NCBI RefSeq assembly: GCF_029318635.1
Contig: NZ_CP119676.1
Location: forward strand, 1,687,001 to 1,751,000
Length of the DNA stretch: 64,000 nt
Direction: 5' to 3'
Origin: Varunaivibrio sulfuroxidans
GTDB taxonomy: Bacteria > Pseudomonadota > Alphaproteobacteria > Rhodospirillales > Magnetovibrionaceae
The position numbers were made by a program, and so were the translations under genes. Positions 1 to 64,000 of the stretch are shown in pieces (the first letter of the stretch is position 1; every line of letters begins with the position of its first letter). The notes under the pieces are model-generated. The model was not told where the DNA came from and made no database searches. It worked only from the letters and a program-made list of their open reading frames with translations.

Positions 1-247
1 CGGCGTTCAACGTCACCCGGACGAGATCGCAGTACCCGGCCAGCGCCTCGTCGATGGCGTTGTCAACAACCTCATAAACCATATGATGCAGCCCCGAGCC
101 GTCATCGGTATCGCCGATATACATGCCCGGACGTTTGCGCACGGCGTCCAGTCCGCGCAAGACCTTGATCGATCCGGCGTCGTATTTTTCGCCGGCATCG
201 GTCGCGTCGGCTCCACCATTTTCCAGTTCGGGATTTTGGTCGGTCAT
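1..247 (-). CDS. gyrB: DNA gyrase subunit B, N-terminal part (cut by window edge)
   Basis: Only the first 82 or so residues are present; the gene runs off the left edge of the window. The ATG is at 245-247. The translation carries the GHKL ATPase start of gyrase B: the segment [20 protein letters not shown] and then [18 protein letters not shown], which contains the conserved ATP-binding Glu and Asn. GyrB is the ATPase subunit of the type II topoisomerase that introduces negative supercoils, acting in the nucleoid with GyrA. It lies directly downstream of recF on the same strand (17 bp gap), the usual dnaA-dnaN-recF-gyrB order. The first 20 or so residues are acidic and poorly conserved. Confidence 0.95.
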
Positions 248-264
248 GATTTTCGTTCGGTCCT

Positions 265-1437
265 TCAGTTCATCTTCGTCAATTGGGCGTTTTCCACCCG
301 ATAGAAATGCGCATCCTCGCCCAACGGCGCGAACAAGGTAGGATCTGTCCCGGTAAACCAGGCTTGGCCTCCCGCCTCGGCCACCGCGGCGAATAAGGCC
401 ACGCGGTGGTTTTCGTCCAAATGGGCGGCGACCTCGTCCAACAACAACACCGGGGCCACGCCCCGTTCCGCGGCGAGCATCCGCGCCCCGGCCAGAATCA
501 GACCGGTCAACAACATCTTTTGCTCGCCGGTCGAACACATATCGGCCCGATGGCCCTTCACCGCGTGATGCACGACAAGATCGGCGCGATGCGGCAACAC
601 GATATCCTTGCGTCCGCCGCCGGCGCCGCCATGGCGGGCGTCGAAAGGCCGACTGTCACGCAAAATTCGGCGCAAATGATCCTCGACCGTCAAGGCGGGC
701 TTGTCTTCGAGCCAACGTTCCACCGACCCGTTCAGATCGACCCGAGCAACCGGGAACGGCGGGCGACCGCGTCGGCACTGTTGGTCCAAACGGTGCGCCA
801 TCTCCTGGCGCGCCGCCGCGATGGCGACGGCCCGGCGGGCGATGGTTTCTTCCAAGGCGTTCAGCCAGTGGGCGTCGCCGACGCCATCTTTCAACAATTT
901 CGCGCGCTCACGCACGGCATGGCGATAGGCGTTGGTCCGTCCGACATGGGCGGGATCGAAACCGAACACCAAACGATCGAGAAACCGTCGCCGCGCATCG
1001 GCGCCATCGATGAACAAGCGATCCATTTGCGGCGTCAGCCACAGGGCGCTGAAATGTTCGGATAGCGCCGCCTGCGATCTTACGCCCTCGCCATCGATAC
1101 GCACCACGCGCCGTTCCACGCCCTGGCCGTCGCCATCGAAACCGGTGCCCAGATCGACACGACCGGTAGGGGTATCGAGCCGCGCCGCCACCGCCCAGGT
1201 CGAGGTTCCGTTTTGCGTGGCCTCATCGCGTCCGTTCGCACCGGGGGCGGCCAAGACAACATCACTCAGACGCGCTTGGCGCAATCCCCGTCCGGGAACC
1301 AAAAACGATACCGCCTCCAACAGGTTGGTCTTTCCCGCCCCGTTCGGCCCACTGAGCACGACGCTGCGCGCATCGGTCTCTATTCGCGTTTGACGGTAGC
1401 CACGAAAGCGGGTCAGCGTCAGGCGCGTCACACGCAA
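265..1437 (-). CDS. recF: DNA replication and repair protein RecF
   Basis: RecF is an SMC-like ATPase that helps RecO and RecR load RecA at single-stranded gaps. Visible motifs are the Walker [10 protein letters not shown] near the N terminus, the ABC-type signature in [15 protein letters not shown], and the Walker [12 protein letters not shown]. The start is uncertain. The frame stays open back to a GTG at 1690-1692, just after the dnaN stop, and includes ATG codons at 1614 and 1611, but homology to RecF begins only at [19 protein letters not shown] at 1435-1437 fits this point and has a GGAG eight bases upstream, giving about 390 residues, a normal RecF length. The longer form would add up to 85 low-complexity residues. 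Third gene of the dnaA-dnaN-recF-gyrB run. Confidence 0.9.
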
Positions 1438-1697
1438 GCGATGCGCTCCGACAAGAAAATCTTCCGTATTCCCGCCGTCCGAGGCCCCGGCGCCCCGTTC
1501 CGTGCGTCCGTCGAAAGTCGCCGCACCCACGGGATGTGCGGGCGCGGCGAAAGTCACCCCGCCGGACGGCGAATGGGCGGCACCTACACGCAGGGATTTA
1601 TCCTCGATCATCATGAGACGCGAACCGCGCGGCGTATGGACCGGCCTGGCGGCACTCTCCTTTTTGGGTTGTGACGTCGGAAACCCGCACACCCACC

Positions 1698-2816
1698 TTA
1701 GACACGCATCGGCATAAGGACGTATAGCGCGCTATCGTTGTCGGCCTCGCGCAGAATGGTCGGTGACGCCGCGTCGGCCATCGACATGCGCAAACCGGAC
1801 GATTCGATCTGGCGAGCGATATCGAGCAAATACGCGGAATTAAACCCAATTTCGATAATCTCGCCCTGGTAGGCGGTTTCCAGCTCCTCGCGCGCACTGC
1901 CGCAGTCGGGACTGGATGCTTCCAAAATCAGCGTTCCCGGCGTCAAGGACAACTTCACGGCGCGCGACTTTTCGGTCGAAATCGCCGAAACGCGATCCAC
2001 CGCGTCGGCGAACAGCTTGCAATCGACCTCGAGTTCTTTGTCGTTGCCCGCCGGGATCACCCGTTCGTAATCGGGAAACTGGCCGTCGATCAATTTCGAC
2101 GTCAGGACCGCGCCGTCGAAGGCGAATTGAATTTTCGAATCCGACAGCGAAACGTCGATCATATCCCCGGTCTCGTCAATCAACTTACGCAGCTCGCCGA
2201 CCGTCTTACGCGGCACGATCACCCCAGGCATGGTGTCCGCACCGGTCGGCAGGGGCACCTCGACGCTGGCGAGGCGATGACCATCGGTGGCGACGGCGCG
2301 CAGCACCGGCGCACTTTGGTCGCTGAGGGCATGGAGGTAAATTCCGTTCAAATAATAACGCGTTTCCTCGGTCGAGATCGCAAACCGGGTGCGGTCGATC
2401 AAGCCCCTGAGATCGCCGGGGTTAAGTTGAAAACGGTGCGCCATTTCGCCGCCCGACATCACCGGGAATTCATCGATGGGCAAGCACGATAAGGTAAAGC
2501 GCGATCGTCCCGAACGAAGCACCAGTTGACCGTTATCGGCACTGGCGTCCAATTCCAGCTGGGCGCCGTCGGGCAACTTGCGCACGATGTCGTACAGCGT
2601 GTGCGCAGGCGCGGTCGTCGCCCCCGCCTCGACGACCTGGGCCGGCGCGCTATCGACGATCAACAGATCCATATCGGTCGCGTCCAGCTTCAGTTGCCCG
2701 TCACGGGCCTCCAGCTTGACATTGGAAAGAATGGGAATGGTATTGCGCCGCTCGACGACACTTTGCACATGTCCTAGGGATTTGAGCAAAGCCGTCCGTT
2801 CAATCGTTAATTTCAT
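1698..2816 (-). CDS. dnaN: DNA polymerase III beta sliding clamp
   Basis: 372 residues, the normal length for the beta clamp, starting MKLTIERTALLKSLGHVQ and ending in the conserved YVLMPMRV tail. The protein forms a ring-shaped dimer of three-domain subunits around DNA and tethers polymerase III and other partners. Family hallmarks seen are ERRNTIPILSNVKLEA, the central FPDYERVIP and the C-terminal hydrophobic pocket region. It lies between dnaA (238 bp upstream) and recF, all on the minus strand. The upstream gap contains one DnaA-box-like 9-mer, so expression could respond to DnaA. No anomalies. Confidence 0.97.
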   Translation of the reverse strand: MKLTIERTALLKSLGHVQSVVERRNTIPILSNVKLEARDGQLKLDATDMDLLIVDSAPAQVVEAGATTAPAHTLYDIVRKLPDGAQLELDASADNGQLVLRSGRSRFTLSCLPIDEFPVMSGGEMAHRFQLNPGDLRGLIDRTRFAISTEETRYYLNGIYLHALSDQSAPVLRAVATDGHRLASVEVPLPTGADTMPGVIVPRKTVGELRKLIDETGDMIDVSLSDSKIQFAFDGAVLTSKLIDGQFPDYERVIPAGNDKELEVDCKLFADAVDRVSAISTEKSRAVKLSLTPGTLILEASSPDCGSAREELETAYQGEIIEIGFNSAYLLDIARQIESSGLRMSMADAASPTILREADNDSALYVLMPMRV

Positions 2817-2960
2817 CGTTGATCAATCTGTTGTTTGCTGTCGCGATAGAGTCCCAAAAGCCCCTTCACGACCCACGCGCCGCAACTGACGCCTTCGCCG
2901 ATCCGGTCACCCGGGCGAACCCCCTGGGCAGTATAGCAGAAGGGCGACGAATCCGAAGCC

Positions 2961-2969
2961 TTTTCCACA
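2961..2969 (+). promoter_or_regulatory. DnaA-box-like 9-mer between dnaA and dnaN
   Basis: TTTTCCACA fits the relaxed DnaA-box consensus TTWTNCACA. It lies in the 238-bp gap between the end of dnaA and the start of dnaN, about 145 bp upstream of the dnaN ATG. A single box could regulate dnaN; I see no cluster here that would by itself make an origin. One 9-mer match in GC-rich DNA is suggestive only. Confidence 0.35.
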
Positions 2970-3054
2970 GAGTCGCACAGGCCCGGGCGACACGGGAAAA
3001 TGAGTTTCCGCACAAGCGATTAGGATGCCGCAAAGAATTCGTATGCGCGCGCCG

Positions 3055-4566
3055 TTAGCCTTCCAGCATGCGCCGTAGCAACGCCACATCCTCGGCGAAC
3101 GCGGCATCGCATTCGCGCAGTTCCTCGACCTTTTTTACCGCGTGCATGACCGTGGTATGGTCGCGCCCGCCGAACTTGCGCCCGATCTCGGGCAAGGAAC
3201 GCGAGGTCAGCTGTTTGGCCAGATACATCGCCACTTGACGGGGGCGCGCCACCGACCGGGCGCGCCGGGCGGAATGCATGTCCGAAGTACGGATATTGAA
3301 ATGGGCGGAAACGCGTTTTTGAATTTCCTCGATCGTCACACGGCGATCGTTGGCGCGAATCAGATCGTGCAGAACATCCTGCGCGCTCTCCAGCGATATC
3401 GAGCGCCCCACCAATTGGGCATGGGCGGCGACGCGGTTGAGCGCACCTTCCAATTCGCGGACGTTAGCGGTGATTTTGTGCGCCAGGAACTCCATAACCT
3501 TGGCCGGAATTTCGACCCCCAAGCGTTCCGATTTGGCCTGCAAAATCCCAAGACGCAGCTCGTAGGTGGTGGCGTGAATATCGGCGACCAGCCCACAGTT
3601 GAGACGCGATTTCAGACGCTCCTCCATACCTTCAAGGTCCGACGGCGATTTATCCGCCGAAATAACGATCTGCCGCCCCTGATCGACCAGCGCGTTGAAG
3701 GTATGGAAAAACTCCTCCTGGGTCGATTCCTTGCCGCTGATGAACTGCACATCGTCGATCATCAAAACATCGACGGAACGAAACTGCTCCTTAAAATCGA
3801 CGGTCTTTTGTTCGCGCAAGGCGCGGATGAACCGGTACATGAATTTCTCGGCGGACAGATAGATCACCGAACGACCCGGCGTCTTCTCGCGAATGTGCAT
3901 GGCGATGGCGTGCATCAGATGGGTCTTCCCCAGGCCGACGCCACCGTAGAGAAACAGCGGATTGAACTGCGCGGTCGCCTCCTCGGCGACGCGCCTCGCC
4001 GCGGCATAGGCAAACTCATTGGGTTTACCGACGACAAAATGTTCAAAAGTGTAGCGTGGGTCCAACGGACCGGCGAGATCACCGGGAACATTGACCGCGC
4101 CCCCCGCCGCGCCCCCCGCCGCGCCACGAACCGGCGCCGCTCCCGAAACCGGGGTGGCGCGAGAGGCCTCGCCACGGCGCCCGGCGGACGGTGGACGCAC
4201 CGTCGCGCAGCGGGCGCCGTTCGCCGCCGCGCCATCGCCTTGAACGGCCGACGCCGAAGCGGCGCGCGCGGCCTGATCCACGCCCTTGCGCTCGGGCTGA
4301 ACCACAACATCGACCTCGGCGAGAGAGGGCCGCACGACGCGCCACATTTCGCACAGACGATCGCTGTAATGGGCGACGACCCAATCGCGCATAAATCGCG
4401 TCGGCACGGAAAGCACCACCGAGCTGTCGGAAACATCGCGAACCATCATCGGCTTCAACCAGCTTTGGAACGCCGCCTCGCCAATTTCACGGCGCATGTC
4501 ATCGAGCACCTGCGCCCATTGGTCCCTGGCCTCGCCCGGCAATCCCTCCGCCACGATTTCGCTCAT
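3055..4566 (-). CDS. dnaA: Chromosomal replication initiator DnaA
   Basis: DnaA binds DnaA boxes at the origin, melts DNA as an ATP-bound filament and loads DnaB. With the ATG at 4564-4566 the protein has 503 residues. Domain I is the N-terminal 90 residues (WAQVLDDMRREIGEAAFQSWLKPM). A linker of about 80 residues rich in Ala, Gly and Arg follows, including a short in-frame GAA/GGA repeat. The AAA+ domain has Walker A GGVGLGKT (about 208-215) and Walker B VDVLMIDDVQF. Domain IV ends with the DNA-binding signature GGRDHTTVMHAVKKVEEL. The frame stays open to 4662, but the added 32 residues come from a nucleotide repeat (VERSQ twice), and AAGGGGG lies about 11 bases before the chosen ATG. Confidence 0.96.
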   Translation of the reverse strand: MSEIVAEGLPGEARDQWAQVLDDMRREIGEAAFQSWLKPMMVRDVSDSSVVLSVPTRFMRDWVVAHYSDRLCEMWRVVRPSLAEVDVVVQPERKGVDQAARAASASAVQGDGAAANGARCATVRPPSAGRRGEASRATPVSGAAPVRGAAGGAAGGAVNVPGDLAGPLDPRYTFEHFVVGKPNEFAYAAARRVAEEATAQFNPLFLYGGVGLGKTHLMHAIAMHIREKTPGRSVIYLSAEKFMYRFIRALREQKTVDFKEQFRSVDVLMIDDVQFISGKESTQEEFFHTFNALVDQGRQIVISADKSPSDLEGMEERLKSRLNCGLVADIHATTYELRLGILQAKSERLGVEIPAKVMEFLAHKITANVRELEGALNRVAAHAQLVGRSISLESAQDVLHDLIRANDRRVTIEEIQKRVSAHFNIRTSDMHSARRARSVARPRQVAMYLAKQLTSRSLPEIGRKFGGRDHTTVMHAVKKVEELRECDAAFAEDVALLRRMLEG

Positions 4567-4606
4567 GCTTCCAAATGCCCCCTTATCATGAATTCGGTCT
4601 CTAACT

Positions 4607-4641
4607 TGACTACGCTCGACTGACTGCTGACTACGCTCGAC
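4607..4641. repeat. Two 14-bp direct repeats just upstream of dnaA
   Basis: TGACTACGCTCGAC occurs at 4607-4620 and again at 4628-4641, a 21-bp spacing or two helical turns. They lie 41 to 75 bp upstream of the chosen dnaA ATG. Two helically phased copies in a dnaA leader suggest a protein-binding site, but this is inference. They are also translated if the longer dnaA reading frame is used. Confidence 0.5.
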
Positions 4642-4662
4642 GCGGCGGCGATGATCCGACAC

Positions 4663-5231
4663 TGCGCGAAACGAAAGACATCACCACGACCGCGCCACTC
4701 CGTCTGTGACGAAGAACACGATGGTCCGCCAGGATGAAAAAACTCCTGAAATAAACATTATCCCGCACCTATCCCGCATCCCGCACCCGTTTTTCTCCGG
4801 CGCGCGCCCCTCTATGGCGCCGACCACCGCAAGACACGGGAGCGGCGGCCTGGGAAACGATCCCGGCGCGCACCTCACGGCAAGGACGACGATCGCCAAG
4901 AGGTCTTAAAAATTATCTCGTTAGAAAAAACCACCAATTTTTAAGTAAAAAGTCGGCGATCACCAATAAAAAACCCCACCGCACACTATATGCTTTCCCA
5001 TAACGGGACATACAATGACGATCCAATCAGGATTTTACCTGGAACTTATTTCTAGCCGATACGGCGGGCTTTCGTCGCCAAACGCCCGACGGAATATGGA
5101 TTTTAGTTGTCCGCTTCGATTCTTTCAACGGGATTCAGGCGGCACAAAGGGGAAACGCCGAAAATAAATTTCTTGACTCTCCCCGGGTCTTCGCGGCGCA
5201 GGAAAAACCCTCCATGTACGCAACCCAGGCA
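4663..5231. other. Long AT-rich gap between dnaA and rpsT; possible replication-control region
   Basis: No convincing gene lies here. The short open frames are unlike known proteins and have no ribosome binding sites that persuade me. Three visible signals: TCCCGCAY occurs three times at 4761-4768, 4772-4779 and 4780-4787; a perfect 10-bp inverted repeat CTTAAAAATT/AATTTTTAAG lies at 4905-4914 and 4936-4945; and the stretch from about 4900 to 5030 is strikingly A+T-rich for this genome. These could be a DNA-unwinding region or dnaA regulatory DNA, but I find no cluster of consensus DnaA boxes. Many alphaproteobacteria have their origin near hemE rather than dnaA, so oriC is not claimed. Confidence 0.3.
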
Positions 5232-5262
5232 TAAAAAGACCGCCCACCATCACGGCGGGCGG
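5232..5262 (-). terminator. Rho-independent terminator downstream of rpsT
   Basis: Read on the minus strand, an 11-bp GC-rich stem with two mismatches (GGCCGCCCGCC / GGTGGGCGGTC) and a 5-base loop is followed by a run of five T. It lies about 75 bp after the rpsT stop codon and is in the right orientation to end that transcript. Confidence 0.8.
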
Positions 5263-5338
5263 CCTTAATCTTCATATTCTTCGACATCGGATTAGACGCC
5301 GAAAAATTACTCTCGGATCGCCGGGCGACGACGCAAAC

Positions 5339-5605
5339 TCAGGCGCCGATCGCCTTGATGCGATGCGACAGGCGAGACAATTTACGCGAGACGGTGTTGC
5401 GGGCGAGAACGCCGTGGTTAACGCCACGCATCATTTCCGGCTGCGCAACCTTGAATGCCGCCTCGGCCTGAGCTTTATCGCCACTGGCGATCGCCAATTC
5501 GACCTTCTTCACGAAGGTACGGATGCGGCTGACGCGGTCGCGGTTCACCGCGGTGCGACGCTCGGTCTGTCGGATGCGTTTACTCGCAGACTTATGATTG
5601 GCCAT
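5339..5605 (-). CDS. rpsT: 30S ribosomal protein S20
   Basis: 88 residues, the usual S20 length, beginning [17 protein letters not shown]. It is a basic helical protein that binds the 16S rRNA 5-prime and 3-prime minor domains early in 30S assembly. The C-terminal half has the conserved [27 protein letters not shown] helix. It stands as a single-gene unit between dnaA and an enoyl-CoA hydratase, as in many alphaproteobacteria, with its own strong promoter (5647-5675) and terminator (5232-5262). Confidence 0.97.
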
Positions 5606-5646
5606 CTTGGTTAAACCTTAAAACTCGTCAAAAAACGGAAGGCTGG

Positions 5647-5675
5647 CTTATATCGGGGCTTGCGCCCGACGTCAA
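5647..5675 (-). promoter_or_regulatory. Strong sigma-70-type promoter for rpsT
   Basis: On the minus strand TTGACG (5675-5670) and TATAAG (5652-5647) are separated by exactly 17 bases, 42 bp upstream of the rpsT ATG. The -35 box lies in the spacer and arm of a perfect inverted repeat GGGGCTTG/CAAGCCCC (5655-5662 and 5673-5680), which could form a cruciform or be a regulator site. Confidence 0.75.
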
Positions 5676-5748
5676 GCCCCGGATTCACGTTCGGGGCGGA
5701 CGACGGTCTTTTTTTCGGCCCTCGCCTTGGCCGTTTTCGGGTACAAGC

Positions 5749-6525
5749 TCACCTATTTTTAAAGACAGGCCGCCGTTTTTCGATGAATGCGGCCATGCCC
5801 TCCTTTTGATCCTCTCCGGCGAACAAGGCATGAAACAGCCGCCGTTCATGGCGCAGTCCGTGAGAGAGCGGGGCTTCGAAAGCCGCGGCCATGGACTCCT
5901 TGGCCATCATCACCGCCGGACGGGACAGTTCGGCGATTTTCCGCGCCGTTTGCAGCGCCTCGTCGTTCAGCGCATCGGCCGCCACAACCCGGCTGACCAG
6001 GCCCGCCCGCTCGGCCTCGACGGCATCGATAATTCGACCGCTGAGGATCATTTCGCCGGCCTTGGCCTTGCCCACCGCACGCACCAGGCGCTGGGTGCCG
6101 CCGATACCGGGAATAATGCCCAAGGTGATTTCGGGCTGACCGAACTTGGCGTTGTCGGCGGCAATAATGATATCGCACATCATCGCCAGTTCGCACCCCC
6201 CGCCCAAGGCGTACCCCGCGACCGCCGCGATCACCGGGAGGCGGCAACGGGCGACCCGTTCCCAGGTTCCGGTGATAAAGTCCTCAAGATAGCAGTCCAT
6301 GAAGGTTTTGTCGGCCATCTCCTTGATGTCGGCGCCGGCGGCGAAAGCCTTGGGCGACCCGGTTAAAACGACCGCCCCGACATCCGGATCGCCCTCGGCC
6401 CCGTCGAGGGCCTGGGCGAGTTCCGTCATCAGCGCCCCGTTGAGCGCGTTGAGCGCCTCGGGTCGGTTCAAGGTGATCACCACCACCGCGCCGTCCTTGT
6501 CATAAAGAATATTTTCAAACGTCAT
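5749..6525 (-). CDS. Enoyl-CoA hydratase (crotonase family)
   Basis: 258 residues from the ATG at 6523-6525, which is preceded by GAGAGAG. An ATG six codons upstream is also possible. The crotonase fold is clear: the CoA-binding and oxyanion segments [11 protein letters not shown] and [17 protein letters not shown], and the catalytic-Glu region [17 protein letters not shown]. These match short-chain enoyl-CoA hydratases that hydrate trans-2-enoyl-CoA in beta-oxidation, and both active-site Glu positions are in place. Its place next to rpsT and dnaA is a recurring alphaproteobacterial arrangement and does not indicate a link to replication. Exact chain-length preference cannot be read from sequence. 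Confidence 0.92.
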
Positions 6526-6568
6526 GGAAATCTCTCTCGTCATGAGGCATTGAATTGGTCAATCATCG

Positions 6569-6982
6569 TCAGGGCGCCGGGGCGAGCGAAAAACGCACAA
6601 ACAGCGTATCCGTGGATCCCGCCGTCTCCCCCTCCGGGGCGGCGGATGAGAAAAACAGGGACAACTCTTCACCTTCGCGTACATAGCGCCCCGCCTTGAC
6701 CCGACGCCAGCCCAATTGCGCCAGGGTTTCATCGTAGAACGTCAAAACCGCCCGTCGCGTCACCCGACCGCCAAGCGTGGTCTCGACAATGCGGCCCTGG
6801 GGCGAATCGAACGTCACCGCCCCATCGGCTTGCTCGTGCAGGCCGTTCATTAGAGGTAAATCGTCGAACCCCGAGACAAAAACGGTCCCCGACTCGGCAA
6901 ACGCGGACGCCGTAAAAACAAGAAGTAAAATCCATCCGGCGAACGTCGTGGCGAGGGAGGGACTAAAACGGGACGGGGTCAT
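6569..6982 (-). CDS. Small exported protein of unknown function
   Basis: 137 residues from the ATG at 6980-6982, which has AGG nine bases upstream; an ATG at 6991 is the alternative. The N terminus is a clear Sec signal peptide: a hydrophobic stretch (TTFAGWILLLVFTASAFA) ends in an Ala-x-Ala cleavage site. The mature part has about 110 residues: a short segment VFVSGFDDLPLMNGL, a VTFDSPQGRIVE strand, and FYDETLAQLGW followed by a strand-rich C terminus. Small periplasmic proteins of this sort beside enoyl-CoA hydratase genes occur in related alphaproteobacteria, but I know no function. No cysteine and no lipobox. Confidence 0.7.
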   Translation of the reverse strand: MTPSRFSPSLATTFAGWILLLVFTASAFAESGTVFVSGFDDLPLMNGLHEQADGAVTFDSPQGRIVETTLGGRVTRRAVLTFYDETLAQLGWRRVKAGRYVREGEELSLFFSSAAPEGETAGSTDTLFVRFSLAPAP

Positions 6983-7032
6983 CGTGGGCATCCTAAGTTT
7001 ATCGAGGCGAACCTTACCGGGACGAACGACGC

Positions 7033-7091
7033 GTGGACCGACTGCGACGTTTCGCTCCCGCGAACCATCGGGCCGACCATGCAAACCACTA
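7033..7091 (-). mobile_element. Degenerate copy of the CTAG-targeted short element, at the mutM stop codon
   Basis: Read on the minus strand, the mutM stop TAG begins TAGTGGTTTG, the same left end as the elements at 60594 and 61940. A 35-bp segment at 7045-7079 is then identical to 61950-61984, including the small hairpin TTCGC-GGGA-GCGAA. The A+T-rich middle of the full element is missing and replaced by three bases. The far end reads GGTCCAC, close to GATCCAC, but the second CTAG is lost. This looks like an old, internally deleted copy. Confidence 0.7.
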
Positions 7092-7937
7092 GCGTTGCCG
7101 GGTGGCACAGTAAAATGTCGAACGACCGTTTTGAACAATACGCCGAATGCCGCCCGTATGCGAGGGGGTGCATGTACAATCGGGACAGCGTTCGCCCACC
7201 CGCCCGTAAACGGCGAAACGGTGCTGGAAATAGCCCAGTTCCCCGTTGGTCTGGCGGTGATCGCGCAACGACGAGCCGCCGGCGGCGATCGCCTCGGCGA
7301 TCACCGCGCGCACCGCGTCGGCCAGACGCGTCGCCCGCCCGCCCTGTACCGTATGGGCCGAACGGCGCGGCGACAGCCCTGCGCGATAAAGGCTCTCGCA
7401 CACATAAATGTTCCCCAAACCGGCGATGATCGACTGATCCATCAGCGCCGCCTTGATCGAAGTTTTCCGCCCCCTCAGGCGCGCCGCTAGAAACGCGCCA
7501 TCGAACGCCCGATCGGTAGGTTCGGGACCCAACTTCTCCAGCAGAGGATGGCGATCCACATCGGCGGTGGCGCACAGCGCCATCAGGCCGAATCGGCGCG
7601 GATCGCGAAACACCACGCGAACGCCCCGGTCGGTCTCGAAAACGACATGGTCGTGCGCGCCCAAGGGGGTCTTGACATCGGCTTCACCTTCGATACGCAC
7701 CTGACCCGACATACCGAGATGCCAGATCAGCGTTTCGTCGCTCGAAAGATCGACCAGCAAGTATTTCGCACGGCGGCGAACCGCGATCACCCGCGCGTCC
7801 GTGAGGCGAGCGGCGAAATCGTTGGGAAAAGGCTTGCGCAATCCGGCGCGGCGCACGGTAACGCGGCGCAAAACCCGTCCTTCAAGGGACGAAACAAGGC
7901 CACAACGAACGGTTTCGACTTCGGGTAATTCGGGCAT
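7089..7937 (-). CDS. mutM: Formamidopyrimidine-DNA glycosylase
   Basis: 282 residues. MutM removes 8-oxoguanine and formamidopyrimidines and nicks the site by beta,delta-elimination. The N terminus PELPEVETV supplies the catalytic Pro and Glu; the helix-two-turn-helix region includes [16 protein letters not shown]. The C-terminal zinc finger is unusual. Cys are present at about 251, 254, 256 and 277, but the last ligand of the normal FYCPxCQR ending is replaced by Arg (FYCATRQR). The stop codon TAG belongs to the CTAG that starts a short mobile-type element. It is divergent from ubiE with a 45-bp gap. Whether the altered zinc finger still binds metal cannot be judged from sequence. Confidence 0.95.
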
Positions 7938-7982
7938 ATAAACAAAGTAGCCTGTCGCGTCCGGTTAGGCTATGGTCTGGCC

Positions 7983-8774
7983 ATGAGACACGAAAAAAAC
8001 CACCCTCAAAATCCCGAGCCCAGCGCCGACACCGGCGACGCAGGGACCACGCACTTCGGTTTCAAGACCGTGGCCGAAGAAGAAAAAGCGAGCCTTGTGC
8101 GCGGCGTGTTCGACAACGTCGCCACGAAATACGATCTGATGAACGACCTGATGAGCCTCGGCGTTCACCGCCTGTGGAAACACGAATTCGTTTCCTGGCT
8201 GCGCCCGAAACCGTCGATGCGCCTGCTCGATGTCGGCGGCGGCACCGGGGACATCGCCTTTCGCTTTCGCGAAAAAGGCGGCGGCGACGTCACGGTGTGC
8301 GACATCAACGCCGAAATGCTGAAGGTTGGGCGTGACCGTGCGATCGACAAGGGTATCGTCACCGGCGTCGATTGGATCACCGGCGACGCCGAGAACCTGC
8401 CCTTCCCCGACGCCTCGTTCGACGCCTACACCATCGCCTTTTGCATCCGCAACGTCACCCACATCGATCGCGCCCTGAACGAGGCGCGGCGCGTGCTGAA
8501 ACCGGGTGGGCGTTTCTTGTGCTTGGAGTTTTCCCACGTCGTGGTTCCCGTCCTGGACAAGATTTACGACGCCTATTCCTTCGGCGTCTTGCCTAATTTG
8601 GGTCAAGCCGTCGCCGGCGACCGAGCGTCGTACCAGTACCTCGCCGAAAGCATCCGCCGCTTTCCGCCGCAAGAGGCCTTCACCGACATGATCGCCGCCG
8701 CCGGCTTCGATCATGTCAGTTACCGCAACCTGACCGGTGGAATCGCCGCCATTCATTCGGCGTGGCGGACGTAA
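7983..8774 (+). CDS. ubiE: Ubiquinone/menaquinone biosynthesis C-methyltransferase UbiE
   Basis: 263 residues. UbiE methylates the ring carbon of 2-polyprenyl-6-methoxy-benzoquinol in ubiquinone synthesis, using S-adenosylmethionine. Characteristic sequences: [20 protein letters not shown], then [21 protein letters not shown], the SAM-binding loop [13 protein letters not shown] and the family motif [13 protein letters not shown] with FLCLEFSHV. The C terminus [16 protein letters not shown] is also typical. It heads a plus-strand run ubiE-ubiB-coaBC-dut and is divergent from mutM. The first 20 residues are hydrophilic and variable. Confidence 0.97.
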
Positions 8775-8873
8775 CCCCACGCGGACGCACCGTTCGGAAA
8801 CGACACTATACGAGGCAACACTTTTTCCATTTAAGCCCTTTTATCCAGGCCCTTCAAAGCAGGCCCCGCATCC

Positions 8874-10418
8874 ATGATTCGATCGTTCCGAAATATCCTC
8901 AGATTCCTTCGCGTCGCCCATATCCTGGCCCGCCACGACGCGCTGTTTCTTCTCGATAACCTAGGCGTCGCACCATTTATCGTTTTCATCGCGCGCTTGG
9001 GCCGCCGCAGGGGCGCTCAGGGGCGCCCGGGGCAACGCCTCGCCCGCGCGCTGTCCCAAGCGGGGCCGAGTTTCATCAAGCTGGGCCAGGCGCTCTCCAC
9101 CCGTTCGGACCTCCTGGGCGAGGAAATCGCCGCCGACCTGTCGGAATTGCAAGACGCGCTGCCCCCGTTCTCCGGAACTTTGGCGCGCCAAGCCATCGCC
9201 GACGAGTTCGGTTGCCCACTCGAAAGCCTTTTTCGCTCTTTCGACGAGACCCCCGTCGCCGCCGCCTCGATCGCCCAGGTCCATTTCGCGGTAACCAGCG
9301 ACGGACGCGAAGTCGCGGTCAAGGTCCTGCGCCCCGACATCGAAGCCGCCTTCGCGCGCGATCTCGATCTGTTTTATTGGGCCGCGCAGTTGATCGAGAT
9401 GGCCCGCCCGGAATTGCGCCGCCTGAAGCCCGTCGAGGCCGTCAAGACGCTGGAAAAATCAGTCCAGATGGAAATGGACCTGCGCTTCGAGGCGGCCGCC
9501 TGCGCCGAACTTGCAGAAAATTTTCGCGACGATCCAACCTTCCGCGTGCCGGGCGTCGATTGGTTGCGCACCGGTCGGCGCGTACTGTGCACCGAACGGG
9601 TCGAAGGGATCGTGATCGACGATATTCCCGCCCTCGTCAAGGCCGGACACGAACCGTTGGAGGTCTTGCGCAAGGCCGCCGGGGCTTTTTTCCATCAGGT
9701 CTTTCGCGACGGATTTTTCCATGCCGACATGCATCCGGGCAATCTGTTCGTCGCCCCCGACGGCGCCGTGGTCGCGGTCGATTTCGGCATCATGGGCCGC
9801 CTCGACGACGCCAACCGCAAGACGTTGGCCGAAATGATGCTGGCGTTTCTCACCCGCGATTACCGCCGCGCCGCCGAAGTCCACTTCGAAGCCGGCTGGA
9901 TTCCCGCCGACCAATCCGTCACGGCCTTCACCCAGGCCTGCCGTTCGATCGCCGAGCCGATCATGGATAAGGCGCAAAACGAGATTTCCATCGGTCGCCT
10001 GCTCGGTCAATTGTTCCAGATCACCGAAACCTTCGCCATGGAGGCTCAGCCTCAATTGCTGATGCTACAAAAGACCATGCTCGTCGCCGAAGGCACCGGA
10101 CGGCATATCGCCCCCGAAGCCAATATGTGGATGCTCGCCCGCCCCTTGGTCGAGCAATGGGCGCACGACAACCTCAGCCCGCAAGCCCGTCTGCGTGACG
10201 GCGTCCAAGAATTGGTCGGCGCGGCGCGGCGCCTGCCACGGGTGTTGAACAACCTAGAAAAAAGCCTCGACGCCTTTTCCGAACGCGGCCTCAAGCTGCA
10301 CCCCGACACGGTGCTGGCGATGCGCGGCGGCAATCGAAGGCATCGCTCCGCCATACTCGCTTTCGCCACCGGCGCCGTCTGCGCCGCCGCCATTATCGGC
10401 GTCGTGTTGCTTGTTTGA
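8874..10418 (+). CDS. ubiB: Ubiquinone biosynthesis protein kinase-like UbiB
   Basis: 514 residues of the ABC1/ADCK atypical kinase family. UbiB is needed for ubiquinone synthesis, probably through ATPase activity that helps extract lipid precursors from the membrane. The family KxGQ motif is seen as FIKLGQALSTRSDLL, the Ala-rich loop as VAAASIAQVHFA, and the catalytic HADMHPGNLFV and VDFGIMGRL segments are intact. The C terminus ends in a hydrophobic helix (SAILAFATGAVCAAAIIGVVLLV, in part), typical of the UbiB membrane anchor. It follows ubiE after about 100 bp with no gene between. Confidence 0.96.
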   Translation: MIRSFRNILRFLRVAHILARHDALFLLDNLGVAPFIVFIARLGRRRGAQGRPGQRLARALSQAGPSFIKLGQALSTRSDLLGEEIAADLSELQDALPPFSGTLARQAIADEFGCPLESLFRSFDETPVAAASIAQVHFAVTSDGREVAVKVLRPDIEAAFARDLDLFYWAAQLIEMARPELRRLKPVEAVKTLEKSVQMEMDLRFEAAACAELAENFRDDPTFRVPGVDWLRTGRRVLCTERVEGIVIDDIPALVKAGHEPLEVLRKAAGAFFHQVFRDGFFHADMHPGNLFVAPDGAVVAVDFGIMGRLDDANRKTLAEMMLAFLTRDYRRAAEVHFEAGWIPADQSVTAFTQACRSIAEPIMDKAQNEISIGRLLGQLFQITETFAMEAQPQLLMLQKTMLVAEGTGRHIAPEANMWMLARPLVEQWAHDNLSPQARLRDGVQELVGAARRLPRVLNNLEKSLDAFSERGLKLHPDTVLAMRGGNRRHRSAILAFATGAVCAAAIIGVVLLV

Positions 10419-10495
10419 TTGCGTTCCCCCCTAATTTTTGTGTTATTTACCGTTGCGATGGCGACGGCCGTCCGGTACATTAACCACACCAAATT

Positions 10496-11767
10496 ATGGT
10501 AAAACGAAGGGCCTCCGCCGTGCCACTCTCCGCCAAAACCGGCTTCGCGCCACTTGCGGGCAAGCGTATTCTTCTCGTCGTCACCGGCGGAATCGCGGCC
10601 TACAAGACTCCCGATCTGGTGCGCCGCCTGGTTAAAGCCGGAGCGCGCGTGCGTTGCGTATTGAGCCGTGGCGGCGCCCAGTTCGTCACCGCGATGAGCC
10701 TCGCCGCCGTCAGCGGCGAGAAGGTCCATGACGACTTATTTTCCCTGGATGACGAAAACGAGATCGGGCACATCCGGTTGTCGCGTGAGGCCGACGTGGT
10801 GCTCATCGCCCCCGCGACCGCCAATATCATAGCCAAACTCGCCCACGGCCTGGCCGACGATCTGCCAAGCGCCGTCCTGCTCGCCTCGGACAAACCCATC
10901 GTGATCGCCCCGGCGATGAACGTGCGGATGTGGGAACACCCCGCGACCCGCCATAATGTGGAGACCCTGACCGCCCGCGGGGTACGCTTTATCGGCCCCG
11001 ACGAGGGTGATATGGCTTGCGGAGAATGGGGTTTTGGACGCATGAGCGACCCCGAAGACATCGCCGCCCGACTTCACGCGTTCTTCGGCGAAGCGGGGCG
11101 CCTAAAAGGTCGGCGCGCCATCGTCACCAGTGGGCCCACGCACGAACCGATCGACCCGGTACGTTATCTCGCCAACCGATCGTCGGGCAAGCAAGGTCAC
11201 GCCATCGCCGCCGCACTGAGCGCATCGGGCGCGCAAACGACCCTAATCAGCGGCCCGACCCGCTTGGCCGATCCCCTCGGAGTCGAGGTCGTTCACGTGC
11301 AGACCGCCGCCCAAATGGCCGCCGCCGTCGAAGCCGCCCTGCCCGCCGACGTCGCCGTTCTGGCCGCCGCCGTCGCCGACTGGCGCGTCCGCCCGGCGGT
11401 TGAAAAAATCAAGAAAGACGCCGGCCACGCCCCTCCGGAACTGGTGTTGGAGGAAAACCCCGACATTTTAGCGGCGCTGGCGCAAAAAACGACGGGGCGT
11501 CCGACCTTGGTCGTCGGGTTCGCCGCCGAGACCCGAAACGTTATCGAAAACGCCCGGGCCAAACGGGCGCGCAAGGGATGCGATTGGATTGTCGCCAACG
11601 ACGTCTCCGAGGCCACCGGGGTGTTCGGCGGTGACGACAACACCGTGCATCTGATCCGCGCCGACGGCGTCGAGACCTGGGCGACGATGCGTAAACGGCG
11701 CATCGCCGAGCGCTTGGCCGAACGTATCGCCGACGCTTTAAACCACACTCCAAAGCACGAAGGATGA
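10496..11767 (+). CDS. coaBC: Bifunctional phosphopantothenoylcysteine decarboxylase/synthetase
   Basis: 423 residues catalysing two steps of coenzyme A synthesis. The N-terminal CoaC half is a flavoprotein decarboxylase: [20 protein letters not shown], the [16 protein letters not shown] motif and the Cys in [10 protein letters not shown]. The C-terminal CoaB half joins 4-phosphopantothenate to cysteine: [20 protein letters not shown] and the downstream KIKK loop and [13 protein letters not shown]. The start could be slightly internal, since the first 18 residues are poorly conserved. dut begins 7 bp after the stop, so the two are probably co-transcribed. Confidence 0.96.
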
Positions 11768-11774
11768 AAAGTGC

Positions 11775-12242
11775 ATGAACGCAATTGACCCGCCCCTGCG
11801 CGTTGCGCTGAAGCGATTGCCCCATGGCGCGGACCTCCCCCTGCCCGCGCACGCCAGCGCCAACGCCGCCGGCGTCGATCTTCTGGCGGCGGTAAAGGCC
11901 CCATTGGCCCTGGCCCCGATGGCCCGCGCCCTTATCCCCACCGGGATCGCCATCGCCTTGCCGAACGGTTTCGAAGCTCAGGTTCGCCCCCGCTCCGGCC
12001 TCGCCGCCAAGCATGGCGTCAGCGTGCTCAACAGCCCGGGCACCATCGATGCCGACTACCGCGGCGAAATCTCGGTCATACTCGTCAATTTCGGCGACGC
12101 GCCGTTTACCGTCGAACGGGGGATGCGGGTGGCGCAAATGGTCGTCGCGCCCGTGCGCGCCATCGCCTTCGAGAATGTGGAAGACTTATCCGACAGCCAA
12201 CGCGGAAGCGCTGGATTCGGATCGACAGGAACGGTCGGGTGA
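11775..12242 (+). CDS. dut: Deoxyuridine 5-prime-triphosphate nucleotidohydrolase
   Basis: 155 residues of the homotrimeric dUTPase family, which hydrolyses dUTP to dUMP and pyrophosphate and so limits uracil in DNA. All five motifs are visible: motif 1 [12 protein letters not shown], motif 2 RSGLAAKHG, motif 3 [17 protein letters not shown], motif 4 [10 protein letters not shown] and the Gly-rich P-loop-like motif 5 [10 protein letters not shown] at the C terminus. The coaBC-dut order is a very common alphaproteobacterial pair. The next gene begins 34 bp downstream. Confidence 0.97.
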
Positions 12243-12276
12243 CCCCGACCCAAGATTATAAGGGAGAACGATAGTC

Positions 12277-12732
12277 ATGCTGCGGCTATCAAAGAAAATG
12301 TTGTTCGCCATCGAATCGGTTCTCGATATCGCCTATCATTCCGGCGCGGAGCCGGTGCAGAGCCGCGAAATCACCCGCCGTCAGAGCATTCCCAGACGCT
12401 ATCTGGAGCAAGCCCTGCAACAACTGGTCCGCGAAGACATCCTGATTGGCGTGCGCGGTCCGCGCGGCGGCTACCGGCTGGCCCGCGAGCGCCGCCGCAT
12501 TTCAATCGGCGATATCGTCCGCGCGGTACGTAAAATGGAAACCACGGAGGATCCCTTACTCGACACCGAAGGCTCGGAATTAGGCGTGAAAGTGGTGCGC
12601 CCGTTGTGGCTGGAACTTCAAGACGAGGTCATGAACCGGCTCGACAACATCACGATCGACCAGTTGTGCGCCAAATCCGACGAGGCCGGGATCGTTAGCG
12701 AGGGCCGAAAAAATCTCGATTTTACCATCTAA
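12277..12732 (+). CDS. Rrf2-family transcriptional regulator (CymR-like)
   Basis: 151 residues. The winged helix matches Rrf2: MLRLSKKMLFAIESVLDIAY, SREITRRQSIPRRYLEQALQ and the wing LIGVRGPRGGYRLARERR. IscR- and NsrR-type members bind an Fe-S cluster with three Cys; only one Cys (in DQLCAK) is present, so this is a cluster-free member closer to CymR, which controls cysteine synthesis through cysteine synthase. The next gene is cysK, and a phased palindrome array lies between them. I infer that this regulator represses cysK, perhaps with CysK as partner. That is inference from context and family knowledge. Confidence 0.88.
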   Translation: MLRLSKKMLFAIESVLDIAYHSGAEPVQSREITRRQSIPRRYLEQALQQLVREDILIGVRGPRGGYRLARERRRISIGDIVRAVRKMETTEDPLLDTEGSELGVKVVRPLWLELQDEVMNRLDNITIDQLCAKSDEAGIVSEGRKNLDFTI

Positions 12733-12808
12733 CGGCCCCGTTATCTTCGAGCTTTCTTCCGACAACGCCCGCGCAATCTTTCCATAAAGGGGCTAATGTC
12801 AAGATTGT

Positions 12809-12848
12809 TTGTATAAATATACAATTGTACAATTTTAAACTTGTACAA
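12809..12848. promoter_or_regulatory. 16-bp phased palindrome array upstream of cysK (likely Rrf2 operator)
   Basis: TTGTA starts recur exactly every 16 bp at 12809, 12825 and 12841: TTGTATAAATATACAA, then TTGTACAA, then TTGTACAA. The last two are perfect 8-bp palindromes and the first is a 7-bp-arm near-palindrome. The stretch is very A+T-rich in otherwise GC-rich DNA, sits after the Rrf2 gene and about 155 bp before cysK. The array looks like a multi-site operator overlapping the cysK promoter. Confidence 0.6.
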
Positions 12849-13001
12849 TTTTTAAAACTGGGGATAATCTTTGCGACTCCGCTAGAAATCCCGCCGCGAT
12901 AACCGCAATATAACGACTCGACCCGGACGCGATTCGGCCAGGATTTTGCCGCCGCGCAATGGGCGGGGTGATGTTGGAACGGATAAGGACAAAGGGACGT
13001 C

Positions 13002-14003
13002 ATGGCGCGCGAAAAGACAACGACCGGCTCTTCTGAGACCACCCCCTCCGGCGAATTTCGGGGGAAAGTTTACGATTCCATCGTCGATACCATCGGGGCG
13101 ACCCCCCTAGTACGCCTGGACCGCTTGGCCGAGGACGGCGGATGTGCGGCTCAACTCGTTGGAAAATGCGAATTTTTCAATCCCCTGTCCTCGGTCAAGG
13201 ACCGCATCGGGCTGGCCATGGTCGAAGCCGCCGAGGCCGACGGACGGCTAAAACCCGGCGCGGTCCTGGTCGAACCGACCTCGGGCAACACAGGCATCGC
13301 CCTGGCCTTCGTCTGCGCCGCCAAGGGTTATCGGCTCGTTTTGACCATGCCCGAAAGCATGTCGTTCGAACGTCGTAAAATGGTCGCCCTTCTCGGCGCC
13401 GAAATCATCCTCACCCCGGCCCCCCAGGGGATGCAGGGTGCGGTTGACAAGGCCGAGGCGCTGTCCCGAGAAATCCCCGGCGCGGTCATGCTGCAACAAT
13501 TCGAGAACCCGGCCAACCCCCAAATCCATCGCGCCACCACCGGCCCTGAAATCTGGGCCGACAGCGCGGGCAAGGTCGATGCGGTCGTCGCCGGCGTCGG
13601 CACCGGCGGCACGATCACCGGCGTCGGTGAGGCGCTCAAGGCGCTTAAGCCCGAGGTAAAAATAATCGCCGTCGAACCCGAAGACAGCCCGATTCTGTCG
13701 GGCGGCGTGCCCGGACCTCACAAAATTCAGGGCATCGGCGCAAATTTCATTCCCAAAATTCTCAACCGGGAGATCATCGACGAGATCGTCCAAATCGGCA
13801 ACGAAACCTCGTTCGCCACCGCGCGCAAGGTGGCGGCCCTGGAGGGCCTCGCCGTCGGTATCTCGTCGGGTGCGGCGCTGGCCGCCGCACTCGAGGTCGG
13901 CCGCCGCCCGGATATGGCCGGAAAGATGATCGTCGTCATCCTGCCATCGTTCGCCGAGCGCTATCTCTCGACCCAATTGTTCGACGGCTTGGTGCAGGAC
14001 TGA
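13002..14003 (+). CDS. cysK: Cysteine synthase A
   Basis: 333 residues. CysK makes cysteine from O-acetylserine and sulfide. The PLP lysine is in [14 protein letters not shown], the substrate loop is [13 protein letters not shown], and the phosphate-binding loop is [15 protein letters not shown]; all are intact. The N terminus has an extra 23 or so residues before [16 protein letters not shown]. The upstream region carries the putative Rrf2 operator and the downstream genes encode a MoeB/ThiF-like enzyme and a DsrE-like protein, making a small sulfur cluster. Confidence 0.96.
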
Positions 14004-14081
14004 CCGGCGGCATTCCCGCCACCCCCTCACGGACGCAACGCAGCCCCGCGCGGCCTCTCCGCGGGTGAAACGGACCCGATC

Positions 14082-14906
14082 ATGGATTTTACGGAAGAAC
14101 AGATCAAACGCTACGCCCGGCATATTTTACTGCGCGAGGTCGGCGGCGAGGGTCAGGCCAAACTGCTGGGCGCGCGCGTCCTGATTATTGGCGCCGGGGG
14201 ATTGGGTGCGCCGCTTTTACTGTATTTGGCCGCCGCGGGGGTCGGCGCCATCGCCGTGATCGACGACGACACCGTCGAGTTGTCCAACCTACAGCGCCAA
14301 ATCGTCCATACCACGGCGCGGATCGGCATGGCCAAGGTGGACAGCGCCGTACGCGCCCTGGGCGACATCAATCCCGACGTCACCGTGACGCCCATAAAGG
14401 GGCGTATCACCGCCGACAACGCCCTGGAGCTGATTTCCCAGTACGATCTCGTCGCCGACGGCAGCGACAATTTCGCCACCCGCTTCCTCGTTAACGACGC
14501 CTGCTATCTGGCCCAAAAACCGCTGGTGTCGGGGGCCATTCTGCGCTTCGACGGCCAACTTTCCACCTTCAAGGGGTATCCTCCCGGCAAAGGCTATCCC
14601 GGCGGCGATGAAAACGGGCCGTGCTACCGTTGCCTGTACCGCGAACCGCCGCCGCCCGGACAAATACCAAGCTGCGCCGAGGCCGGCGTGATGGGGGCGC
14701 TGTGCGGCGCGATCGGATCCCTGCAAGCAAATGAGGTCCTCAAGGAACTGATGGGTATCGGCGAGAGCCTGTCCGGTTCGTTGCTGATTTTCGACGGTCT
14801 GGCGACGACTTTTCGTAAAATCAAATTAAAGCGCGACCCCGATTGCCCGCTATGCGGCGCGCACCCGAGCATTACCGATCTCAGCGGTCATGCCGCGGGA
14901 CATTAA
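14082..14906 (+). CDS. moeB: MoeB/ThiF/HesA-family adenylyltransferase
   Basis: 274 residues of the E1-like family that adenylates the C-terminal Gly of a sulfur carrier such as MoaD or ThiS. Motifs: the nucleotide-binding GAGGLGAPLLLYLAAAGVG, VELSNLQRQIVH, the conserved Asp in VADGSDNFATRFLVND, and two zinc-binding Cys pairs, CYRCLY and CPLCG. There is no rhodanese domain, so it is the short MoeB/ThiF form. MoeB, ThiF or a more general sulfur-carrier role cannot be told apart; I favour MoeB/HesA naming. It follows cysK by 78 bp on the same strand. Confidence 0.88.
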   Translation: MDFTEEQIKRYARHILLREVGGEGQAKLLGARVLIIGAGGLGAPLLLYLAAAGVGAIAVIDDDTVELSNLQRQIVHTTARIGMAKVDSAVRALGDINPDVTVTPIKGRITADNALELISQYDLVADGSDNFATRFLVNDACYLAQKPLVSGAILRFDGQLSTFKGYPPGKGYPGGDENGPCYRCLYREPPPPGQIPSCAEAGVMGALCGAIGSLQANEVLKELMGIGESLSGSLLIFDGLATTFRKIKLKRDPDCPLCGAHPSITDLSGHAAGH

Positions 14907-14985
14907 TGTTACGTTCACGTCGCGCAGGTTGTTAATTTTAGCGCCCAAAGTCGGCCCAAACCCGCTTTGAACAGGTTTAACCGCC

Positions 14986-15426
14986 ATGAACACACGTCCC
15001 GACAAGCTGTCCATCGTCGTTTTCTCCGGCGATTTCGATAGGGTGCACTATGCGCTTGTCTTGGCCAGCGGATCGCAGGCGGCGGGAATCGCAACGACGC
15101 TGTTTTTCACCATGGAAGGCGCGCGAGCGCTGTGCCGGAACGACGAACAAAATCCGCCGGCTTGGCGGGCGCTGCCCCTTACGACCTCGCAATTTACCAA
15201 TGGCGGGGCGATGGACGACGCCTTCAAGGCCCGCGGCGTCGGCGATTTCGAGACCCTGCTTCGCGCCTGTATCGATATGGGGGTCGTTTTCATGGTCTGC
15301 GAAATGGGTCTCGCGGCGTTGGGTATCCCACGCGAAGAGCTGCGCGCCGACATCCCGTTCGTCGATGGCGGGGTGGTCACCTTCCTCAACGACGCCTCGA
15401 AAAACGGGTCGATTCTTTTTATCTGA
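14986..15426 (+). CDS. DsrE/DsrF-like sulfur-relay family protein
   Basis: 146 residues. The fold is suggested by the strand-helix start DKLSIVVFSGDFDRVHYALVLASGSQAAG and the family segment DMGVVFMVCEMGLAALGI, whose Cys is the likely sulfur-accepting residue of DsrE/DsrE2-type proteins. A second cysteine lies seven residues before it (RACIDMG). These proteins bind sulfane sulfur and relay it between partners. Position after cysK and a MoeB-like gene supports a sulfur-transfer role, but no dsrAB or other Dsr genes are in view, so this is not evidence for sulfur oxidation. Function is inferred from family and neighbours. Confidence 0.75.
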   Translation: MNTRPDKLSIVVFSGDFDRVHYALVLASGSQAAGIATTLFFTMEGARALCRNDEQNPPAWRALPLTTSQFTNGGAMDDAFKARGVGDFETLLRACIDMGVVFMVCEMGLAALGIPREELRADIPFVDGGVVTFLNDASKNGSILFI

Positions 15427-15484
15427 TGCGCCCGGACAAGCGCCCAATCACCGAGTCCCGATCACGCCCCAAAAGACATCCCCC

Positions 15485-16471
15485 CTAAAAGACATCCCCA
15501 ATGACGCGGTCGGGCGGAGTGTGGCCGTCGATGAAGGTCTTGATGTTGATCAGCACCTTTTCGCCCATGTCGATGCGCCCCTCGACCGTCGCCGAGCCCA
15601 TATGAGGCAGTAGCGTGACGTTGTCCAACGACAAAAATTTGGGGTTGATCGCCGGTTCGTTCTCGAACACGTCAAGCCCGGCCCCGGCGATATCGCCTGC
15701 TTTCAACAGGCGGATCAGGGCGTTTTCATCGATGACCTCGCCGCGCGCGGTGTTCACCAAATAGGCGCTGGGACGCAGCAGTTTCAGCCGTCGCGCCGAC
15801 AACAGGTGGTACGTCGCGGGCGTATGGGGACAATTGACCGAAATAATGTCCATGCGCGCCAACATCTGATCCAGGCTTTCCCAGTAGGTCGCTTCCAACT
15901 CGGTTTCGATGTCGCCGTGAACTCGGCGTCGATTGTGATAGTGCACCGATAGGCCAAACCCCTTGGCGCGCCGAGCCACGGCGCGCCCGATCCGCCCCAT
16001 GCCGACGATCCCCAAGCGCTTGCCGTGAATACGGTTGCCGAGCATCCAGGTCGGCGACCAGCCTTTCCACTTGCCTTCGCGCAGGACCCGTTCACCCTCG
16101 ACCACGCGGCGGGGCACCGCCAGGATCAACGCCATGGTCATATCGGCGGTATCTTCGGTCAGCACGTCCGGAGTGTTGGTCAGCGTAATCGCGCGCTGGC
16201 GTGCGCTGGACAGGTCGATATGATCGACCCCGGTCCCGTAGTTGGCGATCAGACGCAGATTTTCGCCGGCTTGGGCGAGGACGGCGGAATCGATATCATC
16301 CGTCACGGTGGGCACCAGGACGTCCGCATGCTTGACCGCCTCGATCAATTGAGCCTTACTCATCGGCGTGTCGTCAAGGTTGAGCGTGACGTCGAACAAT
16401 TCCATCATCCGAGTTTCAATGGAATCTGGAAGTTTACGTGTGACGACGACCTTTACCTTACCCTTCACCAT
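15485..16471 (-). CDS. D-2-hydroxyacid dehydrogenase (glyoxylate/hydroxypyruvate reductase-like)
   Basis: 328 residues from the ATG at 16469-16471, which has GGGAGGG about seven bases upstream; the frame is open further but without homology. NAD(P)-linked reductase of the GyaR/SerA type. Motifs: the regulatory-region LIANYGTGVDHIDL, the Rossmann loop LGIVGMGRIGRAVARRA, the catalytic Arg and Glu regions in NTARGEVIDENAL and FENEPAINP, and the catalytic His in LLPHMGSATVEGR. The substrate is most likely glyoxylate or hydroxypyruvate. It converges with the DsrE gene on the plus strand (58 bp between stops). Confidence 0.9.
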   Translation of the reverse strand: MVKGKVKVVVTRKLPDSIETRMMELFDVTLNLDDTPMSKAQLIEAVKHADVLVPTVTDDIDSAVLAQAGENLRLIANYGTGVDHIDLSSARQRAITLTNTPDVLTEDTADMTMALILAVPRRVVEGERVLREGKWKGWSPTWMLGNRIHGKRLGIVGMGRIGRAVARRAKGFGLSVHYHNRRRVHGDIETELEATYWESLDQMLARMDIISVNCPHTPATYHLLSARRLKLLRPSAYLVNTARGEVIDENALIRLLKAGDIAGAGLDVFENEPAINPKFLSLDNVTLLPHMGSATVEGRIDMGEKVLINIKTFIDGHTPPDRVIGDVF

Positions 16472-16739
16472 GCGCGCCCTCCCTTTGACGTGTCGTGACA
16501 ACGTGTCGCATTGCCCCGCAAGGGGTACCAGCCCTAAGCCTTCTTGTCCAGCGCGGAGGCGTCTTGACGCGCACCGCAAAATCGCCTCGCACCGACGAAG
16601 CGCCGCCCGCTTGGGCTTTTTCTCAGCCGCGCCTTTCCCCCCGGCCCATGCCGCCTTATACTGCGCGCCTGTCCAATATGAAATGGCCCGCCCCTCATGG
16701 CGGAACGCCCGCTCACCAAGGTCGTACGGAGACTTCGCC

Positions 16740-17249
16740 ATGCGCCGGATTAATGTCCTGATCGTCGGTTTGATCCTCACCGTGTTCGCAGCGTCCCCGC
16801 TGCTGGCTCAAGAAGCGTCGAATCCGGGCACCGGCCTCCCCTTGCCCCGCTTCGCCAGCCTGCGCTCGGGCGAGGTCAACCTGCGCACGGGGCCGGGGGT
16901 CCAATATCCCGTGGAGTGGGTTTTTCAACGCCTGGGGATGCCCGTCGAGATCATCGCCGAATACCGCACCTGGCGCAAAGTTCGCGACTGGATGGGCGTC
17001 CAGGGCTGGGTTCATCAAAGCATGTTGGGCGCCAAACGCGACTTCATCGTGATCGGCGGCACACGGATATTGCACGCCAGGGCCGACGAAAAAAGTTCCG
17101 CCGTCGCCCGACTCGACCCGGGGGTCATCGGCGTCATCCGCGCCTGCGGCGCGACGGATACCTTTTGCAAGGTCGAGGTTGGCGATTACACGGGGTGGCT
17201 GAAGCGCGCTCAATTCTGGGGCCTGCGTCGCGACGAGGCCATCCCATAA
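16740..17249 (+). CDS. Exported SH3-like domain protein
   Basis: 169 residues from the ATG at 16740-16742 (GGAG upstream). A signal peptide is clear: a hydrophobic stretch VLIVGLILTVFAASPLLAQE ends at an Ala-Gln site. Two bacterial SH3-like repeats follow: SGEVNLRTGPGVQYPVEWVF with YRTWRKVRDWMGVQGWVH, then IGGTRILHARADEKSSAVARL with CKVEVGDYTGWLKRAQFWG. Such proteins act in the periplasm, usually on or near peptidoglycan. The family (SH3_4/DUF1058-like) is common in alphaproteobacteria. It is divergent from the dehydrogenase and convergent with the next gene. Confidence 0.82.
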   Translation: MRRINVLIVGLILTVFAASPLLAQEASNPGTGLPLPRFASLRSGEVNLRTGPGVQYPVEWVFQRLGMPVEIIAEYRTWRKVRDWMGVQGWVHQSMLGAKRDFIVIGGTRILHARADEKSSAVARLDPGVIGVIRACGATDTFCKVEVGDYTGWLKRAQFWGLRRDEAIP

Positions 17250-17260
17250 ACCGGCGCGCG

Positions 17261-20227
17261 TCAGTGTACGCTATATTTCCCCTTCCCGTCGCCCCGCCTC
17301 TCACCGCCGTCCGACGACGCGCTCGGCTCGGTTTCGCCGACCTCCCGGATGCGGATCGTCCGGGTGGCGGCATTGTTTTCACGGTGCAAAAAGGCTTCAA
17401 AATCATGAGCGGCGAGGGGTTTGGAATACAAATACCCCTGCCCCATATCGCAGGACATCCGGCGTAAAATTTCAGCATGAACATCGGTTTCGATGCCCTC
17501 GGCGACGACAGCGAGATTGAGGCTTCGCGCGATGCTGATCACCGAGGTCGCGATTGCGGCGTCGCCGGCGTCGTCGTCGATGTGACGCACGAAGGATTGA
17601 TCGATCTTCAGGGTGTTCAGGGGGAGATTTTTCAAGTAGGCCAAGGACGAGTAACCGGTCCCAAAATCGTCAATCGCCACGGATACGCCCTTTTTCTGCA
17701 ACGCCGACAACGTTGCGATGCACGCGTCCATGTCTTGCATCAAGGAACTTTCCGTAACTTCGACTTCCAGGCGCCGCGGATTCAACGCACACCGTTCGAG
17801 CACACGCGTGATATCGCCCAGCAACCCGGGATCCTCGAACTGGCGTCCCGAAAGGTTCACCGCCACCTTCAGATCGCGAAACCCCTGCGCCGCCCACCGG
17901 GCGGTCTGGGCGCACGCCGTTTCCAGGACCCACGCCCCAATTTCCACGATCATGCCGGTTTCCTCGGCGAGCGGAATAAAGTCCACCGGTGAAATCATGC
18001 CCATCTCGGGATGGTTCCAACGCACCAGGGCCTCCATGCCTTTCAATCGGCCCGTATGCATGTCCACTTTCGGTTGATAATGAACGCTTAGTTGATCCCG
18101 GCGCAGGGCATGGCGCAGTTCGTTTTCCAACCGCTGGCGGCGGGCTTCTTCGATATCCATGGTCTTGGTGAAGATGGTGCACACCGGCTCGCGCTTATGC
18201 CGTCCGCGAAACATCGCCATCGAGGCGCGCTGCACCAAACCTTGAACGTCCGTGCCGTGTTTGGGAAAAATCGCCGCACCGATGTGACACCCGACATTCA
18301 CCTCGTGCCCCGAAAGTACGAACCCCGGCGTCAGTGTTTCATGAACACGCGCCGCCAAGGCCCGGACATCCTCGACCTTGACACGACCAGGCGACAGGAC
18401 GACGAACTGACCTTCGCTCCAACTGCCAAAAATATCCGACGTATTCAGGTTATTCTTAAGACGCACGCCGACTTCCCTAAGGACGGCCTCGCCCAAGGCG
18501 TGCCCCTGGGTATCGTGAATACGCGCATGACCCGACAGGGAAATGAAAAGCACGCACCCACCCGACGCCATCCCATCGTGCGCGCGATCTTGCGTGCTTC
18601 CCGCCGTGGGCGCCCCGGGGTTTTCGATACGCCACGCCGCGGCGGCTTCACTAATCATCAGACCGAGCGTGCGGATAAGCGCGGGACGATTGAGGAGCTC
18701 CGTCACCATGTCGTGATTGGCGCGGAACTCCACCTCCAATTGCTCCATTTTGCGGCGGGTGATGTCACGCATCAGAATGATCTTTCTACGCGCCGATGAC
18801 GCGCGCATTTCGCTCAACGTTATCTCCAGGGGAAATGCTCCCCCACTTCTGCGGCGCGCCGTCACCTCATAAGACCCAACTTCCAGTATTTGGTCTGGGC
18901 GCTCCAAAAGCTGTGCGAAAACCATTCCTTCGAGGGCGTCGCCGTAATAACCGAAAATATCGCCGGCGGCTTTGTTTGCGCTCTCGATCGTGCCGTCGCC
19001 GCTCAACGTCACGATCCCTTCGGCCGCGTTTTCCATGATCGCGTACAGATGGGTCGCCCGTTCGAAAACCTCCCGCGCCGAACGTTTAAGCGCGGTGATG
19101 TCCTGAAACTCAAGAACAAAGCTGCGCCCCTTGTTCTCATTGAGAACACTAACGCTCAGCTCCGCTTCGATTCGCCGACCGCCGGGGGCGTAGATCACCA
19201 ACGGCGTGGTTTCATCGATCCTCGACAGTTCGTCCAACCCTTCGTCGCCGGCATCGAAAATCGCCGCGTACTCCACACTGACGAACGCCGATATCGGACG
19301 GCCGACGAGATCCTCACCGGCCGCCGCGCCGAGCATGCGCACGCCGCTTGAGTTGGTGAACGCGATTTTACCGTTTTTAACCATGCAAATCATATTGGGG
19401 GATAAATCGACCAAGGACTGAAACCGCGATCGGTTTTCACGGATGTCGCGCACCATGCGATCGACCATGGCGGCCACGATGGCCAACCCCATGATAATCA
19501 GGGTTACGACCGCCGCCGAAATCGCCAAAAGCATGGAGCTGGACGATTCCGGCGGGAGCGGCGCGCCGATGGCGTTGACGAAAGTCACCCCGCTCATGCT
19601 GACGAAGTGCATGGCGAACATGGCGGCCCCCATGATCAGCGCCGCCATGCCTTTTCGCGCTTCGTTACCCAGCGCGTTGAGTTTTGGAATCAGGACGCAA
19701 GTATTTTGGTAAATCCCCATCGCGACGATCGACAGGCCGATCGAAAATACCACTGAAAGAGCCAGCCGTAGGGAAGAGAGATGGACGTTGCCCTGCATAT
19801 CGATCGCCACAAGCCCGACGAAATGCATGGCGGAAATTCCCAGCCCCATCACCACGCCGCTTTGAAAGGGGCGGGCGTATTTTCTTTTTCCATGGCCGAT
19901 AAACCACAGCGCGACGGTGCCCGCAATAACGCCGGGAAGCAGGGAGACCAGTGTAAGTCCGGCGTCGTAGCCGACATCATCCCCCAAATTTAGCGATAGC
20001 ATGGCGACAAAATGCATCGCCCAAATGCCGCTGCCCATGGCGAAACCGCCCGCCATAAGCCACACCGCGCGGGCAAACGCACCCGCCGTCGGCCACACCG
20101 CATTGGACACACTAAGCGCGGTATAGGAGGCCACCACCGCCACACCATACGACAAGGCGACCAGCGCCCCGTCGTGGGCTTGCGCTAAAATGGCGCTATC
20201 CGCAGCCACATCGCTAAACGAGACCAT
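17261..20227 (-). CDS. MHYT-PAS-PAS-GGDEF-EAL membrane signalling protein
   Basis: 988 residues from the ATG at 20225-20227, with AAGGA seven bases upstream. The N-terminal 250 residues form the seven-helix MHYT sensor with repeated MHFV motifs (for example AMHFVAMLSL, SAMHFVGLVAID, FAMHFVSMSGV), proposed to bind a metal and sense a gas. Two PAS-like domains follow (SLVDLSPNMICMVKNGKIAF; IMENAAEGIVTLSGDGTIES). The GGDEF domain is degenerate: the signature reads SEGQF, so cyclase activity is unlikely. The EAL domain looks complete, with MEALVRWNHP, DDFGTGYSSLAYLK and EGIET. I infer a c-di-GMP phosphodiesterase whose GGDEF part is regulatory. It lies beside a chemoreceptor gene. Confidence 0.9.
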   Translation of the reverse strand: MVSFSDVAADSAILAQAHDGALVALSYGVAVVASYTALSVSNAVWPTAGAFARAVWLMAGGFAMGSGIWAMHFVAMLSLNLGDDVGYDAGLTLVSLLPGVIAGTVALWFIGHGKRKYARPFQSGVVMGLGISAMHFVGLVAIDMQGNVHLSSLRLALSVVFSIGLSIVAMGIYQNTCVLIPKLNALGNEARKGMAALIMGAAMFAMHFVSMSGVTFVNAIGAPLPPESSSSMLLAISAAVVTLIIMGLAIVAAMVDRMVRDIRENRSRFQSLVDLSPNMICMVKNGKIAFTNSSGVRMLGAAAGEDLVGRPISAFVSVEYAAIFDAGDEGLDELSRIDETTPLVIYAPGGRRIEAELSVSVLNENKGRSFVLEFQDITALKRSAREVFERATHLYAIMENAAEGIVTLSGDGTIESANKAAGDIFGYYGDALEGMVFAQLLERPDQILEVGSYEVTARRRSGGAFPLEITLSEMRASSARRKIILMRDITRRKMEQLEVEFRANHDMVTELLNRPALIRTLGLMISEAAAAWRIENPGAPTAGSTQDRAHDGMASGGCVLFISLSGHARIHDTQGHALGEAVLREVGVRLKNNLNTSDIFGSWSEGQFVVLSPGRVKVEDVRALAARVHETLTPGFVLSGHEVNVGCHIGAAIFPKHGTDVQGLVQRASMAMFRGRHKREPVCTIFTKTMDIEEARRQRLENELRHALRRDQLSVHYQPKVDMHTGRLKGMEALVRWNHPEMGMISPVDFIPLAEETGMIVEIGAWVLETACAQTARWAAQGFRDLKVAVNLSGRQFEDPGLLGDITRVLERCALNPRRLEVEVTESSLMQDMDACIATLSALQKKGVSVAIDDFGTGYSSLAYLKNLPLNTLKIDQSFVRHIDDDAGDAAIATSVISIARSLNLAVVAEGIETDVHAEILRRMSCDMGQGYLYSKPLAAHDFEAFLHRENNAATRTIRIREVGETEPSASSDGGERRGDGKGKYSVH

Positions 20228-20488
20228 AGCCAAATCCTTCCCGGCGGCAATCCCTCCATATCCCCGTGGCGAGCGCCTCACCTTCCTGTACGTGTGGGCC
20301 GACGCCTCCAATTGCAAGACGGAAGTAACCCCGCTTCATGGCGCCGATTTCCGGCTCCCCCGCGCAAGATCGAACCGCCGCAAAAAAAGCTTCGTAAAAC
20401 CCTTCAGCATCGCCATATGCCCAAACGCGCGCCAAAAACGGGCGCTCGATGACGAAAATTAAGAGCCGACCGCATAAAGGGCCAAGGT

Positions 20489-22171
20489 ATGATGACGTTC
20501 TCCATAAAACAGAAGCTTATCGGTATCGGGGCGGGATCCATCCTGTCTCTCGTTCTTCTGGCGGGAATCGCCTTCTTTTCATTTTTCCAGGTTAAACAAG
20601 CCGAAATCCAAAATGAAATTCGCCATACGCAAATCGCCAACGTCGGCGACATGCGCGTCGCGGCGCTGGAAATTATGCTGGCGGCGATGGATTCGATCAT
20701 CGACAAAGACCAAGGAACCATCACGCCCGAGCGGCGAACCATTATCGAAAGCAACATCGCTTTGTTGCGTGCAAAGGTCGGCCCCCTGGTTCGCGATGCC
20801 GACACCGACAAGGAAAGGCGGATCGCCAAGGGCATCGGCGCTAAAATCGATGGTCTCGAAAAAGGCATCCTGGGCGACCTGCAAAACCTCATTCAGACCA
20901 AGGCCAGCGATGCGGCGTTCGCTAAAATCGACGACGTCCTCGATAACAACGGTATCGCGATGTCCGAAGATCTTGCGGTTTTCGCCACCTCGGTGAAAAT
21001 GGAAGTTCAAGAATCCTCCCAGGCCTTGCGCGCCTCACTGAACACCGCCGAACGCTTGATTTTGATCGTCGCCCTGATCTCGGTCGTCGTTCTGGGGGGC
21101 TTGCTTTTCCTGATCGGGCGCAGCATCACGTTCCCGTTGGCGAAAATGACCGACGCGATGCACCGCCTCGCCTCCGGGAACAACAAAACCGATATCCCAG
21201 GCGTCGGGAAGAAGGACGAGATCGGCAAAATGGCCGACGCCGTTCAGGTGTTCAAGGATAACATGGCCAAGGCGCAGCGCCTTTCCGAAGAACAGGCGCA
21301 AGAACAAGCGACGCGTGCAAAACGCGCGAAGGCGATCGAGGCGCTGACCCAAGGTTTCGACAAAGACGTTTCGGGCATGCTGGGGCTGGTGTCCTCCGCC
21401 GTTGGCGAATTGCAGTCCACGGCGAAATCCATGAGCCATACCGCGGAAGAAACCAACAACCGTTCGACCACCGTCGCCGCCGCCGCCGAGGAAGCCTCGA
21501 CCAACGTGCAAACGGTGGCCAGCGCGGCGGAGGAATTGTCCAGCTCGATCAGCGAAATCTCGCGTCAGGTTTCCCAATCGACCCAAATTTCAAGCACCGC
21601 AGTGGCCGAGGTGGAGGGCGCGAACAAGAAGGTTCAGGGATTGGCCGAGGCCGCCAATAAAATCGGCGAGGTCGTGGCTTTGATCACCGACATCGCCGAT
21701 CAGACCAACCTGCTGGCGCTCAACGCCACCATCGAGGCGGCGCGCGCCGGCGAAGCGGGCAAAGGCTTCGCCGTGGTGGCGTCCGAGGTCAAGAACCTGG
21801 CCAATCAGACCGCCAAGGCGACCGAGGAAATCGGCGCCCAGATCGGCGGCATTCAAACCGCCACGCAAGACGCGGTCGGTGCGATCCAATCGATCGGCGG
21901 TATTATTGGCGAGATCAATGAGATCGCCTCGGCGATCGCGGCGGCGGTCGAAGAACAAGGCGCGGCGACCCAGGAAATCGCACGCAACGTCGAACAGGCC
22001 GCCAACGGCACCGGCGAGGTGTCCTCCAACATCGCGGGCGTCACCCAAGCCGCCGGCGAGGCGGGCGCATCTTCCAATCAGGTGCTCGACGCCTCCGACA
22101 AACTGGCCCAACAATCCGAACAGCTGCGCGTTCAGGTTGACGGCTTCTTACGGAACATCCAAACCGCCTGA
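20489..22171 (+). CDS. Methyl-accepting chemotaxis protein
   Basis: 560 residues. An N-terminal membrane helix ([19 protein letters not shown]) is followed by a periplasmic helical region of about 160 residues, a second helix ([20 protein letters not shown]) and a HAMP domain. The C-terminal cytoplasmic signalling domain has the highly conserved hairpin tip [20 protein letters not shown] with [20 protein letters not shown]. The receptor relays ligand binding to CheA/CheW. No CheR-tethering pentapeptide is visible at the end. It is divergent from the MHYT-EAL gene (261-bp gap), so both may be tied to motility and behaviour. Ligand unknown. Confidence 0.93.
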
Positions 22172-22194
22172 GGCGCAAACGCCCGGGCGGTCCA

Positions 22195-22227
22195 CCTCGC
22201 GGGGCGTTCACCGAACGCCCCGCGAGG
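22195..22227. terminator. Perfect 15-bp stem-loop after the chemoreceptor gene
   Basis: CCTCGCGGGGCGTTC is followed by ACC and its exact complement: a 15-bp GC-rich perfect hairpin with a 3-base loop, 24 bp after the MCP stop. It lacks a T run on the plus strand but is followed by a second hairpin that has one, so the two may work together. Confidence 0.65.
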
Positions 22228-22233
22228 ACGAAA

Positions 22234-22280
22234 AAACAAAAACACCGCCGGGAACGCTTTCCTGCGGTGTTTTTGTTTTC
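22234..22280. terminator. Bidirectional terminator between the MCP gene and clpB
   Basis: A perfect 16-bp palindrome: AAAACAAAAACACCGC, a 15-base loop and GCGGTGTTTTTGTTTT. The stem has A-rich 5-prime and T-rich 3-prime ends, so it can end transcripts from both the plus-strand MCP gene and the minus-strand clpB gene. Confidence 0.85.
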
Positions 22281-22318
22281 GCGTGTAACCGAAAGCGCCC
22301 TGAAAAGGGACCTTTACA

Positions 22319-24910
<2,592 letters not shown>

Positions 24911-25008
24911 GGTCTCAACCTTCGTTCTGCGACAAGGACCGACGCTCCGCCAGGCGACCGCGCAAGTCCCTTCATACGTTGAGGGTATTCTCTGATCATA
25001 GATATGTC

Positions 25009-25026
25009 GCGAACATTATGGTTCGC
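25009..25026. promoter_or_regulatory. Dyad in the clpB/MOSC divergent intergenic region
   Basis: GCGAAC, ATTATG spacer, GTTCGC form a perfect 6-bp-arm inverted repeat between the divergent clpB and MOSC genes. It may be an operator for one of them. This is a short match and could be chance. Confidence 0.25.
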
Positions 25027-25095
25027 AACCTGCCGTCATGATAATAATGTCCTGAGCCGCGTATCCTTGGGCCATTTTCACGCATTGGGGGAACG

Positions 25096-25863
25096 ATGCA
25101 CCTTACAGATATTTTTCGTCATCCGGTCAAGAGCCTAACGTCCGAGCGCCTGGAGCGCACCGCGCTGACGGTCGGACGAGGCATTCCCGAGGATCGCCGC
25201 TTCGCCCTCGCCTATTCCTCGTCCCGGGTCAAGGGGTCGAAAATCGACTGGCTGTCGAAGAAAAATTTCCTGGTCTTGGTGCGGATCGCCCGGCTCGCTG
25301 CGCTGCACGCCCAGTTCGACGCCCAAAGCGGCGTGCTCACCATCAGTCGCGCCGCGCACAAGGTCGCTTGCGGCGACATCACCACCGCCTTGGGACGCGC
25401 CGTGATCGAGGACTTTTTCGCCGCCTTCCTCAAGCAAGACATCACCGGAAAGCCGAAACTGGTCGAGGCCCGCGACATCTCGTTTTTCGATAACGCCAAG
25501 GCCCCGATTTCCCTGCTCAACCGCGCCAGCGTCCGCGATCTCGAACGGGTCGTCGGCGCCGCGGTCGATCCGCGGCGTTTCCGCGCCAACCTTGTTTTCG
25601 AGAGCACAGAACCATGGTGTGAAAGGACGTGGATCGGAAAAACCATCCACATCGCAGGGGCGCGCCTTAAAATCACCGAACAGATCGGGCGCTGCGCGGC
25701 GACATCGATCGACCCCGAAAGTGGGGAGGCCGATTTGAATATCCTAAAATCCCTAAAACGCGGCTTTAACCACACCCAAATGGGCGTCTACGCCGAGGTC
25801 GTCGAAGGCGGCGAGATCGCGCCTGGGGAGACCCTCACCGTCGAGACGACTTCCGGCGCGTAA
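25096..25863 (+). CDS. MOSC domain-containing protein
   Basis: 255 residues. The N-terminal beta-barrel begins MHLTDIFRHPVKSLTSE, the familiar YPVKSL-like start of MOSC N-terminal domains. The C-terminal MOSC core has ARDISFFDNAKAPISLLNRAS, VDPRRFRANLVFE and the segment GRCAATSIDPESGEADLNIL. MOSC proteins are linked to molybdenum cofactor and to reduction of N-hydroxylated compounds (YcbX, mARC). A YiiM/YcbX-type activity is possible but there is no ferredoxin domain. It is divergent from clpB and convergent with the DUF4167 gene. Confidence 0.85.
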   Translation: MHLTDIFRHPVKSLTSERLERTALTVGRGIPEDRRFALAYSSSRVKGSKIDWLSKKNFLVLVRIARLAALHAQFDAQSGVLTISRAAHKVACGDITTALGRAVIEDFFAAFLKQDITGKPKLVEARDISFFDNAKAPISLLNRASVRDLERVVGAAVDPRRFRANLVFESTEPWCERTWIGKTIHIAGARLKITEQIGRCAATSIDPESGEADLNILKSLKRGFNHTQMGVYAEVVEGGEIAPGETLTVETTSGA

Positions 25864-25908
25864 AAAACAACGCCGACACGTCCGGGCCGACGCGTCCGGC
25901 TTTTTGGC

Positions 25909-26586
25909 TTAGGCCGAGATTTGTTCTTTCGCATCGCCCGCCGGAACCTCGGCGTCCTGCTCGGAGACTTTCTTGCGTCGCCCGCGGCGCGTCGGTTTAA
26001 TCGGAATTTCCTTGACCTGAACGGCATCCGCGGCGCCGCTCGCCGCGTCCTGTTGGTCCTGCGCGCCCTTTTGAACGGCCGGCGGACGCGGACTTTTTTC
26101 CCGGGTCCGCGGACGTCCCCTCGGTTTTGCCGCCGGGGTGCGATCGCCTTCTTCCTCTATCGGGGCGCTCGTCGCGCCGCCGTTCGCCGCGTCGCCATCG
26201 GACGTCGTCGCCGAGCGGGAATCCCGGCCGGACGAAACACCGCCGTCCTCATCGTCACCGTCGAAAGTCCCCCCATCGCCGCCGTTTCCGGGAACGTTTT
26301 GTTGGGCCCGTTCCGGACGCGACGAGCGATCGTCGGAGGCCGCGTTCGCATTCAAAATCCGATAATAATGCTCGGCAAACTGAAAATAGGCTTCCGCGGC
26401 GACCCGGTCGCCTGCTGAATGGGCGTCGCGGCCCAACTGGAGATACTTATCCAGAACCTGCTGCGCGGAACCGCGCACTCTACAATCCGGTCCATTGCTG
26501 TCATAGACGGAGTTACGCGGCGCACTGCCGTTACGACGGCCATTACCACGGGAACGCGAACGCCTGGGGTTAGATCCTTGCTTCAT
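25909..26586 (-). CDS. DUF4167 domain protein
   Basis: 225 residues from the ATG at 26584-26586, preceded by AAAGG six bases upstream. The N-terminal third is the conserved DUF4167 domain: a basic start KQGSNPRRSRSRGNGRR followed by RGSAQQVLDKYLQLGRDAHS and the helical segment AAEAYFQFAEHYYRIL. The rest is low-complexity, alternating acidic and basic stretches rich in Asp, Ser, Pro and Arg, probably disordered. The family is nearly confined to alphaproteobacteria and typically follows prmC; the basic head suggests RNA or DNA binding. Function unknown. It lies downstream of prmC with a 246-bp gap. Confidence 0.85.
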   Translation of the reverse strand: MKQGSNPRRSRSRGNGRRNGSAPRNSVYDSNGPDCRVRGSAQQVLDKYLQLGRDAHSAGDRVAAEAYFQFAEHYYRILNANAASDDRSSRPERAQQNVPGNGGDGGTFDGDDEDGGVSSGRDSRSATTSDGDAANGGATSAPIEEEGDRTPAAKPRGRPRTREKSPRPPAVQKGAQDQQDAASGAADAVQVKEIPIKPTRRGRRKKVSEQDAEVPAGDAKEQISA

Positions 26587-26754
26587 GATGCCTTTTGAAT
26601 ATTGTGGACTGCCATCGAAACCACTTTCCTCAGGCACGTGCAGTCACCGAAGCCTGACTTCGTTCTTTTGAAAGCGTAACGGGCGCAACCTGCCCAAGAC
26701 GTTGCAAAAGCTTGAAGGGAAAAGTGAAAAATACGGGCTAAAGCCGAGCCCCCC

Positions 26755-26774
26755 AGCACCCCTTCCGGGTTGCT
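26755..26774. other. Structured gap between prmC and DUF4167; stem with GGAA loop
   Basis: The 246-bp gap (26587-26832) holds no convincing gene. On the minus strand AGCAACCC-GGAA-GGGGTGCT forms a stem with one A-G mismatch and a GGAA tetraloop. It could be part of the DUF4167 5-prime leader or of an unrecognised RNA. It lacks a T run, so it is not a clear terminator. Confidence 0.3.
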
Positions 26775-26832
26775 TAATGCCTTAAAGCTAGTCGGTACGG
26801 CGGCGTATTCCAAGATATTTTTTCGTTTTTTT

Positions 26833-27738
26833 TCAAGAGCCCTCGATGGGCGCGGTCCTTGACCTTACTCTCGGGTGCAAAATAACACAGCGTTCAACCG
26901 ACGAAATGTCTTTGTCCACGCCAACAACATCCAGCCCCCGTTGATCGGCCAACGCGATAACATCGCGGTGCTGCCCCTTGCCGACTTCCAGGTACACTTT
27001 TCCCGTTGGCGCCAGAATGTCGCCGACCCCGTCCAAGATGGCGCGATAGGCGTCAAGTCCATCTCGCCCCCCTTTCAAGGCCAGGAGCGGCTCGTAATCG
27101 CGCACATCGGGCTCAAGTCCCGCAATGTCGCCATCGGGAATATACGGCGGATTGCTGACGATATGCGTAAATTTCAGCGCCGTCGCACCCAACGCAGCCA
27201 ACGCACCGGGGATGAAGGCGTCCTTGAGGATAAATTGGGCGCGTGCATCAAGACCGAGACGGTGCGTATTTTCCGCCGCGACGTCGAGCGCCTCCGCCGA
27301 GATATCGACGCCAACCCCGGCGGCCTTGGGCCAGGCGTTGAGCAAGGTCAACAGCAGACACCCAGACCCCACGCCAATATCCAAAATACGTATCCCCGCA
27401 CCATCGCCAGGGGCGTCGCGCAAGGCCGCCGCGATCAGGGTTTCGCTGTCCGCCCTGGGAATCAGCGTGTGCGCCGTAATCTTGAACGGTAGGCTCCAGA
27501 ATTCCCGCTCACCCAAAATATGCGCCATCGGCTCGCGCGCCCGACGGCGGCGCAACGATGCCGCCAGGACGGCGCTTTGCGCCGCCGTCATCTCCCTCTC
27601 CCGGGCGCTCAACACCATGGTCGGCGCACCACCGACGGCCTGAGCCACCAGCAGACGCGCGTCCAGGCGAGCGCTATCGATCCCGGCGGCGCGCAACTTG
27701 TCCGTCGCATCCTTGAACGCCTCGCCGATTCTAGTCAC
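26833..27738 (-). CDS. prmC: Release-factor glutamine methyltransferase PrmC
   Basis: 301 residues. PrmC methylates the Gln of the GGQ loop in release factors RF1 and RF2. Motifs: [16 protein letters not shown] for SAM and the catalytic [27 protein letters not shown] block, which is the class signature. The first codons overlap the prfA stop by 4 bp (ATGA), so the enzyme and its RF1 substrate are co-translated. This is the classical hemA-prfA-prmC arrangement. A stretch of T-rich DNA follows the stop. Confidence 0.96.
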
Positions 27739-28811
27739 GATAATTCCGCCAAGCGCGCGGCTTGGTCCTCGGTGGTTAGCGCGTCGATCAGTTCGTCCAA
27801 CTCGCCGGCCATCACCCGATCCAGTTTGTGCAAGGTCAGATTGATGCGGTGATCGCTGATCCGTCCCTGGGGAAAGTTATAGGTGCGAATACGCTGCGAG
27901 CGGTCGCCCGAGCCGACCTGTCCCTTGCGCGAGGCGGCGCGCTCGGCGTCCAGCGTCTGGCGCTGGTGGTCGTACAGGCGCGAACGCAACACCTTCATCG
28001 CCTTGGCCTTGTTCTTGTGCTGCGATTTTTCGTCCTGACAGGTCACCACCACGCCGGAGGGGAGATGCGTGATGCGGATCGCGCTGTCGGTGGTGTTGAC
28101 ATGCTGCCCGCCCGCGCCCTGGGAGCGATAGGTGTCGATCCTGAGGTCTTTTTCGTCGATCTGGATATCGACGTCTTCGGCCTCGGGCAAGACCGCGACG
28201 GTCGCCGCCGAGGTATGAATGCGCCCGCCCGATTCGGTTTCCGGAACGCGCTGCACCCGGTGCACGCCCGATTCATATTTCAGACGGGCGAACGCCCCCG
28301 GCCCGGAAATATTGGCGATCGCTTCCTTGTAGCCGCCGATACCGGTCTCGTTAAGCTCCAGCACCTCGAATTTCCAACCCCGCGCCTCGCTGTAACGCTG
28401 ATACATGCGAAACAAATCGGCGGCGAACAAAGCCGCCTCGTCACCGCCGGTTCCCGCGCGCACTTCCAAGATCGCGTTTTTGTCGTCCGCCGCGTCCTTG
28501 GGCAGCAACATCACCTGAAGTTCGCGTTCCAAAACCGGAAGCCGGGCCTTGATCTGCGCCGCCTCGGCCTCGGCGAGGTCGCGCACTTCCCGTTCGCCAT
28601 CACCATCTTCAGCCAAACTTTCCAGGTCTTCGAGTTCGCGCCGGGCATCATCCAGCGCCTCGATGGCCGCGACCACCGGACCCAGATCGGCGTACTCCTT
28701 CGACATGCTCACAAACGCTTTGTCCTGGGCCGCGTCGGGCGCGCCCAACAACGCCTCCAATTCGCGATACCGCGAAACCACGCGAACCAAATTTTCGTCA
28801 AGGCTTACCAA
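27735..28811 (-). CDS. prfA: Peptide chain release factor 1
   Basis: 358 residues, usual RF1 length. RF1 reads UAA and UAG and triggers hydrolysis of the nascent peptide. The GGQ catalytic motif is in [17 protein letters not shown] and the specificity region precedes it ([22 protein letters not shown]). The C terminus has the usual [21 protein letters not shown]. It follows hemA by 26 bp and overlaps prmC by 4 bp. Confidence 0.97.
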
Positions 28812-28837
28812 GATATGTTCCTCAAAGGCTTTTCATG

Positions 28838-30157
28838 TCACTGCCGATCGCCGTCGTCGTCACCGGCGGGGTCTGCGTCCACGCCGCCGTCTTCGGCCCC
28901 GGCGGGTAAATCGAATACGGCGCAGATGGTATCGGCCATGCGCCGCCAATGCTCGGGGTCGTGCGCCGCCAACGCACGCATCATCTCGCTGGGATGATGC
29001 ATCAGACGGTTGACCAACAGACGGGTGGCCTTTTCGCCATCGCCCTGGGCGTCGGCGAGCGCCTTCAAGCGCATTTCCTCGACATGGGCGCGCAAGCGCG
29101 CCAAGATGGGAACCGCCGCCCGTTCGGCGCGATCGTGCAGAAAGGCGGCAAGTTCCTCATCGACAATCACCTGCGCACCCGCCGCCTCGTGTTCCCGGCT
29201 GGCGCGTCCGCGCAGCGCCACCCGCTCAAGGTCGGCCAGATCATACAAAAAAGCCTCGTCGATGGCGTTGACCGCCGGGTCAACGTCACCGGGCACACCG
29301 GCGTCGATAATGAAAATCGGTTTATTGCGCCGTTTGGCGATGGCCGCGCGCACCAATTCGGTTCCAATGACGTGATGGCGTTCGCCGAGGGCGCTGATGA
29401 CGACATCGGCGCTCGCCAGCAACGCCTCCAGGTCGTCGATGCTATCGACGTGGCAGCCCAGTTCCTTGGCCAGGAATTCCGCCCGCGCGATCCGGGTGTG
29501 GACCACGCTCATCCGGTTCAATCCCGCCGCCAACATATCGCGCGCGATCAATTCGCCCATATCGCCGACCCCGATCATCACGCCACTCAGGCGCGCGGGA
29601 TCGCCGTGCAGATCGCGCACCAGTTCGACCGCCGAGGAAGCCATCGAGACCGGGCGCGCGCCGATCGCCGTCTCGCTGCGCACCCTTTTCGCGGCCCCGT
29701 AAGCGGCCTGCAAGAGCCGTTCAAAAGCGGGCGCCACCATACCTTCGCCGGACGCCAGACGATGGGCGGCCTTGACCTGGCCCAACACCTGGGGCTCGCC
29801 GACCATGGCGCTGTCCAGCGACGCGGCGACGGTAAAAATGTGACGCACCGCGGCCTCACCCGTCAGGGTGTAGACTTGACCCTCAAGGTCTTCGATCGGC
29901 ATCATCGCATAGGCCGCCAAAATCTCGCGAATCTTACGTTCCCCTCCACGCGCGTCGGCGTGCATGGCCGCCACCTCGACCCGGTCGCAGGTTGACAGGA
30001 CCATCGCGCAGTCGATCCCTTGGGCGCGCAACTGGCCGAGAATAAACGGCGCGACGGCGTCTTCGACAAACAACCGGTCGCGCACCACCAAGGCGCTCGA
30101 ACGGTGGTTGGCGCCGACGACGAGGGTCTGCCCCGGTTGAACTGCGGTGTCGGCCAT
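28838..30157 (-). CDS. hemA: Glutamyl-tRNA reductase
   Basis: 439 residues from the ATG at 30155-30157, which has AGGAGG 3 bases upstream; the frame is open further without homology. It reduces Glu-tRNA(Glu) to glutamate-1-semialdehyde, the first step of the C5 route to tetrapyrroles. The catalytic Cys is in VLSTCDRVEVAAM and the NADPH loop in LSGVMIGVGDMGELIARDML. This C5-type HemA is notable because many alphaproteobacteria instead use the Shemin pathway enzyme ALA synthase, also called HemA. Its presence means at least a C5 step is encoded here. The C-terminal 40 residues are acidic and variable. Between hisS and prfA. Confidence 0.92.
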   Translation of the reverse strand: MADTAVQPGQTLVVGANHRSSALVVRDRLFVEDAVAPFILGQLRAQGIDCAMVLSTCDRVEVAAMHADARGGERKIREILAAYAMMPIEDLEGQVYTLTGEAAVRHIFTVAASLDSAMVGEPQVLGQVKAAHRLASGEGMVAPAFERLLQAAYGAAKRVRSETAIGARPVSMASSAVELVRDLHGDPARLSGVMIGVGDMGELIARDMLAAGLNRMSVVHTRIARAEFLAKELGCHVDSIDDLEALLASADVVISALGERHHVIGTELVRAAIAKRRNKPIFIIDAGVPGDVDPAVNAIDEAFLYDLADLERVALRGRASREHEAAGAQVIVDEELAAFLHDRAERAAVPILARLRAHVEEMRLKALADAQGDGEKATRLLVNRLMHHPSEMMRALAAHDPEHWRRMADTICAVFDLPAGAEDGGVDADPAGDDDGDRQ

Positions 30158-30164
30158 GGGCCTC

Positions 30165-31409
30165 CTAACTAAACCGCGCAAGATGCTCCGCCAGGGCGCA
30201 AATCGCGACTTCGTTCTGTTCGCCGCTGCGCATGTCGCGCACCGTGACGGCCTCGCGGGCATATTCGTCGGCGCCCATTACGATCGCCGCCGCCGCCCCG
30301 ATCTTGTTGGCGCGCTTCATTCTTTTTCCCACATTGCCCGCGTAGCCGAGGTCAACGCGAACCCCCCCCTTGCGCAAGCGATCGGCCAGGACCAGGGCTG
30401 AATTTTGCATGTCTTCGCCGGTCGGCACCAGGGCGATCATCGGTTGGGGCGCCGGCGGCTCGTCGATCAGCATGGCCAGCCTTTCGACGCCCGCCGCCCA
30501 ACCAATGCCTGGGGTCACCGGGCCGCCCATTTGCCGGATCAGGCCGTCATAGCGCCCGCCCGCCAATACCGTTCCCTGCGCACCCAGGGCGGTGGTCATG
30601 AATTCGAACGCGGTATGACAATAATAATCCAACCCACGCACCAGGCGCTGATTAACCCGATAGGCAATCTCCAGGGCGTCCAAGCCGCCCATGACGGTAT
30701 CGAAAAAGATCTTCGCCTCGTCGGTGAAACTGTCCCTCATCAACGGCGCGTCGGCGATGATGGCGCGATCGCCCGCGTCCTTGGAATCGAGGATACGCAG
30801 CGGATTGCGTTCCAGACGCGCCTTACTGTCCTCGGACAGGGCATCGCGGTGATCGTTCAAAAAGGCCACCAGTCGGGTCCGATAATCCCGGCGGCTTTTC
30901 TCGTCGCCCAAGCTGTTCAGTTCGAGCGTGACCTTGTCCTTCACGCCCAATGCCTCAAGAACGTGCGCGCCCATGGCGATCGCCTCGACATCGCCCTGGG
31001 GCTGGGCGATCCCCAGAAGTTCGACGCCGACCTGATGAAATTGGCGCAGACGGCCTTTTTGGGGACGTTCATAACGGAACATCGGCCCTTGATAAAACAC
31101 CTTGAGCGGAGATATCTGCTGCCACCCCCCCGAAATATAGGCCCGCGCGATTCCGGCGGTGCCTTCCGGGCGCAGCGTCAACAGATCGCCGCCGCGATCC
31201 TCGAAGGTATACATTTCCTTGGTCACGATGTCCGAGGTGTCGCCCAGGGTGCGCGAGAAAACGTCGGTGGATTCGAAAATGGGGGTCGAAATTTCTTCGT
31301 AACCGTACAGGCTCGCCACCGCGCGCGCGCGCGCGGCGACAAAACCGTGACGGCGCTTTTCATCGGGAAGAAGGTCGTGGGTTCCGCGTACGGGCTTTAA
31401 GGCAGACAT
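30165..31409 (-). CDS. hisS: Histidyl-tRNA synthetase
   Basis: 414 residues. Class II synthetase that charges tRNA(His). Motifs: RGTHDLLPDEKRRHGFV at the N terminus, motif 2 FRYERPQKGRLRQFHQVGVE, the histidine-binding VRGLDYYCHTAFEF and motif 3 GGRYDGLIRQMGG. The start is the ATG at 31407-31409; a TTG one codon earlier is possible. Only 7 bp separate its stop from the hemA start, so translation of the two is probably linked. No anomalies. Confidence 0.97.
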   Translation of the reverse strand: MSALKPVRGTHDLLPDEKRRHGFVAARARAVASLYGYEEISTPIFESTDVFSRTLGDTSDIVTKEMYTFEDRGGDLLTLRPEGTAGIARAYISGGWQQISPLKVFYQGPMFRYERPQKGRLRQFHQVGVELLGIAQPQGDVEAIAMGAHVLEALGVKDKVTLELNSLGDEKSRRDYRTRLVAFLNDHRDALSEDSKARLERNPLRILDSKDAGDRAIIADAPLMRDSFTDEAKIFFDTVMGGLDALEIAYRVNQRLVRGLDYYCHTAFEFMTTALGAQGTVLAGGRYDGLIRQMGGPVTPGIGWAAGVERLAMLIDEPPAPQPMIALVPTGEDMQNSALVLADRLRKGGVRVDLGYAGNVGKRMKRANKIGAAAAIVMGADEYAREAVTVRDMRSGEQNEVAICALAEHLARFS

Positions 31410-31445
31410 CAATACAATCCGTGGAAATATTTATAATACAGGCGG

Positions 31446-32714
31446 TTATTCGGCCGCGGCGGGGGCATCGCCCTTGGTCGATTTCTTGGGATAATGGGTG
31501 CGCACGTAATCTTCGACAATTTCTTCGAACGCCTCGCCGATCCCCGCGCCACGCAGGGTCGTCACCTTGCGCCCGTCGATGAAGACCGGCGCCGACGGCT
31601 GCTCGCCCGTGCCGGGCAGACTGATCCCGATATTGGCGTGCTTGCTTTCGCCGGGGCCATTGACGATGCAGCCCATCACCGCCAACTTTAAATTTTCAAC
31701 CCCATCATAGGTTTCGCGCCACTGGGTCATTCGTGCATGAACCCGCGCTTCGATGCGCTGGGCGAGGTCCTGAAAGACGCTCGACGTGGTCCGTCCACAC
31801 CCCGGACACGCCGTGACCTGGGGCGTGAAGGCGCGCAGCCCCATGCTTTGCAATAATTCCTGGGCGACGCGGACTTCCTGGGTGCGTGGGCCTCCCGGTT
31901 CGGGGGTCAGGGAAACGCGGATCGTATCGCCGATCCCCTCGCTTAACAAAATCGCCAAGGCGGCGCTGGATCCGACCATGCCTTTGACGCCCATGCCCGC
32001 CTCGGTCAGCCCCAGGTGGAGCGCGTAATCGCCCCGCTCGGCGAGCGTGCGATAAACGAAAATCAAATCCTGGACATCGCTGACCTTGCACGACAACACG
32101 ATGCGCTCGCGGGCGAGTCCTAATTCTTCGGCGCGCCTAGCGCTTTGCAGCGCCGAGGCGACAAGCGCCTCGCGCGTAACGGCGCGCGGGTCCAACGGAA
32201 CCGCGCGCCGGGCGTTATCGTCCATCATCCGCTGGGCCAAATCTTGATCCAGGCTGCCCCAGTTGACGCCGATGCGCACCGGCTTTCCGTGGCGCACGGC
32301 GGTTTCGATCATCGCCGAGAATTGGACGTCTTTTTTTTCGCCGAAGCCGACATTGCCGGGGTTGATGCGGTACTTCGCCAAGGCCTCGGCACAGGCCGGG
32401 TTGTCGGCCAGCAATTTATGACCGATGTAATGAAAATCCCCAATCAGCGGCACCTCGACACCCATCGCGTCGAGCCGTTCGCGCACCAACGGCACCGCCT
32501 TGGCCGCCGCGTCGCGGTCCACCGTCAAGCGCACCAATTGGGAGCCGGCGCGGGCCAGCGCCGCCACTTGGTTCACGCTCGCCGTCACATCGGCGGTGTC
32601 CGTATTGGTCATCGACTGCACCACCACCGGATGGCCGCCGCCGATCAACACATCGCCGATGCGCACGGACGAAACCCTGCGGCGTTGTTGATACGGCGTT
32701 TCGCGTTCGCTCAT
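31446..32714 (-). CDS. ispG: 4-hydroxy-3-methylbut-2-enyl diphosphate synthase (flavodoxin/ferredoxin type)
   Basis: 422 residues from the ATG at 32712-32714. IspG converts MEcPP to HMBPP in the MEP isoprenoid pathway with a 4Fe-4S cluster. Motifs: [26 protein letters not shown], the cluster Cys in [10 protein letters not shown], and the [19 protein letters not shown] signature that carries the last cluster ligands. The frame stays open to 32879, but homology starts at [17 protein letters not shown]. It sits between rodZ and hisS, a common alphaproteobacterial order (rodZ-ispG-hisS). Confidence 0.96.
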
Positions 32715-32906
32715 CTGACCCGTTTCCTTACTTAAAAAATCTTTTTCATCCCGCCACGACGCGCACCCGGCGTCAACGAACCATACCGGACCGGACCCAT
32801 GTCGAGACCATACAGGGGTTATAATCCAGTCCACCGTCGATATGAAGCCCCCCGTGCGCATCGCGTTCGGCGCGCGCACAACGCCGGCGACGACAGAGGG
32901 GGACGC

Positions 32907-34315
32907 TTAATTGATCACGGCGGTGCCCGCTTTCAGGCGTGCGGGGTCGAGCACCACGTCCTGGCGCACCGCCCCTTCCCCACCGATCGGGGGCACCGGC
33001 TTGCCATCGACCGTGATTTCCAGGGCGCCCGCGTTGCCGGTGACCAGACGCAACCCGGCGCGATCGGGGACCCGAAACTCCGCCCCGGCGCGCAGCAGGC
33101 GCGTAAACAGGGTTTGGTTGGCCTTTTCATCACGAATTTGGATCCAGCTGTTGGCCTTGGCGTGCACGGTAATCCGCGATGCTTCCGTCACAGTCGCCGG
33201 CTTTTCCGCGTTGGCCGGCGCCCCCGAAACGCGCTGCGCCGCGTCCGGAGTCGGGGCGGGCGCAGGGGAAGCCGGAACGGGCGTGGGTTCGGCGAGCGCG
33301 GGCGAAGGCGGGCGGGCGAAGGCGGGGCGGCGGGCGCTTGGACGATTTTCGCAGGCGGCGTTGGGGCGACGTTTTGCGCCACGGAAGGTTCGGGATGCGC
33401 CGAAGCGCCAGGAACCGGAAGGGTGGTTGGGGGGGTGGCTGGAGAGGACGGCGAAGCCTGCGGTTTCGACCCAATACCGGCGGACGCGCCATTGCCCGCT
33501 TCGGACCGACTTGTCTGCGTTTTCATAGGTTGGGTTTGCGGGGTTTGGGCGTCTTGGGGAGACGCCTCCGCACGCAGAGACGCGGACGACGTGGACGACG
33601 TGGACGACGGGGGCGACGGGGGCGACGTGGACCCGGACGGCGCGCGCGGCGCTTGAATGGCCGTCGTCGGCGACGTATCCGTTGCCGCCGGGGCCGCGGG
33701 AGAACTGTCCACGGCCACCCGGTCGGGCGCAACGGTGATCCCCGTCGGCGCAGGATGCGGCGACGTGTTCAGGGTAACCCCCGCGTCGTTGGCCAAGCGG
33801 CTGGGTACAGGTTCGACCATCGCGTTCACGTCTTTTTGTTTATTTGTCGTATAGTACCACCCGCCATAGGCCAGCACCGCGATCAGCGCGCCGAAGAATA
33901 GGATCGCGCCGCCGGGAATACCGCTTTCGGGGATCGGCGAGGGAAAAACCAATTCAGAAGGCGTTTGCGTCGCGCTCACCTCCAACTTGAACCGGCGCAC
34001 GACCTCGGCGCTGTCCAGCCCGAGATGATCGGCGTAAGCACGCACGAATCCCAACGCATAGGCGGCGCCGGGAAGCGCCTTCATATCCCCCGCCTCGATC
34101 GCCTGAAGATAGCGTCTGCTGATCCGCAGCAGGTTCGCAACGTCGTCCAAATCCTCACCCGCACGACGGCGCGAGGCTTGCAACAACGCGCCCACGGCGC
34201 TAACCGCGCGATCCGGGAGGGCGTCGTCCTGGGCGTCATTTCGGGCGTCGTTCTGAGCGTCGCCCGGAACATTATCCCTCTTCTTTTCGAATATCGGCGT
34301 TTCGCTTTCGCTCAC
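32907..34315 (-). pseudogene. rodZ: RodZ-like cell-shape protein, frameshifted by a 14-bp tandem duplication
   Basis: RodZ links MreB to the elongation machinery. The 5-prime part encodes a cytoplasmic helix-turn-helix (LLQASRRRAGEDLDDVANLL, then RRYLQAIEAGD and LGFVRAYADHLGLD), a membrane helix (ILFFGALIAVLAYGGWYYTT) and a long Pro/Ser/Thr-rich periplasmic region. The reading frame then fails near 33310; its tail becomes Arg/Pro-rich nonsense ending at 33188. The C-terminal DUF4115 domain continues in another frame from about 33310 to 32907 (ITVHAKANSWIQIRDE, GLRLVTGNAGALEITVDG). Removing one copy of the exact 14-bp tandem repeat at 33298-33325 joins the two frames into 464 residues, giving APPSPALAEPTPVP across the join. 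This is either a real loss-of-function or reversible change, or an assembly error. Confidence 0.85.
33298..33325. repeat. 14-bp perfect tandem duplication inside rodZ
   Basis: GCGGGCGAAGGCGG occurs at 33298-33311 and again, abutting, at 33312-33325. Fourteen is not a multiple of three, so the extra copy changes the reading frame. Deleting one copy restores rodZ across the whole length. Confidence 0.9.
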
Positions 34316-34417
34316 GATATGGGGTGCCCTCGCTCACTTCCCTCCGGGAAGTCGCCTAATATGTTCGCCAACATTCTGACCGATTATCTTGAAATTTCAA
34401 GGAGGAAAGGGGCCGTC

Positions 34418-36700
34418 TCAAATCGCGACGCCATGGTCGCGCGCGAAGGCTTTCAAACGGTTGCGAATACTATGGTGTGGGGTGCGCAACAGGGCGTCGA
34501 GATACCCGGTAACTTCCCCGACATGCATGGCGCGCACCATTTCCTTGACCGGCCCCACCGCAGGCGGGGGGATCGACAAGCGACGAAAGCCAATGCCGAT
34601 CAACGCCAAGGCCTCCAACGGCCGCCCCGCCATTTCACCGCACAGGCTTACCGATACGCCGGCGGCGTCGCACCGCCTACAAATTGTGCGCAGGAAACTC
34701 AGAAAAGGCGCCGATAAGACATCATAGCGCGCCGACAGCGCCGGATTGCCCCTGTCGCAGGCATACAGAAACTGGAACAGGTCATTACTGCCGATGGATA
34801 CGAAATCAACCCGCGCCAACAGTTCCTCCATTTGCAAGAAAAGAGAAGGCACCTCGAACATGACGCCAACATTTACGCGCCGCGGCAAGGGGATGTCGCG
34901 CGCCCGCAAATAACGCCGCTCCAAATCCAGCAGGGTTCGCGCCCGGTCGAACTCCAAAACATCGGCGACCATCGGAAACATGACGTTCAATTCTACGCCC
35001 GCACACGCCTGTAACAAGGCGCGCAGTTGCTGACGCAGCAACGCCGGACGATCCAACGACATGCGGATCGCGCGCCAACCCATCGCCGGATTTTCCTCGT
35101 GCGATTCTCCCCAGTAGGGCAGCACCTTGTCGCCGCCGATGTCCAAGGTGCGAAAAACAACCGGCTTGCCCCCGGCTTGAGCGATCACCTTGGCGTACAA
35201 GGCGCGCTGGATCGCAACGTCGGGAAAATCCGCGCGCACCATGAACGGAACTTCGGTGCGATACAGCCCCACCCCATCCGCCCCAATCTCGTGGAGGCGA
35301 GCGAAATCAACCAGCAATCCGGCATTGATGTTGAGGCTGATATCGATCCTATCGCGGGTGCGCGCGGGTACGTCCTTAAGCGCGGCGTATTCGGCTTTTT
35401 GCTCGGCGAGCGCCTTGATGCTGTCGAGGAAAGCCTGCTGAACGTCCTCGCCGGGACGCACGAAGACCTGACCGTTGGCGCCATCGACGATCGCGGTTTC
35501 CCCGTCGGCGATTTTGTCCATGATATCGCGCACGTTGCCGACCACGGGGATGTCCAGAGCCTTGGCGATGATCACGACGTGCGACGTCGCCGAACCTTCT
35601 TCGAGCACCAGGGCGCGCAGGCGCGCTTGGTCATAATCGAGCAACTGGGCCGGGCCCATATTGCGCGCCACCAAAATGACGTGTTCGGGCAACGGCGCGT
35701 CGTCGCCATGACCGACGACGCCGCTCCCTTTAATCAGAAACTGAATAAGGCGGTTGGCGAGATCGTCGAAATCGTGCAGGCGTTCGCGCAGGTACGGATC
35801 GTTCACCGAACCCAAACGCGCCCGGATGTCGTTCTGTACCTTTTGCACGCCGGCTTCGGCGGTCAGCCCCGATTCTATCGCTTCTTCGATGCGCCCCAAC
35901 CATCCCGCGTCCTCGGCGATCAGGCGATAAGCTTGCAGCACGTCGGTATGCTCGCCGCCATTTTGCAGCGCACCGGCGTTGAGCAGGGAATCCAGCGCGC
36001 CATGCATCTCGGAAAAGGCGTGCGCGAGCCGTTCGCGTTCGACCTCGGGATCTTCGCCGACCATCCGCTCGATATGGAAATGAGGCTGATGCAAAACCAC
36101 CGTGCCCAATCCCAATCCACTATTGAAACGCACCCCTTCGAGGCGCAACGGCTTGATCGCGATGCCGTCGGCCGGGGTGAGTTCGACGGCGTTGATCAAC
36201 TCGCCGCCGGCGACCATCTCGGCCAGCACCATGGCGACGGTTTGCAGGGTTTCGGTTTCTTCTTCCGTGTACTGGCGGCGTGAACGGTTTTGCACCGACA
36301 ACACCCCGATCACCCGGCCCGCGCGCAAAATCGGCACCCCCATCAAAGACTGGTAGGATTCCTCGCCGGTCTCCGGGCGGAACACGAATTGGGCGTGCTT
36401 TTGGGCGTCGGACAACGCCAGTGGGCGGGCGTGCGCGGCGATTTCGCCAACCAGGCCCTCGCCGACGCGCAACCGAGTGTTATGCACCGCTTCGGGATGC
36501 AGCCCCTGAGTTGCGAACAGCTCCAACACATCCCCGGCGCGCCGCACGTAAATCGAGCAAACCTCGGCGACCATGTCCGTGGCGATGATCGTGACGATAT
36601 TGTTCAGGCGATCTTGCGCCAGACCGGCGCTCGCCATCACGTCGCGCACCCGCGCCAGCAGACGCCGTGGGCTTAGGAAGGGAACCTGAGCGGAAGTCAT
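34418..36700 (-). CDS. ptsP: Nitrogen-type phosphoenolpyruvate-protein phosphotransferase (EI-Ntr)
   Basis: 760 residues. EI-Ntr takes phosphate from PEP to start the PTS-Ntr cascade (then NPr and EIIA-Ntr), which links nitrogen and carbon status to potassium, PHB and stress control. The N-terminal 165 residues are a GAF domain. The PEP-utilising N domain follows, then the mobile domain with the phosphorylated His at about 374 (EEGSATSHVVIIAKAL), and the TIM-barrel PEP-binding domain with FRTLDIGGDK, FMVRADFPD, GSNDLFQFL and the catalytic Cys region SVSLCGEMAGRP. It follows a nitronate monooxygenase-like gene and precedes rodZ. No anomalies. Confidence 0.96.
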   Translation of the reverse strand: MTSAQVPFLSPRRLLARVRDVMASAGLAQDRLNNIVTIIATDMVAEVCSIYVRRAGDVLELFATQGLHPEAVHNTRLRVGEGLVGEIAAHARPLALSDAQKHAQFVFRPETGEESYQSLMGVPILRAGRVIGVLSVQNRSRRQYTEEETETLQTVAMVLAEMVAGGELINAVELTPADGIAIKPLRLEGVRFNSGLGLGTVVLHQPHFHIERMVGEDPEVERERLAHAFSEMHGALDSLLNAGALQNGGEHTDVLQAYRLIAEDAGWLGRIEEAIESGLTAEAGVQKVQNDIRARLGSVNDPYLRERLHDFDDLANRLIQFLIKGSGVVGHGDDAPLPEHVILVARNMGPAQLLDYDQARLRALVLEEGSATSHVVIIAKALDIPVVGNVRDIMDKIADGETAIVDGANGQVFVRPGEDVQQAFLDSIKALAEQKAEYAALKDVPARTRDRIDISLNINAGLLVDFARLHEIGADGVGLYRTEVPFMVRADFPDVAIQRALYAKVIAQAGGKPVVFRTLDIGGDKVLPYWGESHEENPAMGWRAIRMSLDRPALLRQQLRALLQACAGVELNVMFPMVADVLEFDRARTLLDLERRYLRARDIPLPRRVNVGVMFEVPSLFLQMEELLARVDFVSIGSNDLFQFLYACDRGNPALSARYDVLSAPFLSFLRTICRRCDAAGVSVSLCGEMAGRPLEALALIGIGFRRLSIPPPAVGPVKEMVRAMHVGEVTGYLDALLRTPHHSIRNRLKAFARDHGVAI

Positions 36701-36724
36701 GATCTACACCGCTCCTTGTCGCGG

Positions 36725-37780
36725 TCAGGAAGTCTCGGCGGCGGTGCGCCGTTCGGTCAACGCCCGAACGGCCTGACCGATAAGTTCGGAGAATATGTCT
36801 ACCATAGGCTGCTCCGCCTTGACCATACCGACGCTCTGTCCCGCCATCAACGAGCCGTACTCAACATCGCCGTCAATCGCCGCGCGGCGCAACGCCCCCG
36901 CCCAGTAATGCTCGATTTCGAGCTGCGCCTCGGATTGCGACAAAGCGCCGGCGTGAAACCGGGCGACGACATCGCGTTGGGTCTGCATGAATTGCTTGGT
37001 TCCTTCATTACCCAAGGCGCGCACTGGAATTACCGGGAACTGAGGATCGATCTGAACCGTCGGCATGGCGTCGCGCGCGGCGGCGCGAATGAAGGCTTTC
37101 TTGAAGTTGGGATGGGCGATCGATTCGTTGGCGCACACGAAACGCGTGCCCAGTTGCACGCCCGCCGCGCCCATTTCCAAGTACGAGACAATCGCCTCGC
37201 CGCGGCCGATCCCCCCCGCGACAAACACCGGCAAGTCGTCGAAATGAGGCAAAATTTCCTGAACCAGGACACTGGTCGCGACGGGACCGATATGACCGCC
37301 CGCTTCCGCGCCCTCGACGATCAGCGCATCGGCGCCGCCGCGCGCCAGACGCTTGGCCAAAGCCAGGGCAGGCGCGAAACATAAAACCTTGGCCCCGCCG
37401 TCCTTGACCCTTTTGATCGAGGCCGCGCCGGGCAACCCGCCGGCGAGCACCACATGAGAGATCCGGTTTTCCAAGCAGACGTCGATCAGGGCGTCCAGTT
37501 CGGGATGCATGGTGATCAGGTTGACGCCGAACGGCGCCGAGGTCAGCGCCCGCGTGGCGGCGATTTCGGCGGCCAGCAAGTCCGGCCCCATCGAACCGCA
37601 GGCGAGGACCCCAAAGCCGCCGGCGTTGGACAGCGCCGAGACCAAATGGCGTTCCGACACCCACGACATCGCGCCGCCCATGATCGCGGTTTCAGTCCCC
37701 AGAAATTCGCGCCCGCGCCGCCACAACATGTCCAAGCGCGCAAAATCTTCGTGGGAGTCCGTGGCGTTTTCGTATTTCAT
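36725..37780 (-). CDS. Nitronate monooxygenase (NPD) family protein
   Basis: 351 residues, FMN-dependent TIM barrel. Family segments: the N-terminal FMN loop ETAIMGGAMSWVSERHLVSALSNAGGFG (in part), PFGVNLIT, and the EGAEAGGHIGPVATS motif that names the NMO family, followed by FVAGGIGRGEAIVSYLEMGAAG. Known members oxidise propionate 3-nitronate or act as enoyl-ACP reductases (FabK). A start/stop overlap of one base with lysC (TAATG) and 24 bp to ptsP indicate an operon lysC-NMO-ptsP. Substrate is not deducible. Confidence 0.87.
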   Translation of the reverse strand: MKYENATDSHEDFARLDMLWRRGREFLGTETAIMGGAMSWVSERHLVSALSNAGGFGVLACGSMGPDLLAAEIAATRALTSAPFGVNLITMHPELDALIDVCLENRISHVVLAGGLPGAASIKRVKDGGAKVLCFAPALALAKRLARGGADALIVEGAEAGGHIGPVATSVLVQEILPHFDDLPVFVAGGIGRGEAIVSYLEMGAAGVQLGTRFVCANESIAHPNFKKAFIRAAARDAMPTVQIDPQFPVIPVRALGNEGTKQFMQTQRDVVARFHAGALSQSEAQLEIEHYWAGALRRAAIDGDVEYGSLMAGQSVGMVKAEQPMVDIFSELIGQAVRALTERRTAAETS

Positions 37781-39006
37781 TATTCTTTATCCAAACCATA
37801 AGCGGTGTGCAGCGCGCGTAGCGCCAGTTCGGCGTACTCTTCGGAAATCAGGACGCTGACCTTGATTTCCGACGTCGAGATGACCTGAATGTTGATCCCT
37901 TTTTCGGCCAAGGCCTGAAACATCCGTTGCGCGATGCCCGCATGCGAGCGCATGCCGACGCCAATGACCGAGATCTTGACCACGTCCTTGTCAAACTCAA
38001 GTTTTCGAAAATTGAGGATGTCCCCCATTTTTTCGACCGTCGCCACCGCGCGTTCCAAATCCGGCTTGGTGACGGTGAAAGTCATGTCGGTGGCGCGTTG
38101 ATCGGGATCGGCGGAGACGTTTTGCACAATCATGTCCACATTGATCGACGCCTCGGCCAGCGGGCCGAAGATGCCGGCGGCGATGCCGGGCCGGTCGGGG
38201 ACCCCCATCAGGGTGATCTTCGCTTCGTCGCGGCTGTAGGCGATGCCGCTAATCATTTCCTGTTCCACGATTTCGTCCTCATCCACAACTAGGGTGCCCG
38301 TCTCGTCGGAAAAACTCGAACGCACCTGAAGGCGCACGCCGTGGTTCATGGCGACTTCGACCGAGCGGGTTTGCAGCACCTTGGCCCCCACCGAGGCCAT
38401 TTCGAGCATTTCCTCATAAGTGATCTTTTCGAGTTTACGCGCCTTGGCGACGATGCGCGGATCGGTGGTGTATACGCCGTCAACATCGGTATAGATGTCG
38501 CACCGCTCGGCCCCCAGGGCGGCGGCAAGCGCGACGGCGCTGGTATCCGATCCGCCGCGCCCCAACGTGGTGACGCGATTTTCGCCGCTCACCCCCTGGA
38601 AACCGGGCACCACGGCAACCTCGCCGCCGTTCAACCGATTCAAGATTTCTTCGGTGTCGATGCCCTCGATGCGCGCCTTGCCATAGGCGTTGGAGGTATG
38701 AATAGGCAACTGCCAACTCAACCACGACCGCGCGCTAACCCCAAGCGCCTGCAGCGCCAGGGCCAAAAGTCCCGACGTGACCTGTTCGCCGGACGACACC
38801 ACGACGTCGTATTCGCGGGTGTCGTACAGGGTGTTTATCGACGTGACATAATCGACCAGTTGATTGGTGACCCCCGACATCGCCGAGACCACGACCGCCA
38901 CCCGGTGGCCGGCGTCAACCTCGCGCTTGACGCGCGCGGCGGCATTTTTGATTCTGTCGATATCGGCGACCGACGTGCCGCCGAATTTTTGAACAATCAG
39001 GGCCAT
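37780..39006 (-). CDS. lysC: Aspartate kinase
   Basis: 408 residues from the ATG at 39004-39006 with GGAG upstream. Phosphorylates aspartate, the first step to lysine, threonine, methionine and diaminopimelate. Motifs: MALIVQKFGGTSVADIDRI, the catalytic RGGSDTSAVALAAALGAERC and the two C-terminal ACT domains (ITLMGVPDRPGIAAGIFGPL; ISVIGVGMRSHAGIAQRMF), the monomer plan of lysine/threonine-inhibited enzymes of alphaproteobacteria. The frame is open to 39087, but this extension comes from a 10-bp repeat (39053-39082). The upstream leader contains a terminator-like hairpin at 39115-39144. Confidence 0.96.
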   Translation of the reverse strand: MALIVQKFGGTSVADIDRIKNAAARVKREVDAGHRVAVVVSAMSGVTNQLVDYVTSINTLYDTREYDVVVSSGEQVTSGLLALALQALGVSARSWLSWQLPIHTSNAYGKARIEGIDTEEILNRLNGGEVAVVPGFQGVSGENRVTTLGRGGSDTSAVALAAALGAERCDIYTDVDGVYTTDPRIVAKARKLEKITYEEMLEMASVGAKVLQTRSVEVAMNHGVRLQVRSSFSDETGTLVVDEDEIVEQEMISGIAYSRDEAKITLMGVPDRPGIAAGIFGPLAEASINVDMIVQNVSADPDQRATDMTFTVTKPDLERAVATVEKMGDILNFRKLEFDKDVVKISVIGVGMRSHAGIAQRMFQALAEKGINIQVISTSEIKVSVLISEEYAELALRALHTAYGLDKE

Positions 39007-39052
39007 CGTTTCATTTCTCCGCCCATTTTGCGCCTCATCCTCATCCGAATTC

Positions 39053-39082
39053 GCCCGGTTTTCCCCGGTTTGTCCCGGTTTG
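39053..39082. repeat. Three 10-bp near-perfect tandem repeats in the lysC leader
   Basis: Read on the minus strand: CAAACCGGGA, CAAACCGGGG, AAAACCGGGC. They lie 47 to 76 bp upstream of the lysC ATG and downstream of the terminator-like hairpin. Leader repeats may be chance or part of an alternative RNA structure. Confidence 0.5.
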
Positions 39083-39114
39083 CCCAAGCCCCCGCATCAC
39101 GGATGCGTCCTCCC

Positions 39115-39144
39115 AAAAAAAAGCCCTCCAAAAAGATGGGCTTT
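39115..39144 (-). terminator. Terminator-like hairpin in the lysC leader (possible attenuator)
   Basis: On the minus strand AAAGCCC, an 11-base loop and GGGCTTT are followed immediately by more T, giving a run of eight T in all. No minus-strand gene lies between here and ubiG (plus strand), so it does not end an upstream gene; it lies between a possible promoter (TTGTAG/TATATA at 39187-39158) and lysC. It could end a short leader RNA and control lysC. I see no recognisable lysine-riboswitch core. Confidence 0.55.
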
Positions 39145-39157
39145 GAAAACGAACCGC

Positions 39158-39187
39158 TATATATGATACGGGTGATACCCGCTACAA
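39158..39187 (-). promoter_or_regulatory. Candidate lysC promoter
   Basis: On the minus strand TTGTAG (39187-39182) and TATATA (39163-39158) are 18 bases apart, with a short inverted repeat CGGGT-ATC-ACCCG in the spacer. It would place the start of transcription near 39150, just before the terminator-like hairpin. The -35 match is moderate. Confidence 0.4.
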
Positions 39188-39341
39188 TCGCCCCGGCGCC
39201 GACGCGGCGGCCATTGTAGCGCCGCTTGCGCCCAATACACCGCCTCCCGGCTCCTCGCCAATCGAGGCGCGTATACATACGCGGATTGTGACTTTGGAGC
39301 AAGCCGCCCCTTCATCGAGACGCGAAAGAAGGCCGATCGCC

Positions 39342-40139
39342 ATGACATCCGACGCCGACGCCCAAACGGCCACGACACGACACGACGCCCCCCCCGGCAC
39401 ACATGCGGCGAACACCGTATCGGAAGATGAAGTCGCCCGCTTCACCGCGATCGCCGAGAGCTGGTGGGACGCAAAAGGAAAATTTCGCCCCCTGCATCAG
39501 ATCAATCCGGTGCGCATCGCCTATATCCGCGATCACGTCTGCGCCCGGTTGGGCCGCGACCCCTTGGCGCCGCACCCCTTGGAGGGCTTGACCCTTCTCG
39601 ATATCGGCAGCGGCGGCGGCCTGCTTTGCGAGCCGATGCGACGCTTGGGCGCGCGGGTCACCGGCATCGACGCCGGCGAACGCAATGTCGCGGTGGCTAA
39701 AATCCACGCCGAGCAAAGCGGCCTCGACATCGACTATCGACACATTCCACCCGAAATTCTGGCGCAAAGCGGCGAAACCTTTGACGTCGTCCTCAATATG
39801 GAGGTGGTCGAGCATGTCAGCGATCTCGACCTTTTCATTGAATCGAGCGCCGCGTTGGTGAAGCCGGGCGGGGCGATGGTGGTGACCACTTTGAACCGGA
39901 CCCTGAAATCCCTGGCGCTGGCCAAGATCGGCGCGGAATATCTGCTGCGCTGGCTTCCCCCCGGCACCCATGACTGGCGTAAATTCGTCAAGCCGTCGGA
40001 ACTGGCGCACCTATTGCGCGTCCATGGACTAATCCTCGACGATCTGTCGGGCATGGCCTACGGCGCGATGAAGGACGAATGGTTTTTGAGCCCCAACGAT
40101 CTCGCCGTCAACTATTTGGCCTTCGCCCACAAACCCTGA
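39342..40139 (+). CDS. ubiG: Ubiquinone biosynthesis O-methyltransferase UbiG
   Basis: 265 residues from the ATG at 39342-39344 with AAGG upstream; the frame is open from 39288. UbiG carries out both O-methylations of ubiquinone synthesis. Motifs: EVARFTAIAESWWDAKGKF and PLHQINPVRIAYI at the N terminus, the SAM loop LLDIGSGGGLLCEPM, and the C-terminal GTHDWRKFVKPSEL with DLSGMAYGAM. It lies opposite the lysC operon; the usual alphaproteobacterial arrangement is lysC divergent from ubiG. A 25-bp tandem array begins 6 bp after the stop. Confidence 0.96.
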   Translation: MTSDADAQTATTRHDAPPGTHAANTVSEDEVARFTAIAESWWDAKGKFRPLHQINPVRIAYIRDHVCARLGRDPLAPHPLEGLTLLDIGSGGGLLCEPMRRLGARVTGIDAGERNVAVAKIHAEQSGLDIDYRHIPPEILAQSGETFDVVLNMEVVEHVSDLDLFIESSAALVKPGGAMVVTTLNRTLKSLALAKIGAEYLLRWLPPGTHDWRKFVKPSELAHLLRVHGLILDDLSGMAYGAMKDEWFLSPNDLAVNYLAFAHKP

Positions 40140-40144
40140 CGCCC

Positions 40145-40280
40145 GCGCCGAGCGCATAAATCAATTACCGCGCCGAGCGCATAAGTCAATTACCGCGCCG
40201 GGCGCATAAATCAATTACCGCGCCGGGCCCATAAATCAATTACCGCGCCGGGCCCATAAATCAATTACCGCGCCGGGCGC
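40145..40280. repeat. 25-bp tandem repeat, five full copies plus a partial
   Basis: The unit GCGCCGAGCGCATAAATCAATTACC starts at 40145 and recurs at 40170, 40195, 40220 and 40245, with single-base changes (GAG/GGG/GGC, AAA/AAG), then a partial unit to about 40280. It fills the ubiG/DUF1178 gap and enters the last codons of the DUF1178 gene, whose TGA stop lies within the fifth unit. The array has the look of a replication-slippage VNTR. An 8-base G run (40281-40288) follows immediately. Confidence 0.95.
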
Positions 40281-40692
40281 GGGGGGGGAGGCGAATGAAA
40301 TCGATCCCCTCTTCCTCCAGTTCATGGGCGTCGTCTTCGCTCGCCCGGCCGTAAATGCCGCGTTCGTCGGCCTCGCCATAATGGATCTTGCGCGCCTCTT
40401 CGGCAAAACTTTCGCCGACGTCCTCGAAGTTTTCCTCGGCATGGCGACGCACAACCTCGACCGCATCGAGAAGACGCTCGGCGACGTCCACCGCATCCAT
40501 TCTCGCAGCCTTGTCCACGTCTTGACGTCCCTTGCAAACCCGAGGCGCCATCGGCGCCTTGGAAATTTCCGTTCCGGCGCAATACGGGCACTCGATGTCT
40601 CGCGCCGCCGCCAATTCATCAAAGGCCGCGCTGTCGCGAAACCACGATTCAAAACTGTGTTCGTCCTTGCATATAAGCTGATAAAGAATCAT
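40261..40692 (-). CDS. DUF1178 family protein
   Basis: 143 residues. It begins MILYQLICKDEHSFESWFRD, a zinc-ribbon-like start whose Cys pair CxxC is completed by ECPYCAGTEISKAPMAPRV. The remainder is helical and acidic. The family is widespread in alphaproteobacteria, has no assigned role and usually lies near nitrilase, glutaredoxin, comF and ubiG, as here. The 3-prime end runs into the 25-bp tandem array, so the last seven or so residues (PPRARRGN-like) are array-derived and may differ between strains. An 8-G run in the last codons is a slippage risk. Confidence 0.85.
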   Translation of the reverse strand: MILYQLICKDEHSFESWFRDSAAFDELAAARDIECPYCAGTEISKAPMAPRVCKGRQDVDKAARMDAVDVAERLLDAVEVVRRHAEENFEDVGESFAEEARKIHYGEADERGIYGRASEDDAHELEEEGIDFIRLPPRARRGN

Positions 40693-40896
40693 GGTTGACC
40701 CAAAAAGACCGTCCGTATTTTATGCTGTAAAACCAAACCGCTATATTCTCGCATCGAACCCTTTTACCCACTCCGCCGGCCCACGAACAAGCCCCGGCGC
40801 AAAACCGTCCCAACATCATTCCTTAGCGCCATCGTAGCGTTCGACGAAGTATCATCGCGTAGTTCGACTTTAAATTATATCTGGAAAACTTAATAA

Positions 40897-41532
40897 ATGA
40901 CCAAGAACTCCCCCGTAACGCCGCCCCGCCACATCCGCATCGGCACGCCATCGCCTTGGGTCGTCCGTTTCGCGCCGCTGGCGCGCCCCCTGGGCGCGGT
41001 ACTCGACTTGGCCTGCGGCAACGGGCGGCACGGACGCTTGTTCATCGAACGGGGGTGCGAGGTAACGTTGATCGACCGCAACACCGATTCGATCGCCGAT
41101 TTACGCTTCGCGCCAAATGCCGAGGTCATCGAAATCGATCTGGAAACCGGTGCGCCGTGGCCCCTTGGCGGTCGCCAATTCGACACCATTATCGTCACCA
41201 ATTATTTATACCGGCCCCACTTCGACGCCCTCTTGGGGGCGCTCGCCCCGGGGGGACTGTTCCTTTATGAAACCTTCGCCCGCGGCAACGAGGCGTTCAC
41301 CCGGCCACGCAACCCCGACCACCTGCTCAAAAACGGCGAATTGCTGGAAAAAGTCTTTGGGCGGTTTCAAGTCATCGCCTACGAACACGGCATCGACGAA
41401 CTGTCGCCAACCCCGGGGGTCGTGCAAAAAATTTGCGCCGTCAACGATCTCGCCCAGAGCGAACGCGACGACGGCGAACCCGCGCCGCACGCACTGTATT
41501 CGCCGACGCCCAAAGGGAACGATGCCGGGTAA
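40897..41532 (+). CDS. Class I SAM-dependent methyltransferase (TehB-like)
   Basis: 211 residues. The SAM loop is VLDLACGNGRHGRLFIERGCEVTLIDR in part, followed by the acidic residue and FDTIIVTNYLYRPHFDALL, then PGGLFLYETFARGNE and a conserved NPDHLLKNGELLEKVF block. This resembles the small TehB/Methyltransf_11/25 proteins often found next to nitrilase and glutaredoxin genes in alphaproteobacteria. Substrate unknown. It is convergent with the nitrilase gene (20 bp between stops). The upstream gap 40693-40896 is more A+T-rich. Confidence 0.82.
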   Translation: MTKNSPVTPPRHIRIGTPSPWVVRFAPLARPLGAVLDLACGNGRHGRLFIERGCEVTLIDRNTDSIADLRFAPNAEVIEIDLETGAPWPLGGRQFDTIIVTNYLYRPHFDALLGALAPGGLFLYETFARGNEAFTRPRNPDHLLKNGELLEKVFGRFQVIAYEHGIDELSPTPGVVQKICAVNDLAQSERDDGEPAPHALYSPTPKGNDAG

Positions 41533-41552
41533 CGATAAATCACGGGGTCATT

Positions 41553-42365
41553 TTAAAAGGGCCGATCATGGCGCAACGAGGGAATTTTTCGCCGCGCCTC
41601 GGTGATTTGACCCGGATCGATCGGAACGACGATGAACCCGGGGTCCACGCCGCCGTCGCCCAGCACCTCGCCCCACGGCGAGACAATCAAGGAATGGCCA
41701 TAGGTACGCCGGTCGTTGACGTGGACGCCGCATTGGGCGGGCGCGATCACATAACAGCCGTTTTCGATCGCCCGGGCGCGTTGCAGCACGTGCCAGTGCG
41801 CCTGCCCCGTGACCTGCGTGAAGGCGGCGGGAACGGCGAAAAAATCGGCCCCACGCCGCGCCAATGTCCGATAAAGGTGGGGGAACCTGAGATCGTAGCA
41901 CACGCTCATCCCCAACTTGCCCCACGGCAGTTCGGCGAGGACCGCCGCCGCGCCCGGGGCGAAGGTGGCGCTTTCCCGATAGCTTTCACCGCCGCCCAAA
42001 TCGACGTCGAACATGTGGATCTTGTCATAGCGCGCCGTCACCGTTCCTTGCGGCGAGATCAGAATGCTCCGGTTGGCCACCTTGTCCCCGACGGCGACCG
42101 CCAGGGTGCCCGCCAGGATCCAGGCCTCGGTCTCCTGGGCCAGGGCGCGAAACGCCGCCAGCGCCGGATGGCTGTCTTCGTCGAAGGCGCGGGCGCGAAC
42201 GTTGTCCGCGCCCCAGGTCATCATCGCCACGTTTTCGGGCATGGCGATGAAATCGGCCCCGGCATCGCGGGCGCGCCGCGCCAACGCGCAGGCGTGGGCG
42301 ATGTTGTCGTCCATGTCCTCGCCGGCGTTGACCTGAACGCAGGCCGCCGTGAAAACTTCGGCCAT
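41553..42365 (-). CDS. Carbon-nitrogen hydrolase (Nit1/deaminated-glutathione amidase-like)
   Basis: 270 residues of the nitrilase superfamily. The catalytic Glu (FIAMPENVAMM), Lys (ARYDKIHMFDVDLGGGE) and Cys (MSVCYDLRFPHLYRTL) are all intact. The sequence order and MFDVDL segment resemble Nit1/NIT2-type enzymes, which hydrolyse deaminated glutathione, a metabolite-repair role. Gene order grxC-nitrilase-DUF1178 supports a link with glutathione. Assignment to a precise substrate is inference. Confidence 0.9.
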   Translation of the reverse strand: MAEVFTAACVQVNAGEDMDDNIAHACALARRARDAGADFIAMPENVAMMTWGADNVRARAFDEDSHPALAAFRALAQETEAWILAGTLAVAVGDKVANRSILISPQGTVTARYDKIHMFDVDLGGGESYRESATFAPGAAAVLAELPWGKLGMSVCYDLRFPHLYRTLARRGADFFAVPAAFTQVTGQAHWHVLQRARAIENGCYVIAPAQCGVHVNDRRTYGHSLIVSPWGEVLGDGGVDPGFIVVPIDPGQITEARRKIPSLRHDRPF

Positions 42366-42405
42366 TTTTTCTTCCCTTCGGTTCCGACCCTTGCCTCGGC
42401 GCGAA

Positions 42406-42666
42406 TTATTTCAGACCCAGCATCTTGTCCAGTTCGCCGTCGAAATCCAAATCGAACATATCGTCGCAGCCACCGATCGCCTTACCGGCGATGAAAATCT
42501 GCGGCACCGTGTGGCCGTTGGAGCGTTCCTCCATTTCACGACGCCGGGCGCGATCCCTCATAACGTCGATCTCGGTATAGGAGACGCCTTTTTTGTCCAA
42601 CAACGCCTTCGCGCGCGCGCAGTAAGGACAAATCGGCGTGGTGTAAATTTCAACTTCAACAGACAT
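42406..42666 (-). CDS. grxC: Glutaredoxin 3 (GrxC)
   Basis: 86 residues from the ATG at 42664-42666. Dithiol glutaredoxin with the CPYC active site (Cys13 and Cys16) near the N terminus, the cis-Pro TVPQIFIAG loop and GGCDDMFDLD near the C terminus. It reduces protein disulfides and mixed disulfides with glutathione. It lies 40 bp upstream of the nitrilase gene on the same strand and 155 bp after comF, a standard alphaproteobacterial order. Confidence 0.95.
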   Translation of the reverse strand: MSVEVEIYTTPICPYCARAKALLDKKGVSYTEIDVMRDRARRREMEERSNGHTVPQIFIAGKAIGGCDDMFDLDFDGELDKMLGLK

Positions 42667-42821
42667 TTCCAAAGGCTCCATTAGGGCGAGCCTAAACGGT
42701 CGCCCCTCAAATAAACGCGAACGGTTGCGGCATCGTCCGCTCCCGTCCTTCCCGTATATCGCCGTCGAAATTCCACGTCCACGGAAAACCGTACATCTTC
42801 ACCGTGGTGTGGGACGCCCCC

Positions 42822-43649
42822 TCAGATTCCAGGCGTCAAAACCCGCGCCAAGGTCAGCACGTCAACCCTGGCCGCCCCCGCCGCCAGCAACACCCGAGCG
42901 CAGGCGCTCGCCGTCGCTCCGGTCGTCAGCACATCGTCGATCAAGACGATACGCTTGGCCGCGATGCGCCGCAGTCGGGCGGGCGGCGCGACGAACGCCC
43001 CACGCACGTTGTTCGCCCGGCGCGTTCGGTCGAATTTACCCTGCGGCGGCGTGCGTCGGGTGCGCACCAGAACTTCGGGAAGATACGTCACCGGCGGATC
43101 TTGGTGAGGATGGGCCGCGCACCACACCGCCGCCAGGGCGCGGGCCAACAACGCCGACTGGTTGTAGCGGCGGAACAGCAATCGGGTCCAATGCAAGGGC
43201 ACCGGCACGATCAGATCGGCATCCTCCAGAAGCTCCCGCCCGGCGCGCGCCAACCAATGGGCATAGGCGGCGACACCTTCGCTGCGGTCGCCGTGTTTGA
43301 GAGCGAGAACAAGACCTCGCGACGCATGGTCGTAAGAAAATACGGCGCGCGCCCGCGCATAAACCGGGCGACGCCCGAGGCACGACGCGCACAACGCGCC
43401 GTCTCCGACGGCATAGGTGAACGGCTGGCCGCAAGCATCGCAGCACGGCGCGCCGAGAAACGTAATCTTCCCCCAACATGACGCGCACAGCGCCGCGTCC
43501 CCGGCGATAACCTCGCCGCACCCCAAGCAGCGGGGCGGCAACACCCGATCGAGGATGTTTCTGCCGGCGACGATCAAGGCCCCGCCGCGCCGCGGTCGTG
43601 GCGACGCGGGGCGATTTAGATCGTTTATCAAGTCTCCACGATGTGCCAT
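42822..43649 (-). CDS. comF: ComF family protein (competence/phosphoribosyltransferase-like)
   Basis: 275 residues from the ATG at 43647-43649, though a longer start is possible. The N-terminal zinc ribbon has four CxxC-type pairs (RCLGCGEVIAGDAALCASCW, then CCDACG and CASCLG). The C terminus is a phosphoribosyltransferase-like domain with the PRPP loop IVLIDDVLTTGATASACARVL. In Gram-positive competence ComFC acts in DNA uptake, but in proteobacteria the function (GntX-like) is poorly known. Its start overlaps the head region of the divergent methyltransferase gene, only 9 bp from that ATG. Confidence 0.88.
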   Translation of the reverse strand: MAHRGDLINDLNRPASPRPRRGGALIVAGRNILDRVLPPRCLGCGEVIAGDAALCASCWGKITFLGAPCCDACGQPFTYAVGDGALCASCLGRRPVYARARAVFSYDHASRGLVLALKHGDRSEGVAAYAHWLARAGRELLEDADLIVPVPLHWTRLLFRRYNQSALLARALAAVWCAAHPHQDPPVTYLPEVLVRTRRTPPQGKFDRTRRANNVRGAFVAPPARLRRIAAKRIVLIDDVLTTGATASACARVLLAAGAARVDVLTLARVLTPGI

Positions 43650-43658
43650 ACATCCACA

Positions 43659-44621
43659 ATGTCCGATTCCATAACCATCTTCAACCGCGCCGCCGTACGC
43701 CAGCACCGCACACGGGCCGCCACCGCCGCCTTCGTCGACGCCGATTTCCTATTCCGCGAGGTCGCCGAACGGTTGACCGAACGGCTCGACGACGTGCGCC
43801 GAAGCTTTCCCCACGCCCTCGACCTCGGCTGTCATGACGGCACCGTCGCGCGGCTGCTGGGCGCGCGCGGCGACATCGCCACCTTGGTGCAAAGCGACCT
43901 GTCGCCCGCCATGACGGCGCGCGCCAAGGACATGACGGACGGCCCCGCCGGACGCACCCACCATACCCTCGCCGCGGACGAAGAAGCCCTGCCGTTTCGC
44001 GACCATGCTTTCGATCTCGTGCTCTCCAACCTAAGTCTGCACTGGGTCAACGATTTGCCGGGTGCGCTGGTGCAAATTCGCCGCGCCCTGAAGCCCGACG
44101 GATTGTTTCTGGGGGCGTTGCTGGGCGGACAGACCTTATGGGAGCTGCGCGAGGCCTTAAGCGCGGCGGAAATCGAATGCGAGGACGGCCTAAGCCCCCG
44201 CGTTTCGCCGTTCGCCGACGTCCGCGACGCCGGCAATTTGCTCACCCGCGCCGGCTTCACGTTGCCCGTCGCCGACATCGAAACGATCACCGTCTCCTAT
44301 CGCGATCCCCTCAAATTATTGGGCGACCTGCGCGCGATGGGCGAAAGCAACGCCGTGATCGAGCGGCGCAAGACCCCGCTGCGCCGCCAAACCCTGTTGC
44401 GCGCGATGGCGCTATACCAGGACCGTTTCGCCGCCCCGGACGGGCGCGTGCCGGCGACTTTTCAAATTATTTATCTGACCGCCTGGTCGCCATCTCCCGA
44501 CCAACCCCAGCCCCTCGCCCGAGGCAGCGCCACCCACGCGCTGGCCGACGCTTTGAGTAGTGACGCCTTGGGCGATACGCCGGATAAAGACCACAGCGCC
44601 CCGAAAGGCCCTCAGCGATGA
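43659..44621 (+). CDS. NDUFAF5/BioC-like methyltransferase
   Basis: 320 residues. The N terminus SITIFNRAAVRQHRTRAA-like start and the SAM loop HALDLGCHDGTVARLLGARG match the bacterial homologues of human NDUFAF5, a complex I assembly factor that hydroxylates an Arg of NDUFS7. The LHWVNDLPGALVQI segment and DGLFLGALLGGQTLWELREAL are family hallmarks. The start is taken at the ATG at 43659 (an upstream in-frame ATG lies at 43641). It overlaps sfsA by 4 bp (ATGA). The last 40 residues are variable. A role in complex I is inferred from the family. Confidence 0.86.
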   Translation: MSDSITIFNRAAVRQHRTRAATAAFVDADFLFREVAERLTERLDDVRRSFPHALDLGCHDGTVARLLGARGDIATLVQSDLSPAMTARAKDMTDGPAGRTHHTLAADEEALPFRDHAFDLVLSNLSLHWVNDLPGALVQIRRALKPDGLFLGALLGGQTLWELREALSAAEIECEDGLSPRVSPFADVRDAGNLLTRAGFTLPVADIETITVSYRDPLKLLGDLRAMGESNAVIERRKTPLRRQTLLRAMALYQDRFAAPDGRVPATFQIIYLTAWSPSPDQPQPLARGSATHALADALSSDALGDTPDKDHSAPKGPQR

Positions 44622-45328
44622 AATTCGACACCCCCCTCCTTCGTGGAACCTTGGTCAAGCGCTACAAACGTTTCATGGCCGACATTATCCTTGAGGACGG
44701 CGTGGAAATTACCGCCCATTGCGCCAACTCGGGGTCCATGCTGTCGCTGCTCGAAACCGGCGCCGAGGTTTGGGTATCGCCCGCCGACAACCCGAAACGC
44801 AAACTCCGGTACACCTGGGAATTGGTGCGCGCCCAGGGCGTCCTGGTCGGCATCAACACGGCGCGCCCCAACGCCATCGTCGCGGAGGCCGTCGCGGCGG
44901 GGCGCATCGACGAACTGGCGGCCTATCGCGGCATCCGCCGGGAGGTCAAATACGGCAAGAACTCGCGCATCGACCTGTTGCTCGATGGGGCCGGCCTGCC
45001 CGACTGTTATGTCGAGGTCAAGAACGTCACCTTGAAACGCGCCCCCGACCCTCACGGCGCGCTCGAATTTCCCGACGCCGTCACCAGCCGGGGGGCGAAA
45101 CACCTGGCGGAACTGTCGGACATGGTCCGCCAGGGCCACCGCGCGGTCATGTTGTATCTGGTGCAGCGCGACGACGGCGGGCACTTCTCCTTGGCGACCG
45201 ACATCGACCCTGCATATCGACAAGCTTTTGATTTTGCAAAAAAATCCGGTGTTGAGGCGTTATGCTATCGGTGCCGGGTTTGTCCCGAGGAAATTACCCT
45301 TGGCGACGCCGTGCCGATTGTTTTGTGA
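44618..45328 (+). CDS. sfsA: Sugar fermentation stimulation protein homologue SfsA
   Basis: 236 residues. Characteristic segments: LVKRYKRFMADIILEDG, AHCANSGSMLSLLETGAEV, GRIDELAAYRGIRREVKYGK and CYVEVKNVTLKR, the SfsA nuclease-like core, and the C-terminal YRCRVCPEEITLGDAVPI. The family is widespread with a PD-(D/E)XK-like fold; the role is not settled (DNA or nucleotide related). It overlaps the previous gene by 4 bp and precedes map by 53 bp. Confidence 0.94.
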   Translation: MKFDTPLLRGTLVKRYKRFMADIILEDGVEITAHCANSGSMLSLLETGAEVWVSPADNPKRKLRYTWELVRAQGVLVGINTARPNAIVAEAVAAGRIDELAAYRGIRREVKYGKNSRIDLLLDGAGLPDCYVEVKNVTLKRAPDPHGALEFPDAVTSRGAKHLAELSDMVRQGHRAVMLYLVQRDDGGHFSLATDIDPAYRQAFDFAKKSGVEALCYRCRVCPEEITLGDAVPIVL

Positions 45329-45381
45329 CGCCTGGGAAACTGCCTATTTCATTCTGCGTATAAAATGCCATAATCCCCCGC

Positions 45382-46200
45382 ATGAACGATATCGAAACGA
45401 CATACGCCCACGACGAGGGGCGACGCATAAAAATCCACAGCGCCGATGATTTCGAGGGCATGCGCAAGGCCGGTCGTCTCGCCGCCCTGACCCTCGACAT
45501 GATCGCCCCGCACGTCAAACCCGGCGTCACCACCGACGAGCTGGACGCGCTGTGCCACGCCTTCACGCTGGATCACGGCGCGACGCCCGCACCGTTGGAT
45601 TACCGCGGCTTCCCCAAGTCGATCTGCACTTCGGTCAACCATGTCGTCTGCCACGGTATCCCCGGTGACAAGCGTCTCGCCGACGGCGACATCGTGAACA
45701 TCGACGTCACCCCCATCGTGGACGGCTGGTACGGCGACAGTTCGCGGATGTATACGGTCGGAAAGCCCACGGTCAAGGCGGCGCGCCTGATCGACATCAC
45801 CTTCGAGGCGATGTGGCGCGGCATCCGCGCGGTCAAGCCGGGCGCGACCCTGGGCGACGTCGGTCACGCCATCCAAAGTTACGCCGAGGGCGAACGGTGT
45901 TCGGTGGTGCGCGATTTTTGCGGGCACGGCCTGGGGCGGATTTTCCACGACGCCCCCAACGTCATGCACTATGGCCATCCCGGCGAGGGCGTGGTGCTGC
46001 GCGAGGGTATGTTCTTCACCATCGAACCGATGATCAATCTGGGCCGCTTCGACGTCAAGATTCTATCCGACGGCTGGACCGCGGTGACCAAGGACCGCTC
46101 GCTGTCGGCGCAGTTCGAACACTCCCTGGGCGTCACCGCCGACGGCTTCGAGGTCTTCACCCTGTCCCCGGCCGGCCTCGACAAGCCGCCCTACGCCTAG
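45382..46200 (+). CDS. map: Methionine aminopeptidase, type I
   Basis: 272 residues. Removes the N-terminal Met from nascent proteins. Metal ligands are in GDIVNIDVTPIVDGWYGDSS (two Asp), GHGLGRIFHDAPNVMHY (His), FFTIEPMINL (Glu) and the C-terminal AQFEHSLGVT (Glu). The substrate loop RGFPKSICTSVNHVVCHG is also typical. A 30-residue N-terminal addition precedes EGMRKAGRLAA. A gap of 19 bp separates it from radC. Confidence 0.97.
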   Translation: MNDIETTYAHDEGRRIKIHSADDFEGMRKAGRLAALTLDMIAPHVKPGVTTDELDALCHAFTLDHGATPAPLDYRGFPKSICTSVNHVVCHGIPGDKRLADGDIVNIDVTPIVDGWYGDSSRMYTVGKPTVKAARLIDITFEAMWRGIRAVKPGATLGDVGHAIQSYAEGERCSVVRDFCGHGLGRIFHDAPNVMHYGHPGEGVVLREGMFFTIEPMINLGRFDVKILSDGWTAVTKDRSLSAQFEHSLGVTADGFEVFTLSPAGLDKPPYA

Positions 46201-46219
46201 CCCGGCGAACGGCTCGCCG

Positions 46220-46900
46220 ATGCGCCCTCCTTCCCCTCACAACGGCCACCGCCAGCGTCTGCGCGCGCGATTTCTCAAAGGCGGGTCCGGGGCCCTGGCC
46301 GATTATGAAATGCTTGAACTGGTGCTGTTCATGGCCCTGCCGCGCCAGGACGTAAAGCCCTTGGCGAAGGCCCTGATCAAGCGGTTCGGCTCCTACGCCG
46401 GGGCCATATCGGCGGACCGCGCCGAACTGATGGCGCTGGACGGCGTTGGCGATAGCGTCGTCACCACTTTGAAAGTGGTGCGCGAAAGCGCCCTTTTGCT
46501 CGGCCGCGAAAGCCTGCTCGGGCGGCCCGTCCTCGCCAACTGGCAAAGCCTGATCGACTATTGCCGCGCCGCCATGGGGTTCGAGAAAACCGAACAATTT
46601 CGCATCCTGTTTCTCAACCGCAAAAACGCCCTGATCGCCGATGAAATGCAGCAAACAGGCACCGTCGATCACACCCCGGTGTACCCCCGCGAGGTCATCA
46701 AGCGGGCCTTGGAGTTGGGCGCCAGCGCGATCATCATGGTGCACAACCACCCCAGCGACGAGGCGCGACCGTCGAAAGACGACATCGCGATGACCAAAAA
46801 CGTCCGCGACGCCGGCGAGAAACTGGGCATCGTCCTGCACGATCATATTATCGTCACCAAAGCCGCCCACAGTTCATTTAAAGCCATGGGGTTGTTGTGA
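46220..46900 (+). CDS. radC: RadC family JAB-domain protein
   Basis: 226 residues. The N-terminal helix-hairpin-helix region has KRFGSYAGAISADRAELMALDGVGDSV in part, and the C-terminal JAMM/MPN domain has the metal-binding motif HNHPSDEARPSKDDIAM. RadC was named for a proposed role in DNA repair that later work did not support; JAMM domains are usually metalloproteases. It follows map and precedes the queuosine genes, a common alphaproteobacterial order. Confidence 0.95.
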   Translation: MRPPSPHNGHRQRLRARFLKGGSGALADYEMLELVLFMALPRQDVKPLAKALIKRFGSYAGAISADRAELMALDGVGDSVVTTLKVVRESALLLGRESLLGRPVLANWQSLIDYCRAAMGFEKTEQFRILFLNRKNALIADEMQQTGTVDHTPVYPREVIKRALELGASAIIMVHNHPSDEARPSKDDIAMTKNVRDAGEKLGIVLHDHIIVTKAAHSSFKAMGLL

Positions 46901-46954
46901 CGGGTTTGCTATAAGAGGCCCGTTGTCGTGGATTTTCCATAGAGGTTATTGACC

Positions 46955-47662
46955 GTGTTCGAAAAAGACGCCCGCGCCCTCGTCCTATTTTCCGGCGGCC
47001 AGGACAGCACGACCTGTCTCGCCTGGGCCCTGGACGCCTTCGCCCATGTCGAGACCGTCGGCTTCGATTATGGCCAGCGCCATGATATCGAACTGAGCTG
47101 CCGCACAACCGTGATCCAACACCTGCGCGCGCGCTTCCCCGCCTGGGCAGAAAAACTGGGCGCGGATCGGGTCCTCGACCTTCCCGTTCTCGGCGATGTC
47201 GCCGACAGCACCCTGACCCGCGAGGGGGAAATCGCCCTGGATGCAAGCGGCCTACCCAATACCTTCGTGCCCGGGCGCAATTTGTTGTTTTTCACCCTGG
47301 CCGGTGCGTTGGGCTTTCGGCGCGGCGCCCGCCATCTGGTCGGGGGCATGTGCGAAACCGATTATTCGGGCTATCCCGATTGCCGCGACGATACCTTGAA
47401 GGCGCTCCAGGTCGCCCTCGGCCTGGGCATGGACACCCGATGCGTCATCCATACCCCGTTAATGTGGATCGACAAGGGCGAAACCTGGCGCATGGCCCAC
47501 CGCCTGGGCGGCGACGCCCTGGTCGAATTGATCGTCGAGGACACCCACACCTGTTACCGCGGCGATCGCACGGCGCGCCACCCCTGGGGCTACGGCTGCG
47601 CCGCCTGCCCGGCCTGCGACCTGCGCCGGGCCGGTTGGGACGCCTACGTCAAGGGAAACTAG
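46955..47662 (+). CDS. queC: 7-cyano-7-deazaguanine synthase QueC
   Basis: 235 residues. QueC turns 7-carboxy-7-deazaguanine into preQ0 with ammonia and ATP in queuosine synthesis. The PP-loop is [18 protein letters not shown]; the C-terminal zinc-binding Cys are in [23 protein letters not shown]. The start taken is the GTG at 46955 (AGAGG 9 bases upstream); a TTG at 46949 is the alternative. It is followed by queE (6 bp) and queD, so the three early queuosine steps are one operon. Confidence 0.95.
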
Positions 47663-47668
47663 GGCGCG

Positions 47669-48316
47669 ATGAGCTACGCCATCAAGGAGATGTTTTATAC
47701 CCTGCAAGGGGAAGGCGCACGGGCGGGCCGCCCCGCCGTGTTCTGCCGCTTTGCGGGCTGCAACCTGTGGTCGGGGCGCGAGGAGGATCGCGCCCAGGCG
47801 CGCTGCACCTTCTGCGATACCGATTTCGTCGGCGTCGATGGCGCGGGCGGCGGGCGCTTCGAGGACGCCGACGATCTTGCCCACGCCATCGAACGCCTGT
47901 GGCCGACGCCGGCGGAGACGGAGAAGGCGGGCGGGCGTTATGTCGTGCTGACCGGCGGCGAGCCGACGCTACAGATCGACGCCGCCCTGATCGACGCCCT
48001 CCACGCGCGCCATTTCGAAATTGCCCTGGAAACCAACGCCACCCGCGTCCCGCCACCCGGGATCGACTGGATTTGCGCCAGCCCCAAGGGCGACGCGCCA
48101 CTTGCCGTCGGGGCGGGCGACGAGTTGAAATTGGTTTACCCCCAGCCCGGCGTCGATCCCGCCGCGTTCGCCGACCTTGACTTCACGCATTTTTTCCTGC
48201 AGCCCATGGATGGCCCCGAGCGGGCGCGCAACACCGCCCTGACGGTGCGCTACTGTCTCGATCACCCATGCTGGAAACTGTCCCTGCAAACCCACAAAAT
48301 CATAGGAATTCCATAA
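47669..48316 (+). CDS. queE: 7-carboxy-7-deazaguanine synthase QueE
   Basis: 215 residues. Radical SAM enzyme that contracts the ring of 6-carboxytetrahydropterin. The cluster motif is Cys31-X14-Cys46-X2-Cys49 (CNLWSGREEDRAQARCTFCD), the wide-spaced variant typical of many QueE proteins instead of CxxxCxxC. TLQGEGARAGRPAVFCRFAG precedes it and the glycine-rich VLTGGEPTLQID loop follows. The C terminus ends KLSLQTHKIIGIP. Between queC and queD with very short gaps. Confidence 0.95.
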   Translation: MSYAIKEMFYTLQGEGARAGRPAVFCRFAGCNLWSGREEDRAQARCTFCDTDFVGVDGAGGGRFEDADDLAHAIERLWPTPAETEKAGGRYVVLTGGEPTLQIDAALIDALHARHFEIALETNATRVPPPGIDWICASPKGDAPLAVGAGDELKLVYPQPGVDPAAFADLDFTHFFLQPMDGPERARNTALTVRYCLDHPCWKLSLQTHKIIGIP

Positions 48317-48318
48317 CG

Positions 48319-48849
48319 ATGACCTATCTGGTCACCCGCACGATCGGGATCGACGCCGGACACCGGATTATGACTCACGGCTCGAAATGCCGCCACCTGC
48401 ACGGCCATCGCTATACCATCGAAGCGACCTGCAAGGCGCGCGGCGACGCCTTGCAGAGCAACGGCGAACAGACCGACATGGTGATTGACTTCGGTTTTTT
48501 AAAAGAGGAGATGGAGCGCCATATCGACGCCCCCTGCGATCACGGCTTTATCGCCGCCCTGGGTGATGTCGAGGTGTTGGCGATGTTCGCGCCCCTTGAT
48601 TGTGATTTTGAAATATGGCATCAAGACATACGCGCGGAAATCGAAAAAATCGGATATTGCACCACTGTTGATTGCCGCTTGCAGACGAAATTATATATCG
48701 TCGATTTTCACCCCACCGCGGAATGTCTGGCCAAACACTGGTTCATGCGCCTGGATGAAGCCGTGCGTGCGCGAAGCGGCGACGCCGCCGTGATCGACCG
48801 CGTGCGGGTCTGGGAAACCCCAAACTGCTGGGCCGAATATGGCGCCTGA
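48319..48849 (+). CDS. queD: 6-carboxytetrahydropterin synthase QueD
   Basis: 176 residues from the ATG at 48319-48321. QueD makes 6-carboxytetrahydropterin from dihydroneopterin triphosphate. The zinc-binding His cluster and catalytic Cys are in AGHRIMTHGSKCRHLHGHRY. VIDFGFLKEEMERHIDAPCDHGF is characteristic, followed by a long insert and HPTAECLAKHWF and VRVWETPNCWAEY. It is longer than the usual 120-residue QueD, with about 50 extra residues before the conserved HPTAE block. It starts 2 bp after the queE stop. Confidence 0.93.
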   Translation: MTYLVTRTIGIDAGHRIMTHGSKCRHLHGHRYTIEATCKARGDALQSNGEQTDMVIDFGFLKEEMERHIDAPCDHGFIAALGDVEVLAMFAPLDCDFEIWHQDIRAEIEKIGYCTTVDCRLQTKLYIVDFHPTAECLAKHWFMRLDEAVRARSGDAAVIDRVRVWETPNCWAEYGA

Positions 48850-48930
48850 AAATATGGCGCCTAAAATGGAATTTAATCGCAAGCATTCCAATCAAGCCGG
48901 CCCACAACCCAACAACGCAATGGAAGCGCC

Positions 48931-50199
48931 ATGACCGCCCCGAATGTTTCGCCCCAGCAGTCCTCCCCGGGCGTTCTCGTCGTTCTGCGCGTATTCCTGC
49001 CCTTCGCCATGGGCTTTTACCTGTCCTATCTGTACCGGGTCGTCAACGCCGTCATTGCGCCCGAGCTGATTACCGACATGGGATTGGACGCCAACGCCCT
49101 CGGATTGATGACCAGCGCCTATTTTTTGGCCTTCGCGATGATCCAGATTCCGGTCGGCGTTTTCCTCGACCGTTACGGTCCCCGGCGCACCGAAGCGGCG
49201 CTCTTGTGTTTCGCCGCCCTGGGCGCGGTAATCTTCGCCCTCGCCCCGGACACGGCGTTCCTGGTTGCCGGGCGCGCCCTGATCGGCCTCGGGGTTTCGG
49301 CCTGCCTGATGGCGGCGTTCACGGCGTCGGTGATGTGGTTCGCCAAGGAACGCCTAGCGTTGGTCAACGGAGCCTTGTTGATGTTCGGCGGCCTGGGCGC
49401 CCTCAGCGCGACCAGGCCGGTCGAATTCGCCCTCAATTTTTTCGACTGGCGAGGCGTTTTCCTTGTCTTGGCCGCACTGACGCTCGGCGTCGCCGGACTG
49501 ATCATCGCCGTGGTTCCCGAACGCAAACACGCCCACCATGGGGCGCGCCTGATCGAGCAAATCCGGGGAGTCGGTCATATTTTAACCGACCGCGCCTTTT
49601 GGGCGATCGCGCCGGCGTGTATCGTCGCCCAGGCGACCTTCCTCGCCGTGCAAAGCCTTTGGGCGGGGCCGTGGTTGCGCGACGTCGCCGGGCTTGATCG
49701 CGCCCAAAGCGCCAATGTCCTGTTTTTATCGGCGGCGGCGATGACCGCTGGATTTTTGCTCAGCGGGGTCATCGCCGAGCGGTTGGGGCGTTTCGGCGTG
49801 CGCCCGATGAGCGTGGCCTTGGGCGGCATGGCTCTATTCATGGTGGTTCAAATCGGCATTATCGCGGGGGTCACGACGTGGGCCGCCCCGCTGTGGGCGG
49901 CGTTCGCCTTCCTCGGCACCACGGGCACGCTGGCCTACGCCGCGCTGTCGCAGAATTTCCCCGCCCACCTCGCCGGAAGGGTCAACGCATCGTTAAATGT
50001 GTTCGTTTTCATCTTGGCCTTCGCCGCCCAGTGGGGCATTGGAGCGATCATCAACCTATGGCCCCGCCTGGCGGACGGCGGCTACGATCCCGCAGGCTAC
50101 CGGGCGGCATTTATAACCATGTTCGCGCTGCAGGCTCTTACCGCCACGTTATACTTGGCGATGCGGCTACGGGGTTCCCGAGCGCGGAATTTCCGATAG
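48931..50199 (+). CDS. MFS transporter
   Basis: 422 residues with about 12 hydrophobic helices, for example MGFYLSYLYRVVNAVIAPEL, FLAFAMIQIPVGVFLDRYGP and FVFILAFAAQWGIGAIINLW. The motif GVFLDRYGPRR between helices 2 and 3 is the standard MFS signature A form. The N-terminal segment YRVVNAVIAPELITDMGLDA suggests the anion/cation or nitrate/sugar-phosphate type of MFS, but the substrate cannot be deduced. No linked enzymes point to one. Its last 33 bp overlap the convergent MerR gene. Confidence 0.85.
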   Translation: MTAPNVSPQQSSPGVLVVLRVFLPFAMGFYLSYLYRVVNAVIAPELITDMGLDANALGLMTSAYFLAFAMIQIPVGVFLDRYGPRRTEAALLCFAALGAVIFALAPDTAFLVAGRALIGLGVSACLMAAFTASVMWFAKERLALVNGALLMFGGLGALSATRPVEFALNFFDWRGVFLVLAALTLGVAGLIIAVVPERKHAHHGARLIEQIRGVGHILTDRAFWAIAPACIVAQATFLAVQSLWAGPWLRDVAGLDRAQSANVLFLSAAAMTAGFLLSGVIAERLGRFGVRPMSVALGGMALFMVVQIGIIAGVTTWAAPLWAAFAFLGTTGTLAYAALSQNFPAHLAGRVNASLNVFVFILAFAAQWGIGAIINLWPRLADGGYDPAGYRAAFITMFALQALTATLYLAMRLRGSRARNFR

Positions 50200-50616
50200 G
50201 GCGTCAATGATCCGGCATTGCGTGACATCGCCGCCCGCGCACGTGTCCGCCAGCGTTTTCAAGGAGCGTTCCATGGCTTTCAGATCGGCGATCTTGGCGC
50301 GGACATCAGCCAGATGATCCAAGGCGATATCCCGCACTTCGGCGCACGTGTACGCGCCGCCGTCCACCCGCCTTAAAAGCGCGCCAATGTCCTGCAGGGT
50401 AAAGCCCAATGCCCGCGAGCGGCGTATAAACGACAGCCGGGACACGGCCGCATCGTCATAGGCCCGATGGCCGCCTTCGGTCCTGGGCGGCGGCGCCAGA
50501 AGCCCTATGCGTTCGTAGTAGCGGATCGTTTCCACCGGACAGCCGCTCAGGCGCGACAAAACGCCAATCGCATGTTTCGCCGGCGGCGGTCCGCTTTCGT
50601 TTGTGGCCTTGCGCAT
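50167..50616 (-). CDS. MerR-family metal-responsive regulator
   Basis: 149 residues. The winged helix is clear: HAIGVLSRLSGCPVETIRYYERIGLL, then GGHRAYDDAAVSRLSFIRRSRALGFTL. The long dimerisation helix contains the metal-site Cys pattern at Cys91 (AYTCAEVRD), Cys126 (LADTCAG) and Cys134 (TQCRIID), spaced like ZntR/CadR/MerR proteins. I infer response to Zn, Cd or Hg, with the exact metal unknown. It is an orphan, with no metal-exporter gene adjacent, unless the overlapping MFS gene is its target. It converges with the MFS gene and overlaps it by 33 bp. Confidence 0.88.
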   Translation of the reverse strand: MRKATNESGPPPAKHAIGVLSRLSGCPVETIRYYERIGLLAPPPRTEGGHRAYDDAAVSRLSFIRRSRALGFTLQDIGALLRRVDGGAYTCAEVRDIALDHLADVRAKIADLKAMERSLKTLADTCAGGDVTQCRIIDALSEIPRSGTP

Positions 50617-50810
50617 GAACGCCTCCTTTCAACACCGCCGGCCCTCCGTTTGGGCGACGCGCGCACACGCGGATCATAGCGTTTTCTCGCCGATCGGTAA
50701 AAAGAAGCGGTCCATCATTTGCCGATCCATATATTTCGTTCGCGCTTCGAACCTGCTATACCCCGCGTGAACCCTATTTTTTCGCCCGTCTAGCCGAGAG
50801 GCCTTTGCCC

Positions 50811-52202
50811 ATGATTCCCCGCTACAGCCGCCCCGAAATGGTCGCCATTTGGGAGCCCGCCAACAAATTCCGCATCTGGTTCGAAATCGAAGCCCACGCC
50901 TGCGACGCGCAAAGCCGGCTCGGCGTCATCCCCGCCGCCGCCGCCAAGACCGTCTGGGAGAAAGGCGACAAACCCTACACCCCCGAGCGGATCGCCCGCA
51001 TCGACGAGATCGAGTTGGAAACCAAGCACGACGTCATCGCGTTTCTAACCGAACTGGCCGAACACATCGGCGAGCCTTCGCGCTTCGTCCACCAGGGCAT
51101 GACCTCTTCGGACGTCCTCGACACCTGCCTGTCCGTGCAACTCAGTCAGGCCGCCGATCTTCTGCTCGCCGACCTCGATAAATTGCTGGCCGCCCTCAAG
51201 CGCCGGGCGTTCGAGGCCAAGGACATGCCGTGCATCGGGCGCAGCCACGGCATTCATGCCGAACCGGTGACCTATGGCCTGAAATTCGCCCGTTTTTACG
51301 CCGAGTTCGCACGCCACCGCGACCGCCTGCTGCGCGCCCGGATGGACATCGCCACCTGCGCCATCTCCGGCGCGGTCGGCACCTTCGCCAACATCGACCC
51401 CGCGGTCGAGGAATACGTCGCCGACAAACTGGGCCTCACCCCCGAGCCGGTTTCGACCCAGGTTATTCCACGCGACCGTCACGCCGCCTTTTTCGCCACC
51501 CTAGGTGTGATCGCCAGTTCGATCGAAAACGTCGCCATTGAGATTCGTCACGCCCAGCGTACCGAAGTGCGCGAGGCCCAGGAATATTTCGCGCCGGGAC
51601 AAAAAGGCTCCAGCGCGATGCCCCACAAACGCAACCCGATCTTGAGCGAAAACCTGACCGGCCTGGCGCGCACCGTGCGTATGGCGGTGGTTCCGGCGCT
51701 GGAAAACGTCGCCCTGTGGCACGAACGGGATATTTCTCATTCGTCGGTGGAACGGATGATCGGCCCCGACGCCACGGTCACCCTGGATTTCGCCCTGGGT
51801 CGCCTGACCGGCCTGATCGACAAATTGGTGCTGTATCCCCAGAACATGCGCGATCAGTTGAATAATTTCGGCGGGATTCACGACGCCCAACGGGTCTTGT
51901 TGTACCTGACCCAGAACGGCGTCTCGCGCGAGGACGCCTATAAAATCGTGCAGCGCAACGCCATGCGGGTGTGGAAGAGCTTCGGCATCGATCCCGACAA
52001 CACCGACGCCCCCGCCCCACTGGATGAAACGGAAAAAGAGGCCGCCGGGCATGAAAACCGGCTGTTTTTCTTCTTGTCCAAGGATCAAGACCTGGCCAAA
52101 GCCTTGAGGGTCGAGGACCTGAAGGCCTTACTTGAGGAAGATTCGATCAGCTACCACACCAAGCGCGTCGATACGATCTTCAAGCGCGTCTTCGGCGCAT
52201 AG
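50811..52202 (+). CDS. purB: Adenylosuccinate lyase
   Basis: 463 residues from the ATG at 50811-50813 (GAGAGG upstream). PurB removes fumarate from SAICAR and from adenylosuccinate. Signature segments: [54 protein letters not shown] with the catalytic His, and the mobile signature loop [21 protein letters not shown] with the catalytic Ser. The C terminus is complete. It lies alone before a strong hairpin terminator, upstream of the main pur operon. Confidence 0.97.
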
Positions 52203-52205
52203 GCC

Positions 52206-52242
52206 GAAGCGTCCGCCCCCGCCAAGAGGGGGCGGACGCTTC
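52206..52242 (+). terminator. Rho-independent terminator after purB
   Basis: A 15-bp perfect stem, GAAGCGTCCGCCCCC and its complement, with a 7-base loop, followed by TCTCT. It lies 3 bp after the purB stop. The T run is weak but the stem is very strong, and it may also serve the opposite-strand DUF1476 gene. Confidence 0.8.
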
Positions 52243-52283
52243 TCTCCAAAAGACGCCCCGCACCCTATCGGCGAGCGCATAAA

Positions 52284-52607
52284 TCAGCGGGCCGCGACCT
52301 CGTCCACGGCCCGCGCCATTAGGCGCTCGGCCTCGCGGCGGACATCGGCCTCGTCGAGGGCCAACCCCCGGGCGCGCACATCACCCATAATTTTGGCGAC
52401 CATGTCGTCGATTCCCGGAACGTCCAGATCGGAAAGGACGACTTCCTTGGCGTAGGCCTCGGCCTGTGCGCCCGAAAGCCCCATCTTTTCGGCCAACCAC
52501 AGGCCGAGCAGCTTGTTGCGTCGCGACTCGGCCTTAAACCGCAGTTCGCTGTCTTGTTGCAGCTTTGCCTCAAAGCCCTTACCCCGAGACGAAAACGAGT
52601 TAGACAT
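52284..52607 (-). CDS. F1-ATPase zeta inhibitor subunit (DUF1476)
   Basis: 107 residues. The alphaproteobacterial zeta protein binds F1-ATPase and blocks ATP hydrolysis by its N terminus. Sequence signs: the basic head SFSSRGKGFEAKLQQDSEL, then FKAESRRNKLLGLWLAEKMGLSG, YAKEVVLSDLDVPGIDDMV and a helical C-terminal part. Length and motif order fit the family. The stop lies beside a copy of the GAGCGCATAAATCA word also found in the 25-bp array at 40145. It lies between purB and a NRDE gene. Confidence 0.94.
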   Translation of the reverse strand: MSNSFSSRGKGFEAKLQQDSELRFKAESRRNKLLGLWLAEKMGLSGAQAEAYAKEVVLSDLDVPGIDDMVAKIMGDVRARGLALDEADVRREAERLMARAVDEVAAR

Positions 52608-52824
52608 AAGATGTTACCTCTTGATCATTGGCGCCGCGCCTCTCGAAAATTAAGAACACCCTCGCATGAGACGCCTTATTTAGATTTATGCCTAACTGCC
52701 GGAATGTACAATACGTACACGCCATTTTCACACACGCGCCATTTTCGGATCATTTAAAAATGAATCGCCGAAAGACGCGTCGAGACGGTTGATCTTCGCT
52801 GCCCGGGCGCGTGTAATCGCACTT

Positions 52825-53583
52825 ATGTGCACCCTCGTCGTTCAGCGTACCTTGAACCACCCCTGGCCCCTGATCTTGGGCGCGAACCGGGACGAAATGA
52901 TCGGTCGGTCATGGCGCGCGCCCGCGCGCCATTGGCCCGACCGCCCGCAAACCACCGCCGGACTGGATCTTGGCGGCGGTGGGAGTTGGCTCGGCCTCAA
53001 CGATTACGGGGTCGTCGCCGCGGTCCTCAATCAGCCGCGGACCCTCGGGCCGGATAGCGCCAAACGCACGCGAGGCGAACTTCCGTTGGAGGCCCTCGAT
53101 CACGCCGACGCCTACACGGCGGCGGGGGCCCTATGTCATATCGACCCGCGCGCGTATCGCCCGTTCCACTTATTCATCGCCGACAATCGCAACGCCTACG
53201 TCCTCAGTTCCGACGGCCGGGGCGATGTCCTCGTACAAACCCTGAGTGCGGGATTGTCGATGATTACCGCCCATGGCCTGAACGCCCACCCGCCGTCGGC
53301 CAGGGTGCGCACCTACCTGCCCCGTTTCGCCAAGGCCGCCCCGCCCGACCCGGAACGCGGCGCATGGGAAGACTGGAAACGTCTACTCGCCTGCCCTCTT
53401 TTCGACGCCGACGACGGCCCCGCCGGGGCCATGAACATCCACGGCGAAGACGGCTTCGCCACCGTCAGCTCATCCCTGATCGCCTTGCCCGAACAACGCA
53501 ACAAAGACCGCCCGCCCGTATGGCTTTTCACCTCGACGCCCGGCGACGCCGCCTCCTATGATGGTATTTATACTCAATTATAA
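52825..53583 (+). CDS. NRDE-family protein (TANGO2-like)
   Basis: 252 residues from the ATG at 52825-52827. The protein begins MCTLVVQRTLNHPWPL, where Cys2 is the likely N-terminal nucleophile, and has the naming motif GANRDEMIGRSW. LGLNDYGVVAAVLNQ and RGELPLEALDHADA follow. NRDE proteins have an Ntn-hydrolase-like fold; animal TANGO2 is linked to heme transport and lipid metabolism, while bacterial functions are unproven (the HtpA/heme link is debated). The C terminus ends in YDGIYTQL. The downstream gap 53584-53757 is unusually A+T-rich. Confidence 0.84.
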   Translation: MCTLVVQRTLNHPWPLILGANRDEMIGRSWRAPARHWPDRPQTTAGLDLGGGGSWLGLNDYGVVAAVLNQPRTLGPDSAKRTRGELPLEALDHADAYTAAGALCHIDPRAYRPFHLFIADNRNAYVLSSDGRGDVLVQTLSAGLSMITAHGLNAHPPSARVRTYLPRFAKAAPPDPERGAWEDWKRLLACPLFDADDGPAGAMNIHGEDGFATVSSSLIALPEQRNKDRPPVWLFTSTPGDAASYDGIYTQL

Positions 53584-53757
53584 TCGCTTTATTTTATTCT
53601 TAATTTATATCTATTCTACTTGGGTAGGGGGGATATTCGCGATTATAGTTCAGAAAATTTTGGCGGCGAAAATCAGCCGTGTGACGGGTTCTTCGCAGAT
53701 CCTATTTCGTGGCGCCACACTTCGCAGTATGGTTCCCCACACAGGACGCTTTAAACG

Positions 53758-55704
53758 ATGCATGCGTTGATACATTTCTTGGGGCCGGGCGATATTCCTG
53801 CGTCGGTTTACGCCGTTCGGCACGACCCCGCTCTGGTGGCGGCGTCGGTCGCCACCGCGTTTGTCTGCGCAATCGTCGTCTTTGAATTGATCGAGAGGAT
53901 GGCCGGCGCCCGCACGACCCGGTCAAGATTGTTGTGGCTCGTTCCCGGAAGTCTGATTTTTGGCGGCGGTGTTTGGGCGACCCACTTCATCGCCATGGTT
54001 GGGCTGTCCCTGCCCGACGTCACAACCCACGATACATGGATGAGGGGCGTGTCCGTCATGTCGGGAACCCTGGCGGCGAGCGGGGCGTTCTATCTGATCG
54101 GCGCACGCCCCATAGTCCCGGCGCGCACCGTCCTGTCGGGCGTCATGATAGGGCTCGCCATCGCCGTCATCCACTACACCGCCATGGCCGCCATGCGCAC
54201 CCCCTTTCCGGTCATGTACGACCCCATCCCGTTCACCGCCTCGATTGCGGCGGCGATCGGACTGTCGGTCCTGGCGCTCTTCGTCAAGGGCGCGCCGAGC
54301 GAGAACCCCGTCACCCTACGGGTCCTTGTGCGCCGGTCCGTCGGCGCTCTGATCTTGGGTTCGGCGATTGTCGCGACACACTATGTCGCCGACCAGGGGA
54401 CCTATTATTTTTCCATGCGCCCCGAACAAACCGCCGGACTGGGCTTCGAGCGCGAGGCTATCGGCTTCGCCGTGACCGCGGTGACGTTCTTAATCATGAT
54501 CACGGCCCTAATCGGCGCCATTATTTCCCGGCACGTCGAAACGATCGGGCGCCTCAGGATAGAAATCGCAGAACGCAAAAAAGCCGAGATCCGCATTCGC
54601 AAACTATCACGCGCCGTCGAACAAAGTCCGGTGTCGGTCATGATTACCGACCTTGACGGCCACCTTGAGTACGTTAATCCAAAATTCCTTCAGGCCACGG
54701 GGTACACCACCGCGGAAGTTATCGGCCGCAATCCCCGTTTCCTGAAATCCGGGACCATGTCGAAGGACCAATACAGAGAACTGTGGCGAACCATTTCCTC
54801 GGGCGGAGAGTGGCGCGGAGAAATGCACAATATCCGCAAAGATGGGTCACGTTTCTGGGAGTACGCCAGTATTTCCCCGATTCGCGACCCGGATGGAAAA
54901 ATTGTCAGCTATCTGGCCGTCAAAGAGGACATTACGGATCGCAAGGCCGCCGAGGACGACCTATTGCGCGCCAAAGAACAGGCGGAATACGCCGATCATG
55001 CGAAAACCCAATTTCTCGCCAGCATGAGCCACGAATTACGCACCCCGCTCAACGCCATCATCGGCTTTTCCGACCTTCTCATGCACCAAGACATCGAAAC
55101 TTTGGGAAACAAGAAATATCGCGGTTATGTCTCCGACATCAACGCCGCCGGCCAGCATTTGCTCGAAATCATTACCGATATTCTCGATATGTCGAAAATC
55201 GAAAGCGAGACGCTGGAGCTACACGAAGAAACCATCGACCTGAACGCCATTTTGCAAACGTGTGAACATCTGGCCCTTGGGCAGGCCGAGGACAAAAACA
55301 TTCACCTCGCGCTGGAGTTGGCCGAAACGCCCTTGCTGTTGCTGGCCGATCGCCTGAGAGTTAAGCAAATTTTCATCAACTTACTGGGCAACGCCATTAA
55401 GTTTACGCCGCAAAATGGGCGAATCGTGACAAGAAGCGCGCTTCTTGCGAACGGCGCGCTCAAGGTGACGGTATCGGACAACGGCATTGGGATGAGTCCC
55501 GAAGACATTCCCCACGCCCTCGAACCGTTCGGACAACTTACGGACACCGCGTCCCACCCCCACGAAGGCGTCGGGCTGGGCCTTTATCTGGCGCGCGTGT
55601 TTACCGAAAAACATGGCGGAACGTTGAGTATTGAAAGCAATCTCGGCAAAGGCACCCGGATTTCGGTCGTTTTTCCCGGTGAGAGAATATTCCAGGCGGC
55701 CTGA
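53758..55704 (+). CDS. MHYT-sensor histidine kinase with PAS domain
   Basis: 648 residues. N-terminal 260 residues: seven-helix MHYT sensor with ATHFIAMVGLSLP, VIHYTAMAAMRTPF and ATHYVADQGTYYFSM in place of the classical MHYT motifs. A PAS domain follows (VMITDLDGHLEYVNPKF). HisKA has the phosphorylated His425 in SMSHELRTPLNAIIGFSDLL, and HATPase_c has the N box NLLGNAIKFTPQNG, G1 VSDNGIGMSPED and G2 GVGLGLYLARVF. It has no receiver domain, so a partner response regulator must be encoded elsewhere; none is adjacent. Signals could be oxygen, CO or NO, as proposed for MHYT, or unknown. Confidence 0.93.
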   Translation: MHALIHFLGPGDIPASVYAVRHDPALVAASVATAFVCAIVVFELIERMAGARTTRSRLLWLVPGSLIFGGGVWATHFIAMVGLSLPDVTTHDTWMRGVSVMSGTLAASGAFYLIGARPIVPARTVLSGVMIGLAIAVIHYTAMAAMRTPFPVMYDPIPFTASIAAAIGLSVLALFVKGAPSENPVTLRVLVRRSVGALILGSAIVATHYVADQGTYYFSMRPEQTAGLGFEREAIGFAVTAVTFLIMITALIGAIISRHVETIGRLRIEIAERKKAEIRIRKLSRAVEQSPVSVMITDLDGHLEYVNPKFLQATGYTTAEVIGRNPRFLKSGTMSKDQYRELWRTISSGGEWRGEMHNIRKDGSRFWEYASISPIRDPDGKIVSYLAVKEDITDRKAAEDDLLRAKEQAEYADHAKTQFLASMSHELRTPLNAIIGFSDLLMHQDIETLGNKKYRGYVSDINAAGQHLLEIITDILDMSKIESETLELHEETIDLNAILQTCEHLALGQAEDKNIHLALELAETPLLLLADRLRVKQIFINLLGNAIKFTPQNGRIVTRSALLANGALKVTVSDNGIGMSPEDIPHALEPFGQLTDTASHPHEGVGLGLYLARVFTEKHGGTLSIESNLGKGTRISVVFPGERIFQAA

Positions 55705-55891
55705 GGCGTGACGCCCTCCGGGTGGCGCGTAAAACCGACGCAACGGCTCCACCCGGGGCTATTCTCGCCGCCCCATCCCGCCCTGTAACATTGTTTTGCC
55801 CGGGGGGACCTGCTATAGAGCAGACTTTGAGAGGCGACGCGCCTCACCGCCGCCGCCGCCCCTCGCACAGATCGAAAACGGACACACAGCC

Positions 55892-56656
55892 ATGGCCAAA
55901 CGCAGACAACTTTTCGAAGGCAAAGCCAAGGTGCTTTTCGAAGGGCCCGAACCGGGGACCCTCGTGCAGTACTTCAAGGACGACGCCACCGCCTTCAACA
56001 ATCAGAAAAAAGGCACCATTACCGGCAAGGGCGTACTCAACAACCGCATTTCCGAGTACCTGATGACCCGCCTCGGCGAGATCGGCATCCCGACCCATTT
56101 CGTGCGCCGCCTGAACATGCGCGAACAGCTCATACGCGAGGTCGAAATCGTCCCCGTCGAAGTCGTCATCCGCAACATCGTCGCGGGATCTCTGGCCAAA
56201 CGCTTCGCCATCGAGGAAGGCACCGCGCTGCCCCGTTCCATCGTCGAGTATTACTACAAGAAAGACGAACTGGACGATCCCATGATCTCCGAGGAACACA
56301 TCACCGCCTTCGGCTGGGCGACGCCTCCGGAACTGGACGAAATCATGGCGATGAGCCTGCGCATCAACGATTTCCTGACCGGCCTGTTCCTCGGCATCGG
56401 CATCCGCCTGATCGATTTCAAGCTGGAATTCGGCCGCCTGTGGGAAGACGACCAGATGCGCATCGTCCTGGCCGATGAAATCAGCCCCGACAACTGCCGC
56501 CTGTGGGACCTCAAGACCAACGAAAAACTGGATAAGGACCGCTTCCGCCGCGACCTCGGCGGGATCGAGGAAGCCTACCAGGAAGTCGCCCGGCGTCTCG
56601 GCATCCTGCCGGAAAGCGGCCCCAACGATTATCAAGGCCCGGAAACCATCCAATAA
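55892..56656 (+). CDS. purC: SAICAR synthetase
   Basis: 254 residues from the ATG at 55892-55894. PurC joins aspartate to CAIR with ATP. Motifs: [30 protein letters not shown] in part, [21 protein letters not shown], and [18 protein letters not shown] with [15 protein letters not shown]. It heads the operon purC-purS-purQ-purL with short gaps. The frame is open upstream to 55796, but without homology. About 190 bp separates it from the histidine kinase gene. Confidence 0.97.
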
Positions 56657-56684
56657 GGGTGCTTTTTGCCAAAAGGAGTCTTCC

Positions 56685-56927
56685 GTGAAAGCGAAAGTCC
56701 ATGTGACCCTAAAAAACGGCGTCCTCGACCCCCAGGGCAAGGCCGTTCAGCACACCCTGGCATCCCTCGGGTTCGATGGCGTCGATAACGTCCGCCAGGG
56801 CAAATACATCGAGCTTGACCTGCTCGAAACCGACGCCGACAAGGCGCGCGCGCAGGTTGACGCCATGTGTCGGCAACTTTTGGCCAACACCGTGATCGAA
56901 AACTATTCGATCGAAATCACGGACTAG
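56685..56927 (+). CDS. purS: FGAM synthetase subunit PurS
   Basis: 80 residues from the GTG at 56685-56687, with AAAAGGAG seven bases upstream. PurS bridges PurQ and PurL in the three-part FGAR amidotransferase. The conserved start [20 protein letters not shown] and the middle [11 protein letters not shown] are present, and the C terminus [11 protein letters not shown] fits. It is 28 bp after purC and 4 bp before purQ. The gene is short and starts with GTG, so it is easy to miss. Confidence 0.94.
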
Positions 56928-56931
56928 GGTT

Positions 56932-57624
56932 ATGAAAGCAGCCGTCATCGTTTTCCCCGGATCGAACTGCGACCGGGATGTTCAAGTCGCTCTGGAACGC
57001 AGCGTCGGAGCCCCCGTTTCGATGATCTGGCACCGGGAAACAAGCCTTCCCGCGCTGGATCTGATCGTCATTCCGGGGGGCTTTTCCTATGGCGATTACC
57101 TGCGCGCCGGCGCCCTGGCCGCCCGCTCTCCGGTCATGGCCGAGGTTATCCGGCAAGCCGAAAGAGGCGTCGCCGTGCTGGGGATCTGCAACGGTTTTCA
57201 AATTCTCACGGAGACCGGCTTGTTGCCCGGCGCTTTGATGCGCAACGCCGACCTGAAGTTCATCTGCCGCGATGTTTTTTTACGCGTCGAGAAAGCCGGC
57301 GCCCCGTTCACCCAAGATTATCGCGCCGGGCAGGTGATCACCGTCCCCATCGCCCATCACGACGGCAATTATGAAACCGACCCGGATACCCTGAAAAGCC
57401 TGGAAGACGGCGATCAGGTCGCCTTTCGCTACTGCGACGACGCGGGTGCGTTGGGGACCGAGAACAACCCCAACGGATCGGTCAACAACATCGCCGGTAT
57501 CTTCAATAAGGCCGGCAACGTTCTGGGCATGATGCCCCACCCCGAGCGGTTGGCCGAGCCCGAGTTGGGCGGCATCGACGGTCGTCCCCTATTCGACGGA
57601 CTGTGCAAGGCTTTTGGCGCATGA
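56932..57624 (+). CDS. purQ: FGAM synthetase glutaminase subunit PurQ
   Basis: 230 residues. The class I glutamine amidotransferase that supplies ammonia for FGAM synthesis. Catalytic Cys86 lies in [11 protein letters not shown]; the His and Glu partners are in [16 protein letters not shown]. The N terminus [20 protein letters not shown] is standard. Its stop overlaps the purL ATG by 4 bp, so it is translationally coupled. Confidence 0.97.
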
Positions 57625-59825
57625 ATACGCAAACCATGGACGAAATTACCCCCGAAATTGTTGCCGAACACGGCCTAAGTCCCGAAGAATACGACAAGGT
57701 TCTGGAGATTTTGGGCCGCACGCCCAACATCACGGAACTGGGCATTTTTTCGGTCATGTGGTCCGAACATTGTTCCTACAAGTCATCGAAAAAATGGCTG
57801 AAAACCCTGCCCACCGAGGCGCCTTGGGTGATCTGCGGGCCGGGCGAGAACGCCGGCGTCGTCGATATCGGCGACGGTCAGGCGGCGATCTTCAAGATGG
57901 AAAGCCATAATCACCCGTCCTATATCGAGCCCTACCAGGGCGCGGCGACCGGCGTCGGCGGTATCATGCGCGACGTTTTCACCATGGGCGCGCGCCCCGT
58001 CGCCAACCTCAACGCCCTGCGCTTCGGCGCGCCCGAGCACCCGAAGACGCGCCATCTGCTGTCCGGCGTCGTCGCCGGCATTGGTGGTTACGGCAACTGC
58101 ATGGGGGTGCCCACGGTGGGCGGAGAATGCGAATTCGACCCCAGCTACGACGGCAATATCCTGGTCAACGCGATGACCGTGGGTCTCGCCGACAGCGACA
58201 AGATTTTCTATTCCGCGGCGGCGGGAATCGGCAACCCGGTGGTTTATGTCGGCTCGAAAACCGGACGTGACGGCATCCACGGCGCGACCATGGCCTCGAC
58301 CGAATTCAGCGAGGACACCGAGGAAAAGCGCCCCACCGTTCAGGTCGGCGACCCGTTTACCGAAAAGTTGCTGCTTGAAGCCTGCCTGGAGCTGATGAAG
58401 ACCGACGCCATCGTCGCCATTCAAGACATGGGCGCGGCGGGCCTGACCTCGTCGAGCTTCGAGATGGCCTCCAAGGGCGGCGTCGGCGTCGAGCTTGATC
58501 TGGATAGCGTGCCCCAACGCGAAGAGGGCATGAGCGCCTACGAAATGATGCTTTCGGAAAGCCAGGAAAGAATGCTGATGGTGCTCAAACCCGGTCGCGA
58601 GGAAATGGCCCGCGCCGTGTTCGAAAAGTGGGAGCTGGATTTCGCCGTTATCGGCGTCCTGACCGACACGGGACGCATGGTTCTCTCCCACAAGGGCGCG
58701 CGGGTCGCCGACCTGCCGATCGACCCGCTGGCCGAAGCCTCGCCGGAATACGACCGACCGTGGACGCCGACCCCGGCCCGCGCGCGCTTAAGCCCCGCCG
58801 ACGTCCCGGCTCCGGCCGATCCGGTGGCGGCGCTGAAAACGATGATCGGCTCGGCGAACCTCGGATCGCGGCGCTGGATCTGGGAACAATACGATCACAT
58901 GGTGATGGCCGACACCATCGCCCGGCCCGGCGGCGACGCGGCGGTGGTGCGCGTGCACGGTACGACCAAGGGGTTGGCGATGTCCAGCGATTGCACGCCA
59001 CGCTATTGCGTCGCCGATCCCGTCGAGGGCGGCAAACAGGCGGTCGCCGAATCGTGGCGCAACATCACCGCCACCGGCGCACGTCCCCTGGCGATCACCG
59101 ACAACATGAACTTCGGCAACCCGCAACGCCCGGAAATCATGGGCCAGTTCGTCGGCTGCATCGACGGCATCGCGGAGGCCTGCCGCGCCCTGGATTACCC
59201 GGTGGTGTCGGGCAATGTCTCGTTATACAACGAGACCAATGGCGCGGGTATTCTGCCGACCCCGACGATCGGCGGGCTAGGTGTGCTCGACGACATCGCC
59301 AAACGCATGTCGATCGCGTTTCCCGAAGAGGGCCAAACCCTGTTGCTGGTCGGGATCACCACGGGACACCTGGGCTGCGGCCGCTATCTGGACATCTGCC
59401 TGGGACGGCGAGACGGAACGCCGCCGCCGGTCGATCTCGCCCAGGAACGGGCCAATGGCGATTTTGTGCGCGACTTGATCCATGACGGCTGCCTTACCGC
59501 GTGTCACGACGTTTCCGACGGCGGCCTCGCCATCGCCCTGGCGGAAATGGCGATCGCCGGCGACATCGGCGCGCAGATCACGCCACCCGCCGGCGCCCCG
59601 GCCCTGCACGCCTGGATGTTCGGCGAAGATCAGGCGCGTTATATTCTGTGTACGCGCGCGCCCGGCATCGTCATGGCGCGCGCCGCCGACCGCGATATTC
59701 CGATTCGCCCAATCGGAAATACCGGGGGGACGCAGTTGACGTTTGGCGATCGGCACGCCATATCCGTTGCGGAGCTGCGCCGGGCGCATGAAAATTGGAT
59801 GCCCGACTTCATGACTCGGCGTTAA
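57621..59825 (+). CDS. purL: FGAM synthetase catalytic subunit PurL
   Basis: 734 residues, the short form without its own glutaminase domain. It makes FGAM from FGAR and ammonia with ATP. Motifs: [71 protein letters not shown] and [18 protein letters not shown]. The ATG at 57621 overlaps the purQ stop. Ends at 59825 with 29 bp to bolA. No anomalies. Confidence 0.97.
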
Positions 59826-59854
59826 ACAAAAAACTTTAGGGAGTCCGAACACCC

Positions 59855-60097
59855 ATGGCCATGGAAGCGGCGGAAATAGAACGCCTAATCAAAGAAGCCT
59901 TCCCCGACGCCGACGTCTTGATCGAAGATCTTCGCGGCGACGGCGACCATTACGCGGCGCGCGTGTTATCCAAGCAGTTCGCCGGAAAAACCCGCGTTCA
60001 GCAACACCAGATGGTTTATGCCGCCTTACAAGGGCGCATGGGCGGCGAACTGCACGCCCTCGGCTTGCAAACCGGCGTGCCCGAGGATAACGCCTGA
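59855..60097 (+). CDS. BolA family protein
   Basis: 80 residues. BolA proteins bind monothiol glutaredoxins through shared Fe-S clusters and help their transfer. The conserved segments are LIKEAFPDADVLIEDLRGDGDHYAARVLSKQF in part and QHQMVYAALQGRMGGELHAL, with the invariant His used for cluster binding. It lies 53 bp upstream of grxD; the bolA-grxD pair is a classical partnership and indicates joint function. The ATG two codons later is an alternative start. Confidence 0.94.
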   Translation: MAMEAAEIERLIKEAFPDADVLIEDLRGDGDHYAARVLSKQFAGKTRVQQHQMVYAALQGRMGGELHALGLQTGVPEDNA

Positions 60098-60150
60098 GAC
60101 GCCCCAAACAAACACACCCTGACACTTATTCCAGACGGAGGATCTCACCG

Positions 60151-60486
60151 ATGAGCGACAATCCCGTTTTCGATCGTATCCAGCAAGAACTCGACGACAA
60201 CCCCGTGGTTCTGTTCATGAAGGGCACGCCGATGTTCCCACAGTGTGGTTTTTCCGCCGCCGTGGTCGGCGCGCTGACCCAAATGCAGGTTAAATTCAAG
60301 GGCGTCAATGTGCTTGAGGATCAAGAGATCCGCGAAGGCATCAAGGCGTTCAGCAATTGGCCGACCATTCCGCAGTTTTACGTCAAAGGCGAATTCGTCG
60401 GCGGTTGCGACATCATCAAGGAAATGTACGAAAGCGGCGAGTTGCAAAAACTTCTCGACAGCAAAGGCATCGCCCACGCCGCCTGA
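60151..60486 (+). CDS. grxD: Monothiol glutaredoxin Grx4
   Basis: 111 residues with the monothiol CGFS active site in MFPQCGFSAAVVGALTQM. MKGTPMFPQ precedes it and FSNWPTIPQFYVKGEFVGGCDI follows, all standard. It binds a bridging 2Fe-2S cluster with glutathione and works with BolA in cluster trafficking and iron sensing. Ends before a strong terminator (60513-60540). The mobile-type element starts about 107 bp downstream. Confidence 0.97.
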   Translation: MSDNPVFDRIQQELDDNPVVLFMKGTPMFPQCGFSAAVVGALTQMQVKFKGVNVLEDQEIREGIKAFSNWPTIPQFYVKGEFVGGCDIIKEMYESGELQKLLDSKGIAHAA

Positions 60487-60512
60487 CGCCCCGCGTGAGA
60501 GTATCCCAATAA

Positions 60513-60540
60513 AAGGCCCGCCTTGAATGAGGCGGGCCTT
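60513..60540 (+). terminator. Rho-independent terminator after grxD
   Basis: A perfect 10-bp stem, AAGGCCCGCC and GGCGGGCCTT, with an 8-base loop followed by CAATTT, 26 bp after the grxD stop. It closes the bolA-grxD unit. Confidence 0.85.
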
Positions 60541-60593
60541 CAATTTGTTAACGCCATGCGCGATCGTCAAAAACATCCGCCCGTGTTCCCTAG

Positions 60594-60690
60594 TGGTTTG
60601 AGTTTAACATTTGAGTCCGATGCAATTGGACACAAATGTGTGAAGAAATCAAACTGCAACAAAAAGATAGATAGTGGTCGGCCCGATCCA
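60594..60690 (+). mobile_element. Short non-coding element, left copy (97 bp), flanked by CTAG
   Basis: The 97-bp element begins TGGTTTGAG, ends GATCCA and lies between CTAG at 60590-60593 and 60691-60694. Its sequence is identical, in reverse orientation, to the element at 61940-62065 except for a 29-bp deletion. Short, non-coding, repeated, at a CTAG target with matching flanks: this fits a MITE. CTAG is a preferred target of IS630-type transposases, which duplicate TA; the flanks fit either a TA or a CTAG duplication. Confidence 0.85.
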
Positions 60691-60694
60691 CTAG

Positions 60695-60986
60695 GGGCAG
60701 GATCTATTAATCTGATGCGCCTTCGGCGCCAGGGATCGCCTGAACCGAGACGTTGCATAACCCCTCGTTGGGCGATTGAAAAATAAAAAATTTGTAGAGG
60801 TTATTCTCCCGTCCAGATGTTCTACAATCCGCGGCGCAACCACAAAAAAGTGGGCTGTCATCGCCCATTGAGCTCAAATGGCGGGAAAATGACGCCGCGA
60901 GGCGTTTAGAGAATCCGAAGCATCTCCGTTCAAGTTTCCAGGACGACTTCCCACCTTGGGTTTAAGCGATTAGGAGCCGAAGACGC
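60695..60986. other. Gap between the left element and the methyltransferase gene
   Basis: No gene or clear terminator is seen in 292 bp. A+T content is higher than the genome average, with a short A-rich stretch at 60779-60795. The region may hold the methyltransferase promoter, but I cannot name boxes with confidence. Confidence 0.3.
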
Positions 60987-61820
60987 ATGCCCTTGCCTAA
61001 GACCGAAAAAGAAGAAACCCGATTTGAGTTTGGCCGCAATTGGCGACGTTTCCTTAATCATCTGAATAACGAACGCATTTCCGAGGCGCAAAAATCGCTT
61101 TCCGGCATGCTTGAGGTCAGCGATTTATCGGGAAAGAGTTTTCTCGATATCGGCTCCGGCAGTGGTTTGTTTTCCTTGGCGGCTCGGCGCTTAGGCGCGA
61201 AGGTCCACTCTTTCGATTACGACCCCCTATCCGTGGCCTGCACGCAAGAGGTGAGGCGTCGATATTTTCCCAACGATCCCGATTGGCGTGTAGAGCAAGG
61301 ATCCGCGCTTGACGGTGAATACATTCGAGCGTTGGGAACCTATGACGTCGTATATTCATGGGGCGTGCTTCATCACACGGGAAAAATGTGGTCGGGGCTG
61401 GAAAATGCGGCCATGAGCGTGCGTGACGGTGGGATTTTGTTCATCGCTATTTATAACGATCAAGGCTGGATAAGTCGTTATTGGTCTTGGGTAAAGAAAA
61501 CGTATAACGCGAACGGCGTCTCGAAGGTCGCGGTGACTGCCGTACACATGCCTTATCTCTTTGGGGCGCGCTGGCTCGTTCGTCTGTTGACAAATCGGCT
61601 CAAGATCGAGCGTGGAATGACGCTTTGGTACGATATGATCGACTGGCTAGGCGGCTATCCATTCGAGGTCGCCACGCGAGAACAGATCGTCGATTTCTAT
61701 ACGGCTCGTGATTTCGAACTGATCGGCGAACAGCTTTGCGGTCGCCGCCATGGCTGTAACGAGTACGTCTTTCGGAAATTACAAAAAACAGCCTCGAAAT
61801 CAACGTCCGAAGTGTCATAA
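60987..61820 (+). CDS. SAM-dependent methyltransferase, lone cargo gene between inverted elements
   Basis: 277 residues. The SAM loop is FLDIGSGSGLFSLAARRLGAKV, followed by the acidic FDYDPLSVACTQEVRRRYF and the catalytic-side segment YDVVYSWGVLHHTGKMW, then DGGILFIAIYNDQGW. The C-terminal third (MTLWYDMIDWLGGYPFEVAT) resembles methyltransferases of polysaccharide and secondary-metabolite loci, so an O- or N-methyltransferase acting on a glycan or small molecule is plausible but unproven. Base composition is lower in G+C than the neighbours. It stands alone between two inverted, almost identical elements (60594-60690 and 61940-62065), a sign of transfer. Substrate unknown. Confidence 0.85.
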   Translation: MPLPKTEKEETRFEFGRNWRRFLNHLNNERISEAQKSLSGMLEVSDLSGKSFLDIGSGSGLFSLAARRLGAKVHSFDYDPLSVACTQEVRRRYFPNDPDWRVEQGSALDGEYIRALGTYDVVYSWGVLHHTGKMWSGLENAAMSVRDGGILFIAIYNDQGWISRYWSWVKKTYNANGVSKVAVTAVHMPYLFGARWLVRLLTNRLKIERGMTLWYDMIDWLGGYPFEVATREQIVDFYTARDFELIGEQLCGRRHGCNEYVFRKLQKTASKSTSEVS

Positions 61821-61939
61821 CGTAAGCCCCCGAAAGACGGAACGATCCCAGGGAGGCGCCGTCAGTGGTGAAGGCGATCGACGGCGGCGGGCGGAGTTCC
61901 GCTCGAATGAGGAATATTTTCTTATTTTACGACGCCTAG

Positions 61940-62065
61940 TGGATCGGGCCGACGTTTCGCTCCCGCGAACCATCGGGCCGACCACTATCTATCTTTTTGT
62001 TGCAGTTTGATTTCTTCACACATTTGTGTCCAATTGCATCGGACTCAAATGTTAAACTCAAACCA
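61940..62065 (-). mobile_element. Short non-coding element, right copy (126 bp), flanked by CTAG
   Basis: This copy is the reverse complement of the left one plus 29 bp. CTAG lies at 61936-61939 and 62066-62069, and flanking GACGC/GCGTC extend the inverted symmetry. The 29-bp module GGTTCGCGGGAGCGAAACGT (with CGGCCCGAT after it) is bounded by two 11-bp direct repeats GTCGGCCCGAT and holds a small hairpin TTCGC-GGGA-GCGAA. The left copy has one GTCGGCCCGAT, as expected after recombination between them. The right CTAG supplies the stop codon of the DUF3501 gene. Confidence 0.85.
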
Positions 62066-62674
62066 CTAGGCGTCATCAAAATCCGACGCCAAGGCCTCCC
62101 GGACGTCGCCACTCACCCGGCTCATATGGCCGTACTGGGGATGTTCGATCGATAGAACCACATCGTTCTTCGGATCGCGAAAGGCGGAGATTTGTTGATC
62201 CGTCAGAGGAAAATGCAAAAATTGGATGGCGGACGCCTTGCCTTCCGCCGTGGTCCGATCGACATCTGTCTCGGCGATGGCGTGCACGCTGTCCGCGCCG
62301 ATACGCAGATAAACGGTTTCCTCGACGCCGCCCAAATCGGCCAAAAAACGGCCTCGGCGCTCGGGGTCGTCGATCTCAAACATCAAAGTCGCGACAAGAT
62401 CGTGTCCTTTTGGGATTAATGGATTATAGGCGCGAAGCTCGTCTTCAATTTGATTTTCGCCCCCCTGCTCAATGTACAACATCTCATGAATTTGATGAAA
62501 CATGGTGTCGTAGCTTTCAAAGTAGAAGGTGGCGTCGGGGCCGACGTGAACGCGCCGATTTTTTTTCAGCGCGCTCATTTCCTTGCGCCGCCGGTCGCGT
62601 TGCTGGGCGTAGGCCGCCATGTTCATGATATCCGCGGGCGTAATCTCGTGTTTATGCATAAGGATGTCTCTCAT
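62066..62674 (-). CDS. DUF3501 family protein
   Basis: 202 residues from the ATG at 62672-62674. The family begins HEITPADIMNMAAYAQQRDRRRKEM and has the segment VGPDATFYFESYDTMFHQIHEML and EDELRAYNPLIPKGHDLVATLM. DUF3501 genes are typically next to Fe-S oxidoreductase (CCG-domain) and rubrerythrin genes. The ATG overlaps the stop of the next gene by 4 bp (ATGA). Its TAG stop lies in the CTAG of the right-hand mobile element; the C terminus ALASDFDDA may or may not be original. Function unknown; a redox or stress role is inferred. Confidence 0.85.
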   Translation of the reverse strand: MRDILMHKHEITPADIMNMAAYAQQRDRRRKEMSALKKNRRVHVGPDATFYFESYDTMFHQIHEMLYIEQGGENQIEDELRAYNPLIPKGHDLVATLMFEIDDPERRGRFLADLGGVEETVYLRIGADSVHAIAETDVDRTTAEGKASAIQFLHFPLTDQQISAFRDPKNDVVLSIEHPQYGHMSRVSGDVREALASDFDDA

Positions 62675-64000
62675 AATCCGTAAGACTTTGCGATCAACTG
62701 AATCGGGTGCTTTTCCACGGTCTGTACTGCTTTTCCCCCCTCGTCCAGCCCTTCCATGCCCTGCAGGATATGGCCACGGGCCAGGGGACATTCGGAGACC
62801 AGAAAGGTCGGTTTCGCCTGCGTCGCTTGGCGAAATACCGGCTTGCCGATTTTCATTCCCACCTCGAAATTTTCGGTGCGCGTACCCCACGCCCCACCGT
62901 GACCGGAACACCGCTCGATCACCGTGATCTTGGTGTCGGGAATAAGACGCAGAAGTTCCGCGCCCTTTTGCCCCATGTTTTGCGCCCGGGCATGACAGGG
63001 GATATGGATGGCGACATCCCCCTGAAGGGGTTTCAGACCTTCGCTCATTCCTTCTTTTTTGGCCATGGCGACCATGTATTCGGCGGCGTCGAAGGTCGCC
63101 TTGGAAAGGTCGGCGATCGCGGCATCGTCGGGTTCGATCAGGGGCCATTCGAATTTGACCATCAGGGCGCACGAGGACACCGGGGCGACGATGTCATAGC
63201 CTTTGGCGATCCACGGCGCGAAGGCCTCGGCGACCCGCTTGGCGCTTTTAGCGACCGCTTCAATATCGCCATGCTCCAACTGCGGCATACCGCAACAACC
63301 GGGATGAATGACTTCGGTCTCGACGCCGTTCCGAGCCAGGACCTTACGCGTATCGAGGACGATATCGGCGCTGTTGTATTCACCGAAACAGGTCGCGTAA
63401 ATCACGGCCTTGCGGCCGAAAGCCGGGGCCTGTTTGTTGACTACGATCGACTGGGCCGCCGCCTGGGCGCTACTGGTCTTGGGCGAGAACGGCGGCAATT
63501 CGGCGTCCTTGTGAACGCCGAGGAGGGCCTGCATGAGCGGGCGGGTGAAGGCGTTGCCGCGCTGCGACGCCCAGTTGGCGAGCGAGGAAAAGGTGCAGCC
63601 TAGCTTTCCGTTCTTGTCGGTCTGGGTCAGCAGAACCTCGCTGCGCGCAATTTTTCCTTGGCGAAACGCCTGGGCGCGCGCGCGCACCATCAAATGGGGA
63701 AAGTCGAGATTAAAATCGTGGGGCGGCACATAGGGACACTTTGTCAGAAAACACATGTCGCACAGGGTGCACGCTTCGACGATCGGGGCGAAATCTTTCG
63801 AATTAACACTGTCCAGTTCGCCGCTTTCGGATTCATCGACGAGATCGAACAGGCGCGGAAAACTATCGCACAAATTAAAACAGCGCCGGCACCCATGACA
63901 AATATCGAAGACACGGCGCAGTTCCACATCCAATTTCTCGGGATCATAGAAATCTGCTTCCCGCCACGCGATCGGATGGCGCGTCGGCGCATCGAGACTG
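62671..64000 (-). CDS. Fe-S oxidoreductase with CCG domains (GlpC/HdrD-like), N terminus cut
   Basis: At least 442 residues; the reading frame is open to the window edge, so the start is missing. The first visible residues are SLDAPTRHPIAWREADFYDP. Two 4Fe-4S ferredoxin motifs follow: CHGCRRCFNLC and CTLCDMCFLTKCPYVP. Two CCG-type domains lie further on, HPGCCGMPQLEHGDIE and ERCSGHGGAWG, as in GlpC and heterodisulfide reductase subunits. Such proteins move electrons to quinones or rubrerythrin-type partners. It overlaps the DUF3501 gene by 4 bp, and the two probably work together; a rubrerythrin gene is expected just outside the window. Confidence 0.88.
   Translation of the reverse strand, partial: SLDAPTRHPIAWREADFYDPEKLDVELRRVFDICHGCRRCFNLCDSFPRLFDLVDESESGELDSVNSKDFAPIVEACTLCDMCFLTKCPYVPPHDFNLDFPHLMVRARAQAFRQGKIARSEVLLTQTDKNGKLGCTFSSLANWASQRGNAFTRPLMQALLGVHKDAELPPFSPKTSSAQAAAQSIVVNKQAPAFGRKAVIYATCFGEYNSADIVLDTRKVLARNGVETEVIHPGCCGMPQLEHGDIEAVAKSAKRVAEAFAPWIAKGYDIVAPVSSCALMVKFEWPLIEPDDAAIADLSKATFDAAEYMVAMAKKEGMSEGLKPLQGDVAIHIPCHARAQNMGQKGAELLRLIPDTKITVIERCSGHGGAWGTRTENFEVGMKIGKPVFRQATQAKPTFLVSECPLARGHILQGMEGLDEGGKAVQTVEKHPIQLIAKSYGL

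Follow-up and report, generated by a model that had tools for sequence, protein, structure and literature searches.

Description of the locus

The window, meaning the whole 64,000-nt stretch of DNA that was analysed, corresponds to positions 1687001–1751000 of the genome contig (C1). The locus comprises grxD (monothiol glutaredoxin), a terminator-like hairpin, a short repeated element, a class I SAM-dependent methyltransferase gene, a second, inverted copy of the element, and a DUF3501 gene on the opposite strand (Table 1).

Table 1. Features of the locus and related features in the window (positions are those of the window)
Feature	Position	Strand	Basis and remarks
Deleted remnant of the same MITE, one of the 59 places	7033..7092	+	Left-end pattern and alignment
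grxD (monothiol glutaredoxin)	60151..60486	+	Glutaredoxin domain tested; gene name from the first-pass annotation
Terminator-like hairpin after grxD	60513..60540	+	Hairpin search
Left copy of the element (MITE)	60590..60694	-	105 bp including both CTAGs (60590–60593, 60691–60694); 29 bp shorter
24-bp end of the second MITE family, f2	60694..60717	+	2 mismatches to the end pattern; reversed control pattern, 0 matches
Methyltransferase, class I SAM-dependent, 277 aa	60987..61820	+	Domain search
Right copy with flanks	61925..62080		Flanks joined at one CTAG form the palindrome GACGC-CTAG-GCGTC, 9/11 positions
Right copy of the element (MITE)	61936..62069	+	134 bp including both CTAGs; full length; minor subtype ATCGG-GCC
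29-bp block absent from the left copy	61943..61971	+	Sequence and alignment of the copies
DUF3501 gene	62066..62659	-	TAG stop codon is part of the right copy's outer CTAG

The methyltransferase gene has a G + C content of 0.516; just 0.8% of 834-bp windows are as low. The segment bracketed by the two copies is likewise poor in G + C (0.523, against 0.612 for the window), as the first-pass annotation had stated. At E 1e-20 the methyltransferase has one match in its own genome and none in 59 related genomes. Elsewhere at least 7999 homologues were scored, the best, apart from the protein itself and among the matches listed, at 75%. No match to solved structures is found at E 1e-5. Assignment as a defence gene was rejected: the match to PADLOC mad2 is partial (E 9e-14, residues 36–192) and probably reflects the shared methyltransferase fold only, and the gene is taken to encode a generic methyltransferase. 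Among the relatives' loci examined, 16 of 17 with grxD have bolA within 1.5 kb of it, and 28 of 29 with DUF3501 have an adjoining iron-sulfur protein gene. Neither a DUF3501 nor a methyltransferase gene is present at any of the 17 grxD loci, and neither grxD nor a methyltransferase gene at any of the 29 DUF3501 loci (41 relatives have a DUF3501 match). grxD and DUF3501 are not adjacent in these loci, and the empty grxD–DUF3501 site that had been proposed as a check was not found among them.

The two copies are near-identical and inverted, as first described. Perfectly complementary arms of 99 nt (60589–60687 / 61972–62070) and 19 nt (60677–60695 / 61935–61953) are detected by inverted-repeat comparison, and the sole difference is the 29-bp block. 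The lengths of 97 and 126 bp given earlier are those of the stretches between the CTAGs. In the right copy the block is bounded by 11-bp direct repeats, ATCGGGCCGAC, whose starts lie 29 bp apart. Because this spacing equals the length of the block, the left copy resembles the product of a simple repeat-mediated deletion in a right-hand form. The f2 end abuts the left copy; the remainder of f2 is absent there.

Copy number and distribution of the element

The 126-bp element occurs at 59 places, some of them partial, in the single-contig genome of 3,066,297 bp (consensus search, E ≤ 1e-4), so the search for further copies that had been proposed was productive. At E ≤ 1e-3, with extra loci from pattern matching added to the consensus search, 62 matches are obtained; BLAST of the right copy against its own genome gives at least 42 (40 of 67 candidates scored). 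With up to 3 mismatches allowed, the right-end pattern matches 56 times in the genome and the left-end pattern 53 times, each with 0 matches for the reversed control. The repeat of the element's ends in this genome is far beyond chance. As is characteristic of a MITE, the element is short (126 bp), present in many copies (59 places) and without a transposase gene.

Fifteen copies match the consensus without change over all 135 positions, and in 42 of the 62 matches the aligned part has an identity of 97% or more; the last burst therefore looks recent. The 97 bp common to the left and right copies are present unchanged in 28 copies, so that gene conversion, suggested earlier from their exact identity, is unnecessary. 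Five matches are older sisters of 74–82% identity: L157, L158 and L159, which are the three beyond the 59, and two of the 59 (in L032, at genome position 1529141, and in L034).

The element is absent from the 59 related genomes, save for one 35-bp match at E 0.003, and no match is found in plasmids or phages. The exact right-end pattern (22 specified bases) has 0 matches in viral contigs and 0 in a set of genome contigs from which the window's own genome was possibly left out.

Target site and junctions

The usual junction has the form CTAG-TGG...CCA-CTAG and is exact at both sides in 43 of the 62 matches. Duplication of the target at the junctions, expected of a MITE, is seen both in these pairs of CTAGs and in unfilled sites within the second repeat family, f2. 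Copies of f2 are 265 bp long, with inverted ends GGGTCAGGACCT, and are mostly flanked by TA; the end pattern matches 72 times in the genome, its reversed control 0 times. Examples in the same genome are L057:997-1261, L058:1030-1294 and L059:1051-1315. L068, L069, L067, L073 and L071 contain very short f2 forms of about 50 bp; these are palindromic and resemble a single f2 end folded back on itself. f2 repeatedly serves as a target: among the loci examined by eye, 3 of 17 paired f2 copies carry the element at an internal CTAG, and the 14 unfilled copies have a single CTAG at that site in 10 cases and a variant in 4. Since nested copies have CTAG on both sides and 10 of 14 unfilled f2 copies have one, the element inserts at CTAG and duplicates it.

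Insertion at TA, preferably within CTAG, is shared with IS630. TA duplication is given for the IS630 family in the work on ISY100 (PMC2170065), and a preference of IS630 for TA within CTAG is named in the title of Tenzen and Ohtsubo (1991), cited in PMC2170065. Two exceptions are informative: CTAT is present on both flanks of the element in L030, and GTAG on both flanks of the IS copy L177. These two exceptional sites, the only ones that bear on the choice, favour duplication of 4 bp rather than of TA alone, the customary target duplication of IS630.

CTAG is scarce. The window contains 25, against about 225 expected from base composition. The 43 copies bordered by CTAG at either end comprise 20 in the TAG stop of a coding-like frame (the right copy, in the DUF3501 stop codon, among them), 2 inside a frame and 21 elsewhere; for 116 other CTAG sites in the stretches examined the counts are 34, 17 and 65. 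The coding-like frames with a copy in their stop codon are left intact. The excess of copies at stop codons, relative to other CTAG sites, is not significant (20/43 versus 34/116, P 0.059), and about 70% of random window positions fall inside coding-like frames. From these comparisons with other CTAGs and with random positions, the placement of the element appears to track that of CTAG, which is depleted in genes. In L028 (genome position 2577981) the element lies at a CTAG that gives a stop codon to two convergent coding-like frames.

Relation to IS630-family insertion sequences

DDE_3 transposase loci from relatives, together with L075 from the same genome, were scanned for the element's ends. 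Such ends border 4 of the 30 loci examined (L119, L121, L134 and L135), in bacteria of the same taxonomic order. L134 and L135 measure about 1.15 kb from CTAG to CTAG. The transposase frame is open in L134; in L135 the transposase is split over two frames. The L134 transposase belongs to NCBIfam transpos_IS630 (NF033545), with 276 bits against a cut-off of 100, and its relatives in genome contigs occupy at least 79 loci (L162–L240). In the 79 loci listed a 5' end is recognised in 73, beginning with CTAGTGG in 72 and with GTAGTGG in one. In 71 of the 79, the flanking CTAG supplies the TAG that stops the transposase frame.

Both ends of the element match those of IS630-family elements of other bacteria, which answers the earlier proposal to look for an IS sharing them. 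Against the best IS630 5' end among the loci listed (L181), the right end has 5 mismatches over the 23 bases that follow CTAGTGG; against the best IS630 3' end (68 ends compared, among the loci listed), the left end has 7 in 23. In 2000 shuffles, mismatches never fell below 9 for the right end or below 8 for the left, so that none of the 2000 was as good at either end. Each end matches a different end of the IS, and the element's own two ends share just GTGG and scattered positions. Given this poor agreement between its two ends, the element can hardly be classed as a textbook MITE with inverted repeats. The possibility that a 13-bp duplication had turned the two ends into one inverted repeat was considered and dropped; the right end matches IS630 5' ends without it. 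Read in reverse, the left end retains a resemblance to the final residues of the transposase (judged by eye, unscored).

No IS with the element's ends is found in the same genome by DDE_3 and DDE_Tnp_1 profile searches. The sole DDE_3 match, at 906876–907301, is an IS630-type element with other ends (L075); its transposase lies in two frames around an A-run, and its ends are GAGCATTTCCCG at CTAG. Cross-mobilisation by this single DDE_3 gene is disfavoured by its different ends but may still have occurred. The sole DDE_Tnp_1 match is broken by an internal stop. Both fall outside the window, in which the two Pfam profiles detect no transposase, in agreement with the first reading of the sequence. 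Because the same DDE_3 profile detects the matching type of IS in relatives, an intact matching IS on the contig should have been seen. The transposase may have been lost, may have been supplied from an unsequenced plasmid, may have acted by cross-mobilisation, or may belong to a family outside DDE_3 and DDE_Tnp_1.

Hairpins and RNA structure

Each end of the element folds alone (fold z-scores: -5.7 for one strand, -6.8 for the other); the shorter left copy has a z-score of -4.6. Among 18 diverse copies, both partners of a pair have changed in 24 cells, where shuffles give 12.1. A structure slid by one column still gives 20 cells, and support for a conserved fold is therefore weak to moderate. 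When two IS ends were folded, the element's end hairpins were not shown in that form. The older sisters L157, L158, L159 and L032 keep hairpin 1. In L157 and L158 the tip of hairpin 2 is quite different yet folds, with a terminator-like CCCGCC...GGCGG. Membership of a structured-RNA family was rejected: 60000–62700 contains three sub-threshold Rfam matches, none on the element.

Interpretation

The element is very probably a MITE shrunk from an IS630-family IS and predicted to be moved in trans, two separate landings flanking the methyltransferase gene. An IS630-type transposase would recognise both ends and join them at CTAG, and the target duplication would rebuild any TAG stop codon at that CTAG. 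The element is predicted to be moved in trans by an IS630-family transposase; the sequenced chromosome has probably lost the source of this enzyme or never had it. The two copies likely landed separately, one on each side of the methyltransferase gene, and a later deletion of 29 bp between the two short direct repeats probably shortened the left copy. Few CTAGs lie within the genes of this genome, so that insertions would fall mainly at the ends of genes or between them; this would explain the tolerance of so many copies. Against an origin by simple internal deletion stands the folding of each end into its own hairpin, which such a deletion does not explain.

The arrangement around the methyltransferase gene was originally read as a composite, MITE-bounded cassette, both copies having moved as a unit and brought the gene into the CTAG that ends the DUF3501 gene. 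Such a move would leave CTAG on both outer flanks, as is observed, and would suit both the low G + C content of the segment and the gene's lack of a match in the 59 relatives. It is unlikely and is not supported, since each copy has its own pair of CTAGs, the spacing is that expected by chance, and the inner and outer flanks of the right copy form one palindrome. For 56 random sites a mean of 1.4 pairs under 1.4 kb is calculated, the probability of at least one being 0.75; two non-tandem pairs (that of the window, 1345 bp, and another of 812 bp) and three tandem pairs are observed. The palindrome, matching at 9 of 11 positions where the next best of 43 sites reaches 5, suggests that the DNA of the methyltransferase side and that of the DUF3501 side were probably continuous before the right copy landed between them. 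The argument is of moderate strength, because 9 of 870 mismatched flank pairs also reach 9/11 after removal of recognised f2 ends; some of these nine are probably leftover f2 ends. The methyltransferase occurs once in the genome, and a piece of f2 lies inside the segment; both count against movement as a unit. A switch in which homologous recombination between the inverted copies flips the segment and alters expression of the methyltransferase is very unlikely. Identity of 99 bp is enough in principle for recombination of the RecA type, and the perfect inverted identity extends over that length with the arms 1.28 kb apart. Yet one orientation is present in one assembly, no sigma-70-like promoter site is found in 60480–62100 with the sigma-70-like patterns searched, and the pair is not special, as 28 copies share the same 97 bp.

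Other readings concern the element itself. Retention as a functional RNA structure at 3' ends (terminator or stabiliser), beyond a tolerated mobile element, is unlikely. Stable hairpins, the stop-codon position of 20 of 43 sites and the location of 19 of the 62 matches between convergent genes (by a crude gene caller with errors, which missed the DUF3501 gene) are compatible with it. The 20 stop-codon sites, however, comprise 8 in the direction of the gene, 11 opposite and 1 common to two genes, so that neither orientation predominates; most copies differ too little from one another to reveal constraint, and CTAG scarcity alone could account for the placement. The separate hairpin at each end (z -5.7 and -6.8) and some paired changes between copies recall a REPIN-like element moved by a Y1 tyrosine transposase (RAYT), an assignment made extremely improbable by ends that match IS630 ends and by nested insertions that duplicate CTAG; a target duplication of the CTAG type is not known for Y1 transposition.

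Derivation from an IS630-family IS is retained as the preferred reading, and an extension of it is put forward tentatively. TAG stop codons might serve as safe harbours: the MITE would enter the CTAG of the stop, the duplication would rebuild the stop and add a two-hairpin RNA tail, and one burst could have re-tailed some twenty genes or more, with the IS630 parents borrowing their stop from the target. That these parents take the stop from the entered target is indicated by the coincidence of transposase stop and flanking TAG in 71 of the 79 loci listed. A literature search of titles and abstract openings, with most subscription journals outside its range, returned no CTAG-targeted MITE in stop codons.

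Significance and comparison with known elements

The element would represent a clean case of a burst of an IS630-derived MITE with no partner IS found in the genome, in which paralogous empty sites, provided by f2, reveal the junctions. It suggests a simple route to low-cost insertion, by way of a target word that is seldom found within genes but occurs at stop codons, and that insertion restores. A gene between inverted MITE copies need not be a cassette.

IS630-family IS (L134, L135, L162–L240) have the same ends and the same CTAG junctions as the element. They differ from it in content: L134 and L135 are about 1.15 kb long and carry a transposase gene, open in L134 and split over two frames in L135, whereas the element keeps the ends alone. 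Nezha, a MITE of cyanobacteria related to ISY100, belongs to the IS630/Tc1/mariner group, as the element probably does; the likeness is one of description. The nearest published kind found is RUP (repeat unit of pneumococcus), described as 107 bp long, present in about 110 copies, with terminal sequences like those of an IS630-family element (IS630-Spn1) and with insertion at TA-containing sites (PMC2229807, PMC3049150). By this description both are short and multicopy, with IS630-like ends and a TA-containing target. The element differs from RUP in its host, in its CTAG target, in a hairpin at each end, in the many copies in TAG stops and in that no IS with its ends is found in the same genome. 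Correia / NEMIS elements of Neisseria are described as small and abundant, with TA termini, and able to affect transcripts (PMC2229807, PMC10969869); their inverted repeats, listed as 24 bp in a table of PMC2229807, are longer than those of the element, and the likeness is again one of description. The MITE itself is new, and its kind is already known.
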